Source: Aquamicrobium lusatiense
GTDB taxonomy: Bacteria > Pseudomonadota > Alphaproteobacteria > Rhizobiales > Rhizobiaceae
Length of the DNA stretch: 64,000 nt
Assembly: GCF_014201615.1 (NCBI RefSeq)
Contig: NZ_JACHEU010000001.1
Coordinates: 2,850,412 to 2,914,411, forward strand
Direction of reading: 5' to 3'
The position numbers and the translations under genes were made by a program. How positions within the stretch are numbered: the stretch's first letter is position 1; each line of letters begins with the position of its first letter. Under the pieces are notes generated by a model that was not told the DNA's origin, made no database searches, and worked only from the letters and a program-made list of their open reading frames with translations. Below, in pieces: positions 1-64,000 of the stretch.

Positions 1-993
1 AATTTCGCGCGCTGGCAGGATCTGCTGGAAACCACCCCGCATACGGAACTGGCCGAGACCATCCTTGAGGAAAGCGGCTACACCGACATGTGGAAGAACG
101 ACCGTTCGGCCGATGCGCCGACGCGGCTCGACAACCTCAAGGAGCTGATCCGCTCCATGGAGGATTACGAATCCCTGCGCGCCTTCCTCGAACATGTCGC
201 GCTGGTCATGGATGCCGACAAGAACGAGGATCTCGACGCCGTTTCGCTGATGACGCTCCATTCGGCCAAGGGGCTTGAGTTCGAGACCGTGTTCCTGCCC
301 GGCTGGGAGGAAGGCCTGTTCCCGCACCAGCGCGCACTCGATGAAGGCGGCCGCTCCGGCCTCGAAGAAGAACGCCGCCTCGCCTATGTCGGGCTCACGC
401 GCGCCAAGCGCAACCTGCACATCTGGTTCGTCTCCAACCGGCGCATCCACGGCCTGTGGCAATCCACAATCCCCTCCCGCTTCCTCGACGAGTTGCCGGA
501 GGCCCATGTCGAGGTGAGCGAAAGCGGCTCGGGCTTTGGCGGCTATGGCAATCCCTATGGCGCCTCGCGCTTCGACAATATCGGTTCGCCCACCGGCGGA
601 TATGCCAAGCGCGGCGATCAGGGCGGCAGCGGCGGTGCCTTCTCCAATACCTATGCGACACCCGGCTGGCAGCGCGCCCGCCAGAACCGCACGGAAGCGA
701 CAAGCCGCAACTGGGGCACGCGCTCGGGCCATGCGGTCGAGCGCATCGGCTATGGCGAGGCCGATTCCGGCTATGGCGCGGGGCGTGGTTCGGTGAAAAG
801 CCGCACCATCGAAGGCGAGCTGGTGGCGAAGTCGGTCGCGGACACCCCATCCGCTTTCAGCGTCGGCGACCGCGTCTTCCATATGAAATTCGGGAACGGC
901 AACGTCTCGGCTGTCGAAGGCAACAAGCTGACCATCGATTTCGACCGCGCCGGGCAGAAAAAGGTTCTGGACAGCTTCGTCACCGCGGCCTGA
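1..993 (+). CDS. uvrD: ATP-dependent DNA helicase UvrD/PcrA, C-terminal part (5' end outside window)
   Basis: The reading frame is open from the first base, so the gene starts upstream of the window; about 330 C-terminal residues are visible. Superfamily I helicase motif V (TLHSAKGLEFE, about residue 85 of the visible part) and motif VI (YVGLTRAKRNL, about residue 130) are intact. A Gly/Ser/Tyr-rich linker of about 100 residues follows, then a small C-terminal module beginning SVGDRVFHMKFGNG, which matches the tail of PcrA/UvrD proteins that contacts RNA polymerase. By family knowledge it is a 3'-to-5' helicase for nucleotide excision and mismatch repair and for removing stalled polymerase. 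A palindromic repeat and a long hairpin follow the stop codon. Confidence 0.93.
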   Translation, partial: NFARWQDLLETTPHTELAETILEESGYTDMWKNDRSADAPTRLDNLKELIRSMEDYESLRAFLEHVALVMDADKNEDLDAVSLMTLHSAKGLEFETVFLPGWEEGLFPHQRALDEGGRSGLEEERRLAYVGLTRAKRNLHIWFVSNRRIHGLWQSTIPSRFLDELPEAHVEVSESGSGFGGYGNPYGASRFDNIGSPTGGYAKRGDQGGSGGAFSNTYATPGWQRARQNRTEATSRNWGTRSGHAVERIGYGEADSGYGAGRGSVKSRTIEGELVAKSVADTPSAFSVGDRVFHMKFGNGNVSAVEGNKLTIDFDRAGQKKVLDSFVTAA

Positions 994-1029
994 CGCGCCG
1001 CGTATCGGCAACGGCTCGTTTTGGACCCT

Positions 1030-1091
1030 GGAGCATCGGACCGGAAAGTGTAACCCGGTTTTCGGTTATTCCGATGCTCTATCAATAACTT
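1030..1091. repeat. Interspersed palindromic repeat, family A, copy 1
   Basis: The element begins GAGCATCGGACCGGAAAGTG and continues CCGGTTTTCGG, ending CCGATGCTC, so its ends are inverted (GAGCATCGG / CCGATGCTC). A second copy with the same internal blocks lies near 12870. Elements of this kind are common between genes in rhizobial chromosomes. No coding potential is seen. Confidence 0.75.
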
Positions 1092-1131
1092 AGATCGTCC
1101 TTCGTGCGTCCGAATGGACGCAAGGCGATCT
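1092..1131. terminator. Long imperfect hairpin between convergent genes
   Basis: Three paired blocks are nested: AGATCG with CGATCT, CCTT with AAGG, and GCGTCC with GGACGC around a GAAT loop. It directly abuts the stop codon of the minus-strand gene that follows and lies 99 bases after the helicase stop. There is no strong U run, so a terminator role is inferred from position and structure. Confidence 0.45.
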
Positions 1132-1417
1132 ATGTCCGGCTGCGCATCGCCTTGAGCTTTTCGGCGGCGGATGCGGCGAGGTCGTCGAAGCGTTCTTCCA
1201 GTTTTTCCGCCGCCTCGATCACGGAGAAGTCGTGGCCGAACTTTTCCAGCGTCTCGCGCAGGCCCTCGACGAATTCCGCCTGCTTGTCGAGTTCGTCGAA
1301 CAGCGCTCTTACCTGCGCTTCGGTGACATGCGGGTTGCCAAGAATTCCCGGCACTTCACGGGCCATCCTTTCGCCGGTTTCGGTCTGTTTGCGCAGGATT
1401 TCAATCCAGTCTGCCAC
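1130..1417 (-). CDS. Small charged helical protein of unknown function
   Basis: 95 residues with a GTG start preceded by an AAGGGAAC ribosome binding site. The sequence is acidic and basic, without cysteine, signal peptide or membrane segment, and reads as two or three amphipathic helices (EAQVRALFDELDKQAEF, then a repeated EKLEERFDDLAASAAEKL pattern). I do not recognise a family. It is convergent with the helicase gene and separated from the next minus-strand gene by about 50 bases, so it may be the second gene of a two-gene unit with the iron-permease-like gene. Confidence 0.7.
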   Translation of the reverse strand: MADWIEILRKQTETGERMAREVPGILGNPHVTEAQVRALFDELDKQAEFVEGLRETLEKFGHDFSVIEAAEKLEERFDDLAASAAEKLKAMRSRT

Positions 1418-1465
1418 GGTGTTCCCTTGTTGTAGCCGGCAAGCATGACTGCCTGAACGAAAAGG

Positions 1466-1864
1466 TCAATCTCCGGCCCGCTGCTCTCCCTTCTTCCGTG
1501 CCCGCCCGCCAGAACGATTCACGGCCCGCTCACAGGCCCTGCGGATCTTCTCGACCTCGGTTTCGGTCAGATGCTCGATGCCGATGAAACGGTTGTTGGC
1601 CTTGCTGATCCGGATAAGCTCATCCAGCTTCGCCTGCATGGCCGCGCCGTCCCTGTTTTGGGTGTTCTGGATCAGGAACACCATGAGAAAGGTGATGATC
1701 GTCGTGCCTGTGTTGATGATGAGCTGCCATGTATCCGAAAAGCCGAACAACGGGCCGCTCACCGCCCAGATGATGACGACGGCCACACAAAGAATGAAAG
1801 TCATAGGCATGCCGGTGACATAGGCCACGGCATTGGCTGCCCTTGTGAAGGGTTTTTCCAGCAT
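1466..1864 (-). CDS. Low-affinity iron permease family membrane protein
   Basis: About 132 residues from the ATG at 1864, chosen because GCGAGGACC lies just upstream; longer starts in the same frame lack a ribosome binding site. Two hydrophobic helices are visible (about residues 18-38 and 48-70), with FGFSDTWQLIINTGTTIITF between and into the second, and NTQNRD right after it. That pattern is typical of the Iron_permease family (PF04120). A soluble tail with LDELIRISKANNRFIGIEHL and a basic Arg-rich end follows. The iron-transport role comes from distant fungal Fet4 relatives and is weakly supported in bacteria. Membrane location is clear. Confidence 0.8.
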   Translation of the reverse strand: MLEKPFTRAANAVAYVTGMPMTFILCVAVVIIWAVSGPLFGFSDTWQLIINTGTTIITFLMVFLIQNTQNRDGAAMQAKLDELIRISKANNRFIGIEHLTETEVEKIRRACERAVNRSGGRARKKGEQRAGD

Positions 1865-2101
1865 GTCTGGTCCTCGCTTGACGAAACAACCGTCGCGCAT
1901 GGCGATAGGTTCCACACCGTGCAGCACACAACCATTTACAACTTTAAGATGAAATTTTAAAAACGGCATCTTAGACACGCAGTCGCATCATCGTCCATGC
2001 AGGCAATGATGCCTGCTCCTTCCGCTTCAGCGGAACCTCCGGCCCCTTCCGCTTCGCCACCCCCGCACGGCGGAAGGGGTCCCGGAACCGGGAGAAGCAG
2101 G

Positions 2102-3307
2102 ATGGCGAAGAGGCCGAAGCGGAGGCGGCAATTGACCCATACGGTTTCCTTTCCCGCGCTGGCTCTTGCTCTTCCCGCCCTTGGCCTCTCCTGCCCCGCG
2201 CTGGCGGAGCAGGCAGGCCCAAAAATTTCCGCATCACTCGAACGCCACTGGACCAGCAATGCGCTGGACAGCGAATTCGCGATCGCCGACTGGTACACGC
2301 TGTTGCGTGGCTCGTTGCGTCAGGATGTGGGCGATGACGAAGCCAACGCCGGCATCGCGGCCGAATTTCAGCTTACGCGCCATGACCGCATCGTGATCGA
2401 GGACGATCGCAGCATCGCCGCCTCGGCGCATGCCTTCCGCCGCATCTCGCCAACGCTGGAACTGCGCGGCACGCTGACTTATTCGGCAGTCAGCAAGGGC
2501 GACCATCTGGAGATCGGCCCTGTTGCGATCGGCACAAGGGCTCTGAAGCAGGTTGCGGCCGCACAGGCGCAGGCCGGCATCGCGCTGGATGAAGCCACTG
2601 CGCTGGTCATCGACGTCTCGAACGTTTTCGAAACGACAGGCCGCACGCATTTCGAGGAAGGCATCATCGGGCCGGCGCGGCTCGATCCCGATGTCAACAA
2701 GGTCAGGCTTGCCGCGCGCGTCATGCGCACGATTGGCCCCGTTGCCGTCGGTGGATCACTTTCAGCGCTGTTTGCCTCGGTCGAGAAGCTCGGTTCGCCG
2801 CCCGTGGCGCTGTCCTACGCGCTCTACGGCGCACAGGGTCAGCTCGAAATGCGCACCGAAGCGGGAATGACGGTTGGACTGGCATTGGGCGCGGAATCCC
2901 TGCGCGGCGCGCACGGCATCTATTCAGGTATCAGACCTGCATGGCAGGTGAAGGCCGCACTGCCCCTGCCCCGTGATTTCGAACTGCGCGGAAGCTGGTT
3001 CGGACGCTACGAAACAGGAGACAGCGACGACCCGCTCGCCTCATGGCTTCATCGGGCGGAAGCGGAACTCGGCTGGAAAGCCACGGAACGGCTTGCCCTG
3101 TCGGCCGGTGTCTATCGCGAGGTGAAGCAGAACCTGCTGATGGAAAACGAGGAACGTGGCAGCGGCTTCTATGCCGAGGCCAGCTATGCTTTCAGCAAGC
3201 CCCTCAGCGCCGTTTTCCGGGTGGACGTTACCAGAACCTTCAAGACGATCCTCGACATCCGCGAGCGAACAACCGACGTCTTCCTGGGTCTGCGGGCGCA
3301 AATATAG
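2102..3307 (+). CDS. Exported, probably outer-membrane beta-barrel protein, unknown function
   Basis: 401 residues from the ATG at 2102, which follows GGGAGAAGCAGG; the frame is open further upstream but that part is Pro/Ser-rich without a start signal. A basic N-terminus (MAKRPKRRR) and a hydrophobic stretch ending SCPALA-EQ form a signal peptide. The mature part alternates polar and aromatic residues in many short strands, with repeated LRGSWFGRYE / AELGWKATERLALSAGVYRE type segments, as in porin-like barrels. It does not end in phenylalanine. No enzyme motif is seen. It stands alone on the plus strand. Confidence 0.7.
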   Translation: MAKRPKRRRQLTHTVSFPALALALPALGLSCPALAEQAGPKISASLERHWTSNALDSEFAIADWYTLLRGSLRQDVGDDEANAGIAAEFQLTRHDRIVIEDDRSIAASAHAFRRISPTLELRGTLTYSAVSKGDHLEIGPVAIGTRALKQVAAAQAQAGIALDEATALVIDVSNVFETTGRTHFEEGIIGPARLDPDVNKVRLAARVMRTIGPVAVGGSLSALFASVEKLGSPPVALSYALYGAQGQLEMRTEAGMTVGLALGAESLRGAHGIYSGIRPAWQVKAALPLPRDFELRGSWFGRYETGDSDDPLASWLHRAEAELGWKATERLALSAGVYREVKQNLLMENEERGSGFYAEASYAFSKPLSAVFRVDVTRTFKTILDIRERTTDVFLGLRAQI

Positions 3308-3431
3308 CTAAGGCGGAAGCGTCCGTTCGCATGCTCGAATCCTATCCCGAAAATACTCGTAAAGATTGTATTTGATTCAACCCTTAATTGGTATCATCCT
3401 GTGACGCCATCATAACACAGGGGAGGATGAC

Positions 3432-3800
3432 ATGTGGCGTACCGTGCAGCTCAAGTCAGACTACAGCGGGTGGGAGGAACTGGGAACCGGTGCAACTTTG
3501 CCGCAAAGCAAGGCAGCCGCCGGAAACGTCGAGGGAGACGATGTCTATCATTTCTGGGACGGCGAGATCGCCCATGACGAGGCTGGTTCCCTCGCCATTC
3601 TGGACGAGGTCAACCGGGCGAACGGCGGGCGCGTTTCGATGATGACGATCGGAGCGGATATCTCCACCGCCAGGGCAACCCCGAAGTCATGTCCGGGAAA
3701 CTGCTTCTGTGTCATCGCCCATGGCACGCGGCGCTGCGAAACCCAGTATTGCAACGACCGGGGCATCTGCTGGTGGGTGCCGTGCGGCGTGAAGTGCTGA
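3432..3800 (+). CDS. Orphan protein with a cysteine-rich C-terminal domain
   Basis: 122 residues, ATG preceded by a strong GGGGAGGATGAC site. The first 66 residues are polar and cysteine-free and end in LDEVNRANGG; no signal peptide is visible. The last 36 residues hold eight cysteines in a compact pattern, CPGNCFC-x9-CETQYCNDRGIC-x3-PCGVKC (first and last cysteine included). That could form four disulfides or a metal-binding knuckle. I do not recognise the family. The leader-like N-terminus ending in GG before a Cys-rich segment recalls ribosomal peptide precursors, but no modifying enzyme or exporter is adjacent. Confidence 0.75.
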   Translation: MWRTVQLKSDYSGWEELGTGATLPQSKAAAGNVEGDDVYHFWDGEIAHDEAGSLAILDEVNRANGGRVSMMTIGADISTARATPKSCPGNCFCVIAHGTRRCETQYCNDRGICWWVPCGVKC

Positions 3801-3921
3801 TCGCCTGAGGCTAAAAGCAATCTTTGGGCGGCGATCCCGGCGATCTGCCGCTCCGGATTGAGCAGCACCCCAGCCGTGGGATGCTGCCTGCGCATGATTG
3901 CGCGAAAACACATAACGGAAT

Positions 3922-3954
3922 GCGGGCAGGAAGGACGCGAACCCTCCTGCCCGC
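3922..3954. terminator. Hairpin between convergent small genes
   Basis: GCGGGCAGGA pairs perfectly with TCCTGCCCGC over 10 bp around a 13-base loop. It sits between the stop of the Cys-rich gene and the stop of the minus-strand Asn/Gly-rich gene, where a shared terminator would be expected. The U tract is poor on both strands, so this is a probable rather than certain terminator. Confidence 0.5.
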
Positions 3955-3982
3955 CGCCGGATCCGGAATCCGACTTGTTGGG

Positions 3983-4369
3983 TCAGCGGCGCTTCTTCAC
4001 GGAGTAGGACGAATTGCCGTTGCCGCTGTTGTAGTTGTTGCCGCTGTTGTCGGTGTAGCTGTTGCCACCGCCGGCGATGCCGACGGGCGAGTTGGCCGAG
4101 CCTGCGCCGACGCCCAGAATGCCGAGCCCGATGCCGCTCAGGATGCCATTGCCGAGCACGGTGTTGTTGCCGGACAGGATCGGCGACTTGTTGAGAATGG
4201 AAAGGCCGTTCAGCAGCTTGATGTCGCCGAGCGCCACGGCCGGCGCCACATTGATCAGACCGCCACTGGAATTGTTGTTGTTGCCTTTGGAACCCCATCC
4301 GCCGGCATGAGCACTGACTGCGGTGAAAGAAACGACTGCGGTTGCAAGAATAACGGTGAACTTGTTCAT
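3983..4369 (-). CDS. Secreted Asn/Gly/Ser-rich protein, unknown function
   Basis: 128 residues with a clear signal peptide (MNKFTVILATAVVSFTAVSAHA, cleavage before GGWGSK; 22 residues). The mature protein has an NNNNSSGG stretch, a central hydrophobic Gly/Leu/Ile segment (about residues 45-90) and an Asn/Ser/Gly/Tyr tail ending in KKRR. A good AGGAGAG site precedes the ATG. Composition is compatible with a self-assembling or surface-associated protein, but this is inference. No family is recognised. Confidence 0.75.
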   Translation of the reverse strand: MNKFTVILATAVVSFTAVSAHAGGWGSKGNNNNSSGGLINVAPAVALGDIKLLNGLSILNKSPILSGNNTVLGNGILSGIGLGILGVGAGSANSPVGIAGGGNSYTDNSGNNYNSGNGNSSYSVKKRR

Positions 4370-4498
4370 GACACTCTCCTCTGTTGTTCCGTTTGTACTT
4401 GCGCCTCAGATGAATACCTCCGATATCAGGATATGAATTTCGGAAAGAAACACAACCATAGATTGCCAGTATTTCTGAAAACAACCTATAAACCGAAT

Positions 4499-4523
4499 CT
4501 TAACGCTAATGTTTTACGTTAAG
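4499..4523. repeat. Inverted repeat CTTAACG / CGTTAAG
   Basis: Seven paired bases with an 11-base A/T-rich loop in the gap between two minus-strand genes. It lies just downstream of the acetyltransferase stop and about 130 bases upstream of the Asn/Gly-rich gene start. It may be a weak terminator or a regulator site; there is no further support. Confidence 0.35.
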
Positions 4524-4551
4524 GGATATGGTTACCGGCGCAGATGCCATG

Positions 4552-5193
4552 TCAGCTCTGCGGATCTTCCCAGCGCCTGAGAAAGTCTTCGATCGGCATC
4601 GCCTGCATGTCGGGAACCGCACGGCCTATCTTCCCGGCCGGCCAGTCCCACCAGGCCAGCCGTTCGATGCGCGCAGCAATCTCCGGAGCGAAACGATAAC
4701 GCAGCCGCCGCGCCGGCGATCCGGCCATTATCGCATAGGGCTCCACATCGCGCGTCACCACGGCGTTGCCGCCAATCACCGCGCCATTGCCCACGTTCAC
4801 GCCGGGCAGGATCACCGCACCGTGCCCTATCCACACATCATGGCCGATCGTGACGTGCCTTGCCTGCCGGCGCTCGCGGAAAGCAGCATCGACGCCGAGA
4901 TAGCGGAAATATTCGTTCGGCCGGTAGCTGACCTTGTGCTGGGTGATCCGCTCGATCGGATGTTCCAGCGCATTGATGCGGGTGTTGGCGGCAACCGAGC
5001 AGAATTTGCCGAGCGTCGCGTATATCGCTTCGGAATGGCGCTCGAAATAGGTGAAGGCGCCCACCGTCACCTCGCGCAGCACCACCCGCTCGCCGATGGC
5101 CACATAGGGCTCCAGCCGGCAGCCCTTCAGTTCGGCCGTCGGATGGATGCGCGGCTGCGGCTCGCGCGGCTCGGGATTTTGCGGCTCGTCCAT
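4552..5193 (-). CDS. Hexapeptide-repeat (left-handed beta-helix) acetyltransferase
   Basis: 213 residues from the ATG at 5193; a longer in-frame start would run into the preceding gene. Hexapeptide repeats are visible from IHPTAELKGCRLEPYVAIGE onwards and again in HVTIGHDVWIGHGAVILPGV and VGNGAVIGGNAVV, followed by the usual AIMAGSPAR closing motif. Such trimeric enzymes acetylate sugars, amino acids or antibiotics with acetyl-CoA. The overall layout, with WWDWP near the C-terminus, matches the subgroup often annotated as phosphonate-metabolism hexapeptide transferase, but no phosphonate genes are nearby, so the substrate is unknown. Confidence 0.85.
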   Translation of the reverse strand: MDEPQNPEPREPQPRIHPTAELKGCRLEPYVAIGERVVLREVTVGAFTYFERHSEAIYATLGKFCSVAANTRINALEHPIERITQHKVSYRPNEYFRYLGVDAAFRERRQARHVTIGHDVWIGHGAVILPGVNVGNGAVIGGNAVVTRDVEPYAIMAGSPARRLRYRFAPEIAARIERLAWWDWPAGKIGRAVPDMQAMPIEDFLRRWEDPQS

Positions 5194-5248
5194 CAGGCGG
5201 CTGTACGACGCCCCCTGCCCTTCGGCAAGCCTTCGCGCGCCCGGTCCC

Positions 5249-5737
5249 TTATTGCGGCTTGCCCTTCGCCCACTCCACCTGCTGGCCATAGAGGGGAATG
5301 GTGGTGATCGCCATCTTGGCCGAGCCGTCCTGAACCTGCTGCGAGTGGGCCAGATAGATCAGCGTGTCATTGGCCTTGTCGTAGATGCGCTTCACCACCT
5401 GCTTCTTCCAGATCAGGCTGATCGACTGGCGAAACACCTCTTCGCCGCCCTTGCCAAGGTCGATGTCGCCGATCTTGATCGGTCCGGTCTGCTCGCAGGA
5501 CAGCGCCGCGTTCGACGGATCCTCGAACCAGTTGCCTTTCTGAAGGCGATCGATGACGCCACGGTCGAAATAGGCCAGATGGCAGGTCACGCCCTCCACC
5601 TTGGGATCGGTCACGGCTTCGATCTTGATGTCGTTTCCGAACCAGTCGACGCCGATCTTGCCGACCTGCTCGGCATGAGCGGAACCGGCACTTGCGGCGA
5701 TGGCGGCGGCTGTCAGGCAGGCTATGGTCTTGCGCAC
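5249..5737 (-). CDS. creA: CreA family periplasmic protein
   Basis: 162 residues. The GTG at 5737 is chosen because GGAGACAGAA stands directly in front of it and the signal peptide (RKTIACLTAAAIAASAGSAHA) begins there; the frame is open further upstream without a start signal. The mature protein carries the CreA hallmarks: GKIGVDWFGNDIKIEA, DPKVEGVTCHLAYFDRG and a C-terminal IPLYG. CreA is a conserved periplasmic protein of unknown biochemical role, first named from the E. coli cre locus. The next gene downstream on the same strand is the acetyltransferase. Confidence 0.88.
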   Translation of the reverse strand: MRKTIACLTAAAIAASAGSAHAEQVGKIGVDWFGNDIKIEAVTDPKVEGVTCHLAYFDRGVIDRLQKGNWFEDPSNAALSCEQTGPIKIGDIDLGKGGEEVFRQSISLIWKKQVVKRIYDKANDTLIYLAHSQQVQDGSAKMAITTIPLYGQQVEWAKGKPQ

Positions 5738-5938
5738 TTCTGTCTCCGTCTGCGGCAGGAATTTCCTGCAACTTGGGGTGCTGCAACCGGCTTTGCAAGC
5801 ACGACGATGTGAGCGCTTCGACCTTGCGGCAATGGGCCCACTTTGACAGTGTGCGCCCAACCATTAGAACCGAACATCAGAACTGGTTCATCTGTTCACC
5901 GATGCGGCCCGCGCCGCCTGAAAGCGGACTATCCTCCC

Positions 5939-6514
5939 ATGCGCAAGATACTCGTCGGCCTTCTCATCCTCATCGCCGCCGGCATTGGTTTCATAACCTT
6001 CAGCTGGTACAACCAGCGCCACGGTGGAGAACCCTTCGGCGCACCTTTCGCGCTTACCGACCAGAAGGGCGAGCCGATCACCGAAGCGGCGTTCCGCGGC
6101 CAGCCCACGGCCTTGTTCTTCGGCTTCACACATTGCCCGGAAGTCTGCCCGACGACGCTGTTCGAGCTCGCCGGCTGGCTGAACGCGCTGGGCGACGAGG
6201 GCAAGGACATCCGCGCCTATTTCGTGTCCGTCGATCCCGAGCGCGACACGCCACAGATCCTGAACACCTATATCAGCAACTTCTCCGACCGGATCATCGG
6301 CATCACCGGCGAGCCCGCCAAGGTGTTTGATATGGCCAAGTCCTTCGGCATCTACTGGAAGAAGGTGCCCACCGAGGACGGCGATTACACGCTCGACCAC
6401 ACCGCATCGATCCTGCTGCTCAATTCGCAAGGTGACTTTTTCGGCACCATCGCTTATGGCGAGAGCCCCGATACGGCCAAGGCAAAGCTGAAGCGCCTGG
6501 CCGCCGGCAGCTGA
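5939..6514 (+). CDS. SCO1/SenC family copper chaperone/thioredoxin-like protein
   Basis: 191 residues from the ATG at 5939. An N-terminal membrane anchor (KILVGLLILIAAGIGFITF) is followed by a periplasmic thioredoxin fold with the copper-binding CPEVC motif in FGFTHCPEVCPTTLFE (about residues 66-70), the SVDPERDTP motif, and the distal histidine in DHTASILLLN. By family it delivers copper to the CuA site of cytochrome c oxidase or keeps its cysteines reduced. The gene stands alone, divergent from creA and 21 bases upstream of prmA; no oxidase genes are in the window. Confidence 0.92.
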   Translation: MRKILVGLLILIAAGIGFITFSWYNQRHGGEPFGAPFALTDQKGEPITEAAFRGQPTALFFGFTHCPEVCPTTLFELAGWLNALGDEGKDIRAYFVSVDPERDTPQILNTYISNFSDRIIGITGEPAKVFDMAKSFGIYWKKVPTEDGDYTLDHTASILLLNSQGDFFGTIAYGESPDTAKAKLKRLAAGS

Positions 6515-6535
6515 CACCAACAGGTTCCCGACCTC

Positions 6536-7414
6536 ATGACCCAGACGCGCCTCCACTTCACCACCTCGAAGGACGAGGCCGAGCGCATTTTCGCCAGCCT
6601 CGAAACGGCCTTCGAGGACGATGGCTGGCCGATTGCCGTTCTGGAAGTCGATGAGGATCGCGATATCCACGAGGTTTCGCTCTACGCCGATGGCGACATC
6701 GACGAGGCCGAGAGCCGCCTGCGCGCCGTGTTGTCATCCCTCTCCGCCGATCCCGAAATCGGGCGTGAGGAACTGCCCGATATCGACTGGGTCACCCGCT
6801 CGCTGGAAGGGCTGCAGCCGGTTCGTGCCGGCCGCTTTTTCGTTCATGGCTCCCACGACCGCGACCAGCGCCAGGAAGGCGACATCGCCATCGAGATCGA
6901 GGCCGGCCTCGCCTTTGGCACGGGCCACCACGGCACCACCGCCGGCTGCCTCGAAATGCTGGAACAGGTTGTGGCAGCCGAGCAGCCCGCCAACGCGCTG
7001 GACCTTGGAACCGGAAGCGCGGTTCTGGCGATTGCGCTGGCAAAGCTGTCCGCCGTCCCGGTTCTGGCCACCGACATCGATCCGGTCGCAACGGAAGTCG
7101 CGGCAGAGAACGTGAAGCTCAACGGCGTCGCCGATCATGTCGATGCCGTGACCGCGACGGGTTTCGATCATCCGGTATTCGCCGAGCGCGGCCCTTTCGC
7201 ACTCATCGTCGCCAATATTCTGGCCGGACCGCTGATCGAGATCGCCCCGCAGATGGCCGCACATGTGCGCCCCGGCGGCTCGCTGGTCCTGTCCGGCATT
7301 CTCGACCGCCAGCATGACGCCGTGGTGGAAGCCTATGTGGCTGCGGGCTTTGCCCACATCACCACGCTGCACCGCGAAGGCTGGGTCACCATCCACCTCA
7401 AGCCTGCGGCCTGA
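6536..7414 (+). CDS. prmA: Ribosomal protein L11 methyltransferase PrmA
   Basis: 292 residues, normal length for the family. The N-terminal half is the L11-binding region. The SAM-binding motif I reads [18 protein letters not shown] (about residues 159-176) and the catalytic loop reads [15 protein letters not shown]. The region [19 protein letters not shown] is also diagnostic of PrmA. It trimethylates amino groups of ribosomal protein L11 in the cytoplasm. Following the Sco gene by 21 bases, it is probably co-transcribed with it. Confidence 0.95.
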
Positions 7415-7500
7415 TCAGGTCTGCCCTGCCCGCTGGTGCATTGTCAGCATGGCGCGGGAGGGCTAGGTTCCGGCAAGTTTCATTTCCGGGAATTCCTGAC

Positions 7501-9330
7501 ATGTTCCAGTCGTTCGATTCGTCCAGCGATCCCTCGCTTGCCTCGCCGCGTGTTGCCGCCCTTCGCGCATGGCTGGCCGAAAACGGCATCGACGGCTTTC
7601 TGGTACCCCGCGCCGACGAGCATCAGGGCGAATATGTGCCGGCGCGCGCTGCCCGTCTGAAATGGCTGACCGGCTTTTCCGGTTCTGCCGGCGTGGCATT
7701 GGTGCTGGCCGACAGCGCCGTCATCTTCGTCGATGGCCGCTACACCCTGCAGGTGCGCAAGGAAACCGATCCGGCCATCTTCAGCTATGACAGCCTCGTC
7801 GACAATCCGCCGGCGAAATGGATCGGCCCGAACCTGAAATCCGGCACCCGTCTCGGCTTCGACCCGTGGCTGCACACCACCGGCGAGATCGACACGCTGA
7901 GGGCGGCGGCAAAGAAGGCCGGCGTCGAGCTGGTGCCGCTGGAAACGAACCCGGTCGATGCCGTCTGGGAGGATCAGCCGGCAGCGCCAGTCACCCCGGT
8001 GGAAATCCAGCCCCTCGCCTTCGCCGGCGAGCTGGCGAAGGACAAGCTGGTGCGGCTGGCGGCCGCCATAGAGGCCGACGGCGCAACGCATGCCGTTCTC
8101 ACCGACCCCTCCTCCATCGCGTGGGCGTTCAACATCCGCGGCAATGATGTGCCGCACACGCCGCTGGCGCTCGGCTTCGCCATTCTGGCGGCCGACGGCT
8201 CGCACCAGCTGTTCATGGACAAGGCGAAATTCTCGCGCGAGGTCGAGGCCTATCTCACCCAGCTCGCCGAACCGCACCAGCCCGTGGACTTCGAGCCGGC
8301 AATCGCGGCACTCGCCGGCAAGGGCGCGCGCATCGCCCTCGATCCGGTGCTGGCGGCAGAGAAGCTGCGCATGGTGATCGAGGCCAATGGCGGCACCGTG
8401 GTCGCGGCAACCGATCCGGCCCGCATACCGCGCGCCACCAAGAACAGCGCCGAGCTGGAAGGCAGCCGCGCCGCCCATCGTCGCGACGGGGCAGCGGTTG
8501 CGCGCATGCTGTGCTGGCTGGATAGCCAGAAGCCGGGCGCGACTGACGAGATCAGGGCCGTCAAGGCGCTGGAAAATTTCCGCCGGCAGGCAGGCGAGGA
8601 AACGCAGATGCCGCTGCGCGACGTGTCCTTCGAAACCATCTCCGGCTCAGGTCCGAACGGCGCCGTCATTCACTATCGCGTCTCGCACGCCACCAACCGC
8701 AAGCTCGGTGACGGCGAGCTGTTCCTGCTCGATTCCGGCGCGCAATATCAGGACGGCACCACCGATATCACCCGCACCGTTCCCATAGGCCGCCCCACCG
8801 AGGAAATGCGCCGGCGCTACACGCTGGTGCTGAAAGGCATGATCGGCATTTCCATCCTGCGCTTTCCGGCCGGTACACGCGGCGCGGACATCGATGCCAT
8901 CGCCCGCATGGCGCTGTGGGCGCATGGCCTCGACTACGCCCACGGCACGGGCCATGGCGTCGGCTCCTATCTCGCCGTGCATGAGGGACCGCAGCGCATC
9001 GCCAAGACCGGCATGGAGAAGCTGCGCGAAGGCATGATCCTCTCCAACGAGCCTGGCTACTACAAGGAAGGTGCCTACGGCATCCGCCTTGAAAACCTGA
9101 TCGTGGTCGAAAAAGCCGTTGAGATCGAAGGCGGCGACATCGCCATGCACAGCTTCGAGACGCTGACGCTCGCCCCCTTCGACCGGCGCATGATCGTTTC
9201 CGATCTTCTGTCGCCCGACGAGCGAAGCTGGCTCGATGCCTATCATGCCCGCGTGCTGGCCGAGATCGGCCCGATGGTCGATGGTGAAGCGCTGGCATGG
9301 CTGGAACAGGCCTGCGCGCTGCTCGGCTAG
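7501..9330 (+). CDS. Xaa-Pro aminopeptidase (M24B family, large form)
   Basis: 609 residues, the long three-domain form of aminopeptidase P. Two creatinase-like N-terminal domains precede a pita-bread catalytic domain. Its dinuclear metal ligands are visible: Asp in LLDSGAQYQDGTTDITRT, His in HGTGHGVGSYLAVHEGP, and Glu in LSNEPGYY and GIRLENL. It removes the N-terminal residue from peptides with proline in second position. The ATG at 7501 follows GGGAATTCCTGAC and gives a typical MFQSFDSSSD start; an in-frame upstream ATG overlaps no ribosome binding site. Confidence 0.93.
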   Translation: MFQSFDSSSDPSLASPRVAALRAWLAENGIDGFLVPRADEHQGEYVPARAARLKWLTGFSGSAGVALVLADSAVIFVDGRYTLQVRKETDPAIFSYDSLVDNPPAKWIGPNLKSGTRLGFDPWLHTTGEIDTLRAAAKKAGVELVPLETNPVDAVWEDQPAAPVTPVEIQPLAFAGELAKDKLVRLAAAIEADGATHAVLTDPSSIAWAFNIRGNDVPHTPLALGFAILAADGSHQLFMDKAKFSREVEAYLTQLAEPHQPVDFEPAIAALAGKGARIALDPVLAAEKLRMVIEANGGTVVAATDPARIPRATKNSAELEGSRAAHRRDGAAVARMLCWLDSQKPGATDEIRAVKALENFRRQAGEETQMPLRDVSFETISGSGPNGAVIHYRVSHATNRKLGDGELFLLDSGAQYQDGTTDITRTVPIGRPTEEMRRRYTLVLKGMIGISILRFPAGTRGADIDAIARMALWAHGLDYAHGTGHGVGSYLAVHEGPQRIAKTGMEKLREGMILSNEPGYYKEGAYGIRLENLIVVEKAVEIEGGDIAMHSFETLTLAPFDRRMIVSDLLSPDERSWLDAYHARVLAEIGPMVDGEALAWLEQACALLG

Positions 9331-9432
9331 AGCATTTTGCAGCCAGATGGAAACATCTGGCGTCGCATAAATGCGGAGAAAACAAAGGGATAGATCATTT
9401 CTGCGGTTCAGAAAAAAGCAGAAATGCTCTAA
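9329..9432. repeat. Interspersed palindromic repeat, family B
   Basis: A 104-base intergenic element with inverted ends (AGAGCATTT ... AAATGCTCT). It contains an internal hairpin (CAGATG gaaa CATCTG) and the block AAATGCGGAGAAAACAAAGG seen in many rhizobial intergenic repeats. Its left end overlaps the aminopeptidase stop codon and its right end lies next to the azlD stop codon, so it separates the two convergent genes and may act as a terminator. Confidence 0.6.
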
Positions 9433-9435
9433 ACC

Positions 9436-9732
9436 TCAGGCCATGAAATGGCGGGCAAGCAGCAGCACGGCCGCGCCCGCTATGAACATGCTGAGCAGTC
9501 CGCCGCGCAGAGCCACCAGCCCAGCAATGATCAGCGCCAGCCATTCTGCCGGACCAGCGGTCAGCACGGCAGGCGCCACCAGCGTGGTGAGCACCGCCGC
9601 CGGAACGGCGTTGAGGCCGGCCTCCACGCGCGGCGGAATGCGCTCCAGCCGCGAAATCACCAGATGCCCGCCAATGCGCGTCAGATAGGTGGCGATACCG
9701 CCGGCCAGAATAACCCAGAAAGCGCTGCTCAT
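9436..9732 (-). CDS. azlD: AzlD-type small subunit of branched-chain amino acid exporter
   Basis: 98 residues with four hydrophobic segments and the family pattern ATYLTRIGGHLVISRLERIPPRVEAGLNAVPAAVL. It overlaps the end of azlC by four bases (ATGA), so the two are translationally coupled. AzlC and AzlD together form an inner-membrane exporter for branched-chain amino acids or analogues; the exact substrate cannot be read from sequence. Confidence 0.9.
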   Translation of the reverse strand: MSSAFWVILAGGIATYLTRIGGHLVISRLERIPPRVEAGLNAVPAAVLTTLVAPAVLTAGPAEWLALIIAGLVALRGGLLSMFIAGAAVLLLARHFMA

Positions 9733-10481
9733 GCCTGATTCTCCACGGGCTGTGCCGGTGTTACGTCAATACCGCTGCGCGACGGCGGCAGGATGACAGC
9801 AAGGGCGACACCCGCAATTGCGCCCAGCAATACGTGCCATGGCGAACCGACGAAACGAAAGGCTATGATCGAAGCCACCGCGCTCACGGCCACCACCGGC
9901 AGCCAGAGCGGCCGCTTGCGGAAATCCATCATCAGCCCCAGAAAGTAGATCGGCAGCAGGAAATCCGCGCCGATGGCGCTGGTGTCGGGGATAAGCTTTC
10001 CAAAAATGGCGCCGAGCACGGTCGTGCCGACCCATACCAGATAGCCGGTGAAACCCGCCCCCATATAGCGCGCGAAGGTGAGCTTGCGCCCGCTCTGCAT
10101 CTGGCTTTCGGCCAGCGCATATTGCGCATCGGTCAGCAGGAAAAAGGCGATCGCCTGCTGCATGCGCGGCCAGCCGGCCATATGGCGGCCGAAGGCAGCC
10201 GAATAGAGGACATGACGAAAATTCACCGCGAAAATCGAAAAGGCGATCAGCCACGGCGCAACTTTCTGGCCGAACAGCTCGATGCCGACCATCTGGCTGG
10301 CCCCGCCAAACACGGCAACGCTCATGAAGAAGGCTTCGAAAACCGACAGGCCGTTTTCCACGGCCAGCGTGCCGAACAGCAGGCCGAATGGCGACACCGC
10401 GATGCAGACCGGAAGCCCGAAGCGCACGCCATGCCAATATTCGCTGAGGATCGAGCGCTCGCCCGCTGCCTGTCCTGCCAT
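9729..10481 (-). CDS. azlC: AzlC-type branched-chain amino acid permease
   Basis: 250 residues with six to eight membrane helices. Diagnostic stretches are FGLPVCIAVSPFGLLFGTLA near the N-terminus, GGASQMVGIELFG, FRHVLYSAAFGRHM and FLLTDAQYALAE. A GGGAGTGGTCC site precedes the ATG. It is the large subunit of the AzlCD exporter. It starts about 100 bases beyond the ligA stop on the same strand; no clear promoter or terminator is visible between them. Confidence 0.92.
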   Translation of the reverse strand: MAGQAAGERSILSEYWHGVRFGLPVCIAVSPFGLLFGTLAVENGLSVFEAFFMSVAVFGGASQMVGIELFGQKVAPWLIAFSIFAVNFRHVLYSAAFGRHMAGWPRMQQAIAFFLLTDAQYALAESQMQSGRKLTFARYMGAGFTGYLVWVGTTVLGAIFGKLIPDTSAIGADFLLPIYFLGLMMDFRKRPLWLPVVAVSAVASIIAFRFVGSPWHVLLGAIAGVALAVILPPSRSGIDVTPAQPVENQA

Positions 10482-10585
10482 GGACCACTCCCGGAAAAGA
10501 GTTTTATCTATTCAGCCGGCCGGACGCTGTCACATGAATTCGCTTGAGCCAGCCGTTCAGAAAAAGCGGATAAAGGGCAGAGATC

Positions 10586-12841
<2,256 letters not shown>

Positions 12842-12867
12842 TCAGTTGTGGACAGATAGGTTCGGCC

Positions 12868-12927
12868 CGGAGCATCCGACCGGAAAGTGGACTCCGGTTT
12901 TCGGTTGTCCGTTGTTGATTCAATAAT
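12868..12927. repeat. Interspersed palindromic repeat, family A, copy 2
   Basis: Shares GGAGCATC-GACCGGAAAGTG, CCGGTTTTCGGTT and a CAATAA-T-AGAT end with the copy near 1030. It lies between recN and ligA and ends at the recN stop codon. The right arm is decayed compared with copy 1 (TTGTTG in place of GATGCTC). Confidence 0.65.
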
Positions 12928-14607
12928 TCAGATGGCCGCCGCCGTGTTCTCGCGCAGAAGCCGTTCCGCCGCCGCCCGCGCCTCGTCGGTGATGGTCGCA
13001 CCGGCCAGCATGCGGGCGATCTCCTCCTGCCGGGCATCGATGTCCATGGCAACGATGCCGGTGGCGACACGGTCCGCCCCACCCGACTTGGAGATCAGGA
13101 AATGGGTGGAGGCGCGCGCCGCGACCTGCGGCGCATGGGTGACGGAAAGCACCTGCACGCCGCCCTTTGCCAGTCGGGCAAGACGCTGGCCGATGGCATC
13201 GGCCACCGCACCGCCCACGCCGGTGTCGATTTCGTCGAACACCAGCGTCGGGGCGGAACCACGGTCTGCCAGCGCCACCTTGAGCGCCAGCAGGAAGCGA
13301 GACAGCTCGCCGCCGGAAGCCACCTTCATCATCGGGCCGGGGCGCGTGCCGGGGTTGGTGCGCACCCAGAACTCGATCTGGTCGATGCCCTCTTCCATGC
13401 GATTGTCGGGCTCGCACGACATTTCCACGATGAATTCGGCCCGTTCCAGCTTGAGCTCGGGCAGTTCCGCCATCACCGCGTCGCGCAGCCCCTTGGCAGA
13501 GGCCTGACGAAGATCGGAAAGATGAGCAGCGCTCTGATCATAAAGGTCGCGCGCCTGCTTTGCCTGCTGCACCAGAACCCCCAGCCGCTCTTCGCCGGCA
13601 TCGAGATCCGCAAGATCGGCAGACATTGTGTCACGCAGCCGCGCCAGATCATCGACCTGCACATTGTGCTTGCGCCCCGCTGCTCTGAGCGCGAACAGCC
13701 GCTCCTCGGCCTGCTCCAGCCGCTGCGGATCGTATTCCGTGGCGCGCAGGGCCGCCTCGACACCGGATTGCGCGGCATCGAGAGAAAGCATCGCCTCATC
13801 CAGCGACGTAACCACATCGTCGAGCAGACCCGGAACCTCCGCCGCCTTGCGTTGCAGGCGGCGCAGCAGGCTTGCCAGCTGCGGCAGGGGCGAGGATGGT
13901 CCGGACAGAACGTCCTGCGCGTCGCTGATCTCGGAAGCGATCTTTTCAGCGCGCATCATATCCGTGCGCAGGGCTGCCAGCTCGCTTTCCTCGCCGGGCT
14001 GCGGATCGAGCTGCACCAGTTCGGCGACGGCGGCCCGCAGATAATCCGCCTCGCGGGCAGCCGCCTCCACCCGCGCCTTGTGCCGGGAAAGCTCCTGCTC
14101 GGCACCGCGCCACACGCGCCAGGCTTCCGCCGTCTCGCGCACGGCGCTGGCATGGCCGCCAAAGGCGTCGAGCACTTCACGATGGGCGCTGGCATCGACC
14201 AGCGCGCGCTCGTCGTGCTGGCCGTGGATTTCCACCAGCGCATGGCCGATGGTGCGCATCAGCGCCACGCTGGCCGGCTGGTCGTTGACGAAGACACGCG
14301 TGCGCCCATCCGCCGTCTGGATACGGCGCAGGATGATGTCGCCATCATCGTCGATGGCATTTTCAGAAAGAATGTCGCGCGCGAGGTGGTTGCGCGGAAC
14401 GTCGAACACCGCCGTCACCTGACCCTGCGCAGCACCATGGCGCACAAGCGAGGCATCGCCGCGCGCGCCGAGCGCAAGAGAAAGCGAATCGAGCAGGATC
14501 GACTTGCCGGCACCGGTCTCACCCGTCAGCACGGAGAGACCCGAAGCAAAGTCTATGTCCAGCTTCTCGATCAGAACGATATCGCGGATCGACAGTCTGG
14601 AGAGCAT
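12928..14607 (-). CDS. recN: DNA repair protein RecN
   Basis: 559 residues from the ATG at 14607 (MLSRLSIRDIVLIEKLDIDF). Walker A GETGAGKS lies at residues 29-36, the ABC signature SGGELSRFLLAL and Walker B TLVFDEIDTGVGG lie in the C-terminal third, and a long coiled coil fills the middle (about 160-380). This is the SMC-like layout of RecN, which holds DNA ends together during double-strand break repair. The start lies 8 bases after the bamD stop, so it is in the bamD operon. No LexA box is evident immediately upstream. Confidence 0.96.
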   Translation of the reverse strand: MLSRLSIRDIVLIEKLDIDFASGLSVLTGETGAGKSILLDSLSLALGARGDASLVRHGAAQGQVTAVFDVPRNHLARDILSENAIDDDGDIILRRIQTADGRTRVFVNDQPASVALMRTIGHALVEIHGQHDERALVDASAHREVLDAFGGHASAVRETAEAWRVWRGAEQELSRHKARVEAAAREADYLRAAVAELVQLDPQPGEESELAALRTDMMRAEKIASEISDAQDVLSGPSSPLPQLASLLRRLQRKAAEVPGLLDDVVTSLDEAMLSLDAAQSGVEAALRATEYDPQRLEQAEERLFALRAAGRKHNVQVDDLARLRDTMSADLADLDAGEERLGVLVQQAKQARDLYDQSAAHLSDLRQASAKGLRDAVMAELPELKLERAEFIVEMSCEPDNRMEEGIDQIEFWVRTNPGTRPGPMMKVASGGELSRFLLALKVALADRGSAPTLVFDEIDTGVGGAVADAIGQRLARLAKGGVQVLSVTHAPQVAARASTHFLISKSGGADRVATGIVAMDIDARQEEIARMLAGATITDEARAAAERLLRENTAAAI

Positions 14608-14615
14608 GGCAGCCT

Positions 14616-15494
14616 TCAGCCGGTAATCAGCTTCCCGGCCTTGGATATCCACGAGCCGGCATTCTCACGCGGTGTCAGCCCGCCGCTCTGCAGCAGCTTG
14701 TAGGAATCCTTGTACCACTGGCTGCTCGGATAGTTCTGGCCGAGAACAGCGGCTGCGGTCTGCGCCTCGTCGGTCAGGCCCATCGCATAATAGGCCTCGA
14801 CCAGACGCGCCAGCGCCTCTTCGATATGACGGGTGTTGGAATACTGCTCGACCACGGTGCGGAAGCGCTTGATCGATGCCAGATATTCGCGCCGCTCCAG
14901 ATAATAGCGGCCGACCTGCATCTCCTTGCCGGCGAGCTGGTCGTTGGCGAAGCGGATCTTGGTGCGGGCATCTTCCGCATATTGCGAATCGGGCCAGCGA
15001 TTGACCAGCTCCTGCATGGTCTGCACGGTCTGGCGCGCCTCCTTCTGATCCTGCGTCACGTCGCGAATCTGGCGGAAATAGCTCAGGCCGGCGATGTAGA
15101 CGGCATAATCGGCGTCCTCCGACGTCGGGTAGAGATTGAGATATCTCTGCGACATCTGGATGGCGTCGTCATATTTGCCCTGCCGGTAATTGGTGAATGC
15201 GCCCATCACCATCGCCTTGCGGGCATATTCCGAATAGGGATGCTGGCGGTCAACGGCGGCGAACTTCTTTGCGGCTTCGCCGAGGCGTCCGGCATTGAGG
15301 TTGGCGAGGCCCTGATTGTAGAGCACGTCCGCAGGTTCGGTCTGCTCAACATAGGTCGAAAGGTCGAGATCCTTGCCCGAAGCCGAGCAGCCGGCAAGAA
15401 CCATCGGCGCGACGGCAACCGACAATGCCAGGACAACCCACCCCAGGGAACCCTTCGCTGGTGCCATCGATCGATCAGCCCGTGTGAACATCAT
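14616..15494 (-). CDS. bamD: Outer-membrane assembly lipoprotein BamD
   Basis: 292 residues. After a short basic start and a hydrophobic segment comes a lipobox, VLAGCSAS, so the mature protein is acylated. TPR repeats follow: [46 protein letters not shown], and two further pairs. BamD is the essential lipoprotein partner of BamA in folding outer-membrane beta-barrels. Two adjacent ATG codons (15494 and 15491) are possible starts behind AAAGGGCG. It lies between lpxC and recN on the same strand. Confidence 0.94.
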
Positions 15495-15676
15495 GATTGG
15501 GATTCGCCCTTTCGGCACCGTTTCCTCGGTCAGCGTGCAGCCATAGACCATAACAGCCACGCGCGGCAACGCTATCCGCCGCCAATCGCACATTTTTGTG
15601 GCAAGCGTCGATCTTCCCGGCATATGCGGGAAAAATACCTTCGTGAAAAGATCTGGTATCGGAACCCGTCAAGCGC

Positions 15677-16618
15677 TCAGATCATCCAGGGCGCGAAAAC
15701 CGGGCCGCTGACGGCGCTGATCTCAGCGATACGGCCGCGTTCATACCGCGTCGTGGTTTCGACGATCTCATAGGCGCTGCGGTCCGAAAGCAGCCGCCGC
15801 AGAGCGGCCGCGTTCAGCCTGTGCCCACCGCGATAGGAGCGGAAGCAGCCGATGAAGCGCGCGCCGGCCAGCGCCAGATCGCCCATGGCGTCCAGCGTCT
15901 TGTGGCGCACGAACTCGTCGGGGTAGCGCAGGCCGCCCATGTTGATGACGCGGTTGTCGTGGCCGATGACCACGGAATTCTCCAGCGAAGAGCCCAGCGC
16001 ATAGCCGGCCGCCCACAGGCGCTCGACATCCTTGAGGAAGCCGAAGGTGCGCGCCCGCGCCACTTCGTTGCGAAACGATTCGCCGTTCAGATCGATCGCG
16101 AACTGCTGACGGCCGATGGCCGGGCTCTCGAAATCGATCTCGACCTCAAAGCGCGTTCCCGTGTGAGGACGGAATTCCGCCCATGACGCCCCGTTTTCGA
16201 TACGGACGTCCCTGAGCACGCGGATAAAGCGGCGCTTCACGGCCTGGGTCTCGATCCCGGCCCGGTCAATGGCTTCCACGAACACCGCAGCACTGCCGTC
16301 GAGAATGGGAACCTCATTGCCTTCCACCTCGATGACGAGGTTGTCGAGACCCACGCCGAGAACAGCCGCCATCAGATGCTCGACGGTCGCGACGTGCGCG
16401 CCGTCGGGGTTCCCGATCATGGTGGAGAGGTCGGTCGCGCCGACCTCGGAAACCAGAGCGCGCAACTCCTTGCCGGGTTCGCGTCCGTCGACAAAATGGA
16501 AGATGATACCCGTATCGGGATCGGAGGGAGCGAACGTCACCGAAACCGGCTTGCCGCTGTGAACGCCTGTGCCTGCAAGGGTCACGCGCGATTTTATGGT
16601 GGTCTGATAATCGTTCAA
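15677..16618 (-). CDS. lpxC: UDP-3-O-acyl-N-acetylglucosamine deacetylase LpxC
   Basis: About 313 residues. The proposed start is a TTG at 16618 (MNDYQTTIKSRVTL) behind GGGGATCG. A further upstream TTG (16657) in the same frame lacks a ribosome binding site, so the exact start is not certain. Zinc ligands and catalytic residues are present: VEHLMAAVLG, HKTLDAMGDLALAG and GGHRLN. LpxC performs the committed step of lipid A synthesis. It is separated from ftsZ by a terminator and a possible promoter, so it probably begins a new unit with bamD, recN and ligA. Confidence 0.95.
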   Translation of the reverse strand: MNDYQTTIKSRVTLAGTGVHSGKPVSVTFAPSDPDTGIIFHFVDGREPGKELRALVSEVGATDLSTMIGNPDGAHVATVEHLMAAVLGVGLDNLVIEVEGNEVPILDGSAAVFVEAIDRAGIETQAVKRRFIRVLRDVRIENGASWAEFRPHTGTRFEVEIDFESPAIGRQQFAIDLNGESFRNEVARARTFGFLKDVERLWAAGYALGSSLENSVVIGHDNRVINMGGLRYPDEFVRHKTLDAMGDLALAGARFIGCFRSYRGGHRLNAAALRRLLSDRSAYEIVETTTRYERGRIAEISAVSGPVFAPWMI

Positions 16619-16736
16619 AACGATCCCCGTATGCCCGCTCGTTCCGTTGACTTCCAACTACCGGTCAACGGCGTTTCAGATACGGCAAGAAGGCAATTCC
16701 CCCAACCTGCAGGCCGCGCAAACTATGCTGCCGGCG

Positions 16737-16765
16737 AAGATAGTGACGCGCCCCACTTCATCCAA
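16737..16765 (-). promoter_or_regulatory. Possible sigma-70 promoter of lpxC
   Basis: On the minus strand TTGGAT is followed after 17 bases by TATCTT, about 120 bases upstream of the proposed lpxC start and after the ftsZ terminator. Both hexamers are imperfect, so this is a position-supported guess. Confidence 0.4.
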
Positions 16766-16862
16766 ATCACGCTTTTTTACCCCATGTAACAGCCAGCGTC
16801 ATCCGCAGATGCGCGATAAATGCCTGTTTTTGCGGGACATCAACAGGAAAGAAAACAGCAGA

Positions 16863-16892
16863 AAGGGGCAGCCCGTTTCCCGGCTGCCCCCT
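16863..16892 (-). terminator. Terminator of the division cluster after ftsZ
   Basis: GGGGCAGCC pairs perfectly with GGCTGCCCC over 9 bp with an 8-base loop. On the minus strand it is followed by CTTTCTGCTGTTTTC, a U-rich tail. It begins about 25 bases after the ftsZ stop. Confidence 0.8.
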
Positions 16893-16917
16893 TGAAATCA
16901 TGGCGATGTTGCGGCGG

Positions 16918-18627
16918 TCAGTTGGCCTGACGGCGCAGGAAGGCCGGAATCTCCAGCTGGTCGTCATCATGCGCAGCACGCGGCTGGGCGACGAGGCGAC
17001 CTTGATCGTCAAGCTGGCCACGACGCGGCGCATAGAGCTGCGAATCATGGCTCGGCGCACGGCGCACTTCCGGAGCCGCCTGACGCAGCTTCGGCTCGCG
17101 CGGCTGTGCCGGCTGCAGACGGGCAGCAGGCTCTTCCTCGCGGCGCGTGAGACCATTGGTCAGGCGCTTCAGGAGCCCCATCGGGCCACGCTCTTCATGG
17201 TCGACCGGGTTCTTCTTCGCTTCCACTTCAGCACGCACGACCGGCGGGAAATCCTCGACCCGCGGCATGCGCTGCGGAGCGGGCTGATGGTGCATTTCAC
17301 GCGGCTGCGGAGCCGGCTGCGGCGCAGGCTGCATCTGCAGGGCTGCCTGCTGGGTCACGACCGGCTGCTGGAATGGCTGAACAGGCTGGTGGGGCTGTGG
17401 CTGCTGGAAGAGCTGGCTTTGGGGGCGAAAGCCATCGGCACTCTGACCCGCATTGTGGGACCCGGCATTGTGAGACAGGGCTGCGGCGTTCTGCTCGGCC
17501 ATCTGGAATGCCTCGGCAACCGGATCGGCAGCACGCGGCTCCTGAACAGGCGCCGGCTGCGGCGCGGGCTGGACAGGACGGACCTCGGCGGTAGGGCGAA
17601 TGACCGGCTTCGGCGGCTGCGCCGGACGAATGGCGATCGGAGCCGCGGCAATGTCCTCGGCCGACTTGTCGATGCCGGTGGCAACGACAGACACGCGGAT
17701 GACGCCTTCCAGCTCTTCGTCGAAAGTCGCGCCCAGGATGATGTTGGCGTCCTGATCGACTTCCTCGCGGATGCGGGTCGCGGCCTCGTCGACCTCGAAC
17801 AGGGTCAGATCCCGGCCGCCGGTGATCGAGATCAGCAGGCCCTTGGCGCCGCGCATGGAGGTCTCGTCGAGCAGCGGGTTGGCGATTGCCGCCTCGGCAG
17901 CGGCCATCGCGCGGCCCTCGCCGGAAGCCTCGCCAGTGCCCATCATGGCCTTGCCCATCTCGCGCATCACCGAGCGAACGTCGGCGAAGTCGAGGTTGAT
18001 CAGGCCTTCCTTGACCATCAGATCGGTGATGCAGGCAACGCCCGAGTAGAGCACCTGATCGGCCATGGCGAAGGCATCGGCGAAGGTGGTCTTGTCATTG
18101 GCCAGACGGAACAGGTTCTGGTTCGGAATGACGATCAACGTGTCGACGGACTTCTGCAACTCCTCAATGCCAAGGTCTGCCGTCTTCATGCGGCGCTGAC
18201 CCTCGAAGTGGAACGGCTTGGTGACGACGCCTACCGTCAGGATGCCCTTTTCGCGGGCAGCGCGGGCGACGACGGGAGCCGCACCCGTGCCGGTGCCGCC
18301 GCCCATGCCGGCGGTGACGAAGCACATATGCGTGTGGGACAGATGGTCGTTGATCTCGTCGATGCACTCTTCAGCGGCAGCGCGACCGACCTCGGGCTGC
18401 GAGCCCGCGCCCAGACCTTCGGTGACATGCGCGCCAAGCTGAATGAGACGCTCGGCCTTCGACATGGTCAGCGCCTGAGCGTCGGTGTTCGCCACCACGA
18501 ACTCGACGCCACGCAGGCCTGAGGTGATCATGTTGTTGACAGCATTGCCGCCGCCGCCGCCGACACCGAACACGGTGATGCGGGGCTTCAGCTCGGTGAT
18601 GTCCGGCTTTTGAAGATTGATTGCCAT
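16918..18627 (-). CDS. ftsZ: Cell division GTPase FtsZ (long form)
   Basis: 569 residues, much longer than E. coli FtsZ (383). The GTPase core is intact with [12 protein letters not shown] at 22-33 and the tubulin signature GGGTGTGAA at 109-117. After about residue 320 comes a long Pro/Gln/Ala-rich disordered linker of roughly 230 residues, then a C-terminal conserved peptide, [10 protein letters not shown], that binds FtsA and other partners. A long linker is normal for rhizobial FtsZ. It polymerises at midcell to direct division. It is the last gene of the cluster, about 70 bases after ftsA, and is followed by a strong terminator. Confidence 0.97.
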
Positions 18628-18697
18628 TGTCCTCGTCCTTTTGCCTTTCCCGCCGCTTCGCCGTAGCGGCCGTGTATGGGGCTGTCCCCGTCAAACT

Positions 18698-20005
18698 CTA
18701 GAAACTGTCTCTCAACCACTGACTTACGCGATACAGGCGCCCGTCGGTGCCGGTCATCTTGAAACCGGCAATCCCCTTCGACGGACGGCTTTCGAAATTC
18801 GCCACCTGCGGATAGATCAGAAGTCCAACCACGGTGGAGAATGCCGGCCCCTTGGCTGCCTCCGGCAGCCCCGCAACGCCCAGAGGGCGCCCGGCGCGCA
18901 CATTCCGTCCAAGAATGCGGCGCGCCGCTTCCGGGAGGCCCGCCAGCTGGCTGGCTCCACCCGTCAAAACGATTCGCTTGCCGATGGCGCTGCCATAGCC
19001 TGATTTGCTGATGCGGTCGCGCAGCATTTCGAGCGTTTCCTCGACCCGCGCGCGGATGATGCGCGTCATAACCGAGCGCGGAACCTGCATGGGGGCGCCA
19101 TGGTCGTCGCCGATCGGATGAATGGTGACCAGATCGCGGTCGTCGGCACTGCCGGGCAGCGCCGAACCGTGCATGACCTTGAGCCGCTCCGCCGCCTCGA
19201 TGGTGGTGGAAAGACCCTTGGCCAGATCCAGCGTCACATGGTTGCCGCCAACCGGAATGGCGTCACCATGCACGAAATTGCCTTCCGAGAAGATCGAGAT
19301 GGTGGTGGTGCCGCCACCCATGTCGATGCAGGCAGCACCCATCTCCAGCTCGTCGTCGACCAGCGCGGCAAGGCCGCTTGCATAAGGCGTCGCCACCATG
19401 CGCTCGACCGAAAGATGCGAACGGTTGATGGCCAGCTCGATGTTGCGCAGGGGCGCTGCATCTCCGGTCAGCACATGCATGTCCACGCCCAGCGTGTCGC
19501 CGACCATGCCGCGCGGATCGCGCACGCCGCGCTCGGCGTCCAGCGAGAAGCCGACGGGAAGCGAATGCACAACTTCGCGCTCGGATCTCAGCGCCTGCCG
19601 CGCGCCTGCGGCAAGCACGCGCTTGATGTCGCTTTCGTCCACCTCATGACCGCCGAGATTGACGGTGGCGGAGAAGATATCGCTCTTCAGGCGACCCGCC
19701 GTCATGTTCACGATCAGCGAGTCGACCGTCAGCCCCGCCATGCGCTCGGCCGAATCCACGGCCAACCGGATGGCATGCTCGGCACGCTCCAGATCGATGA
19801 CCACGCCGGACTTCATGCCCTGCGACTTCTGATGACCGATGCCGATGACCTGAATGCGATGGGTGCGCCCACGCAGCAGGTTGCCATCCTCGCACGGCTT
19901 CAGTTTCGCGACCACGCAGCAGACCTTGCTGGAGCCGACATCGAGAACGGTCAGAATACCCGAACGCCGCGACGAAGCATCGCCATTTTTACGCAGCCAG
20001 TTCAT
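18698..20005 (-). CDS. ftsA: Cell division protein FtsA
   Basis: 435 residues. An actin-like fold is indicated by VLDVGSSKVCCVV near the N-terminus, ACIDMGGGTTTISIF in the middle and RIVLTGGASQLAGLPEAA towards the end. The C-terminus, LYRVSQWLRDSF, is the amphipathic membrane-targeting helix. FtsA tethers FtsZ to the inner membrane. It overlaps ftsQ by 4 bases. Confidence 0.97.
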   Translation of the reverse strand: MNWLRKNGDASSRRSGILTVLDVGSSKVCCVVAKLKPCEDGNLLRGRTHRIQVIGIGHQKSQGMKSGVVIDLERAEHAIRLAVDSAERMAGLTVDSLIVNMTAGRLKSDIFSATVNLGGHEVDESDIKRVLAAGARQALRSEREVVHSLPVGFSLDAERGVRDPRGMVGDTLGVDMHVLTGDAAPLRNIELAINRSHLSVERMVATPYASGLAALVDDELEMGAACIDMGGGTTTISIFSEGNFVHGDAIPVGGNHVTLDLAKGLSTTIEAAERLKVMHGSALPGSADDRDLVTIHPIGDDHGAPMQVPRSVMTRIIRARVEETLEMLRDRISKSGYGSAIGKRIVLTGGASQLAGLPEAARRILGRNVRAGRPLGVAGLPEAAKGPAFSTVVGLLIYPQVANFESRPSKGIAGFKMTGTDGRLYRVSQWLRDSF

Positions 20006-20922
20006 ATGCTGCTCCCCGCCTTGCGCGCGCCGCCCTTGGCACCTTTCAGCGCCGCCAGACGCGCGCTGGAAGCATCCGGAGAAAGCTCGAGAGCAACCCT
20101 GTCGGAGATGCGCAGATCGACCGCCACGATATCGCGTCCGAGCAGACCCTGCTCGCGATCCATCCGGGCAAGCCGTTCAAGCGCAGCATCGATATCAAGC
20201 TCGGGAAGCTTAACCTTCACACCGTTGTCGAGATAGAGATCCCAGCGGCGCTCGCCGATGCGCACATATCCCTTCACACGACCAGCCAGCTCGGGAACCT
20301 GCTCGATCCGCGCAACCAGCGACGGGGCGTTCTCAGGTGCGCCCACGCCGACGATCAGCGGCAGCGCCGCCAGACGTCCGCCGGTGAACGGCGCAATCAC
20401 CCGCCCCGATTTCTCGATGACGCTCAGCGACTGACCCTGCTGCCAGATCGCGAACGGCTCACGCTCATCGATCCGCACTTCCAGCGTGTTGGGATAAACC
20501 TTGCGAACGGTCGCATGCTGAACCCACGGCAGAGCGGAGATGCGCTCACGCGCATCGATCACATCGAGACCCACCAGCGCAGTCCAGCCGTTAAGGTCGA
20601 GGCGGTCGAGAATATCGATTTCCGACGTATGCTGATTGCCCACGACCCTGATCTGATCGACGGCAAAACCGGTGCGGGCGGTCACGCCCTGCACGAAATC
20701 ATCAAGCTGGCCGCCGATATAGGCGCCATAGGTCGCGCTGGACGACAGCAGCGCAACGGAAAGGATCGTCGCAGCAAAGCGCGGCGCCGTATAGGCACCC
20801 TCGCCCAGCCTCGAAAACACGCGCAGAGGACGGCGCAGCCAGCGCGGCAACACGGGACGAGCGAGCGGCGACAGGCCCGCCAGCCTTCCCTCAACCATCC
20901 GTCCCGACCTCAACGAAGACAC
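20002..20922 (-). CDS. ftsQ: Cell division protein FtsQ
   Basis: 306 residues from the GTG at 20922, chosen because GGAGGA stands 6 bases upstream; a TTG further upstream has no such site. The start lies inside the last codons of ddl (13-base overlap). A cytoplasmic basic tail, one membrane helix (about residues 50-70), a POTRA domain ([20 protein letters not shown]) and the beta domain follow. FtsQ recruits late divisome proteins. Bitopic inner-membrane location. Confidence 0.94.
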
Positions 20923-21836
20923 GAAGCGTCCTCCACCATCCAACTCAACAGATCGCCGAATGAATGCCCTGCGTGCGCGGCGATCTCAGGCACCAGAGAC
21001 GTCGGCGTCATGCCCGGCTGAGTGTTAACCTCCAGCCAGACGATCTCTCCATTTTCGGAATGGCGATCGTCATAACGGAAGTCAGACCGGGACACGCCCC
21101 GGCAGCCGATTGCTTGATGAGCCTTAAGCGCCAGTGTCTGTATTTTTTGGTAAATATTCGGTGAAATTTTTGCCGGAGTTTCGTGTTTTGAGCCGCCGGG
21201 CACATATTTGGAATCATAATCGTAGAAGGCGTGGCCGGTCGGAATGATTTCACACACCCCAAGCGCCACATCGCCCATCACCGCGCAGGTCAGCTCCCGG
21301 CCATGCACATAGCGCTCGACCATGACAGCCTCGCCGTAATTCCATTCGGGCGACGAGACAATCTGCGGCGGATGCGATTGATCCTCCCTCACAATCACCA
21401 CACCGAAGCTGGAACCCTCAGCCACCGGCTTCACCACATAGGGCGGCACCATCGGATGCTCGCCACGAATATCAAAGCGATTGACGACCCTTGATTCCGC
21501 CACCGGAATGCCGGCAGCACGGGCAACCCTCTTGGCCTGCTCCTTGTTCATCGCCAGAGCGGAAGCCAGCACACCGGAGTGGGTGTAAGGGATCTCCAGA
21601 TATTCAAGCACACCCTGAATGAGGCCATCCTCGCCATAAGGGCCGTGCAGCGCATTGAAGGCGACATCCGGTCTCAACTCAGCCAACACCGCACCGACAT
21701 CGCGCCCCACATCGACACGCGTGACCCTGTAGCCTTCCGCCTCAAGCGCATCGGCACACGCATTGCCCGACGAAATGGAAACCGGCCTCTCGGACGAGAA
21801 TCCCCCCATCAGAACAGCAACGTGCTTTTTGGTCAT
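20910..21836 (-). CDS. ddl: D-alanine--D-alanine ligase
   Basis: 308 residues, DdlB-type length. ATP-grasp motifs are present: [17 protein letters not shown] at the N-terminus, [35 protein letters not shown] and the metal/phosphate-binding [13 protein letters not shown]. It makes the D-Ala-D-Ala dipeptide used by MurF. It is separated from murB by a 218-base gap, the largest interruption inside the cluster. Confidence 0.96.
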
Positions 21837-22009
21837 ATCCCGTCATCCCCTCGGCGGGCTTCCATCTCTGTTTCCCGACTCAGAATCCGAGCCCGCACCG
21901 CGACCCACCGGGGATCGCGACCTACGCGCCGAACGACTCAAATCAGGAAACGCTTAAGGCCAAAGAATCAGAGAGTTGATTCCGTGACAAGCCCTTAGGA
22001 TTCCAAGAG

Positions 22010-22032
22010 ATTCAATTTCATCAAATTTGAAT
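22010..22032. repeat. A/T-rich inverted repeat in the murB-ddl gap
   Basis: ATTCAA and TTGAAT flank an 11-base centre in the only sizeable gap (21837-22054) of the division cluster. It lies 23 bases after the murB stop. It may be a weak terminator, an RNA-processing site or a regulator site; the rest of the gap shows no gene. Confidence 0.35.
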
Positions 22033-22054
22033 GAAAATTTACCCTTGTGAGTCC

Positions 22055-23020
22055 TCAGAGCAACTGTCCGAGGAACTCCTGAACTTCCTGCCCGGGACGG
22101 AATGCGCCGAGACGGCGGATCTCCCAGTGCAGGCGTATGCCGGAATTTTCCAGAACGCGCGCGCGCACCGTCTCGCCGAGCGTTTCGAGGTCATAACCGG
22201 TGGCCGTACCGGTGTTGATCATGAAGTTGCAGTGCATGGGCGACATCTGCGCCCCGCCGATCATCAGGCCGCGGCATCCTGCCTTGTCGATTTCCTTCCA
22301 GGCCGAAGTGCCTTCGGGATTCTTGAAGGTGGAACCGCCGGTCTTTTCGCGAATCGGCTGCACCGTCTCGCGATGATGCTGCACCTCGTCCATCGCCGCG
22401 CGGATCACATCCTTGTCCTCGGCATAGCCTTCCATGACGACGGAGGTAAAGATCAGGCCTTTCGGGGCCGAACAATGCCGGTAGGCATAGCCCATATCGG
22501 CGTTTGAAAGCACATGGACCTCGCCCTTGCGGTCGAGCGCCCTTACCTCCACCACGCGCTCGCGCGTTTCGACGCCGTTGGCGCCGGCGTTCATGCGCAG
22601 CGCCCCGCCGATGGCGCCGGGAATGCCGTGGTAGAAATGGAAACCGCCGATGCCGGCTTCCAGTGCCGCTGCAGCTGCCCGCTTGTCGGGCAGTGCCGTG
22701 CCGATGCGCAGGCGTGTCGGCGATATCGTCTCGACGTCGCCAAAACCCTTGGCCGAAAGGCGCACCACGAAGCCCGCAAGCCCGCCATCGCGCACCAGCA
22801 GGTTCGAGCCGACGCCAACCACCATCACCGGAACCTCTTCCGGCACCGCCTTCAGGAAAGCAGCAAGGTCTTCCTCGTCGGCCGGCTGGAACATGGCGTC
22901 GGCCGGCCCGCCGGCTCGGAACCATGTGACCTTGTCCATACCGGCATCGGGGGTCATGCGGCCACGCAGGCCCGAAAGCCGGTCGCCCAGACTGTCGAGA
23001 AGTGCCTGGCCCCTGCTCAT
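22055..23020 (-). CDS. murB: UDP-N-acetylenolpyruvoylglucosamine reductase MurB
   Basis: 321 residues, type II MurB. FAD-binding motifs [14 protein letters not shown] and [19 protein letters not shown] are clear, as is the catalytic serine region TGGSTFKNP. It reduces the enolpyruvyl group to give UDP-MurNAc. The ATG at 23020 overlaps the murC stop (ATGA), which fixes the start and indicates translational coupling. Confidence 0.96.
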
Positions 23021-24423
23021 TTTGCGTCCCCGTTCAGTTCGCGCGGCAGGGCATAGGCCCATTGCGTGATGTTGCCGGCGCCAAGGAACACGACGAAATC
23101 GCCCGGCTTCGCCAGCTCGCGCACCAGCGGCGCCACGGCTGCCGCATCGGCGATATGGCGGGCATCGCGATGGCCGCCCGCGCGCATCTTCGACACCAGC
23201 GCCTCGCTGGAAACGCCGTCGATCGCGTCCTCCCCCGCCGCATAGACGGGCGCCACCATGACCGTGTCGGCATCGTTGAAGCACACGGCGAAATCGTCGA
23301 ACAGATCGCGCAGGCGCGTGAAGCGGTGCGGCTGGGCAATGGCGATGACGCGCCCTTGCGTGGCGTCGCGCGCCGCCTTCAGCACCGCCTTGATCTCAAC
23401 CGGATGGTGACCGTAATCGTCGAAAATCTCGACCCCGTTCCACGAACCCGTATGGGTAAAGCGCCGCTTCACCCCGCCGAACGACGACAGTCCCTTCCGG
23501 ATCGCTGCAGCAGTCAGGCCAAGCTCATGGGCAACGGCAATCGCCGCCGTGGCGTTTGAAACATTGTGACGGCCAGGCATCGGCAGGCGAAGGTCGCTGA
23601 TCACAAGCTGCTCGCCGCTCTTGCGGTTGCGGATGGCGACGTCGAACACCGACACGGCGCCGTCCATGCGATGATTGGTGAAGCGCACATCGGCCTGCGC
23701 GTTTTCGCCATAGGTGATGACGCGGCGGTCGCCGATTCGGCTGACCAGCGCCTGCACTTCCGGATGATCGATGCACATCACGCCGAAGCCGTAGAACGGC
23801 ACGTTCTCGACGAACTGGCGGAAGGCGTCGCGCACCTTGTCGAAGCTTCCATAGTGGTCGAGATGCTCGGGATCGATATTGGTGATGACGGCGATGTCGG
23901 CCGGCAGCTTGAGGAAGGTGCCGTCGCTCTCATCGGCCTCCACCACCATCCATTCGCCGTCGCCCATGCGCGCATTGGTGCCATAGGCGTTGATGATGCC
24001 GCCATTGATGACGGTCGGATCGAGCCCGCCGGCTTCCAGCAGCGTCGCCACCATGGAGGTGGTCGTCGTCTTGCCATGCGTGCCGCCGATGGCGATGGCA
24101 TTGCGGAAGCGCATAAGCTCGGCCAGCATCTCGGCCCGGCGCACAACCGGCAGCAGCTTCTCGCGCGCCGCCACGAGCTCCGGATTGGTGTTGCGGATCG
24201 CGGTCGAAACCACGACCACCTCGGCCTCGCCAAGGTTTTCAGCGCGGTGCCCGACGAAGCACTCGATGCCCTTCTCGCGCAGGCGCTGAACATTGGCGCT
24301 GTCGTTCTGGTCGGAGCCCTGCACATGATAGCCGAGATTGTGCAGCACTTCGGCTATGCCGCTCATGCCGATGCCGCCTATGCCGATGAAATGCACGAGG
24401 CCTATCGTCTGCGGCATCTTCAT
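23017..24423 (-). CDS. murC: UDP-N-acetylmuramate--L-alanine ligase MurC
   Basis: 468 residues. The nucleotide-sugar site [17 protein letters not shown] (11-27), P-loop [10 protein letters not shown] (113-122) and the ligase motif [10 protein letters not shown] are intact. It adds L-alanine to UDP-MurNAc. Start overlaps the murG stop by 4 bases and its stop overlaps murB. Confidence 0.97.
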
Positions 24424-25547
24424 GCTTGAATTTCCTTCCTGAAGTCGTCGGGTGATTTGCCCGACGCAATAGCCTCTGTCAGATCGGCGAGCAAGGTTGC
24501 GGCATTCGGACGGCCAGCCGAACGCGCTGCCGCAGCCATTGCCTTCAGCCGTTCCGGATCGCTCAACAGCCCGCCGATCAGTTCCGCCAGACGCCCGGCA
24601 TCGAGCGAGGATTGCGGATGCACCTCCGCGCCGCCGGCGGCTGCAAGGGCTGCCGCATTGGCCGCCTGATCGTGATCGAGCGCATAGGGATAGGGCACCA
24701 GCAGAGCCGGCCTGCCGATCACCGCGACTTCCGAGACGGTGGAAGCGCCGGAGCGCGAAATGACCAGCTGCGCCCGCGCCATGCGCTCGGCCATGTCGGT
24801 GAAGAAGGGCGCGATGTCGGCCGGCACGCCGAGCTCGGCATAAGCCTGCGCCACCCGCTCCGCATCGTCCTTCCTCGCCTGCTGGGTCACGACGAGGCGC
24901 TTGCGCAGCGCTTCGGGAAGCAGCGCGACCGCCGCCGGAACCGCATCGGAAAAGAACTGCGCGCCCTGGCTTCCGCCGAACACCAGCAGATGGAACGGCT
25001 CCTGCTCGCCCGGCACGGTATAAGGCACCTTCGCCGCCTCGATGACGCCCGGCCGCACCGGATTTCCGGTGGTGATCGTCTTGCGCCCGGAAGCACTGGC
25101 GTCCTCTGGCAGGAAGCCCCCGGCAATCGCCGTCACCCGTGCCGCCAGCGCCCGGTTGGCGCGGCCCATCACCGCATTCTGCTCATGGATCAGCGTCGGG
25201 CGCCCGCGCCGCGTCGCTGCATAGAGCGGCGGCAGGGTCGGATAGCCGCCGAAGCCAACGACCGCCGCCGGCTTCACCCGCGCGATCACCCCGGAAGCGA
25301 CGCGCACGCCGCGCCACAGCTTGAAAAACGTCTTCGCCAGCGCCAGCGGATTCTTGGAACCGATGGTGGCGGAGGGAATCGGGTGAATGGCATCGGCCGG
25401 AAACTGCCCGGCAAAACGCTGGGCGCGGTCGTCGGTCGCCAGATGCACCTGCCAGCCGCGCGCCTTCAGTTCATGCGCCAGCGCCTCGGCCGGAAACAGA
25501 TGGCCGCCGGTGCCCCCGGCAGCCAGAAGAATGGTACCCTTTGACAT
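24420..25547 (-). CDS. murG: Lipid II synthase MurG (UDP-GlcNAc transferase)
   Basis: 375 residues. [18 protein letters not shown] at the N-terminus, [29 protein letters not shown] and [19 protein letters not shown] are all standard MurG motifs. It transfers GlcNAc to lipid I at the cytoplasmic face of the membrane. The ATG at 25547 shares a base with the ftsW stop (TAATG), fixing the start. Confidence 0.97.
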
Positions 25548-26698
25548 TATTCCGCCGGCAGAATCGAGCTGGAGAACCCATAGGCGAGCGGCTTGCGCTT
25601 CTGCGGCTTGCGCCGGGTCAGCGCCAGCACCATGCCCATGGAAACGGCGATGGCGATCTGCGAGGAGCCGCCATAGGAGATGAAGGGCAGCGTCATGCCC
25701 TTCGCCGGCATCAGTTGCAGGTTCACGCACATGTTGATGACCGACTGCAGACCGAACACCGTCACCAGCCCGCCGATTGCGTAGCGGGTGAAGTCGTCAT
25801 GCTCCTTCAGCGACACAGAAAGGCCGCGCAGCACGATGAAGGCGAAGATGGCGGCGATCACCATGCAGGTGATCAGGCCGAATTCCTCGCCGGCGACGGC
25901 GAACACGAAGTCGGCATGGCTGTCGGGAATGAGGCGCTTGATGGTGCCCTCGCCCGGTCCCAGCCCCAGCCAGCCGCCATTGACCAGCGCTTCATGGCCC
26001 ATGTCGACCTGAAACGTGTCGCCTTCGCCGGTCAGAAAGCGATCGATACGGCCGGCCACGTGCGGGAAGATTTCATAAGCCGCGAACAGGCCCGCAATGC
26101 CAAGACCGCCAAGCGCGATGATCCATACCCACGACAGCCCGGCCATGAAGAACATCACACCCCATGTGCCGACCACCAGCAGCGTCTGCCCCATGTCGGG
26201 CTGCGCCAGAAGCAGCGCCAGAACGAGGCCGAGCAGGATCATGGCGAACAGGTTTCCGGGGATTTCCGGCTGGCGCTTGTGCTCGGCGAACAGCCACGCG
26301 CAGATGACCACGAAGGCGGGCTTGAGAAATTCAGACGGCTGGATCGACATGCCGGCGAAGGAGAGCCAGCGTCGCGCGCCCTTCACCTCGACGCCGATGT
26401 AAAGCACCGCCACCATCATCACCAGCATCAGACACAATATGCCGAGCGCCAGACGCCTGATCTGGCGGGCATTCAGGAACGACACGGCAAGCATCACCCC
26501 AAGTGCGGGAATGCTGAAGATGATCTGGCGTGTGGCGAAATGGAAGGAATCGAGGCCGATGCGCTCCGCCACCGCCGGGCTGGCGGCAAAGGACAGAACG
26601 ATGCCAAGGCCAAGCAGCGACAGGAACGCGGCAAGGAACCAGCGGTCGATGGTCCACCACCAGTTGGAAATCGGGCTGGTATCGAGACGGCTCTGCAT
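25547..26698 (-). CDS. ftsW: SEDS peptidoglycan glycosyltransferase FtsW
   Basis: 383 residues with about ten membrane helices. SEDS family features are visible: [53 protein letters not shown] and [13 protein letters not shown]. It polymerises lipid II during septation together with FtsI. It is linked to murD and murG by overlapping stop/start codons. Confidence 0.96.
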
Positions 26699-28098
26699 TA
26701 TCGTGTCCCTCCGATGGGCTCGATGCCATCAATCGCATACACGGCTTGCCTGAAGGCTTCGCCGCGCAATTCGAAATTCCTGAACTGGTCGAAGCTGGCG
26801 CAGGCGGGCGACAGAAGCACCACGGCCTCGCCCGCCCCGCTGGCTGCGGCATCGGCCGCAGCATGTTCCACCGCCGCCGCAAGGGTGCCGGAAATCTCAT
26901 AGGCAACCGCTTCGCCCAGCGTCGCGGAAAAAGCGGGTGCCGCCTCGCCGATCAGATAGGCTTTGGCGATGCGCGGGAACAGGCCCCTCAACGAGCCGAT
27001 GCCGCCTTCCTTGGGTAGGCCGCCGGCGATCCAGTAGATGTGCTCGAAGCTCGACAGCGCCGGCGCCGCCGCTTCCGCATTGGTTGCCTTGGAATCGTTG
27101 ACGAACAGCACATGTCCCTTGCGGCCCAACTGCTCCATGCGGTGAGCCAGTCCCGGAAAGCTCCTGAAACCGTCCTGTATTTCCTCAGCCGTCAGGCCGG
27201 CGCTGAGACAGGCGGCAAGGGCTGCAAGCGCGTTCTGGGCATTGTGCTGGCCGCGCAGCGAGCCGATGCCGTCGAGCGAGGCAATGCGGGTGCAGCGGCC
27301 GTCCACCGCTTCGATCAGGTCGCTTCCTTCAGCAAAATAGCCGTCGCTCAGCGGCAGGCGCTTGGAGATGCGCACCACCTTAGCGCCGGCCCGCTCCAGC
27401 CGCTCCGCGATCTGCACGCAGAAACTGTCATCGACACCGATGATGGCCGTGTCGCTGCCGGCAACCAGCCGTTCCTTGATTTCGGCATAGTGCTGCATGG
27501 TGCCGTGACGGTCGAGATGGTCCGGCGTCAGATTGAGCAATATGCCAGCGCTCGGGTTGAGCGAGGGCGCAAGATCGATCTGGTAGGAGGAACACTCCAC
27601 CACGTAATGCCTTGAAGGCAGCGGCGGGTCGAGCGTCATCACCGCGCGGCCGATATTGCCGCCCATCTGCGTGTCGCGGCCGGCCGATTTCAGGATATGC
27701 GAAATCAGCGCCGTCGTCGTCGACTTGCCGTTGGTGCCGGTGATGGCGATGAACGGCGCATCAGGCGCATGGGCGTTGCGCTCGCGCACGAACAACTCGA
27801 TGTCACCGATGACCTCGACGCTGGCCGCACGCGCCAGTTCCACGCTCCAGTGCGGCTTGGGATGGGTCAGCGGCACGCCGGGCGACAGCACGAAAGCGGC
27901 AAGGCACGACCAGTCGATGCCGCGCAGGTCGACGGTAGCGATGCCTTCCGCCTGCGCCTTCTCCACGCTTTGCGGATTGTCGTCCCACGCCAGCACTTCG
28001 GCCTCGCCGGCGACCAGCGCATGCGCCGTCGCCAGTCCGGAGCCGCCAAGCCCGAAGAGCGCTACCTGCCTGCCTGCGAAGGAACTGGCCGCAATCAT
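26698..28098 (-). CDS. murD: UDP-N-acetylmuramoylalanine--D-glutamate ligase MurD
   Basis: 466 residues. P-loop [14 protein letters not shown] (about 119-132), [13 protein letters not shown] and [12 protein letters not shown] are the family motifs. It adds D-glutamate to UDP-MurNAc-L-Ala. It lies 7 bases downstream of mraY. Confidence 0.97.
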
Positions 28099-28105
28099 CT
28101 GGCGC

Positions 28106-29188
28106 CTACCGCAGCTTGAGGGTCGAGAGCCCGATCAGGGCGAGGATGACGGCGATGATCCAGAAGCGGATCACCACCTGGCTCTCGGTCCAGCCGAGCT
28201 TTTCGAAATGGTGATGGATCGGCGCCATCAGGAAGACGCGCTTGCCGGTCATCTTGAAATAGCCGACCTGAATGATGACCGACAGGATCTCGACCACGAA
28301 CAGGCCGCCGATGATCGCCAGCACGATCTCGTGCTTGGTGGCGACCGCGATGGTGCCGATCAGGCCGCCCATGGCGAGCGAGCCGGTGTCGCCCATGAAG
28401 ATGGCCGCCGGCGGCGCGTTGAACCACAGGAAGCCGAGCCCTGCCCCGATCACCGCACCCAGAATCACGGCCAGTTCGCCCGTGCCGGGCACGAAGTGGA
28501 TCTGCAGATAATCGGCAAAGATGGCGTTGCCCGACAGGTAGGCAATGACGCCGAAGGACGCGGCCGCGATCATGATCGGCACGATGGCGAGGCCGTCGAG
28601 CCCGTCGGTGATGTTGACGGCATTGCCTGCCCCCACCACCACGAAAGCGGCGAAGGGAATGAAGAACCAGCCGAGATTGATGATGAATTCCTTGGCGAAG
28701 GGGAAGGTCAGCGAGGAGGAGAACGGCTCCTGCCCGTAATGCATGATCACCCAGGCGGCGATGCCGGCGATCAGGAATTCAAAGGTCAGGCGCGCCTTGC
28801 CGGAAAAGCCGAGATGAGACTGTTTGGTCACCTTCAGATAGTCGTCATAGAAGCCGATGGCGCCGAACCCAAGCGTCACCAGCAGCACCACCCATACATA
28901 GACGCTGGACAGGTTGGCCCACAGAAGCGAGGAGACGACGATGCCCGTCAGGATCATCAGGCCGCCCATGGTGGGCGTGCCTGCCTTCTTGAAATGGGTC
29001 TGCGGCCCGTCGGCACGGATCGGCTGGCCCTTGCCCTGCCGCAGGCGCAGAGAATCAATGATGGCCGGACCGAAGATGAAGACGATCAGGGCCGAGGTGA
29101 TCAGCGCGCCGCCGGTACGGAAAGTGATGTAACGGAAAACGTTGAAGACCGTGATCCGGTCCGCGAATTCCACGAGCAGCGTCAGCAT
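28106..29188 (-). CDS. mraY: Phospho-MurNAc-pentapeptide transferase MraY
   Basis: 360 residues with ten membrane helices. The catalytic motifs [20 protein letters not shown] and [12 protein letters not shown] are present. The ATG at 29188 is chosen because a GGGG element precedes it; a TTG 15 bases upstream is the only alternative. MraY loads the lipid carrier to make lipid I. A short 34-base gap separates it from murF. Confidence 0.96.
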
Positions 29189-29222
29189 ACGTATCGTCCC
29201 CAAAGGCCCTCAGGCCCGTTCA

Positions 29223-30644
29223 TCAATGGCCGGCGTGAGCCGGAAACCTGTTCAGCAGCGCCGCAACGATCCTTGAGAAGCCGATCCCCTTCGACGACTT
29301 CACCATGATCACGTCATCCGGCTGCACCGTGTCGATGAGCAGCCGCCCGAGATTGTCGGCCTCATCGCGATGGACGACGGCGACGTCGCTCGGCAGCACC
29401 TCAGCCAGCGCCTTCATGTGCGGCCCGCCGAGCAGCACATGGCTGATGCCGGTGCCGACGATCAGTTCGGACAGATCCGCGTGCAGCTTCTCGGAATGCG
29501 CGCCCAGTTCCAGCATGTCGCCGAGCACCGCGATGCGGCGGCCGTCGCCCTCCAGTGGCGTTGCGTCGAGCAGATCGAGCGCCGCCTTCATGGAAGCAGG
29601 ATTGGCGTTGTAGCTCTCGTCGATCAGCGTGAAGGAGCCGCCGCCATGGGCAAGCATATGGCGCTGGCCGCGGCCTTCCGGTGCAGGCAGGGTGCCAAGC
29701 GCCAGCGCCACGCGGTCGATGTCTGCGCCCACAAGGTCGGCAGCCCCAAGAACCGCCAGCGCGTTCTGCACCATGTGGCGGCCGGGCGCGCCGATGCGCG
29801 CCACCACCTCGCGGCGCCCGATGCGGGCGGTCATGGTGGAATGGTCGGCATTGAGAACGCAGTTGATCAGCCGGTAGGTCGAACGCTGATGCTCGCCGAA
29901 GCCCAGCACATGCTCGACGCCGGCCTCACGCGCCAGTTTGCCCAGCATGTTGGCGCGCGGATCGTCGCGATTGAGAAGCGCCGCTCCACCAGGCTCGATG
30001 CCTTCGAAGATCTCGGCCTTGGCTTCCGCGATCTCGTCGAGGTCGCGGAAGAAGCCGAGATGGGCAGCAGCCACCAGCGTGATCAGCGCCACATGCGGGC
30101 GCACCATCTTCACCAGCGGCCGGATTTCACCCGGATGGTTCATGCCGATTTCGAAAACGGCATATTCGGTATCTTCCGGCAGGCGGGCCAAGGTCAGCGG
30201 CACGCCCCAGTGGTTGTTGAACGACTTGTCGGAAGCATGAACGGAGCCGACCGAGCCCAGCACATGGCGCAGCGCCTCCTTGGTGGTCGTCTTTCCGACA
30301 GAGCCGGTAACGGCGATCACCTTGCCGCGCGAGCGAGCGCGGGCGGCCATCGCCAGCTTTTCCAGCGCCGCCAGCACGTCGGGAACGACGATCATGGGCG
30401 CGGTCAGGCGGCCGAGCGCGGGCAGCTTGCCTTCGGCGACGATCAGAACGGCAGCGCCCGCCTTGATTGCAGCCGTCGCGAAATCATGCCCGTCCATGGT
30501 CTCGCCCCTGATGGCGAAGAAGGCGTCGCCAGCCTGCAGGGTACGGGTATCGATGGATATGCCGTGAATGCCCGCCGGCATGTTGCCGAGCGGACGCCCG
30601 CCCATGGCATCGATCAGCGCTTCAGCGGTCCAGAGATAGCTCAT
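29223..30644 (-). CDS. murF: UDP-MurNAc-tripeptide--D-Ala-D-Ala ligase MurF
   Basis: 473 residues. P-loop [14 protein letters not shown] (about 112-125), the [10 protein letters not shown] motif and [17 protein letters not shown] are diagnostic. It joins the D-Ala-D-Ala made by Ddl to the tripeptide. Its start overlaps the murE stop. Confidence 0.97.
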
Positions 30645-32095
30645 TGCGCAACCTCCTTCAGCGCCATGCGCACCTCGTCATGGTCTGAAAACGGCAGCGT
30701 CTCGGCTCCAACGGTCTGACCTTCCTCATGGCCCTTGCCGGCCACGATCAGCGTATCACCCGCCCGCAGCATGGCCACCGCCTCGCGGATCGCCTTGCGG
30801 CGATCGCCGATCTCGATGGCGCCCGGCGCCGCCGCCATGATGGCGGCGCGGATCTCGGCCGGCACTTCGGTGCGCGGATTGTCGTCGGTGACGATCGTCA
30901 CATCGGCCAGCCTCGTGGCGATCTCGCCCATGATCGGGCGCTTGCCGCGATCGCGGTCGCCACCGCAGCCGAACACAACAATCACCCGCCCGGTGGTGAA
31001 GGGACGCACGGAGGCCAGAACGTTCTCCAGAGCATCCGGCTTGTGGGCATAATCGACATAGACCGGCGCGCCGGCAGCGGTCGCACCCACCAGATCGAGG
31101 CGGCCCGGCGCACCTTTCAGCTTCTCCAGCGCGGCCATCGCCGCCGGAGCCGATGTGCCGGTGGAAATGGCGAGACCGGCGGAAACCAGCGCATTGGCGA
31201 TCTGGAAATCGCCAGCCAGCGGCAGGTCGATCTCATAGATGCCGCCGTCATGCACGATCTCGGCTCGCTGCTTCGCACGTTCATGCTCGACACGGTTGAG
31301 CTTGAGGAAATCGCCCTTGCGGCCAACGGTCAGCACATGATTGCCGGCCGCCCTTGCCGCGTCGATGGTCGCCTGCGACCACGGATCGTCGGCGAAGATG
31401 ACGGCCGGAGCGCCTTGCGGCAGCAGGTCGCGGAACAGGCGCAGCTTGGCCGCGTGATAGTCCTCGACCGTGGGGTGATAATCCATATGGTCGCGGCCGA
31501 GATTGGTGAAGGCGGCGGCGGCAAGGCGCACGCCGTCCAGCCGGTGCTGGTCGAGCCCGTGGCTGGAAGCCTCCATAGCCGCATGGCTGACGCCTTCGCC
31601 GGCCAGTTCGGCCAGCAGCTTGTGCAGCGCGACCGGATCCGGCGTGGTCAGCGAACCATAGTCGTTGCGGCCGGGCGCCACCACGCCGGTGGTGCCGATG
31701 GAGGCGGCGGCGAAGCCGGCATGCTCCCAGATCTGGCGGGTGAAGGCGGCAACGGAGGTCTTGCCGCTGGTGCCGGTCACGGCAACCATGGTCTGCGGCT
31801 GCGCGCCGTAAAATCTCGCGGCAGCCAGCGCCAGCGCGCGGCGCGGATCGTCCACCTCGATTACCGGCACGGACAGCGCGCCGTTCCTACGGCCTTTCGC
31901 AGCCACCACCGCGATCGCGCCACGGCTGGCGGCGTCAGCAGCGAAACTCGCGCCATCGGCCTTCGCGCCCGCGAGCGCGAAAAACAGCATGCCGGGCCGG
32001 ATGGCACGCGAGTCCGACGACAGGCCGGCAATCTCCGTATCGGAGGGAAACGCCTCGTGGAGAGGCACTATGCCGGTCAGATCATCGGGTCTCAT
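30641..32095 (-). CDS. murE: UDP-MurNAc-dipeptide--meso-diaminopimelate ligase MurE
   Basis: 484 residues. P-loop [13 protein letters not shown] (about 106-118) and the DNPR motif in VTDDNPRTE, which selects meso-diaminopimelate rather than lysine, are present. This predicts the usual Gram-negative peptidoglycan. It lies 48 bases after ftsI. Confidence 0.97.
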
Positions 32096-32143
32096 ATATC
32101 TACGCTCACCTCTTCAGACTGCGCGGGATTGCAGCAGAATCAC

Positions 32144-33859
32144 TCAATAGGATGCCAGCGTTGCCGCCTTTTCTTGGCCAAATTCCGGCTCGACGCCAAG
32201 CAGGGCCGCCGAACGGCGAATAATGTTGGAAACGATCGGTGCCGCATTGAAGCCCGCGGTCGCGCCCTGCCCCGGCAGTGCCTGCGGCTCGTCGATGACC
32301 GACAGAACGATGTATTGCGGATCGTCCATCGGGAACGCGGCAAGGAAGGCGTTGAAGCGCTTGCCGCTCACATAGCGCCCGTTCACCACCTTTTCGGCGG
32401 TGCCGGTCTTGCCGCCGACCCGGTAGCCGGGAACCGTGGCGCGCCGCCCCGAGCCGCCCGGCGCGGTCGCGTTTAGGTTGTAGAGATAGCGCATGTCGGC
32501 GCTGGTCTTTTCGCTGACCACGCGCGTCGCGTCCGCCATCGCTTCCTCGACGGTCCTCGCAAGGAATGTCGGGTTCATGAGATGGCCGCCATTCATCAGC
32601 GCGGCGGCTCCCACCGCCGTCTGCAACGGCGTGGTGGTGAAACCGTGGCCGAAGGATGCGGTGATGGAATGAACCTTCTTCCACACTTTCGGCTCCACCG
32701 GCCGCGCCACTTCCGGCAGCTCGGTCTTCATCCGTTCGAGGATGCCGAGCCTGTGCAGGAACTCGCGATGGCCTTCGATGCCGACGATATCGGCCTCGCG
32801 CGCCGAACCGATGTTGGAGGAGTAGATGAACACCTCCGGTAGCGTCAGCACCCGGCCCTTGCCATGAAAGTCGCGGATGGTCTGGCGCCCGATGGTGATC
32901 GGACGGGTGGCGTCGAAGGTCGAGTTCAGGTTGGCCTTGCCCGAATCCAGCGCCATGGCCGTGGTAAAACTCTTCACCGTCGAGCCCATCTCATAGAGGC
33001 CCGCCGACATGCGGTTCAGGCGATCCTTGTCCTGGGCGTTGACCGGATTGTTGGGATCGAAATCCGGCACCGAAGCCATGGCGACGACCTCGCCGGTCTT
33101 GGCGTTGAGCACGACGGCGCCGGCGGCGATCGCCCTGAAGCGCTCCATGGCCGAGCTGATTTCGTCATGAACGATATGCTGCACGCGCAGATCGACCGAC
33201 AGGCGCACCGGGGCCAGGTCCTTGGGCAGCGCAAGACCGCTCTGCTGGAGATCCGCAAGCCCCTGCCCGTCTATGTACTTCTCAAGGCCGGATATGCCCT
33301 GATTGTCGATATTGGTGAGGCCGACGATGTAGGCGGTGGTGGCGCCTGCCGGATAGAAGCGCCGCGTTTCCGTGCGGAAGCCGATGCCGGGAATGCCGAG
33401 CTGCATGATTTCCGACTGCTGGCGCGGGGTAAGCTGGCGCTGCAGCCACACGAAGCCCGCACCGCTCTTGAGCTTGTTGTAGGTCTGCTCGTAATCGAGG
33501 TTCGGCAGCACCGTCGCCAGCTTCTCGATCGCCTCGTCGGCGTCGACGATATGGCGCGGCTCGGCAAACAGCGAAGACGTCTTGATGTCGGTCGCCAGCA
33601 CCTGGCCATTGCGGTCGATGATGTCGGGCCGCGATGCGGTCACCCGGCTTGCCGGCGCGCCCGAAGGCACGGGATCCTGAAAGCCCAGATAGACAAGACG
33701 GCCGCCAATGGTGGCATAGATGCCGAAGAAAACCGCCATGGTCATGATCACGCGGTTGCGCGTGCGCCCGCCGGTGGATTTGCGGGCGGAGTCCATGACG
33801 ATGGAACTGTCATCGCCGGATTGGCGGATGCGCCGGAACGGGTTGATCCTGCCGATCAT
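32144..33859 (-). CDS. ftsI: Septal peptidoglycan transpeptidase FtsI (PBP3)
   Basis: 571 residues. A short cytoplasmic tail and one membrane helix (about 38-58) lead to the non-catalytic domain and then the transpeptidase domain. The catalytic serine is in STVK (293-296), with the SSN motif in IYSSNIGS and KTGT in VGGKTGTAEK. It cross-links peptidoglycan at the septum and is the target of aztreonam-like beta-lactams. Its start overlaps ftsL by 4 bases. Confidence 0.97.
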   Translation of the reverse strand: MIGRINPFRRIRQSGDDSSIVMDSARKSTGGRTRNRVIMTMAVFFGIYATIGGRLVYLGFQDPVPSGAPASRVTASRPDIIDRNGQVLATDIKTSSLFAEPRHIVDADEAIEKLATVLPNLDYEQTYNKLKSGAGFVWLQRQLTPRQQSEIMQLGIPGIGFRTETRRFYPAGATTAYIVGLTNIDNQGISGLEKYIDGQGLADLQQSGLALPKDLAPVRLSVDLRVQHIVHDEISSAMERFRAIAAGAVVLNAKTGEVVAMASVPDFDPNNPVNAQDKDRLNRMSAGLYEMGSTVKSFTTAMALDSGKANLNSTFDATRPITIGRQTIRDFHGKGRVLTLPEVFIYSSNIGSAREADIVGIEGHREFLHRLGILERMKTELPEVARPVEPKVWKKVHSITASFGHGFTTTPLQTAVGAAALMNGGHLMNPTFLARTVEEAMADATRVVSEKTSADMRYLYNLNATAPGGSGRRATVPGYRVGGKTGTAEKVVNGRYVSGKRFNAFLAAFPMDDPQYIVLSVIDEPQALPGQGATAGFNAAPIVSNIIRRSAALLGVEPEFGQEKAATLASY

Positions 33860-34218
33860 TCGACGGCTCCGGTCTGGGTCTGATCGATCAGCCGTCCGGC
33901 CGCATCGGCGGCCGTGATGTCCTCGATGGACAAGGGCCGCTGCGGCAGACTGTCGATGCGCGCGAACTGATAGGGATTGACCTGTTCAAGGCCGAGCTGC
34001 TCCTGATAGCGCTCCACCAACCGCTGCAACCGCGCAGGCTGGGTGAGCAGGCTCCAGTCAGCCTTCAGAAGATCGATGGTTTCTTCCTCGGTGCGGATCT
34101 GCGTCTGAAGCTTGCGAACCGTCGCAAGCTGCTCGCCGGCGTCGCGCTTGATCGAATAGGTCATGGCCGCCGCGGCCACCATGACGCCTATCAGAACGAT
34201 GTCGCTGGTGCGGAACAT
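33856..34218 (-). CDS. ftsL: Cell division protein FtsL
   Basis: 120 residues. One N-terminal membrane helix (IVLIGVMVAAAAMTYSIK) is followed by a coiled coil (AGEQLATVRKLQTQIRTEEE) and the LKADWSLLTQPARLQRLVER segment typical of alphaproteobacterial FtsL. A GAGAGAGGTGAGAGC region precedes the ATG. It forms the FtsQLB complex. It lies between rsmH and ftsI as usual. Confidence 0.93.
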   Translation of the reverse strand: MFRTSDIVLIGVMVAAAAMTYSIKRDAGEQLATVRKLQTQIRTEEETIDLLKADWSLLTQPARLQRLVERYQEQLGLEQVNPYQFARIDSLPQRPLSIEDITAADAAGRLIDQTQTGAVE

Positions 34219-34222
34219 GCTC

Positions 34223-35212
34223 TCACCTCTCTCCCGAAATGGCGGGAAGTCTTGGAAGCCCGAAAACCGAAAGATCGTCGCCGCGCGGTGCTGCGTCGGT
34301 GCGTATTGCAGCGCGAAGCCGTGCCGAGCGCGCGCGCGGATTGCGTTCCACCTCGGCCTCGCCGGGCGTGATTCCGTTGTTGGCGCGGCGGAACGTGGCG
34401 GGCCGCTGCACGACCTGCGGCAGATGGCGCGATCCGGCCGTCGTCTCGTCGCGATCGGCAAGGAAGCGCTTGACGATGCGATCCTCAAGCGAATGGAAGG
34501 TCACGACGACAAGCCGTCCGCCGGGCTTCAGTGCCCGTTCGGCCGCGACCAGCGCGCGCGACAACTCGCCCAGTTCGTCATTGACGTAGATGCGCAGCGC
34601 CTGAAACACGCGCGTGGCAGGATGGATCTTGTCCTTCGGTGAGCGACCGACCAGGGTCTCGATGGCGTCGGCCAGTTCCAGCGTGCGGGTGAAGGGCCGC
34701 TTTTCCCGCCGCGCCTCGATCATGCGGGCGATGCGTCCGGCATGGCGTTCCTCGCCCAGCAGCCCGAAGATGCGGGTCAGATCGGAAGTCTTGTAGGTAT
34801 TGACGACATCGGCAGCGCTCAGGCCCGCCTGCGCCATGCGCATGTCGAGCGGCCCGTCGGCGCGGAACGAGAAGCCACGCTCGGCCTGATCGAGTTGCAT
34901 GGAGGAAACGCCGATGTCCAGCACGATGCCGTCGGCCTGTTCGACATGTTCGTCCAGGACCGAAAACGGCGCATGAACGAGGCGCAGGCGTCCCTCATGC
35001 TCTGCTTCCAGCGCCCTTCCCGCCGCGATGGCGTCGGGATCGCGATCGATGGCAACGACCGATGCGCCCGTGCCGAGAATGGCGCGCGTATAGCCGCCGG
35101 CCCCGAATGTGCCATCGACGATCACTTCGCCGGGTACCGGCGCCAGTGCTTCGATGACTTCATCGAGCAGAACGGGAATATGGGGCGCTGCGGTGTCGGA
35201 ACCGGCCGTCAT
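34223..35212 (-). CDS. rsmH: 16S rRNA m4C1402 methyltransferase RsmH (MraW)
   Basis: 329 residues. SAM-binding [51 protein letters not shown] and the C-terminal [14 protein letters not shown] are family hallmarks. It methylates C1402 of 16S rRNA. The ATG at 35212 overlaps the mraZ stop by 4 bases. Confidence 0.97.
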
Positions 35213-35676
35213 GGCGTCTGCCCCCCGATGGTGGCACCGGCAGCCGCCTGCCGCAGCTTCAGAAGCCTCTCGCGCACCTTCGCGCCATGCTCCGCCAGCC
35301 GGCCCGGCTCCCAGATCTGGAAGAACTGCCCGCGACCGACGAAGGCCACCTCCTGAGAGATGCCCGTATGCGCGCGGATGAAATCCGTCATCATGATTCG
35401 CCCGTCCTGATCCAGCTTCAGGAACGTGCCGTCGCCATGGCAGAAGAAGGACATGTCGTCCGCCGTCTGCTGGAAAGGGTCTTCCTGCGCAATGCGCTGT
35501 TCGTAGCGGTCGAGCAGGTCGAGACCGCCAACATCCATGGCCGGCGCATCGAGCCCCCTCAGCGCATAGAGTTCGGAGTAGCCGCGCTTCAGCACCACCG
35601 CGCGAAAGGGCGCAGGCACCGACACCCGCCCCTTGGCGTCGATCCGGTTCACTGAGCTTGACAGAAAACGGTCCAT
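35209..35676 (-). CDS. mraZ: Transcriptional regulator MraZ
   Basis: 155 residues, close to the E. coli length of 152. Two SpoVT/AbrB swapped-hairpin domains are seen, the first with [19 protein letters not shown] and the second with [18 protein letters not shown]. MraZ forms a ring-shaped oligomer that binds TGGG direct repeats and represses the division cluster. Its expected operator is present upstream. It is the first gene of the cluster. Confidence 0.96.
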
Positions 35677-35864
35677 GATGTGCTGCAGCCGCTTGCGCCG
35701 CCGCACCCCTTTCCATCGTCGCATCCACGCCGCCGCGGCGCGGTCCCTCGTTCAGACCCCTGCCATTGACCTTACAGGCGCACGCCATCGCGCGAGCAGC
35801 CGACGCGGCCGCCCGTCTGGCAAACGCATAACCCTGAAACGAAACAAAGGCTTGAATCTGCAAA

Positions 35865-35898
35865 TGGGATAACATGGGGTTTTATGGGCGTCAACGGG
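35865..35898 (-). promoter_or_regulatory. MraZ box overlapping the division-cluster promoter
   Basis: On the plus strand TGGG occurs at 35865, 35875 and 35885, with CGGG at 35895: four repeats at exactly 10-bp spacing. This is the arrangement known for MraZ binding. On the minus strand the same bases contain TTGACG (35894-35889) and, 16 bases on, TTATCC (35872-35867), a plausible -35/-10 pair directing transcription towards mraZ. Repeats and promoter overlap, so bound MraZ would block polymerase. The predicted leader is about 185 bases. Confidence 0.75.
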
Positions 35899-36131
35899 AA
35901 CACATTGCACGATCACCTCTCAACTCCCCGTCCCGGCGGAGAGTTTTGCGGTACCGTTCTTTATGATCCATTAAGCCTAACGAAACCTTACCCGGGCGGC
36001 GCTCCGCATCCCGCCTGCGCCGCCTCCGGCACCGCTGTCCCGCGACATGAAAACCGGCTGAATCCGCCATTCAGAGCGGGTTCATGGTCCTGCCGGCAAG
36101 GTTTCATCGTCATCAACGGGAGGAGCACAGC
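35899..36131. other. Intergenic region upstream of a small secreted protein gene
   Basis: Apart from the motif cluster described separately at 36058-36084 and the ribosome binding site GGGAGGAGCACAGC at its end, I see no gene, repeat or RNA structure in this stretch. Confidence 0.5.
36058..36084. promoter_or_regulatory. Possible operator: CTGAAT-N5-ATTCAG plus GTTCA
   Basis: CTGAAT and ATTCAG form an inverted repeat with a 5-base centre (36058-36074), followed six bases later by the related half-site GTTCA (36080-36084). It lies 48-74 bases upstream of the following start codon, the range for a transcription factor site. The regulator is not known. Confidence 0.4.
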
Positions 36132-36422
36132 ATGACCATCACAACCCTTGCCAGGCTGGCCGTCGCCGCCGGCGTTCTGACCGCCTCTGTCTCCGGCGCC
36201 TACGCCTATACGATCCACTACAAGGACGGCAGATACAGCGTGACCTGCGAGAATGGCGACAGATGGACCCGTGGCAACGGCACCCAGCAGATCAGCCATG
36301 CCGACGCGGCCAACATCTGCGCCAGGCGCGGCAGCGCCATCATCGACAGTTCCGGCGCCGGCGGCTCCGGCCCCGTCAAGGGCGCGAAGAAGTCTGTTCA
36401 GGCCATTCACAAGGCAAACTGA
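36132..36422 (+). CDS. Small secreted protein of unknown function
   Basis: 96 residues, ATG behind a strong GGGAGGAGC site. A signal peptide ends SVSGAYA before YTIHYKDGRYS. The mature domain (about 70 residues) has two cysteines (VTCENGD, ANICARRG) that could form a disulfide. The tail is Gly/Ser/Lys-rich. Similar short periplasmic proteins occur in rhizobia, but I cannot assign a function. It forms a single-gene unit ended by a terminator. Confidence 0.78.
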   Translation: MTITTLARLAVAAGVLTASVSGAYAYTIHYKDGRYSVTCENGDRWTRGNGTQQISHADAANICARRGSAIIDSSGAGGSGPVKGAKKSVQAIHKAN

Positions 36423-36429
36423 AACCAAC

Positions 36430-36453
36430 AAAACCCCGCCCCGGCGGGGTTTT
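36430..36453. terminator. Rho-independent terminator after the small secreted protein gene
   Basis: AAAACCCCGCC pairs with GGCGGGGTTTT in a compact hairpin with T runs on both strands. It begins 8 bases after the stop codon and lies about 70 bases beyond the 3' end of rnpB, so it can also stop rnpB read-through. Confidence 0.85.
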
Positions 36454-36520
36454 GCTTTCAGGCGGCATGGAATGGTCGCTCGCCTCACGGGCGGGCCACA
36501 GGCGAAAGAAACGGGAGAAA

Positions 36521-36922
36521 AATGCCAGCCGGCCTGTAAGCCGGGTTTTGTATGGCCTCCGCGCCTTGCGGCACGGAAACGTGGCGGCCATTCATCTTGG
36601 ACGCCTGTTGCCAGACGCCTCACGCAACCTACCCGGACGGTGGGCCGGAAACAGCCCCCGGAGTTTCCCCCGCACCGCCCCTATTCGGTTTTGCTCCCGG
36701 TGGGGTTTACCGTGCCGCTTCCGTTGCCGGTCGCGCGGTGGGCTCTTACCCCACCCTTTCACCCTTACCGCGCACGAGGCGCGGCGGTTTGCTTTCTGTG
36801 GCACTTTCCCTGGGGTCGCCCCCGCCGGCTGTTAGCCGGCACCGTGTTTCCATGGAGCCCGGACTTTCCTCACCCGCAGCCTTTCGGCTCCTGCTGGTGC
36901 GGCCGCCCGGCCGGCTGGCAGT
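36521..36922 (-). ncRNA. rnpB: RNase P RNA
   Basis: On the minus strand the order is P1 5' strand (TGCCAGCCGG, 36920-36911), the conserved GAGGAAAGTCCGGGC block, CGGTGCCGGCTAACAGCC, GGGAAAGTGCCACAGAAA, GGTAAGGGTGAAAGGGTG, GGTAAACCCCACC and CAAAACCCGGCTTACAGGCC, ending in the P1 3' strand (GGCCGGCTGGCA, 36534-36523). These are universally conserved RNase P RNA elements in correct order, about 400 bases, normal for alphaproteobacteria. The 3' end is followed by a T run. It is the catalytic RNA that trims tRNA 5' ends. Plus-strand open frames across this region are spurious. Confidence 0.95.
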
Positions 36923-36926
36923 TGCG

Positions 36927-36955
36927 TATAAAGGTGTTCCGCCGCCAAAACGCAA
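36927..36955 (-). promoter_or_regulatory. Probable rnpB promoter
   Basis: On the minus strand TTGCGT, a 17-base spacer and TTTATA place transcription start at about 36921, which coincides with the first base of P1. The agreement with the RNA end supports it. Confidence 0.65.
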
Positions 36956-36977
36956 CAGAAAAGCAGCCTCTTCCCCG

Positions 36978-37592
36978 TTAACTCGAAGGCACCAGCGAAG
37001 CCATGTGCACCTTCACCTTGCTGCAATAGGCCGAGGAAACGGGATTCATGCGCTTGGCGGCATGGCCGGCATTGTATTTGAGGATCGTGCCACAGGTGGT
37101 TCCGCCGCCGAGGCTGTGCGCCATCGCCAGATATTTCATCCCGTATTTGATGTTGGTTTCCGGGTTGAAAAGCCCCTTCGACGAGCCGCTGTAACCCATC
37201 ATGCGCGCGGTTGAAGGCTTGATCTGCATCAGGCCGATCTCGCCGGAACTGCCCACCACATTGGGGCGATAATTGCTTTCCACCTTGATGACGGCATGTG
37301 CAAGCGAAACCGGCACGCCATAGCTGGCGGCATATTTGCTGATCAGCGTGGAATAGCTGGTTCCCGAAACCGCCGCGGCCTTGCCTGCCTTGCGGGCGGA
37401 GCGCTTCTTTCCCGTGGAAGGTTTTGCCCTGGTGGAAGCAGCCGTCCGGGGCGTTTCGCTGTTCTCTGCTTTCTTTACGAGAAGTCCGCGCCCTCCCAGT
37501 TGCGGATCGAAACGGTCGGCCTTTACCGGACCAGAAGCAATAGCGAGCATAGCGGCAGCAACAGCCGCCGTGAAAACGGTTATTTTTGTCAT
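36978..37592 (-). CDS. Secreted SLT-type lytic transglycosylase
   Basis: 204 residues from the ATG at 37592, behind AGGATAAA. A signal peptide (ending GPVKA-DRF) and a Lys/Ser/Ala-rich linker precede a short goose-type/SLT domain: YAASYGVPVSLAHAVIKVES with the catalytic glutamate (about residue 104), GSSGEIGLMQIKPSTARMMG and the closing LKYNAGH. It cleaves MurNAc-GlcNAc bonds with anhydro-ring formation in the periplasm. It stands alone upstream of rnpB. Confidence 0.9.
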   Translation of the reverse strand: MTKITVFTAAVAAAMLAIASGPVKADRFDPQLGGRGLLVKKAENSETPRTAASTRAKPSTGKKRSARKAGKAAAVSGTSYSTLISKYAASYGVPVSLAHAVIKVESNYRPNVVGSSGEIGLMQIKPSTARMMGYSGSSKGLFNPETNIKYGMKYLAMAHSLGGGTTCGTILKYNAGHAAKRMNPVSSAYCSKVKVHMASLVPSS

Positions 37593-37774
37593 TTTATCCT
37601 GTTCAGTATCGGCGCACGAAGAACAACGCACGCACTGGATATGATGCGACCGGGAGTTATTTTCCGGGAGGACCGATCAGCTTGGGCATTCCTCTGAAGG
37701 GCGATGCCGGAGCAAAAATGGCAAAGTCGTTCAATTAAAATTACACTATATTACGAAGTGCAATTTATTATAAT

Positions 37775-38539
37775 CTAATCAATATCTTGAGCGATGGAAG
37801 CGAGCAGCCGCTCTAGTGTCCTCAAAGTGGAACCATCGGCAATTCCGTCGACAATGCGGCGGCGGAAGTGGCGCTGGAAGGCCTCCACGACGATGCGCGT
37901 CTGCGCGTCGTAGACCCCGGTGATCTCCACGCCATAGCCGTAGAGCGCCAGCATGGATTGCAATTTCTCGACGTCCGGTCCTGCATCGCCCTCGGTAAGC
38001 ACCGGCCCGGCGCGCACCGGCGAAGGCGGAACCAGATGGCCGACGCCTTCCCCGAACAGCCGCTTCCACGGAAACTTCTCGCCCGGATCGACCTTGCGGC
38101 CGGGCGCGATGTCGGAATGGGCGAGGACTCGTTCCGGCCGAACCTTGTGGCGCTGCATGATGCCCCCGCACAAGGCGATGACGGCATCGATCTGCGGTTT
38201 CGGAAAACGAGGATAGCCCAGCGCATGGCCCGGATTGACGATCTCGATCCCGATGGAAGTGGAATTGATGTCGCTCACGCCCCGCCACGAGCTTTTGCCG
38301 GCGTGCCAGGCGCGGTCGCTTTCACGCACCATCTGCACGATGCGCCCATCCTCATGCACCAGATAATGCGAGGAAACCTCGCTCTCGGCATCGCAAAGCC
38401 GCACCTCGGCCGCGTGGCCGCTCTCCATGCCGGTATAGTGCAGGATGATCATGTCAGCCCGCATCCCGTCGCGCCGCGGGCCGAAATTGGGCGAGACCCT
38501 GATTTCGGCACCGGCATGATCGGGGGCGAAACCGCTCAT
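37775..38539 (-). CDS. N-acetylmuramoyl-L-alanine amidase (AmiD-like) with peptidoglycan-binding domain
   Basis: 254 residues. The amidase_2 domain contains the zinc ligands in MIILHYTGM and VLAHSDIAPGRKVDPG and the IGIEIVNPGH motif. A C-terminal peptidoglycan-binding_1 module (DVEKLQSMLALYGYGVEITG) follows. No signal peptide is visible at the chosen ATG, as in several rhizobial relatives, so a role on recycled muropeptides in the cytoplasm is possible. It overlaps the DjlA-like gene by 4 bases, so the two are co-translated. Confidence 0.9.
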   Translation of the reverse strand: MSGFAPDHAGAEIRVSPNFGPRRDGMRADMIILHYTGMESGHAAEVRLCDAESEVSSHYLVHEDGRIVQMVRESDRAWHAGKSSWRGVSDINSTSIGIEIVNPGHALGYPRFPKPQIDAVIALCGGIMQRHKVRPERVLAHSDIAPGRKVDPGEKFPWKRLFGEGVGHLVPPSPVRAGPVLTEGDAGPDVEKLQSMLALYGYGVEITGVYDAQTRIVVEAFQRHFRRRIVDGIADGSTLRTLERLLASIAQDID

Positions 38540-39255
38540 GCCGCCTGCAGGCTCCGCTCGATCAGCTCATAAGCGGCGTTGATCGCAGCTAGCCGTGTGG
38601 TGGCGATGGCTATGAACTCCTGCGGCAGCCCCCGGCCGATCAGCCTGTCGGGATGATTCTCCGCCACCAACTTGCGATAGTGCCGCTTCACCTCGGCCAG
38701 CGGCTGCCCGCGTTCGATGCCCAGCACGATATACGGATCGGCCGTGCCCAGTTCGACATGGCGCGACAGGATCGTCTGGTAATGATCCTCGGCGATGCTG
38801 AAAATCTCGGCCACCCGGCGCAGAAAACCTTCCTCGCGCTCGTGCAGCACCCCGTCAGCGGTCGCGATGTGGAACAGCCCGTCGAGGATGTCCTCCAGCA
38901 TCATGCAGTTGGGGCCGCCATTGCCGCACAGCCCCGCCATCTGCCGCGCATAGACCTCGAAGCCGGCCGTATCCTGCTTGGCCAGATCATAGAGACGCGC
39001 CACATTGCGCGCTTCCTGCGGCGGCACCTCGAAGATCGCCTGAAAGGCCCGCACCTCGTCCTGCGTCACCACGCCGTCCGCCTTGGCCATCTTGGCCGAC
39101 AGCGCAATCATGGCCACGGAAAAAGCCACCTTGCGCCGCAGCTCGGGATCGCCGGCGAACAGGGTACGGACGGCCTCCACCATGTCGGCCACGCCGTGAG
39201 CCGTAGAGGAAGAAAGGCGCTGAATGAAATCGCCGATGCGGTTCCAGATGGACAT
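38536..39255 (-). CDS. DjlA-like co-chaperone (TerB domain plus J domain)
   Basis: 239 residues. A TerB-like helical domain (AMIALSAKMAKADGVVTQDE, about 50-160) with conserved acidic residues leads into a C-terminal J domain (YIVLGIERGQPLAEVKRHYR) with the HPD motif in AENHPDRLIG. J domains stimulate DnaK ATPase. Unlike E. coli DjlA no clear N-terminal membrane segment is seen. Its coupling to the amidase gene suggests a joint envelope role, which is inference. Confidence 0.88.
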   Translation of the reverse strand: MSIWNRIGDFIQRLSSSTAHGVADMVEAVRTLFAGDPELRRKVAFSVAMIALSAKMAKADGVVTQDEVRAFQAIFEVPPQEARNVARLYDLAKQDTAGFEVYARQMAGLCGNGGPNCMMLEDILDGLFHIATADGVLHEREEGFLRRVAEIFSIAEDHYQTILSRHVELGTADPYIVLGIERGQPLAEVKRHYRKLVAENHPDRLIGRGLPQEFIAIATTRLAAINAAYELIERSLQAA

Positions 39256-39337
39256 GGTGGCTGTTTAGAGCCTTTCGCGCGCGCAGGGAAGCATGCTGTT
39301 CTCCCTTATGACTGCCATGACCATCCGGGCTTACGAA

Positions 39338-39361
39338 AAAGGGCCGGCAACGCCGACCCTT
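39338..39361 (-). terminator. Terminator after the small lipoprotein gene
   Basis: On the minus strand AAAGGGTCGGC, a GTT loop and GCCGGCCCTTT form a hairpin with one mismatch, followed by a T run. It lies about 25 bases beyond the lipoprotein stop codon. Confidence 0.75.
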
Positions 39362-39386
39362 TGCAACCTCAACGGTGTGGGAAAAA

Positions 39387-39641
39387 TTATTCGGCCGGCG
39401 CGGGCATCACAGGATCAACCTGCGAACCGCTGTCGCTCGGGGCCGGAGTAATGCTCTGCGTGGTGGAACCGTCCGTAGCGGGCGGGGGCGCGGCAGGCGC
39501 GGTCGCATCAGGCGCAACAGGCTGCTCGGCGGCCGGCGGCGTGGTGCTCTGGGTGGTGGTCGCATCGGAACCGCTGTCACTGCAGGCGGCAACGCCGAAA
39601 AGGGCCACGGCGGAAATCGATGCAAGAACGAGCTTCTTCAT
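39387..39641 (-). CDS. Small Pro/Ala/Thr-rich lipoprotein
   Basis: 84 residues. A signal peptide ends in the lipobox FGVAACSDSG, so it is lipid-anchored at the cysteine (about residue 20). The rest is low-complexity Ser/Thr/Pro/Ala with an acidic tail, likely extended and disordered. A good AGGAGA site precedes the ATG and a terminator follows the stop, so it is a single-gene unit. Function unknown. Confidence 0.78.
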   Translation of the reverse strand: MKKLVLASISAVALFGVAACSDSGSDATTTQSTTPPAAEQPVAPDATAPAAPPPATDGSTTQSITPAPSDSGSQVDPVMPAPAE

Positions 39642-39773
39642 GTTTCAGTCTCCTTACAAACACCCCCGCCTTCCCTGGCGGTTGCGAATGTAATGCCGAA
39701 AGGCGCTATCTGTTTCATAACGTTGCGTTTCGTTCTGTAACAGCGCTCCCGCTCTCCGCGTACTCTTCATCCA

Positions 39774-39802
39774 TCGTCACGCGCCTGTCATTGCCCTGCG
39801 AT
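39774..39802 (+). promoter_or_regulatory. Probable Pho box upstream of btaAB
   Basis: CTGTCAT (39785-39791) matches the PhoB half-site exactly. Four bases later comes CTGCGAT (5 of 7), and four bases before it is TCGTCAC (5 of 7). Three 7-base half-sites at 11-bp spacing match the PhoB layout. It ends 37 bases upstream of the btaA ATG. Phosphate control of btaAB is established in Sinorhizobium. Confidence 0.7.
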
Positions 39803-39839
39803 ACCCGCTGTGCCCACAACCACAGGGGAATCGCTTTTC

Positions 39840-41087
39840 ATGACCGACGTTTCAGGCGAACTGGTTTTCCGGCGCGGCAAGGAAGTTGGCAAAGCCGTTT
39901 GCCGCAATGGCGCCCTCTCCCGCGACGGCCTGTCGGAGCGCCTGTTCGCCCTGCTGTTTTCCGGTCTGGTCTACCCCCAGATCTGGGAGGATCCAGAAAC
40001 GGACATGGAGGCGATGCAGCTCGGTGAAGGCCATCGGGTCGTCACCATAGCCTCCGGCGGCTGCAACATCCTCGCCTATCTCACCCGCTCTCCGGCCAGC
40101 GTCGAGGCGGTGGACCTCAATGCGGCCCATGTCGCGCTGAACCGCATGAAATTCGCCGCAGTCCGCCACCTTCCCTCCCATGGAGATCTGTTCCGCTTCT
40201 TCGGCGAGCCGGGCAATGATCACAATGCCCTTGCCTATGACGCCTTCATCGCCCCGCATCTCGATCCGGCCAGCCGCCAGTACTGGGAAAAGCGCAACTG
40301 GCGCGGCAGGCGGCGCATCGAGCTGTTCAACGGCAATTTCTACAATGCCGGCCTGCTCGGCTTCTTCCTGTCGGCCGGCCATCGCATCGCCAGATGGCAA
40401 GGTGTCGATCCAGCCGAAATCATGCAGGCCAGAACGCCTGAAGAGCAGCGCCGCTTCTTCGGGGAACGGCTGGCGCCCCTCTTCGACCGGCCGCTGCTGA
40501 AATGGATCACCTCGCGCAAATCCTCATTGTTCGCGCTCGGCATCCCGCCCGCCCAGTACGACGCGCTGCTCGCCTGCGGCGACGGCTCGATGGCCGGGGT
40601 GCTGCGCGCCCGGCTTGAAAAGCTCGCCTGCGACTTTCCGCTGAAGGACAATTACTTCGCCTGGCAGGCCTTCGCCCGCCGCTATCCCGCCGCAGGCGAA
40701 GGCGCGCTGCCCGATTATCTGGTGGCCGCCCGCCACGAGGTCGTGAAACGCAACATCGACCGTGCCAGCATCAACCATGTCAACATGACCGACTATCTGG
40801 GCGCAAAGCCGGATGGCTCGGTCGACCGCTTCGTGCTGCTCGACGCGCAGGACTGGATGACCGATGCGCAGCTCAACGCGCTGTGGGCGCAGATTACCCG
40901 CACGGCGGCACCGGGCGCGCGCGTGATCTTCCGCACGGCCGCAGAACCCAGCGTCCTGCCCGGACGGGTGGATGCGGAACTGCTCGGCCAGTGGTCCTAT
41001 GAAGAAGAAACCTCCCGCGCCTTCTGCAGGACCGACCGTTCGGCCATCTATGGCGGCTTCCACCTCTATGTGAAGGACGGGCAGTGA
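39840..41087 (+). CDS. btaA: SAM:diacylglycerol 3-amino-3-carboxypropyltransferase BtaA
   Basis: 415 residues from the ATG at 39840. The family pattern is clear: FSGLVYPQIWEDPETDMEAM near the N-terminus, a SAM-binding VVTIASGGCNILAYL, and FVLLDAQDWMTDAQLNALW towards the end. BtaA moves the aminocarboxypropyl group of SAM onto diacylglycerol to make diacylglycerylhomoserine, the first step of the betaine lipid DGTS. It is followed by btaB with a GTGA overlap. A probable Pho box upstream fits replacement of phospholipids during phosphate starvation. Confidence 0.95.
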   Translation: MTDVSGELVFRRGKEVGKAVCRNGALSRDGLSERLFALLFSGLVYPQIWEDPETDMEAMQLGEGHRVVTIASGGCNILAYLTRSPASVEAVDLNAAHVALNRMKFAAVRHLPSHGDLFRFFGEPGNDHNALAYDAFIAPHLDPASRQYWEKRNWRGRRRIELFNGNFYNAGLLGFFLSAGHRIARWQGVDPAEIMQARTPEEQRRFFGERLAPLFDRPLLKWITSRKSSLFALGIPPAQYDALLACGDGSMAGVLRARLEKLACDFPLKDNYFAWQAFARRYPAAGEGALPDYLVAARHEVVKRNIDRASINHVNMTDYLGAKPDGSVDRFVLLDAQDWMTDAQLNALWAQITRTAAPGARVIFRTAAEPSVLPGRVDAELLGQWSYEEETSRAFCRTDRSAIYGGFHLYVKDGQ

Positions 41088-41746
41088 GCACGGGCAGCCA
41101 TGCCGCGCTCATGGACGGCATCTACCGCCGTCAGCGGCACATCTATGACCTGACCCGCAAATACTACCTGCTCGGCCGCGACCGGCTGATCGAGGGGCTG
41201 GACGCGGCACCCGGCGACACCGTTCTGGAACTTGGATGCGGTACGGGACGCAACCTTGCGGTCGCGGCCACACGCTATCCGCAGGCGCGCTTCTTCGGCC
41301 TCGACATCTCCGCCGAGATGCTGTCGACCGCCAGCGCAGCCCTTGCGCAGAAGGGGCTGGCAAGCCGTGTCACGCTGGCCGTTGGCGATGCCACCGACTT
41401 CGATCCCGAAAGCCTTGTCGGCTCCGGCCGTTTCGACCGCATCCTCCTTTCCTATTCCCTCTCCATGATCCCCGGCTGGCAGCAAGCCATCTCGGCCGCG
41501 CTCTCGGCGCTGGCGCCGGGCGGCTCCCTGCACATCGTGGATTTCGGGCGTCAGGAGCGCCTGCCCCGCTGGTTTCGCGCCGCCTTGCGCAACTGGCTGG
41601 CCCGGTTCCACGTCACGCCGCGTGATTCTCTGCGCGAAGTTCTGGAATCGGAATCTGCGAAGCTGGGCGCAAGCCTCTGCTTTGAAAGCCTTTATCGCGG
41701 ATATGCCGTGCGCGTGGTGGTCACTGCACGCCACCCGCCGTCGTAA
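41084..41746 (+). CDS. btaB: Diacylglycerylhomoserine N-methyltransferase BtaB
   Basis: 220 residues, GTG start overlapping the btaA stop. Class I methyltransferase motif VLELGCGTGRNLAVAA (about 47-62) and a post-I acidic FFGLDIS are present, and the N-terminal YRRQRHIYDLTRKYYLLGRD segment is typical of BtaB. It adds three methyl groups to the homoserine nitrogen to complete DGTS. The last 26 bases overlap the convergent serine hydrolase gene. Confidence 0.94.
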   Translation: MSTGSHAALMDGIYRRQRHIYDLTRKYYLLGRDRLIEGLDAAPGDTVLELGCGTGRNLAVAATRYPQARFFGLDISAEMLSTASAALAQKGLASRVTLAVGDATDFDPESLVGSGRFDRILLSYSLSMIPGWQQAISAALSALAPGGSLHIVDFGRQERLPRWFRAALRNWLARFHVTPRDSLREVLESESAKLGASLCFESLYRGYAVRVVVTARHPPS

Positions 41747-43094
41747 GCGCGGCAACGAGCAGTTCGGAGCCATACCCGGCTGCCCTCGGCGTCAGCCCCA
41801 TGCGCACCACCACCATGCGGCGCGACGGGATGACGGCAATTGTCTGTCCGTCATGCCCCTTCAGCCAGAATGTGTCGGCGGGAACACCCATCCGCGAGCC
41901 ATTGCCGCCCGGTGCCTCCAGCCACATTTGCCCCCTGCCATAGACGCCGTTGGACGCGGGCGCGGGCTCTCGCATCCACGACACGAAGCCGGCGGGCAGG
42001 ATCCGCTCGCCGTTCCACACGCCGTCGTCGAGCAGGAACTGGCCGAAACGCGCCCAGTCACGCGCCGTGGCATAGATGTAGGACGAGCCGACGAAGGTGC
42101 CCCTTGCATCCGCCTCGATCACCGCGCTCGACATGCCGAGCGGCCCGAACAGGGCGCGGCGCGGCCATTGCAGCGCCTGCTGCGGATCGTCCAGCGCCTG
42201 CTGCCACAGCCGCGACAACATCACCGATGTGCCGCTCGAATAGGAGAACACCTCTCCCACCGGCCCGCCCAGCTCCTTCGTGGCGGCGAAGCCTGCCATG
42301 TCTGGCTCCAGATAGAGCATGCGGGTCACGTCGGCGACCGCGCCATAGTCCTCGTTGAAGACGAGCCCGCTCGACATGGCCATCAGATCGGCGATCGTGA
42401 TGTCCGCCCGCCCGTCGCCGTCCCATCCGGGAAACAGACGGCTGGCGTCCACGCTCATGCGGCCCTCCCTTATCAGGGTGCCGATGATGGCGGCGTTCAC
42501 CGTCTTGGACATCGACCAGCTAAGCAGCGGCGTCTTTTCGGAAAAACCCGCGCCGTAGCGCTCAGCCACGATCTTCCCGTCCTGCACCACGACGATGGCG
42601 CGTAGTCCCGGCCCCGCCAGATCGTCGTCGCCCACAATGGCAGCGATTTCGGGCAAAACCGGCCCGGCCCGCTCCCCCGCAGGCCACGACGCTTCCGACG
42701 GCGACGACGCAACCGGCTCCTGCGTCAATTGCACGGCGCGCGCCTGCTCCAGATCGCCATCCGGCACGCTCGCACAGCCCAGTCCCTCGCGCGCGATGGC
42801 GGTGCTTTGCCCCAGAACGCCGAGCAGACCGGCCTTCACCGTCTTTGCATCGCGATCTACGGACACCCGCATCAGCTTCAGCAGCGGATGGCCGGGCGCC
42901 TGTACGTCCACTTCCAGCACCTCGTCAGGATCGCGCCCGGCGATGAACACATTCGAGCAGACGATCTTGGCGGCATAGCCGGAGCCCACCCGGATCAGTT
43001 CGGGCGGCGCTGCATAGAGCCATGCGAACAGGCCGGCAACGACAAGCACGGCGAGCCCCGCCACGGCTTTCAGGAGCCTGATGAACAACCGCAT
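41721..43094 (-). CDS. Membrane-anchored serine hydrolase, class C beta-lactamase family
   Basis: 457 residues from the ATG at 43094, behind GAGGGGGGAAGG. One N-terminal membrane helix (LLKAVAGLAVLVVAGLFAWL) anchors a periplasmic beta-lactamase/transpeptidase-like domain with the nucleophile in SMSK (LLSWSMSKTVNAA) and a C-terminal KGHDGQTIAVIPSRRMVVVR in place of KTG. Such proteins include esterases, DD-peptidases and 6-aminohexanoate hydrolases; substrate is unknown. The 3' end overlaps btaB tail to tail. Confidence 0.88.
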   Translation of the reverse strand: MRLFIRLLKAVAGLAVLVVAGLFAWLYAAPPELIRVGSGYAAKIVCSNVFIAGRDPDEVLEVDVQAPGHPLLKLMRVSVDRDAKTVKAGLLGVLGQSTAIAREGLGCASVPDGDLEQARAVQLTQEPVASSPSEASWPAGERAGPVLPEIAAIVGDDDLAGPGLRAIVVVQDGKIVAERYGAGFSEKTPLLSWSMSKTVNAAIIGTLIREGRMSVDASRLFPGWDGDGRADITIADLMAMSSGLVFNEDYGAVADVTRMLYLEPDMAGFAATKELGGPVGEVFSYSSGTSVMLSRLWQQALDDPQQALQWPRRALFGPLGMSSAVIEADARGTFVGSSYIYATARDWARFGQFLLDDGVWNGERILPAGFVSWMREPAPASNGVYGRGQMWLEAPGGNGSRMGVPADTFWLKGHDGQTIAVIPSRRMVVVRMGLTPRAAGYGSELLVAALTTAGGVQ

Positions 43095-43279
43095 CGCCTT
43101 CCCCCCTCGATTCGCGCTCAGCATGCGCGCATATTTGCGGTTCCGTGCGACCCCATCAACCGAATATAAACCATGTCCGGGCGATGACCTGAGGAAGAGT
43201 TCATTCCGTCGGGACGGGGAAGCGCTGGGGGATACCCCGGCGCCTGCACTTGCTATCGCAAACGGGTTTGGGGTTACAA

Positions 43280-44086
43280 ATGCGCCGACTGGCATTCATT
43301 CTGGGACTGTCCCTGCTCGGCGCCTGCTCCACCACGCTGGAGGACATGGCCCCGACAAGCGTGCCGTCCACAACCGCCCCCTCATCTGTCTCCGGCAAAG
43401 CTCCGCGTTTCGGCGACAGCAATCCGCATGACTGGCAGGGAACCACGCCATGGCATTATGCCGTGCACGGAACCGACGTGTCCAAATACCAGACCTCGGT
43501 CGACTGGGCGCAGGCGAAGGCCGCCGGCATTTCCTTCGCCTTCATCAAGGCCACGGAGGGCGGCGACCGCGTGGACGACTATTTCCACGAGCACTGGCGT
43601 AGTGCAAAGGCTGCCGGCGTGCCGCGCGGAGCCTATCATTTCTACTATTTCTGCCGCCCCGCCATCGAGCAGGCGCGCTGGTTCATCCAGAACGTGCCGA
43701 AGGACCCTTCGGCAATGCCGCCCGTGCTCGACATGGAATGGAACCCGCAGTCTCCGACCTGCAAGCTGCGTCCGCCGCCTGAGACGGTGCGCACGGAGAT
43801 GTCGATCTTCCTGAAGACCATCGAGAACCACTACGGCAAGAAGCCGATCATCTACACCTCGATCGACTTCTTCGACGACAACAGGCTCGCCACCTTCCAT
43901 GGCTACCCCTACTGGCTGCGCTCCGTGGCCGGCCATCCGTCGAACCGCTACGGGCCGCACCCCTTCACCTTCTGGCAGTATACGGGCACCGGTATCGTGC
44001 CGGGCATCAGGGGCAAGGCCGACATAAACGTGTTCAACGGGACACAGGCTGGCTGGCAAAAGTGGCTGAAGCAGAACACCCGTTGA
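43280..44086 (+). CDS. GH25 muramidase lipoprotein
   Basis: 268 residues from the ATG at 43280, behind GGGTTTGGGG. A signal peptide with lipobox LLGACSTT and a Ser/Thr/Pro linker leads to a glycoside hydrolase 25 domain: HGTDVSKYQTSVDWAQAKAA, FAFIKATEGGDRVD, the catalytic pair in VLDMEWN, and FWQYTGTGIVPGI at the end. It would hydrolyse peptidoglycan glycan strands from a membrane-anchored position. GH25 enzymes are widespread in rhizobia. It is followed on the same strand by an MltB-type transglycosylase. Confidence 0.92.
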   Translation: MRRLAFILGLSLLGACSTTLEDMAPTSVPSTTAPSSVSGKAPRFGDSNPHDWQGTTPWHYAVHGTDVSKYQTSVDWAQAKAAGISFAFIKATEGGDRVDDYFHEHWRSAKAAGVPRGAYHFYYFCRPAIEQARWFIQNVPKDPSAMPPVLDMEWNPQSPTCKLRPPPETVRTEMSIFLKTIENHYGKKPIIYTSIDFFDDNRLATFHGYPYWLRSVAGHPSNRYGPHPFTFWQYTGTGIVPGIRGKADINVFNGTQAGWQKWLKQNTR

Positions 44087-44212
44087 CAGCCCTGAGCCAA
44101 TGACATTCATGGTTCCGGCCATGGCTCCTGCCCGCTTTTCGACATAAGCGGTTGCCATAGAGCACCCTTTAAGGATGCCTTTGAAAATCCCGTCGAGTCC
44201 GGAAGGAAACCC

Positions 44213-45388
44213 ATGCGTACGCCTGTTCTTGCCTTTGCTACACTGATGACGGCCCTGTCCGGTGCGGCCATTGCCCAGGAATGCGGCACGGATTTCGATG
44301 CATGGAAGCAGGGTGTGGCTGAGGAAGCCCGGGCCGCCGGCGTTGGCGAAACGGGCCTGCGCGCTCTTGAGGGCGCCGACATAGACACCCGCGTTCTGGC
44401 ACGCGACCGCTCGCAGGGCGTGTTCTCGCAGACCTTCATCGAGTTCTCCGGCCGCATGATCTCCGATTACCGGCTGAAGCACGGCGCAACCAACATGCGC
44501 AAATACGCCTCCGTCTTCGACCGGGCCGAGCAGGACTATGGCGCGCCCGCCTCGGTGATCACCGCCTTCTGGGCGCTGGAAACCGATTTCGGTGCCGTGC
44601 AGGGCGATTTCCCTACGCTCAACGCGCTGGTGACGCTGGCGCATGACTGCCGCCGCCCGCAGCTCTTCCGCCCGCATCTGGTGCCGCTGCTCACCCTGAT
44701 CGACCGTGGCGTGCTGCCCGCCGACGTCAAGGGCGCATGGGCCGGCGAGATCGGCCAGACCCAGATCCTGCCGGCCGACTATCTCAACAACGGCGTCGAC
44801 GGCGACAATGACGGCATCGTGGACCTGCGCAACAGCGCGCCTGACGCCATCATGACCACCGCCAAGAAAATCCAGTCGCGCGGCTGGATCCCGGGCCAGC
44901 CCTGGATCGAGGAAGTCCGCATCCCCGACGATCTGCCGTGGGAGCAGACCAGCCGCACCAACAAGCTGTCCGTGGCCCAGTGGAACCAGTGGGGCGTCAC
45001 CCGCCGCGACGGCAGCCCGCTGGCCGACAACGGCCAGACCGCCGGGCTTGCCCTGCCGATGGGCCGCAAAGGGCCGGCCTTCCTCACCTACGACAATTTC
45101 GAGGTCTACCTGAAGTGGAATCAGTCCTTCACCTACGCCCTGACGGCGGCGGTGCTGGCCACCCGCCTCGACGGTGCCCAGCCCTATGATCCGCGCTCGC
45201 CCGAACAGGGACTCAGCATGGAGCAGATGAAGGATCTGCAGCGCAAGCTTCAGGCCCTGAATTACGATGTCGGCAATGTCGACGGCATTCTCGGCACCAA
45301 CACGCGCGAAGCGGTCAGGCAGGAGCAGATTCGCCTCGGCATCCCCGCCGACGGCTGGCCGACAATGGATCTTCTGTCCCGACTTTGA
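44213..45388 (+). CDS. MltB-family lytic murein transglycosylase with peptidoglycan-binding domain
   Basis: 391 residues, ATG behind GGAAGGAAAC. A signal peptide (ending GAAIAQ-ECG) precedes an SLT_2 domain with the catalytic glutamate in TAFWALETDFGAVQGDFP (about residue 123) and the GEIGQTQILPADYLNNGVDGD segment. A C-terminal peptidoglycan-binding_1 domain (MEQMKDLQRKLQALNYDVGN) ends the protein. No lipobox is seen, so it is likely soluble in the periplasm. Confidence 0.93.
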   Translation: MRTPVLAFATLMTALSGAAIAQECGTDFDAWKQGVAEEARAAGVGETGLRALEGADIDTRVLARDRSQGVFSQTFIEFSGRMISDYRLKHGATNMRKYASVFDRAEQDYGAPASVITAFWALETDFGAVQGDFPTLNALVTLAHDCRRPQLFRPHLVPLLTLIDRGVLPADVKGAWAGEIGQTQILPADYLNNGVDGDNDGIVDLRNSAPDAIMTTAKKIQSRGWIPGQPWIEEVRIPDDLPWEQTSRTNKLSVAQWNQWGVTRRDGSPLADNGQTAGLALPMGRKGPAFLTYDNFEVYLKWNQSFTYALTAAVLATRLDGAQPYDPRSPEQGLSMEQMKDLQRKLQALNYDVGNVDGILGTNTREAVRQEQIRLGIPADGWPTMDLLSRL

Positions 45389-45646
45389 GGCCCTCTCGCC
45401 GAAACGCGGGGCCGGTTTCGCGACGCCCGCATGCGTCAAGGCAGCCATTGAGGGCGCGGGCACCGAATCCCTGCGCCGGTTTTCATCATCGCAGGCAGCA
45501 CAACCTGCATGGCGTCCTCCGGGATTTCCCCTCGCCACAGGTTGCACCGTCACAATTTATGCACAAATGTTAAACCGGTTTTACCTTGCAAATTCAGCGA
45601 CTAGGCAGAAACCTCTCCACAAATCCGCCGCAATGACGAAAATTTT
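45389..45646. other. Intergenic stretch, nothing recognised
   Basis: No ORF with a ribosome binding site, no repeat copy and no convincing hairpin is visible between the transglycosylase stop and the promoter of the microprotein gene. Confidence 0.4.
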
Positions 45647-45676
45647 TTGCTTGTCTGCCGGCAAAATGCTTCTAGA
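45647..45676 (+). promoter_or_regulatory. Probable promoter of the microprotein gene
   Basis: TTGCTT, an 18-base spacer and TCTAGA form a near-consensus sigma-70 promoter, placing the start of transcription at about 45683, some 27 bases before the ATG. Confidence 0.55.
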
Positions 45677-45709
45677 TTCCGCGAATAGCTTTTCAGAAGG
45701 AGGCTATTT

Positions 45710-45796
45710 ATGGGACTTACGAGGCCTATCAACGCATTGATAATCTGCGCCGCTTTCGCGTTCGTCGGCGCTCTGATCATAGGCGTCCTTCCCTGA
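45710..45796 (+). CDS. 28-residue single-pass membrane microprotein
   Basis: A 28-codon frame, MGLTRPINALII followed by a hydrophobic segment to GVLP, with a perfect AGAAGGAGG ribosome binding site 6-7 bases before the ATG. About 20 of the 28 residues form one membrane helix, with a single positive charge (Arg5) near the N-terminus. It has its own promoter upstream and a strong terminator 61 bases beyond the stop, so the transcript is only about 200 bases. No family is recognised. Its size and design match small inner-membrane proteins that modulate transporters or sensors, but this is inference. Confidence 0.72.
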   Translation: MGLTRPINALIICAAFAFVGALIIGVLP

Positions 45797-45857
45797 CCTG
45801 AAGGTCAAGGGGGCCAGTAACACAGAACCCACAACCTGAAAGCAGAGATCAAACAGA

Positions 45858-45886
45858 AAGGCCGGGCACAGAGCCCGGCCTTTTTT
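45858..45886. terminator. Strong rho-independent terminator
   Basis: AAGGCCGGGC and GCCCGGCCTT form a perfect 10-bp stem with an ACAGA loop, followed by TTTTTT on the plus strand and a T-rich tail on the minus strand. It ends both the microprotein transcript and the convergent metF transcript. Confidence 0.9.
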
Positions 45887-45916
45887 GTTGCTGGTGTTTG
45901 GCCTGTGGCCGTCCCG

Positions 45917-46831
45917 TCAGGCGGCCACGCTTGCTCCGTTCCCGTTGCGCGGGCGAATGCCGATCATATGGCACACGGCGAAAGCGAGATCGGAACGGTT
46001 CATCGTGTAGAAATGAAAATCGCTGACACCACGCTCCACAAGATCGTGCACCTGCTCGGCCGCCACGGCGGCGGCCACCAGCGCATGCGTCTGCGGATCG
46101 TTCTCCAGCCCGGCAAAACGCTCTCGAAGCCACAGGGGAACATGCGCGCCGGCGCGGGCCGAAAAATTCACGACCTGCCCTATGTTGTGAACCGGCAATA
46201 TGCCCGGAACGATGGGAATATAGATGCCCGCACGGCGCACGCGCTCGACATAGCGTTCATAAACGTCGTTGTCGAAGAAGAACTGGGTGATGGCGCGCGT
46301 CGCGCCATTGTCCACCTTGCGCTTGAGCATATCGATATCGGTGGCGAAGTCCGGGCTCTCGGGATGCTTTTCGGGATAGGCCGATACCGAAATGTCGAAA
46401 TCACCCTGACGGCGAAGCGCCGCCACCATTTCCGCGCCATTGGCATAGCCATCGGGATGCGGTCGGTAGCCGGTGCCGGCACCCGCAGCGGGATCGCCGC
46501 GCAGGGCCACGAAACGCGTGACGCCAAGCTCCACGAACTGCCGGATCACGGCGTCGACTTCCTCGCGCGAGGCATCGATGCAGGTCAGGTGGGCGGCGGG
46601 CGCAAGGCTGGTTTCACGGATGATGCGGGCAACGGTGCGCGCCGTGCGCTCGCGCGTCGAACCACCCGCGCCATAGGTCACCGACACGAAATGCGGATGC
46701 AGCGGCTGCAGGCGCGTGACGGTTTCCCAGAGCCGCGTCTCCATATCGTCCGTCTTGGGCGGGAAGAACTCGAACGAGACGCGGATGCTGTCTCCCAGAT
46801 CGGCACGCCGGGAAAAACGATACTGATTCAT
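45917..46831 (-). CDS. metF: 5,10-methylenetetrahydrofolate reductase MetF
   Basis: 304 residues. VSFEFFPPKTDDMETRLWET with the catalytic glutamate, FVSVTYGAGGSTRERT, RFVALRGDPAAG and TRAITQFFFDNDVY are family motifs. It makes 5-methyl-THF for methionine synthesis using FAD. Its start shares a base with the stop of the upstream ArsR-methyltransferase gene, so the two are one operon. Confidence 0.97.
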   Translation of the reverse strand: MNQYRFSRRADLGDSIRVSFEFFPPKTDDMETRLWETVTRLQPLHPHFVSVTYGAGGSTRERTARTVARIIRETSLAPAAHLTCIDASREEVDAVIRQFVELGVTRFVALRGDPAAGAGTGYRPHPDGYANGAEMVAALRRQGDFDISVSAYPEKHPESPDFATDIDMLKRKVDNGATRAITQFFFDNDVYERYVERVRRAGIYIPIVPGILPVHNIGQVVNFSARAGAHVPLWLRERFAGLENDPQTHALVAAAVAAEQVHDLVERGVSDFHFYTMNRSDLAFAVCHMIGIRPRNGNGASVAA

Positions 46832-47844
46832 CAGGCGACTTCCCCGATTCGTACTGCATGGGAGGTTGGGATGGGATCGGCGATCAGCAGGCGACGGTCG
46901 CGACCGAGCCAGAGCTTGACGGTCAGCCTGCCGCCGCTGTTGCCCTGCGGCTCGAATTCCTGACTGCTTTCCAGATCAAGCCCGGCCTCCGCGAACCACT
47001 CGCCGATCTGGCGGTCGGAAAAGCCCAGTCTCTGATGCGCATGCTCCTCGCGCAGAAATTCCAGCGAATGCGGCGCGAAATCCACGATGATCAGCCGCCC
47101 GGACGGGCGCAGCAACCGCGCGGCCTCGGAAATGGCGCGGGCAGGATCGTCGAGATAGTGCAGGACCTGATGAATGGTCACGAGGTCATAGGCATCGCGC
47201 TCCACCGGCGGCGCGAAGATATCGCCCTGCCGCACCTGCGCATTGGTGACGCCGGCGCGCTCAAGATTGGCGCGCGCGACAGCCAGCATCTCGCGCGACA
47301 TGTCGATGCCGACACCGCGCCGGTAGAGCGGCGACAGGATCTCCAGCACGCGCCCGGTACCAGTGCCAAGGTCGAGCATGGACTGGAACGGACGCTTGCC
47401 GACCAGTTCCAGGATGGCAGTCTCCACCGCCTTGTCGGGCACATGTAGCGAGCGGATTTCGTCCCAGCTTGCGGCATTCTGCGAAAAATATTCGGTCGCC
47501 CTCTCCTGCCGGCGCCGCTTGACCGTCTCCAGCCGTTCCATGTCGCGCTCGATCTGCGGATCGGCGGCATCGACGCCGGCGATCAGGCGCATCACGAAAG
47601 CCCGCGCCATTTCCTGATCCGAGAGCCGGAAAAAGGCCCACGACCCCTCCTGATAGCGGCCGATCAGGCCCGCTTCGAGCAACAGCTTGAGATGGCGCGA
47701 AACGCGCGGCTGCGACTGGCCGAGAATTTCCGTGAAATCGGATACCGTCAGATCGCCCTGCGCCAGCAATATCAGGATGCGCAGCCGGCTGGATTCCGCA
47801 GCCGCCTTCAAGGTATCTACCATCGTATCGAGGGTGACGTTCAT
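46831..47844 (-). CDS. ArsR-family regulator fused to a SAM methyltransferase domain
   Basis: 337 residues from the ATG at 47844, behind GGTAAGGCTGGGC; another ATG 24 bases upstream lacks a site. The first 95 residues are an ArsR winged helix (SRLRILILLAQGDLTVSDFT, GQSQPRVSRHLKLLLEAGLI). The rest is a class I methyltransferase with MLDLGTGTGRVLEIL (about 164-178) and IIVDFAPH. Such fusions sit beside metF or other SAM-cycle genes in alphaproteobacteria and resemble the SahR group, which senses S-adenosylhomocysteine. Direct coupling to metF supports control of methionine/SAM metabolism; the ligand is inferred. Confidence 0.92.
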   Translation of the reverse strand: MNVTLDTMVDTLKAAAESSRLRILILLAQGDLTVSDFTEILGQSQPRVSRHLKLLLEAGLIGRYQEGSWAFFRLSDQEMARAFVMRLIAGVDAADPQIERDMERLETVKRRRQERATEYFSQNAASWDEIRSLHVPDKAVETAILELVGKRPFQSMLDLGTGTGRVLEILSPLYRRGVGIDMSREMLAVARANLERAGVTNAQVRQGDIFAPPVERDAYDLVTIHQVLHYLDDPARAISEAARLLRPSGRLIIVDFAPHSLEFLREEHAHQRLGFSDRQIGEWFAEAGLDLESSQEFEPQGNSGGRLTVKLWLGRDRRLLIADPIPTSHAVRIGEVA

Positions 47845-47879
47845 GCCCAGCCTTACCCAGGGTGACATTCAAGAAAGAT

Positions 47880-47895
47880 ATAAAGATATGTTTAT
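47880..47895. promoter_or_regulatory. Probable operator of the ArsR-methyltransferase/metF operon
   Basis: ATAAAGATATGTTTAT is palindromic except for one pair (14 of 16 bases symmetric). It lies 36 bases upstream of the regulator start and between this gene and the divergent trmO, where an autoregulatory ArsR-type site is expected. Confidence 0.55.
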
Positions 47896-47966
47896 GTCAT
47901 TGTCGACAGATTTGCAACGGGTGATTTTTATCCTACCCGTTTTGTGAAAATCCGGAGCGCACGAGC

Positions 47967-48473
47967 ATGTTTGAACAACGTCACGACGAGTTGAATCTGG
48001 CCGAAGACCCCGCCGGGATGGAGCCTGACGGGCATGTCGTCTTCATCGGCCGCGTGTCCTCGCCATGGACCCTGCGCGAGGAATGCCCGAAGAACATGCG
48101 GCAGGCGCGCGAGCGCAACGCACCGGCAAGGCTCGTGCTTGAACCCGCTTACCGCGACGGGCTTTCCGGTCTCGAAGGCTACAGCCACATCCACATCCTG
48201 ACATGGCTGCACCATTCGCCGCGGAATCTGATTGTGCAGAAACCGCGCCATGCGACTGAAGCCAAAGGCGTTTTCGCGATCCGCTCGCCGGCCCGCCCCA
48301 ACCCCATCGGCCTGCACACCGCCACCATCCTCCGCATCGACCGGAGTTCCGGCACCATCGATCTGGATGCGATCGATGTGCTGGACGGCACGCCTGTCCT
48401 CGACATCAAACCTTATTTCCCGTCCGTCGATGCCATCGCGGACGCGGAAATCCCGAACAAGGAGCGGACATGA
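47967..48473 (+). CDS. trmO: tRNA (N6-threonylcarbamoyladenosine) methyltransferase TrmO
   Basis: 168 residues. The TsaA/TrmO beta-barrel fold is recognised by VVFIGRVSSPW, LEGYSHIHILTWLH, GVFAIRSPARPNPIGLHTA and LDAIDVLDGTPVLDIKPY. It methylates t6A37 of certain tRNAs with SAM. A GGAG element precedes the ATG. It overlaps the next gene by 4 bases. Confidence 0.93.
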   Translation: MFEQRHDELNLAEDPAGMEPDGHVVFIGRVSSPWTLREECPKNMRQARERNAPARLVLEPAYRDGLSGLEGYSHIHILTWLHHSPRNLIVQKPRHATEAKGVFAIRSPARPNPIGLHTATILRIDRSSGTIDLDAIDVLDGTPVLDIKPYFPSVDAIADAEIPNKERT

Positions 48474-48784
48474 TCCGCTCCACCGGGCGCCAGAAGGCCA
48501 TCGCAAAGGCAATCACCGCGCTGCTGCCGATGGCGCCCTACGCCGATATCGAGAAGATCAGGGCCGATGCTGGCGCGCCGCATTTGAAAGCCCTGCCCGC
48601 CTCCATTGCCGTCTGGCTGGCAACGGTCGCCCATATCCGACATGCGCACACGGACTACGAAAAGCTTCTCGCCGAAGGCTATGACCGCGATTCGGCCCGC
48701 TTCTTCGTGGTGGACGAGATCAACGCATGGCTGACCAAATGGCGCGCCACGCGCCTCCTCGATCCTGACGACGAAGATGGCTGA
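48470..48784 (+). CDS. Small protein of the DUF2293 type
   Basis: 104 residues, coupled to trmO by an ATGA overlap. The core pattern (LPMAPYADIEKIRADAG, then VWLATVAHIRHAHTDYEKLL and EGYDRDSARFFVVDEINAWL) matches the DUF2293 family as far as I recall it. No catalytic motif is known. Coupling to a tRNA methyltransferase may hint at RNA metabolism, but this is inference only. Confidence 0.85.
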   Translation: MIRSTGRQKAIAKAITALLPMAPYADIEKIRADAGAPHLKALPASIAVWLATVAHIRHAHTDYEKLLAEGYDRDSARFFVVDEINAWLTKWRATRLLDPDDEDG

Positions 48785-48803
48785 ACAGACCCGTTGAGCA
48801 GAT

Positions 48804-49574
48804 TCAGTCCTTGCGCACGGCTACGATGAACAGGCGCGGGAACCGCAGCAGCACCTTGCCATCGGCAGCGGCCGGATAGGCAGCCGCGATCTTTTCCAGA
48901 TAGCGCGCAAGAAACGCCTGCCGCTCATCCTCTTCCAGCGGATCGACGAAAGGCTTCAGCCCGGTCGATTTCAGCCACTCGACGATGGCATCCGGTCCCG
49001 CCAGCGGGTGGTTGTAGACCGTGTGCCAGATGTCGAGGCGCGCGCTCAGCGGCGTCAGCAGGTCATAATAATGCTGCACGGGCGGCAGCGGATCGCGCGC
49101 CGCATCGGCGATCTTCGCCGCGAACGGCATTTCGGCGGCCGTCTCGCGCATCAGCCGGTGCGAGGGCTCGCCCAGATTGTCGGGCATCTGCACGGCCAGC
49201 GTGCCGCCCGGCGCAAGCTCACCCATCAGCCGCACCAGCACCTGCGGATGGTTGGGCAGCCACTGGAACACGGCGTTGGCGAACAGCACGTCCGCTTTCT
49301 CCGCAGGCGACCAGCTTTCGGCGTCCGCCAGTTCAAAGCTGACGCCCGGAAGGCGCTTGCAGGCTTTCTCCAGCATGTCCGGCGACGTATCGATGCCCGA
49401 CACCTCCGCATCCGGCCAGCGCCCGGCCAGCAGCTCGGTGGAATTTCCCGGCCCGCACCCGATGTCGACAACGCGATGGGGCGAGACGGCCGGCACCTGC
49501 GCCAGCAGGTCACGCGACGGGCGCGTGCGCTCGTCCTCGAATTTCAGATATTGCGTGGCCGACCAGTCTTTCAT
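48804..49574 (-). CDS. tam: Trans-aconitate 2-methyltransferase (Tam-like)
   Basis: 256 residues. N-terminal [24 protein letters not shown] motif [18 protein letters not shown] (about 35-52), [16 protein letters not shown] and [13 protein letters not shown] are characteristic of Tam. The enzyme methyl-esterifies trans-aconitate, a spontaneous inhibitor of the citric acid cycle. It is the convergent neighbour of the trmO pair and lies downstream of ettA behind a terminator. Confidence 0.9.
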
Positions 49575-49603
49575 TGCGCCCCCAATGGCTTACTCGACAA
49601 AAC

Positions 49604-49630
49604 AAAACGCCCCGTTTTTGGCGGGGCGTC
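49604..49630 (-). terminator. Terminator after ettA
   Basis: On the minus strand CGCCCCG, a CCAAAAA loop and CGGGGCG form a 7-bp stem followed by TTTTGTTTTG. It begins about 12 bases after the ettA stop. Confidence 0.88.
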
Positions 49631-49640
49631 GTGTGAAATA

Positions 49641-51290
<1,650 letters not shown>

Positions 51291-51399
51291 GCGCTCTTCC
51301 TTGAACAATTCGTGATCGGAGGTTGGCCGCTATGTAGGCGAAAGACCGGCTGGGGGCAATGCCCCTGCTCCGCCGGCCGGGCCGGCCTGATGGCGCCTG

Positions 51400-51858
51400 T
51401 CAGGGCTTTATATAGGTGTAGCCCTGCTGTTGCAGATGACTGAGTTCGGCAACGCCCGAAGGAACGATGTCGTCGTCGAAGACCTCGAACAGCTCCGATT
51501 CGAAATCGATGTGGCGGCCGGTCAGCGTGTTGTTGCACACCAGAAAGGAAACGTTCTGCGTCTTCAGGCTGGTTACCGCTGACTGCAGCGTGACATCGTC
51601 CTGCGCCTGCATCAACAGTTTCAGCCCGTCGCCGTGAAGAACGATCTTCACCTCGATATTATCGCGCCCCACCGCGTTGACGTGGTTCTGCACATTGGTC
51701 AGGGCCGCCTTGTAGAGCTTGCCCTCGGGGCCACCATCGCCGTTGATGTGATAGACAACCTTCTGCTGGCCGTAGCGTTCGCCCGCGCCGGCGGGGCCTG
51801 ATGTTGAAAAAACAGCCATTGCCATCATGACGATTGCGATCCCAAGTCTGAACTTCAT
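51400..51858 (-). CDS. Secreted DsrE/DsrF-like protein
   Basis: 152 residues with a signal peptide (ending GPAGAGERYG). The mature protein reads as a DsrE fold: KVVYHINGDGGPEGKLYKAA, NIEVKIVLHGDGLKLLMQ and VSFLVCNNTL with a single conserved cysteine. Cytoplasmic DsrE proteins pass sulfur in persulfide form; exported versions are common but poorly studied. GGGAGGATATATCG precedes the ATG, and a perfect palindrome lies just upstream, so the gene appears specifically controlled. Confidence 0.85.
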   Translation of the reverse strand: MKFRLGIAIVMMAMAVFSTSGPAGAGERYGQQKVVYHINGDGGPEGKLYKAALTNVQNHVNAVGRDNIEVKIVLHGDGLKLLMQAQDDVTLQSAVTSLKTQNVSFLVCNNTLTGRHIDFESELFEVFDDDIVPSGVAELSHLQQQGYTYIKP

Positions 51859-51893
51859 CGATATATCCTCCCTGAAAGATATATCGATATATC
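51857..51893 (-). promoter_or_regulatory. Palindromic operator upstream of the DsrE-like gene
   Basis: GATATATCGATATATC (51878-51893) is a perfect 16-bp palindrome. The half GATATATCGAT recurs between the ribosome binding site and the start codon (51857-51867). Two copies of one half-site family flanking the translation start suggest a repressor site that could block both transcription and translation. The regulator is not identified in the window. Confidence 0.6.
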
Positions 51894-52203
51894 ATGTTTA
51901 TTGCATATAATACCTGTAACCGTCATTTTGCCGGGACCCGTTCATAAAACAAGGTGACAGACGTACACGGAAACTGATCCCGCTGCCCGCAGCGCCTTGC
52001 CGGACACGCGAAAGATGCCCCCCACAGGTGCGGGCCTGATCCTTTCAGTCGCCGCGCGCATCATTCCATCTGAAATCATCATGACCCCTCTGAAGCTGTT
52101 GCACGTAAAAGCTTTCTGTGCAGCCATGCGGCTGGCGCTCCCTTGCCCGTAAGGACATCGGACCCGCGCCAATCGTGCAGTTTTCCGGCGGGCGGGAACA
52201 AAG
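51894..52203. other. Intergenic stretch, nothing further recognised
   Basis: An A/T-rich part next to the palindrome (about 51894-51925) may hold the DsrE-like gene's promoter. The remaining 280 bases show no ORF with a start signal, no tRNA and no clear repeat. GGGCGGGAACAAAG at its end is the ribosome binding site of the next gene. Confidence 0.4.
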
Positions 52204-53190
52204 ATGAGCTTCAGCGACCGACAAACGCTTTCTACCGGCAGCGGGGCAACGCTGAACCTGTATGTCGAGCCTGCCTCCGCAGCGCCACGCGGCGTCATCC
52301 AGATCAATCACGGCCTTGCCGAACATGCCGCCCGCTACGCGGCTTTTGCAAAATTCCTGTCCGCCCACGGCTTCCACGTCTACGCGCATGACCATCGCGG
52401 CCACGGCTTCACCCGCGCGCCCGATGCGCCCCCCGGCCGCTTTGCGGCCCCCGATACGACCAAAGGCCGCTTTGCCGGCAAGGATGGCGTGGAGAAGCTG
52501 ATTGCCGATGTCGACGCCGTCCACGACCTCATCGCCCAAAAACATCCCGGCCTGCCGGTCATCGTTTTCGGCCATTCGATGGGCGGCATGATCGCGCTCA
52601 ACTATGTGCTGCGTCACTCCGGCCGCATTCATGCCGCTTCCGTCTGGAACTCGAATTTCCAGTCCGGCCTTGCCGCGCTTGCGGCCCGCGCAATTCTCGG
52701 CCTTGAACGCTTTCGCCTCGGCTCCGACGTGCCTTCGCGGCTTCTGCCGAAGCTGACCTTCGAAGCATGGGGCAAGGCGGTTCCCGGCCATCGCACGCTC
52801 TTCGACTGGCTGTCGCGCGATCCCGCCGAGGTCGATGCCTATATCGCCGACCCGCTCTGCGGCTGGAACGCGTCGGTGTCGCTGTGGATCGACCTGTTTC
52901 GCCTTGCCGGCAACGGAGCGGACAATGCGCAATTCGCCGGCATCCGCCGCACCCTGCCCTTTTATCTGGTCGGCGGCGAAAGCGATCCTGCAACGGATGG
53001 CGGCAAAAGCATGCGCCAGCTTTCCTCGCGCATGAAGACCATGGGCTTTTCCGACGTGACCACGACCATCTGGCCGCAGACCCGCCATGAGAGCCTCAAC
53101 GAGATCAACCGGGATCAGATCATGGCCGATTTCATGGGCTGGCTGGAAAGGGTCTGCCCCGCCGGATCTGGCCCATCTCACCCGGCGTGA
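52204..53190 (+). CDS. Alpha/beta hydrolase, monoacylglycerol-lipase/lysophospholipase type
   Basis: 328 residues. The fold is recognised by VIQINHGLAEHAARYAAFAK, VYAHDHRGHGFT and the nucleophile elbow FGHSMGGM (about residues 123-130), with a late histidine in PQTRHESLNE. This is the Hydrolase_4 group that includes monoacylglycerol lipase and PldB. No signal peptide, so cytoplasmic. It precedes the CoA-transferase gene by 60 bases, but no functional link is obvious. Confidence 0.88.
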   Translation: MSFSDRQTLSTGSGATLNLYVEPASAAPRGVIQINHGLAEHAARYAAFAKFLSAHGFHVYAHDHRGHGFTRAPDAPPGRFAAPDTTKGRFAGKDGVEKLIADVDAVHDLIAQKHPGLPVIVFGHSMGGMIALNYVLRHSGRIHAASVWNSNFQSGLAALAARAILGLERFRLGSDVPSRLLPKLTFEAWGKAVPGHRTLFDWLSRDPAEVDAYIADPLCGWNASVSLWIDLFRLAGNGADNAQFAGIRRTLPFYLVGGESDPATDGGKSMRQLSSRMKTMGFSDVTTTIWPQTRHESLNEINRDQIMADFMGWLERVCPAGSGPSHPA

Positions 53191-53250
53191 CAGCATCAGA
53201 AAGCCTTGCTACCACCTCTTCAACCTTCATTCCAAAGCAGTGAGCAGACC

Positions 53251-54426
53251 ATGGCCCCTCCACCACTCCAAGGCATCCGCGTCATCGAACTGGCCCGCAT
53301 TCTGGCCGGCCCATGGGCAGGGCAGGTGCTGGCCGATCTTGGCGCGGACGTCATCAAGGTGGAGAGCCCGCAGGGCGACGATACCCGCAAATGGGGGCCG
53401 CCCTTCGTCGAGGGCAAGGACGGCGAGAACCTGTCCGCCGCCTATTACCACTCCTGCAATCGCGGCAAGCGCTCCATCGCCCTCGATTTCTCCACGCCGG
53501 AAGGTGCTGAGACCGTGCGCCGGCTGGTGGCAGATGCCGACATTCTCATCGAGAATTTCAAGCTTGGCGGCCTGAAGAAATACGGCCTCGACTATGAGAG
53601 CCTGAAGGCGGTCAATCCGAAGCTCATCTACTGCTCGATCACCGGCTTCGGGCAGGATGGCCCCTATGCGCCTCGCGCCGGCTATGACTTCATCGTGCAG
53701 GGCATGTCCGGCCTGATGTCGATCACCGGAGAACCGGACCGCGAACCGCAGAAGGTGGGCGTCGCCGTCACGGACATCTTTACCGGCCTCTATTCGGTCA
53801 TCGCCATGCAGGCCGCACTGCGCCATGCCGAGAAGACCGGCGAAGGCCAGCATATCGACATGGCCCTGCTCGACACGCAGGTATCGGTTCTCGCCAACCA
53901 GAACCTGAACTATCTGGTGTCCGGCACCGCGCCCAACCGCATGGGCAACGCCCATCCCAACATCGCGCCCTATGAGGTGCTGCCGGTCAGCGACGGGCAT
54001 TTCATACTTGCGGTCGGCAATGACAGCCAGTTCGCCAAGTTCTGTGCCGTCATCGGCCGCGCCGAACTGGCTGAAGACCCTCAGTTCGCCACCAATTCGG
54101 CACGCGTCGCCAACCGCCACGCGCTGCGCGAGCACACGGTGCCCGCCCTCGCCGGCTTCGGCCGTGCCGAAATCCTTGCCGCCCTTGAAAAGGCTGGCGT
54201 GCCGGCCAGCCCGATCAACGACATTTCCCAGACATTCGCCGACCCGCAGGTGGTGGCGCGCGGTATGCGGCTCGATCTGGACGACGGCCATGGCAACACC
54301 CTGCCATCGGTGCGCGCGCCGATGGTCATGTCGGCCACGCCGCTCGCGTATGAGCGCCCGTCGCCGCGTCTGGGCGAACACACTGAGGAAATACTCGCAG
54401 AGCTGGAGGAGCGTAAGTCGCGATGA
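53251..54426 (+). CDS. CaiB/BaiF family CoA transferase
   Basis: 391 residues. GIRVIELARILAGPWAGQVL, the aspartate-containing ADVIKVESPQGDDTR, RGKRSIALDF and the region QHIDMALLDTQVSVLANQ holding the catalytic aspartate are typical of class III CoA transferases. They swap CoA between carboxylic acids. The next gene, a TPP enzyme, starts in its stop codon, so the two work together on an unknown acid or its CoA ester. Confidence 0.92.
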   Translation: MAPPPLQGIRVIELARILAGPWAGQVLADLGADVIKVESPQGDDTRKWGPPFVEGKDGENLSAAYYHSCNRGKRSIALDFSTPEGAETVRRLVADADILIENFKLGGLKKYGLDYESLKAVNPKLIYCSITGFGQDGPYAPRAGYDFIVQGMSGLMSITGEPDREPQKVGVAVTDIFTGLYSVIAMQAALRHAEKTGEGQHIDMALLDTQVSVLANQNLNYLVSGTAPNRMGNAHPNIAPYEVLPVSDGHFILAVGNDSQFAKFCAVIGRAELAEDPQFATNSARVANRHALREHTVPALAGFGRAEILAALEKAGVPASPINDISQTFADPQVVARGMRLDLDDGHGNTLPSVRAPMVMSATPLAYERPSPRLGEHTEEILAELEERKSR

Positions 54427-56072
54427 AAACCGGAGGACAACTGATCGTCGAGGCGCTGGAAGCCAACGGCACCGACCGCATCTTCTGCGTACCGGGCGAA
54501 TCCTATCTCGCCGTGCTCGATGCCCTGCATGATTCCGACATCCGCACCATCGTGTGCCGGCAGGAAGGCGGCGCCGCCATGATGGCCGACTGTCAGGGCC
54601 GCCTCACCGGCCGGCCGGGCGTCTGCTTCGTCACCCGCGGCCCCGGCGCCACCAATGCCTCTGCCGGCGTTCACATCGCCATGCAGGATTCCGTGCCGAT
54701 GATCCTGTTCATTGGCCAGATCGCCGGCCACGCCAAATATCGCGAGGCGTTTCAGGAGGTCGATTATCACGCCTTCTTCGGCGACATCGCCAAATGGGTG
54801 GTCGAGATCGACGATGCCGCCCGCATCCCCGAGCTGGTGACGCGCGCCTTCGCCGTCGCCACTTCCGGCCGCCCCGGCCCCGTCATCGTGTCGCTGCCGG
54901 AAGACATGCTGGTTTCCGAGGTCCAGGCCCCGCAAGCCCTTCCCTTCACGCCGGTCGAGACCCGACCTGGCGATGCGGAGCTGAGCCAGCTCGAAAAGCT
55001 GCTCGGCGAGGCGAAGCGCCCGTTCGTCATCCTCGGCGGCACCCGCTGGAGCGAAGACGCGGTTGCCCATATCCGGCGGATCGCGGAAGACTGGACCCTT
55101 CCGGTCGGCGTCTCCTTCCGCCGCCAGATGCTGTTCGATCATTGCCATGAAAACTACGCCGGCGATGTCGGCATCGGCCTTAATCCGAAGCTGGCGACAG
55201 CGATCAGGGAAGCTGACCTCATCCTGCTGGTCGGTGGCCGCTTCGGCGAGATGCCTTCGTCCGACTACACGCTGATGAAGAGCCCCTATCCGGACCAGAA
55301 GCTGGTCCATGTCCACGTCGATGCCAATGAGCTCGGCCGCGTCTACCGGCCGACCCTTGCCATCAACGCCTCGCCCGCAGCCTTCGTCGAGGCCTTCGCC
55401 TCCCGCAAACCGAAGACCGCACCGGTCTGGGCGAGCGAGACGAAGCAGCGCCATGCCGATTATCTGGCATGGTCCACCCCGCCGAAGACCGGCCCCGGCG
55501 CGGTGCAGATGGGTCCGATCATGGATTATCTGGAGGGCGTCCTGCCTCAGGATGCGATCATCTGCAACGGCGCCGGCAACTTTGCCACCTGGATGCACCG
55601 CTTCCACCGGTTCCGCCGCTTCAACACGCAGGCGGCCCCGACTTCCGGCTCCATGGGCTACGGCGTGCCGGCGGGCGTCGGCGCGAAAAGCGTGTTTCCG
55701 GATCGCGAAGTGATCGTCTGGGCCGGCGACGGGGATTTCCTGATGCACGGTCAGGAGTTCGCGACCGCCGTTCAGTATGATCTGCCGGTGATCGTCGTCA
55801 TCCTCAACAACGGCATCTACGGCACCATCCGCATGCATCAGGAACGGGAATATCCCGGCCGCGTTTCCGGCACCAGCCTGAAGAACCCGGACTTCGCCGC
55901 CTATGCGCGCGCCTTCGGCGGCCATGGCGAAACGGTGGAAAACACCGACGCCTTCGCCCCCGCCTTCGAGCGGGCACGCACCAGCGGCAAGCCGGCGATC
56001 ATCGAGATCAGGCTTGATCCCGAAGCGATCACGCCCGCGCGCACGCTGAGCGACATCCGCGAAAAGCGGTAG
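54423..56072 (+). CDS. Thiamine-diphosphate enzyme of the acetolactate synthase type
   Basis: 549 residues. The catalytic glutamate lies in CRQEGGAAMMAD (about residue 50), GPGATNASAGVHIA and QIAGHAKYREAFQEVDYHAF match the N-terminal domain, and the TPP-binding motif is GDGDFLMHGQEFATAVQYDL, ending in NN of VVILNNGIYG. It lacks an FAD-type signature that would make acetolactate synthase certain. Translationally coupled to the CoA transferase, it may decarboxylate or carboligate a 2-oxo acid in a small catabolic route. Substrate unknown. Confidence 0.9.
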   Translation: MKTGGQLIVEALEANGTDRIFCVPGESYLAVLDALHDSDIRTIVCRQEGGAAMMADCQGRLTGRPGVCFVTRGPGATNASAGVHIAMQDSVPMILFIGQIAGHAKYREAFQEVDYHAFFGDIAKWVVEIDDAARIPELVTRAFAVATSGRPGPVIVSLPEDMLVSEVQAPQALPFTPVETRPGDAELSQLEKLLGEAKRPFVILGGTRWSEDAVAHIRRIAEDWTLPVGVSFRRQMLFDHCHENYAGDVGIGLNPKLATAIREADLILLVGGRFGEMPSSDYTLMKSPYPDQKLVHVHVDANELGRVYRPTLAINASPAAFVEAFASRKPKTAPVWASETKQRHADYLAWSTPPKTGPGAVQMGPIMDYLEGVLPQDAIICNGAGNFATWMHRFHRFRRFNTQAAPTSGSMGYGVPAGVGAKSVFPDREVIVWAGDGDFLMHGQEFATAVQYDLPVIVVILNNGIYGTIRMHQEREYPGRVSGTSLKNPDFAAYARAFGGHGETVENTDAFAPAFERARTSGKPAIIEIRLDPEAITPARTLSDIREKR

Positions 56073-56139
56073 CCGGCTTTCCGCCTGCGGAAAGGCAAAT
56101 GAAAGCAGGCGGCCGGTTTATCGCGAGATTGTCGGCCGC

Positions 56140-56441
56140 GTCGTTCCTTCACAGGAGCGTGTATCGAAACTACATCTGGCAGCAGCTCCAGCGCTGGCCG
56201 TCGAAGTCGCTACCTTCGCTGGAGCGTGGGTTGAAACTTTTGCCTGGCAATAGGTGAAGGAAAATGCGGACGCTTTGGTTCCTGAGCCGAAGCGTGGATC
56301 GCGACCCCCTTGTCGCTCTCGCGTCGGGTGGGATGATGGCGTGTCGCTCCCTTCGCGGAAGCGTGGATCGAAACGGGCTGACGTCCGCGCGGCCATCACT
56401 GTCGGCGCCCGTCGCTCCCCTGCGGGAGCGTGGATCGAAAC
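56140..56441 (+). CRISPR. Decayed, isolated CRISPR array, type I-C-like, five repeats
   Basis: Five 31-32-base repeats lie at 56140-56170, 56206-56237, 56274-56305, 56343-56374 and 56411-56441. Their 3' ends are 67, 68, 69 and 67 bases apart, with unrelated spacers of 35, 36, 37 and 36 bases. The best copies read GTCGCTCCC at the left, an inverted GGGAGCG or GGAAGCG in the middle and GTGGATCGAAAC at the right, which is the type I-C repeat architecture. The last repeat has a perfect CGCTCCC/GGGAGCG hairpin. Repeats 1-3 are clearly mutated and repeat 3 is the worst. No cas genes are within the window on either side. Confidence 0.82.
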
Positions 56442-56573
56442 CAGTTTTTCCGCTTCTGCATCACCGGGGAAAACAAACTGCCGCGCCCGCTTTCACCGGC
56501 GCGGCGGTTGATGCCTTTGCAAGAAACGCTGAGGCCGCAAAGGCTCTCCGAAACTGTCGAGCCTTTGCGGCAG

Positions 56574-57857
56574 TCAGGCCGCGGCCAGCGCCTGCTCCAG
56601 ATCGGCAACCAGATCATCGGGATGCTCGACGCCGATCGACAGGCGGATGGTGGTTTCGAGCACGCCGATGCGCTGGCGCACCTCCAGCGGCACGCCTGAA
56701 TGGGTCATGGCGGCCGGATGGCTGGCCAGCGATTCCGTGCCGCCGAGACTGACCGCCAGCTTGAACAACTGCAACGCGTTGAGGAACGCAAAAGCGGCCT
56801 TCTCGCCGCCGCGAATGTCGAAGGAGAAGGTCGAGCCCGCACCCGTGCACTGGGCCTGAAACACCTTGGCTTCCGGGCTGCCGGCGTCAAGGAATGGCAG
56901 GTAATGAACCTTTTCCACCTTGTCGTGGTCGCGCAGGAATTGCGCCACGACCTTCGCATTGGCGTCGGCTTTTTCCATGCGCAGCGCCAGCGTTTCCAGC
57001 GAGCGGCCGAGCATCCAGCAGGAATGCGCGTCGAGCTGGGTGCCGATGGCCCCGCGCAGCGCCTTGATCGGCTTGATGACGTCCTTCGGCCCCATCGCGG
57101 CCCCGGCGATGAGATCGGAATGACCACCCACATATTTCGTCAGCGAATAGAGCGACACGTCCGCGCCAAGTTCCACCGGGCGCTGGAAGACCGGCCCGAG
57201 CATCGTGTTGTCGCACATCACCACCGGGCGGTGGCCCTGCGAACTGCCAAGCTCATCCGCCACCTGCCGCATCAGCGCGAGATCGATGACGCTGTTGATG
57301 GGATTGGACGGCGTTTCCACCAGAATGATCGACACCCGCCCCTTTGCAGCGGCGTCCTTCGCCGCCTTGCGAACCGCCTCGCCATCGACGCCATTGGAGA
57401 AGCCGACGGCCTGGATGCCAAGCCCGGCCAGCGTGCGCGCCAGCAGCGTCTCCGTGCCGCCATAGAGCGGCTGCGAGTGCAGGATGACGTCACCCGGCTT
57501 CGCGTAGGCGAGGATCGCCGTCGAGATGGCGGACATGCCGGACGAGAACAGCACGCAGCTGTCGGTGTTTTCATAAACCGCCAGCCGGTCCTCGACGATC
57601 TCGCTGTTGGGATGGTTGAAGCGCGAATAGACCAGTCCCGCGCTGGTGCCCTGCGGCGGTTCCTTGCGGCCGGAAGTGTAGTCGAAGAAATCGCGCCCCT
57701 CCTCGGCCGAATGGAACACGAAGGTCGAGGTCAGGAAAACCGGCGGCTTGACCGCGCCTTCCGAAAGCAACGGGTCGAACCCGTAGCTCAGCATCATCGT
57801 CTCGGGATGCAGCTTGTGATTGCCGATATGGGTTCTGGAGGGTTTTGGCGCGGTCAT
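56574..57857 (-). CDS. PLP-dependent cystathionine gamma-synthase/methionine gamma-lyase family enzyme
   Basis: 427 residues. [54 protein letters not shown] and the PLP lysine in [17 protein letters not shown] identify the Cys/Met metabolism PLP family. The C-terminal [18 protein letters not shown] is typical of the subgroup annotated as cystathionine gamma-synthase family protein. It acts on sulfur amino acids; synthase or lyase cannot be decided from sequence. A divergent Lrp-type regulator starts 136 bases away and probably controls it. Confidence 0.9.
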
Positions 57858-57993
57858 GACGGCTCCCGGAAGCGGCCTTGCGGCCCTTTTTTCAATCCTT
57901 TGCGCAATCTAGCCAAAGAATGACGTGCAGTCCTTGCTATTTTAAGCTGATTGTGACTGAAACACCGCAATTCATGCCCACGGACAGCCAAAA

Positions 57994-58452
57994 ATGACGC
58001 AAAAAATTGCCGATGAGTTCGACCGGAAAATTCTCAGCCAGTTGCAGGCGGATGCGCGCCTGCCCAACATCGATCTGGCCGAAAGGATAGGCCTGTCGCC
58101 CTCGCCCTGCCTGCGGCGCGTGCGGCGGCTGGAGGAAAGCGGCGTCATCCGCGGCTACACCGCACTGGTCGACCCCGCGGCCTTCGGCTGGACCATGACC
58201 GCGCTCGCCACAATCCGGCTCGTCCAGCAGAACGAGGACTACATCGTCATGTTCGAGCAGGCCGTTCAGGAGTGGGACGAGGTTCTGGAATGCCATCTCG
58301 TCACCGGCCAGCGGGACTATCTGCTCAAGGTCGCGGCCTCCGGGCTCGGCGAATATGAGCGCTTCATCAAGGAAAAGATCGCGCGCCTGAAATGCGTGGC
58401 CTCGATCGAGACGTCCTTCATCATGAGCACGATCAAGGAACGGCGCATCTGA
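57994..58452 (+). CDS. Lrp/AsnC family transcriptional regulator
   Basis: 152 residues. An N-terminal helix-turn-helix (DFDRKILSQLQADARLPNID-like start, then LAERIGLSPSPCLRRVRRLE) and a C-terminal RAM ligand domain are present. Its divergent position next to the PLP enzyme suggests local control by a sulfur amino acid. Terminated by a strong hairpin. Confidence 0.93.
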   Translation: MTQKIADEFDRKILSQLQADARLPNIDLAERIGLSPSPCLRRVRRLEESGVIRGYTALVDPAAFGWTMTALATIRLVQQNEDYIVMFEQAVQEWDEVLECHLVTGQRDYLLKVAASGLGEYERFIKEKIARLKCVASIETSFIMSTIKERRI

Positions 58453-58462
58453 GCGAATGTGA

Positions 58463-58484
58463 AAGGGGCGGTTTCCCGCCCCTT
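58463..58484. terminator. Terminator between the Lrp gene and the ABC transporter operon
   Basis: AAGGGGCGG and CCGCCCCTT form a 9-bp stem with a TTTC loop, followed by CTCTTCC on the plus strand. It lies 10 bases after the regulator stop and about 30 bases from the convergent binding-protein stop. Confidence 0.75.
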
Positions 58485-58513
58485 CTCTTCCTCGCGTCCA
58501 ATGCCTGCGTCTA

Positions 58514-59476
58514 TTACAGCGCCTTGTCAGTGATCGCCGTGGTGTAGGCGCCCTCCGGCTCCTTGGTGATGATCTTCTGGTCGAGAAGCGCCTTTGCGGT
58601 GCGCTCATAGACCACCGGGTCGAGCTTGCCGTCGCCGATCAGCTTGCCGACCTCGCCCACCATGCGCTTCTGGTGGTTTTCGTCCTCGCCGCCGGCTTCC
58701 ATGACGGCTTCAGCCGCTTCTTCCGGATTGTCGACGGCATATTTCCAGCCTTTCATGGAAGCGCGCACAAAGCGCACCATCTTGTCCTCGAATGCCGGAT
58801 CCTTGAGATTGTCCTCGATGACATAGAGCCCGTCCTCCAGCAGGTCGTTGCCAAGGTCGGTATAGTTGAAGACCACGAGATCCTCGGGCTTGAAGCCGGC
58901 ATCGATGGCCTGCCAGTATTCGTTATAGGTCATCACCGAGATGCAGTCGGCCTGCTTCTGGATCAGCGGCTGCACGTCAAAGCTCTGCTTCAGCACGGTC
59001 ACGCCGTCCGCCCCGCCTTCGGTCGGCAGCCCCAGCTTGTTCATCCACGCATAGAACGGATATTCGTTGCCGAAGAACCACACGCCAAGCGTATGGCCCT
59101 TGAAGTCGGCTTCGGTCTGCACCGGCCCATCCTTCGGGCAGATCAGTTCAAGGCCAGACTTGGCATAGGGCTGGGCGATGTTGACGAGATTGACGCCCTT
59201 GTCGCGGGCGGCCAGTCCCGCCGCCATCCAGGTCACGATCACATCGGCGCCGCCGCCGGCGATCACCTGCTCGGGCGCAATGTCGGGGCCGCCGTTCTTG
59301 ATCTCGACGTCGAGCCCTTCCTCCTCATAGAAACCCTTTTCCTTGGCCACGAAATAGCCTGCGAACTGGCCCTGAGCCACCCATTTGAGCTGCAGCACCA
59401 CCTTGTCCGCAGCCATGGCCTGCGCGGCGGCAAAGGACATCGCCCCGGCAAGCAACGATACGAGCATTTTTTTCAT
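58514..59476 (-). CDS. ABC transporter substrate-binding protein, NMT1/THI5-like
   Basis: 320 residues from the ATG at 59476, behind GAGGGTGAGAAC. Signal peptide (ending AAAQAMAA-DKV) and an NMT1 domain with LKWVAQGQFAGYFVAKEKGF, VEIKNGGPDIAPEQVIAGGG and YAKSGLELICPKDGPV. Members bind aromatic or pyrimidine-like compounds. With dihydropyrimidinase in the same operon, a pyrimidine or hydantoin ligand is likely; that is inference. Confidence 0.93.
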   Translation of the reverse strand: MKKMLVSLLAGAMSFAAAQAMAADKVVLQLKWVAQGQFAGYFVAKEKGFYEEEGLDVEIKNGGPDIAPEQVIAGGGADVIVTWMAAGLAARDKGVNLVNIAQPYAKSGLELICPKDGPVQTEADFKGHTLGVWFFGNEYPFYAWMNKLGLPTEGGADGVTVLKQSFDVQPLIQKQADCISVMTYNEYWQAIDAGFKPEDLVVFNYTDLGNDLLEDGLYVIEDNLKDPAFEDKMVRFVRASMKGWKYAVDNPEEAAEAVMEAGGEDENHQKRMVGEVGKLIGDGKLDPVVYERTAKALLDQKIITKEPEGAYTTAITDKAL

Positions 59477-59500
59477 TGTTCTCACCCTCTGAAAAGCCAT

Positions 59501-60616
59501 CTACCCACCACGGACAGACGGGTGCCAAAACGTGACGGCGCGCTCCACCAGCGCCACCACGCCATAGAACAGCGTGCCGGCCACGGCCGCCACGGCAATC
59601 TCCGCCCACACCATGTCGATGTTCATGCGCCCGACTTCGGTGGAGATGCGGAAGCCCATGCCGACCACCGGCGTGCCGAAGAATTCGGCCACGATCGCGC
59701 CGATCAGCGCCAGCGTCGAATTGATCTTCAGCGCGTTGAAGATGAACGGCATCGCTGCCGGCAGGCGCAGCTTGAACAGCGTCTGCCAGTAGCCGGAGGC
59801 ATAGGTGCGCATCAGGTCGCGCTCCATGTGGCTGGAGGCGGACAGGCCGACCACGGTGTTCACCAGCATGGGGAAGAAGGTCATGATCACCACGACCGCC
59901 GCCTTGGACTGCCAGTCGAAGCCGAACCACATGACCATGATGGGGGCGACGCCGATGATCGGCAGCGCCGCCGCCATGTTACCGATGGGTAAAAGCCCGC
60001 GCCGCAGGAAGGTGAAGCGGTCGGCCGCGATGGCCGCGACGAAGCCGCTGGCGCAACCGATGACGTAGCCGGCCAGAACCGCCTTGAAGACGGTCTGGCG
60101 CACATCCGCCATCAGCACCCCGGTCGATGTCGTGATCCGGGCCGCGATGGCGCTGGGCGGCGGCAGCAGCAGAAAGGGGATGCCCGCGCCGCGCACCACG
60201 GCTTCCCACACGATCAGCACCCACGCGCCGAAGATGACAGGGATGATGATGCCGAGCGCCTTTCGGGCATGGCGTGAAGCCGGCTTTTGCGCGGACAGGA
60301 TCGTCACGCAGCACCATGCGAGAAGCCAGGCCGCGGCAAGCGCCAGATAGAACGAAGCGCCCGCCTGCCCCTCATGCCCGGCGATGCCGCTGAGCAGCAG
60401 CCATGCTGCCCCATGCGCGCCGATGAAGAGAACCACCGCCTGCGCGATGAGATTGGCCGCAATCGCCCATGTGCCGGCCACCGCCAACGCGATCAGCCCG
60501 AGCGCCGGCCAGATATTGTCCGGCCCCCCACCGGCAGCGGTTGCAGCCTGCAGGACTGCGCCGACGATGACCGCCAGAAGCGCGGCCGGGATCTGCCATG
60601 GAAGTGAAGCCTTCAT
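59501..60616 (-). CDS. ABC transporter permease with N-terminal membrane extension
   Basis: 371 residues, about 115 longer than typical SsuC-type permeases. The first 115 residues hold about three or four extra hydrophobic helices (IPAALLAVIVGAVLQAATAA, ALGLIALAVAGTWAIAANLI and FYLALAAAWLLAWCCVTIL). The C-terminal half is the normal BPD_transp_1 core, with the EAA-like loop LMRTYASGYWQTLFKLRLPA. It overlaps the second permease by 4 bases. Confidence 0.92.
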   Translation of the reverse strand: MKASLPWQIPAALLAVIVGAVLQAATAAGGGPDNIWPALGLIALAVAGTWAIAANLIAQAVVLFIGAHGAAWLLLSGIAGHEGQAGASFYLALAAAWLLAWCCVTILSAQKPASRHARKALGIIIPVIFGAWVLIVWEAVVRGAGIPFLLLPPPSAIAARITTSTGVLMADVRQTVFKAVLAGYVIGCASGFVAAIAADRFTFLRRGLLPIGNMAAALPIIGVAPIMVMWFGFDWQSKAAVVVIMTFFPMLVNTVVGLSASSHMERDLMRTYASGYWQTLFKLRLPAAMPFIFNALKINSTLALIGAIVAEFFGTPVVGMGFRISTEVGRMNIDMVWAEIAVAAVAGTLFYGVVALVERAVTFWHPSVRGG

Positions 60617-61491
60617 GCCGGCCTCCCGCCCATGGCGCGGTCGGTCAGGCGTCCGGCCAGCCCCACCAGCGCCACCAGTATCACCGCGACGATCGAGCCG
60701 GCGACCAGTGCCGCCCAGATGTCGATGGTCTGGCTGTAATAGGAGCCGTTGAGCAGCCGCGCGCCGATGCCGGCCACCGCCCCGGTCGGAAGCTCGGCCA
60801 CGATGGCGCCAACAAGGCTTGCCGCCACAGCCACCTTCATGGAGGCGAACAGGAACGGCAGCGACGCCGGCACCCTGAGCTTCCAGAACACCTGCGGGCG
60901 GGTGGCGTTATAGGTGCGCATCAGGTCGAGATGCATGACCTCGGGCGAGCGCAACCCCTTCACCATGCCGACGGCGACGGGAAAGAACGACAGATAGGTC
61001 GAGATCAGCGCCTTGGGAAACAGCCCGGTGATGCCGATGGAGGCGAACACCACCACCACCATCGGCGCGATGGCGAGGATGGGAATGGTTTGCGATGTGA
61101 TGATCCACGGCATCAGGCTGCGGTCCAGCGATGCGAAATGCACAATGCCGACGGCGATCAGGATGCCCAGCACGGCCCCGAAGGCGAAGCCCACAAAGGT
61201 CGAGGACAGCGTCACCCAAGAATGGTAGATCAGGCTGCGGTTGCTCCACGGCTTCACCGTGAAGGTGGACTTGTAGAAATTCTGCGCCACCTGATGCGGA
61301 GCCGGCAGCGTCGGCTTCGGCTGCGACCACGTCCGCATCAGGAACTCCAGCGTGCCGGGCTGTTCGCCGGCGCGGCGGTCGAGATCGCGCTGGAACGGTC
61401 CGTTCAGTTGTACGGCGAAGGCGTACCAGGCCACCACCAGTATCGCCAGCAGCGTAGTAACGGGAACGATTTTGGATCGGAAACTGTCCAT
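60613..61491 (-). CDS. ABC transporter permease
   Basis: 292 residues from the ATG at 61491, behind GAGGGCTGAT; a TTG 12 bases upstream is less likely. SsuC/TauC-type permease with about six helices and the EAA loop LMRTYNATRPQVFWKLRVPA. It pairs with the preceding permease to form a heterodimeric channel. An unusually long periplasmic segment (about residues 30-80) follows the first helix. Confidence 0.92.
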   Translation of the reverse strand: MDSFRSKIVPVTTLLAILVVAWYAFAVQLNGPFQRDLDRRAGEQPGTLEFLMRTWSQPKPTLPAPHQVAQNFYKSTFTVKPWSNRSLIYHSWVTLSSTFVGFAFGAVLGILIAVGIVHFASLDRSLMPWIITSQTIPILAIAPMVVVVFASIGITGLFPKALISTYLSFFPVAVGMVKGLRSPEVMHLDLMRTYNATRPQVFWKLRVPASLPFLFASMKVAVAASLVGAIVAELPTGAVAGIGARLLNGSYYSQTIDIWAALVAGSIVAVILVALVGLAGRLTDRAMGGRPA

Positions 61492-61499
61492 ATCAGCCC

Positions 61500-62336
61500 T
61501 CAATCCTCATAGGAGTGGCCGGCCTTGAGACCGTCGCGCACGCGCGCCGCGATGGCGAGGAACTCCGGCGTCTCGCGGATGTCCAGCGGCCGCTCGCGCG
61601 GCAGGTTGGTCTCGATCACGTCGGTGACGCGTCCGGGGCGCGGCGACATCACCACGATGCGGGTGGAAAGATAAACCGCCTCGGGGATCGAATGGGTGAC
61701 GAAGCAGATCGTCTTGTTGGTGCGCGACCACAGCTCCAGCAATTGCTGGTTGAGATGGTCGCGCACGATCTCGTCCAGCGCGCCGAAAGGCTCGTCCATC
61801 AGAAGAAGGTCGGCATCGAAGGCAAGCGCGCGGGCGATCGAGGCGCGCTGCTGCATGCCGCCCGAAAGCTGCCACGGATATTTCTTCTCGAACCCGGCCA
61901 GATTGACCAGTTCGAGCGTGCGCCTGATGCGCTCATCCCGCTCGGCTTTGGAAATTCCCATGATTTCCAGCGGCAGCGCCACATTGTCGGCGATTGTGCG
62001 CCACGGCAGCAGGGCCGCCGCCTGAAACACATAGCCATAGGCACGGCGCTCACGCGCCTGTTCCGGCGTCATGCCGTTGACCAGAATGGTGCCGGAGGTG
62101 GGCTTTTCCAGATCGGCGATGACCCTCAGCAGCGTGGTCTTGCCGCAGCCGGATGGGCCGATGAACGACACGAATTCGCCCTTGCCGATGGTCAGGTCGA
62201 CATTGCTGAGCGCCTGCACCGGACCGTCATTGGTATTGAAGGTGAGACCAAGCTTGCTTGCGGTCACCACGGTGGCGAGACCGTTTTCACCGGCAGGAAG
62301 TGGGGAGGAAGGCTTGTGGGTGGCAATTGCATTCAT
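61500..62336 (-). CDS. ABC transporter ATP-binding protein, nitrate/taurine type
   Basis: 278 residues from the ATG at 62336; an ATG 24 bases upstream is an alternative. Walker A GPSGCGKTT, Q-loop YVFQAAALLPWRT, signature LSGGMQQRASIARAL, Walker B LLLMDEPFGALDE and the switch histidine in FVTHSIPEA are intact. It energises uptake through the two permeases downstream. Confidence 0.95.
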   Translation of the reverse strand: MNAIATHKPSSPLPAGENGLATVVTASKLGLTFNTNDGPVQALSNVDLTIGKGEFVSFIGPSGCGKTTLLRVIADLEKPTSGTILVNGMTPEQARERRAYGYVFQAAALLPWRTIADNVALPLEIMGISKAERDERIRRTLELVNLAGFEKKYPWQLSGGMQQRASIARALAFDADLLLMDEPFGALDEIVRDHLNQQLLELWSRTNKTICFVTHSIPEAVYLSTRIVVMSPRPGRVTDVIETNLPRERPLDIRETPEFLAIAARVRDGLKAGHSYED

Positions 62337-62381
62337 GAAATCAGGCCCTTCCCCGGTCATTATTTCTGGTCCTCATCCGCC

Positions 62382-63833
62382 TCACACTCCCGTCGCCGGG
62401 ATGCCGCTGCGCTCGATCCTGCGCGGTGCCGTGATCTCCTTCCATGTCGACAGCGCCCGGTTGGGAGCTGGATTGGGCTTGCGCGCCACGAACGCGCCAT
62501 GGCCCGGCCTCGTCCTCATCTCGGTTTCCTGAACCACCAGCTCTCCGCGCGAGAAGACGAAGCGCGGCATGCCGGTCACCTCCATGCCCTCGAAGACGTT
62601 GTAGTCGATCACCGATTGCTGGCTGCCGGCCGCAATGGTCTTCGTCCGCTTCGGGTCCCACACCACGATATCGGCGTCGGCGCCTTCCACGATCGCGCCC
62701 TTCTGCGGATACATGTTGAGGATCTTCGCGATGTTGGTGGAGGTCACAGCCACGAACTCGTTCATGGTCAGCCGCCCGGTGTTGACGCCCCTCGTCCACA
62801 GCACCGGCATGCGGTCTTCCAGACCGCCGGTGCCGTTGGGAATTTTCGTGAAATCGCCGACGCCATAGCGCTTCTGCTCGGTGGTGAAGGCACAGTGGTC
62901 AGTCGCCACCGCCTGAAGCGAGCCCGATTGCAGGCCGGCCCACAGCGAATCCTGATGCATCCGGTTGCGGAAGGGCGGGCTCATCACCCGGCGCGCCGCA
63001 TGGTCCCAGTCCCGGTTGAAATATTCGCTCTCATCCAGCGTCAGGTGCTGGATCAGCGGCTCGCCATAGACGCGCATGCCCTTGCTGCGCGCCCGGCGGA
63101 TCGCCTCATGGCTCTGCTCGCAGGATACATGCACGACATAGAGCGGCACGCCGGCCATGTCGGCGATCATGATGGCGCGGTTGGTGGCCTCGCCCTCCAC
63201 TTCCGGCGGGCGCGAATAGGCATGGCCCTCAGGCCCGTTGTTGCCCTCGGCAAGCAGTTTCTGCGACAGGGCGGCGACCACGTCGCCATTCTCGGCATGG
63301 ACGAGCGGCAGCGCGCCAAGTTCGGCGCAGCGCTGGAACGAGGCATACATCTCGTCGTCGTCCACCATCAGCGCGCCCTTGTAGGCCATGAAGTGCTTGA
63401 ACGAGGGGATGCCCTTGTCCACCACCTGCGCCATCTCGTCGAACACCTGCCTGTCCCACCAGGTGATGGCCATGTGGAAGGAGTAATCGCAGGCCGCTTT
63501 CGAGGTCTTGTTGTCCCACATCTGCAGGGCTTCGAGCAGCGATTGCTGCGGGGCCGGCAGGCAAAAATCGACCACCATGGTGGTGCCGCCGGCTACGGCC
63601 GCGCGCGTGCCGCTTTCGAAATCGTCGGCGGAATAGGTGCCCATGAAGGGCATTTCGAGATGGGTGTGCGGATCGATGCCGCCCGGCATGACATAGCAGC
63701 CGGTGGCGTCGAATTCGTGGTCGCCGTGCAGATCCGTGCCGATGGCCACGATCCTGCCGTGCTGCATGAGCACGTCGGCCTTCCACGTGCGGTCGGCGGT
63801 TACGACGGTGCCGTTCCTGATGACTTTCGACAT
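62382..63833 (-). CDS. hydA: Dihydropyrimidinase (D-hydantoinase type)
   Basis: 483 residues. The dinuclear zinc site is complete: PGGIDPHTHLEMPF, the lysine that is carbamylated in SFKHFMAYKG, LVHAENGD, VVHVSCEQ and the aspartate in ATDHCAFTT. It opens dihydrouracil, dihydrothymine or hydantoins to N-carbamoyl products. An amidohydrolase that would process such products lies directly upstream, and the ABC genes follow downstream, so this is a pyrimidine (or hydantoin) catabolic operon. Confidence 0.95.
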   Translation of the reverse strand: MSKVIRNGTVVTADRTWKADVLMQHGRIVAIGTDLHGDHEFDATGCYVMPGGIDPHTHLEMPFMGTYSADDFESGTRAAVAGGTTMVVDFCLPAPQQSLLEALQMWDNKTSKAACDYSFHMAITWWDRQVFDEMAQVVDKGIPSFKHFMAYKGALMVDDDEMYASFQRCAELGALPLVHAENGDVVAALSQKLLAEGNNGPEGHAYSRPPEVEGEATNRAIMIADMAGVPLYVVHVSCEQSHEAIRRARSKGMRVYGEPLIQHLTLDESEYFNRDWDHAARRVMSPPFRNRMHQDSLWAGLQSGSLQAVATDHCAFTTEQKRYGVGDFTKIPNGTGGLEDRMPVLWTRGVNTGRLTMNEFVAVTSTNIAKILNMYPQKGAIVEGADADIVVWDPKRTKTIAAGSQQSVIDYNVFEGMEVTGMPRFVFSRGELVVQETEMRTRPGHGAFVARKPNPAPNRALSTWKEITAPRRIERSGIPATGV

Positions 63834-63899
63834 TTTGTTCCCCTTGTTGCTGCCGCTTCTTCGCGAGCGGCTTTAAGCATTCGGTTCATGTGATTCAGT

Positions 63900-64000
63900 T
63901 CATTCGACGATCTCCGCCGTTTCGATGACGGCATGGAGGAGAACGTCGGCGCCTGCTGCGGCCCATTCCTTCGAGATGTCCTCGGCCTCGTTGTGCGACA
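63900..64000 (-). CDS. M20-family Zn-dependent amidohydrolase, C-terminal fragment (starts outside window)
   Basis: Only the last 32 or so codons are visible (SHNEAEDISKEWAAAGADVL and the end of the protein). The SHNEAED motif and ending are typical of N-carbamoyl-amino-acid hydrolases/beta-ureidopropionases of the M20 family (AmaB/HyuC/PydC group), which act after dihydropyrimidinase. The stop lies 67 bases upstream of the hydA start. Confidence 0.8.
   Translation of the reverse strand, partial: SHNEAEDISKEWAAAGADVLLHAVIETAEIVE

Follow-up and report, generated by a model that had tools for sequence, protein, structure and literature searches.

Five degenerate CRISPR repeats lying in a gap between two metabolic genes of Aquamicrobium lusatiense raise the question of what such an array is doing there: whether it is the remnant of a lost system, or an orphan array that is served from elsewhere in the genome. 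The window analysed is the whole stretch of 64,000 nucleotides (contig NZ_JACHEU010000001.1, positions 2,850,412 to 2,914,411), and coordinates without further label are those of the window.

Array structure and genomic context

The array extends over 56140-56441 and consists of five degenerate type I-C repeats of 31-32 nt, in which 22 to 31 of 32 positions are the same as in the intact repeat; the reference is the intact repeat from the main array of the same genome, compared over 32 aligned positions. Repeat ends are 67, 68, 69 and 67 nt apart and the inter-repeat spacers measure 35, 36, 37 and 36 nt. The five repeats, 67-69-base period and 35-37-base spacers given by an earlier, sequence-only reading are thus borne out by the repeat alignment and by shuffles. 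The extent that it gave to the array stands for five repeats and four spacers, but spacer 5 (56442-56477) had been overlooked. The features are the following:

54423..56072, + strand: left neighbour, thiamine-pyrophosphate protein (PRK08199)
56140..56170, + strand: repeat R1, 31 nt; agrees with the intact repeat at 27/32 positions; forms the 7-bp hairpin
56171..56205, + strand: spacer 1, 35 nt; target in a PFL_4703-family conjugation gene
56206..56237, + strand: repeat R2; 28/32 positions as in the intact repeat; lowest-energy fold no longer the I-C hairpin
56238..56273, + strand: spacer 2, 36 nt; target at the start of repC
56274..56305, + strand: repeat R3, the most decayed; 22/32 positions as in the intact repeat; 5' boundary uncertain by ~5 nt
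56306..56342, + strand: spacer 3, 37 nt; convincing target not found
56343..56374, + strand: repeat R4; 31/32 positions as in the intact repeat; another fold preferred when folded alone
56375..56410, + strand: spacer 4, 36 nt; convincing target not found
56411..56441, + strand: repeat R5, 31 nt; 30/32 positions as in the intact repeat; full 7-bp hairpin
56442..56477, + strand: spacer 5, ~36 nt; target in trbE; the repeat after it is lost
56482..56600, no strand given: right flank common to A. defluvii and the relative G013; 122-nt aligned block, 79% identical
56574..57857, - strand: right neighbour, cystathionine gamma-synthase family protein (PRK07049)

The element has the regular repeats of ~32 nt and the unrelated spacers of ~34-37 nt of a type I-C array, and its repeat is, to the degree given above, that found beside I-C cas genes. 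The 16-mer GAGCGTGGATCGAAAC occurs five times in the whole window with up to three mismatches, each time inside the array. In 100 shuffles its mean was 0.99 per window, and one shuffle reached 5 over the whole window. Clustering within 300 nt is a stronger test of chance than this whole-window count: among 200 dinucleotide shuffles, the maximum number of matches within 300 nt was 0 in 86, 1 in 112 and 2 in 2. The five units are genuine, well beyond what chance would give.

The stop codon of the left neighbour is separated from R1 by 67 nt. The array had been placed in a gap between unrelated metabolic genes; the site in the gap holds, and the neighbours can now be named as the PRK08199 and PRK07049 proteins. 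Elsewhere in the window, the sole Rfam match at gathering score is an RNase P RNA (class A) at 36521-36918 on the minus strand.

The type I-C system of the same genome

No adjacent cas operon was found: cas1 and cas8c were sought, and each has a single match in the genome, within C1:1.874-1.879 Mb and not in the window, in agreement with the earlier statement that no cas gene is near. For this reason the array is classed as an orphan or remnant rather than as a full I-C locus. With up to two mismatches, the 16-mer is found at 16 places of the genome: nine form one run at C1:1873282-1873827, four belong to the window array and the other three lie at different places. The nine correspond to the main array, which has nine repeats plus a degenerate last repeat, and beside it are encoded Cas1c, Cas4, Cas7/Csd2, Cas8c/Csd1, Cas5c and a Cas3 with HD and helicase domains. 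A genome search for cas3, cas5, cas8c and cas7 and for an intact array with the same repeat, which the sequence-only reading had proposed as a check, therefore finds all of them, ~1 Mb from the window array. The assignment to type I-C made in that reading is also upheld, both by the repeat, which is that of the array beside the Cas8c/Csd1, Cas7/Csd2, Cas5c and Cas1c genes, and by the TTC preceding the targets of three spacers (see below).

The main locus adjoins dapA. The cas2 of its operon (L018 ~3832-3542, minus strand; C1 near 1.8742 Mb) has a frame that is broken after ~23 codons and continues in another frame, while the cas2 of G013 is open within a longer frame. Unless this break is a sequencing error, the strain might be able to defend itself but not to adapt, as spacer acquisition would be hindered. 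The main array gave matches to 8 plasmid records at 66-72% identity; these were taken as matches to other arrays and rejected as targets.

Spacer targets and PAM

The spacers were searched singly against 72,556 plasmid records with an E-value limit of 10. Three of the five (spacers 1, 2 and 5) have protospacers in plasmid or conjugation genes, with best plasmid E-values of 2e-4, 2e-5 and 2e-5; in a control with a 36-nt stretch upstream of R1, E 0.1 was reached among 8 of 19 matches listed.

Spacer 1 matched 31 plasmid records and, among the 20 listed, four are annotated as a PFL_4703-family conjugation protein, most of the others looking like chance matches. Its target gene in pWW0 was confirmed as TIGR03746 (31/35 identical, TTC 5'). 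In pRACO34Ad, one further record of the 20, the match is equally 31/35 with TTC 5', and falls in an unannotated gap at the corresponding place of a like conjugation gene cluster. Spacer 2 matched 70 plasmid records, 19 of the 20 listed being annotated RepC; in pMET2 the site (33/36 identical, TTC 5') spans the repC start codon, and two members of the genus, G003 and G036, carry it with 32/36 identical positions and TTC 5'. For spacer 5, 392 plasmid records were matched, with 15 TrbE or VirB4-type ATPases and five records without annotation among the 20 listed; the match to trbE of pAtCFBP5877b is 32/36 with TTC 5', and the 372 records beyond those 20 include Acinetobacter and Escherichia plasmids. 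In both G003 and G036 the sites of spacers 2 and 5 are 5.7 kb apart. Of these two genomes, a RepC reading frame is present at the spacer-2 site in both (a family search confirms RepC for G036) and a TrbE reading frame at the spacer-5 site was seen in G036 only.

TTC stands directly 5' of all eight protospacers inspected (two for spacer 1, three for spacer 2 and three for spacer 5), two of the eight being sequence-identical. TTC and TTT are given as the type I-C PAM of Neisseria lactamica in PMC10865793. An origin in mobile elements and a TTC ahead of the protospacer, as expected of type I-C, are thus found for 3/5 spacers.

For spacer 3, 14 plasmid records were matched, the lowest E-value being 0.1 (28-nt alignment) and the widest match having E 0.4 and no TTC; in 297 family genomes, its own included, there is one match besides its own, gapped and without TTC. 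Spacer 4 matched 59 plasmid records, with a lowest E-value of 1 among the 20 listed. In the same 297 genomes it has two matches besides its own, neither with TTC, and the better one aligns at 22/25 bases, leaving the first 11 spacer bases outside the alignment. A search of 50,697 phage records returned 8, one at E 0.1 and the rest at 1 or 4.

Self-targeting was considered and rejected: two genes of the genome resemble repC and three resemble trbE, at a protein identity of 40-47%, and the intergenic DNA searched against its own genome at E 1e-4 matches the two arrays and nothing else. One of the two repC-like genes (G000:C3:324160-325392, L171) is broken by a TGA stop.

Present state and possible use of the array

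The leaders of the three main arrays (window genome, G013 and A. defluvii) are alike, with E-values of 7e-9 and 2e-8 against that of the window genome. Neither the 67 nt nor the 250 nt upstream of R1 gave a match better than E 0.22 to these three I-C leaders, and no leader was found upstream of the first repeat; the array is therefore unlikely to gain spacers.

It could nevertheless be a satellite array that is still used, in which read-through from the upstream gene would be processed by the Cas5c of the main locus into working crRNAs against repABC/trb plasmids. The genome does have frames matching Cas3, Cas5c, Cas8c, Cas7, Cas4 and Cas1 together with the same repeat, and the array is on the coding strand of the upstream gene, but promoter prediction called no promoter at the array. 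When each repeat is folded by itself, the 7-bp stem persists in R1 and R5 (in R1, by eye, with one paired change and one G-U), whereas R2, R3 and R4 prefer other folds; with n=5 repeats, selection cannot be inferred. Over its first 8 bases, spacer 2 matches each of its inspected protospacers, but every target examined carries at least three mismatches to its spacer. Moreover, spacer 5 has no 3' repeat, and the missing leader also speaks against present use. On balance, a working satellite is unlikely.

The same site in relatives

The sample comprised one genome per species, as draft assemblies. A total of 80 loci around the upstream gene were scanned on both strands for the 16-mer with up to three mismatches, and a remnant beside that gene was found in one of them, A. 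defluvii (L051); L108 has a single match elsewhere, on the minus strand, which was taken as chance. When the intergenic DNA was compared with 60 relatives, the shared site appeared in G013 only, G003 and G036 being matched at the spacers. The counterparts of the upstream gene in G003, G036 and G006 have no repeat match within 1.5 kb. Near a contig end, G006, another member of the genus, has three I-C-like repeat ends (G006:C34:379-591, L147), whose starts are separated by 65 and 132 nt and which may belong to one more array of related type.

At the shared site, G013 has three repeats and A. defluvii one clear and one ruined repeat (by eye). The right junction falls at the same place, within few nt, in the window genome, A. 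defluvii and G013, and the shared right flank begins within few nt of the end of the relatives' last remnant repeat. On the left side, the DNA common to the window and the relatives stops ~10 nt or less from the stop codon, and the first recognisable repeat ends 36 nt (G013), 31 nt (A. defluvii) and 98 nt (window) past it. The left edges therefore differ by about one unit, as if the window had lost one. A decayed repeat at the left edge of the window was tried and rejected, 695 of 4000 random 33-mers scoring as well.

The flanks and the repeats of the window align with those of the relatives and nothing else does, no inter-repeat sequence being common to the window and the two relatives at E 1e-3. 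The sequence-only reading had named the same units with conserved spacer positions, as in an ordinary tandem element that is not CRISPR, as what would refute it; this is not what the two relatives show, which have the repeats and the outer flanks in common with the window, but not the inter-repeat sequence. Both neighbours are present in 13 of 81 loci. Nine outgroup loci among these were compared, and their gap DNA does not align with that of the window, which leaves no way of defining an empty site.

Between the first and the later remnant repeats of both relatives lies a 91-codon frame (L131 2418-2690 in G013; L051 5876-6148 in A. defluvii) for a small, perhaps secreted protein, present in 2/81 loci with no match in the other 79. 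In A. defluvii, the bases after the first remnant repeat (L051 ~5663-5688) pair with its start, giving, by eye, a perfect 7-bp inverted repeat soon after the stop, perhaps reused as a hairpin. The G013 spacer between the last two remnant repeats matched two plasmid records, at E 0.9 and 3.

The complete I-C loci of these relatives contain 103 repeats (G013, in the stretch examined) and 25 repeats (A. defluvii), and are ~90-94% alike in DNA; no flanking match over 300 bases exists between them in the stretches examined. In both, the I-C locus is placed by the draft assemblies only as far as a contig other than that of the remnant. The DNA next to dapA, 5.7 kb in G013 and the 2.4 kb up to a contig end in A. 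defluvii, contains no match to cas3. Compared with the window genome, their protein identity is 53-54% for Cas3, 62-63% for Cas8c and 76-77% for Cas1, and 93% for the upstream neighbour of the remnant. From these sequences we infer that I-C cassettes move or get replaced while the fossil stays put.

Origin of the array

The element is probably a vertically inherited, in-place fossil of an anti-plasmid type I-C array, without leader or cas genes. A site ancestral to the three species is favoured from the sequence comparison: since the site is shared, an I-C array would have stood between the PRK08199 and PRK07049 genes in the common ancestor of the strain, A. defluvii and G013. Cas1-Cas2 would have captured spacers next to TTC motifs from conjugative plasmids or integrative elements, and three spacers can still be traced, by their matches, to a mating-apparatus gene, repC and trbE. 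The array is now without leader and without last repeat, and the cas genes that once served it have probably been lost; no new spacers would then be added and the array would drift. Today's I-C operon, ~1 Mb off, would be a differently placed copy that could at most process transcripts running on from the upstream gene, and in this sense the Cascade of today might use the array in trans. The two readings first offered, a remnant of a lost system or an orphan served from elsewhere, are consequently both partly true: this is most probably a remnant array, and its genome carries a matching I-C system at another place.

Some observations count against this fossil: i) spacers 3 and 4 have no target, ii) the site has no known cas remnant, iii) decay is uneven, R4 (31/32) and R5 (30/32) being nearly intact, which plain drift does not predict, iv) the left edges are not exactly coincident, v) in both relatives the I-C locus is placed by contig only. 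Two independent arrays at one hotspot are a possible alternative to a single ancestral one.

It is conceivable, although quite improbable, that the fossil outlived the I-C system that wrote its spacers and that a later-arrived copy with a near-identical repeat reads the leaderless, decayed units, an ancient anti-conjugation memory being reused. If a replacement system did read it, the paired change keeping the R1 stem would be a trace of selection.

It is very unlikely that recombination copied or moved part of today's main array to this place, where it would then have decayed. Two repeat types, that of the main array and that of A. defluvii and G013, differ at one position, and by this position R1-R4 are nearer the main-array type; R5, on the other hand, fits the A. 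defluvii/G013 type better, as do the last remnant repeats of G013 and A. defluvii. Furthermore, the window array has no spacer in common with the main, G013 or A. defluvii arrays (10-14-nt matches at most), and remnants occupy this site also in the species whose I-C proteins share only 53-77% identity with those of the window genome.

A cas-regulating pseudo-array (CreR/CreA-like) or another self-directed guide is hardly credible: the repeats are degenerate and a 12-nt seed match of spacer 5 lies behind TTC at window position 1196 (this 12-mer occurs at 4 places in the genome, array included and two of them outside the window, versus 1 for the reversed pattern), but that site is, by eye, inside an apparent coding region and not a promoter, and no spacer match of at least 8 nt behind TTC/TTT, such as a partial match with PAM at a cas promoter, occurs in the 601 bases that surround the start of cas3 or in the leader stretch of the main array.

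CRISPR arrays are usually thought to turn over quickly. Regarding the favoured in-place fossil, remnants at one site in three species, with the I-C cassettes elsewhere, would allow timing of the persistence of repeats, spacers and hairpins after leader loss. Such remnants would also show what the ancestors met, namely conjugative repABC/trb and ICE-type elements.

Comparison with known systems

No description of the window locus was found in the literature searched, whose coverage leaves out most subscription papers. For A. defluvii W13Z1, one CRISPR element with 20 spacers is reported (PMC4551884).

The closest likeness is with the type I-C main array of the same genome, in repeat sequence and hairpin and in spacer length. 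The I-C array of ICEMspSym-AA22 from Mesorhizobium is also similar, its spacers resembling plasmid sequences according to PMC8627217, which describes that system as lacking cas4, cas1 and cas2 and having non-identical repeats. The TTC PAM was examined for the window array only. Unlike intact type I-C arrays, the window array has degenerate repeats and no leader, no adjacent cas genes were found, and its last repeat is lost.

Persistence in a lineage without neighbouring cas genes is reportedly shared with CRISPR2 of Enterococcus faecalis (PMC4580645) and with the I-F arrays of E. coli (PMC12814883). However, most spacers of the E. coli I-F array are stated there to target the absent I-F cas genes, whereas the traceable spacers of the window array target plasmid genes. 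In contrast to those orphan arrays, a system of the same type, I-C, is found elsewhere in the window genome.
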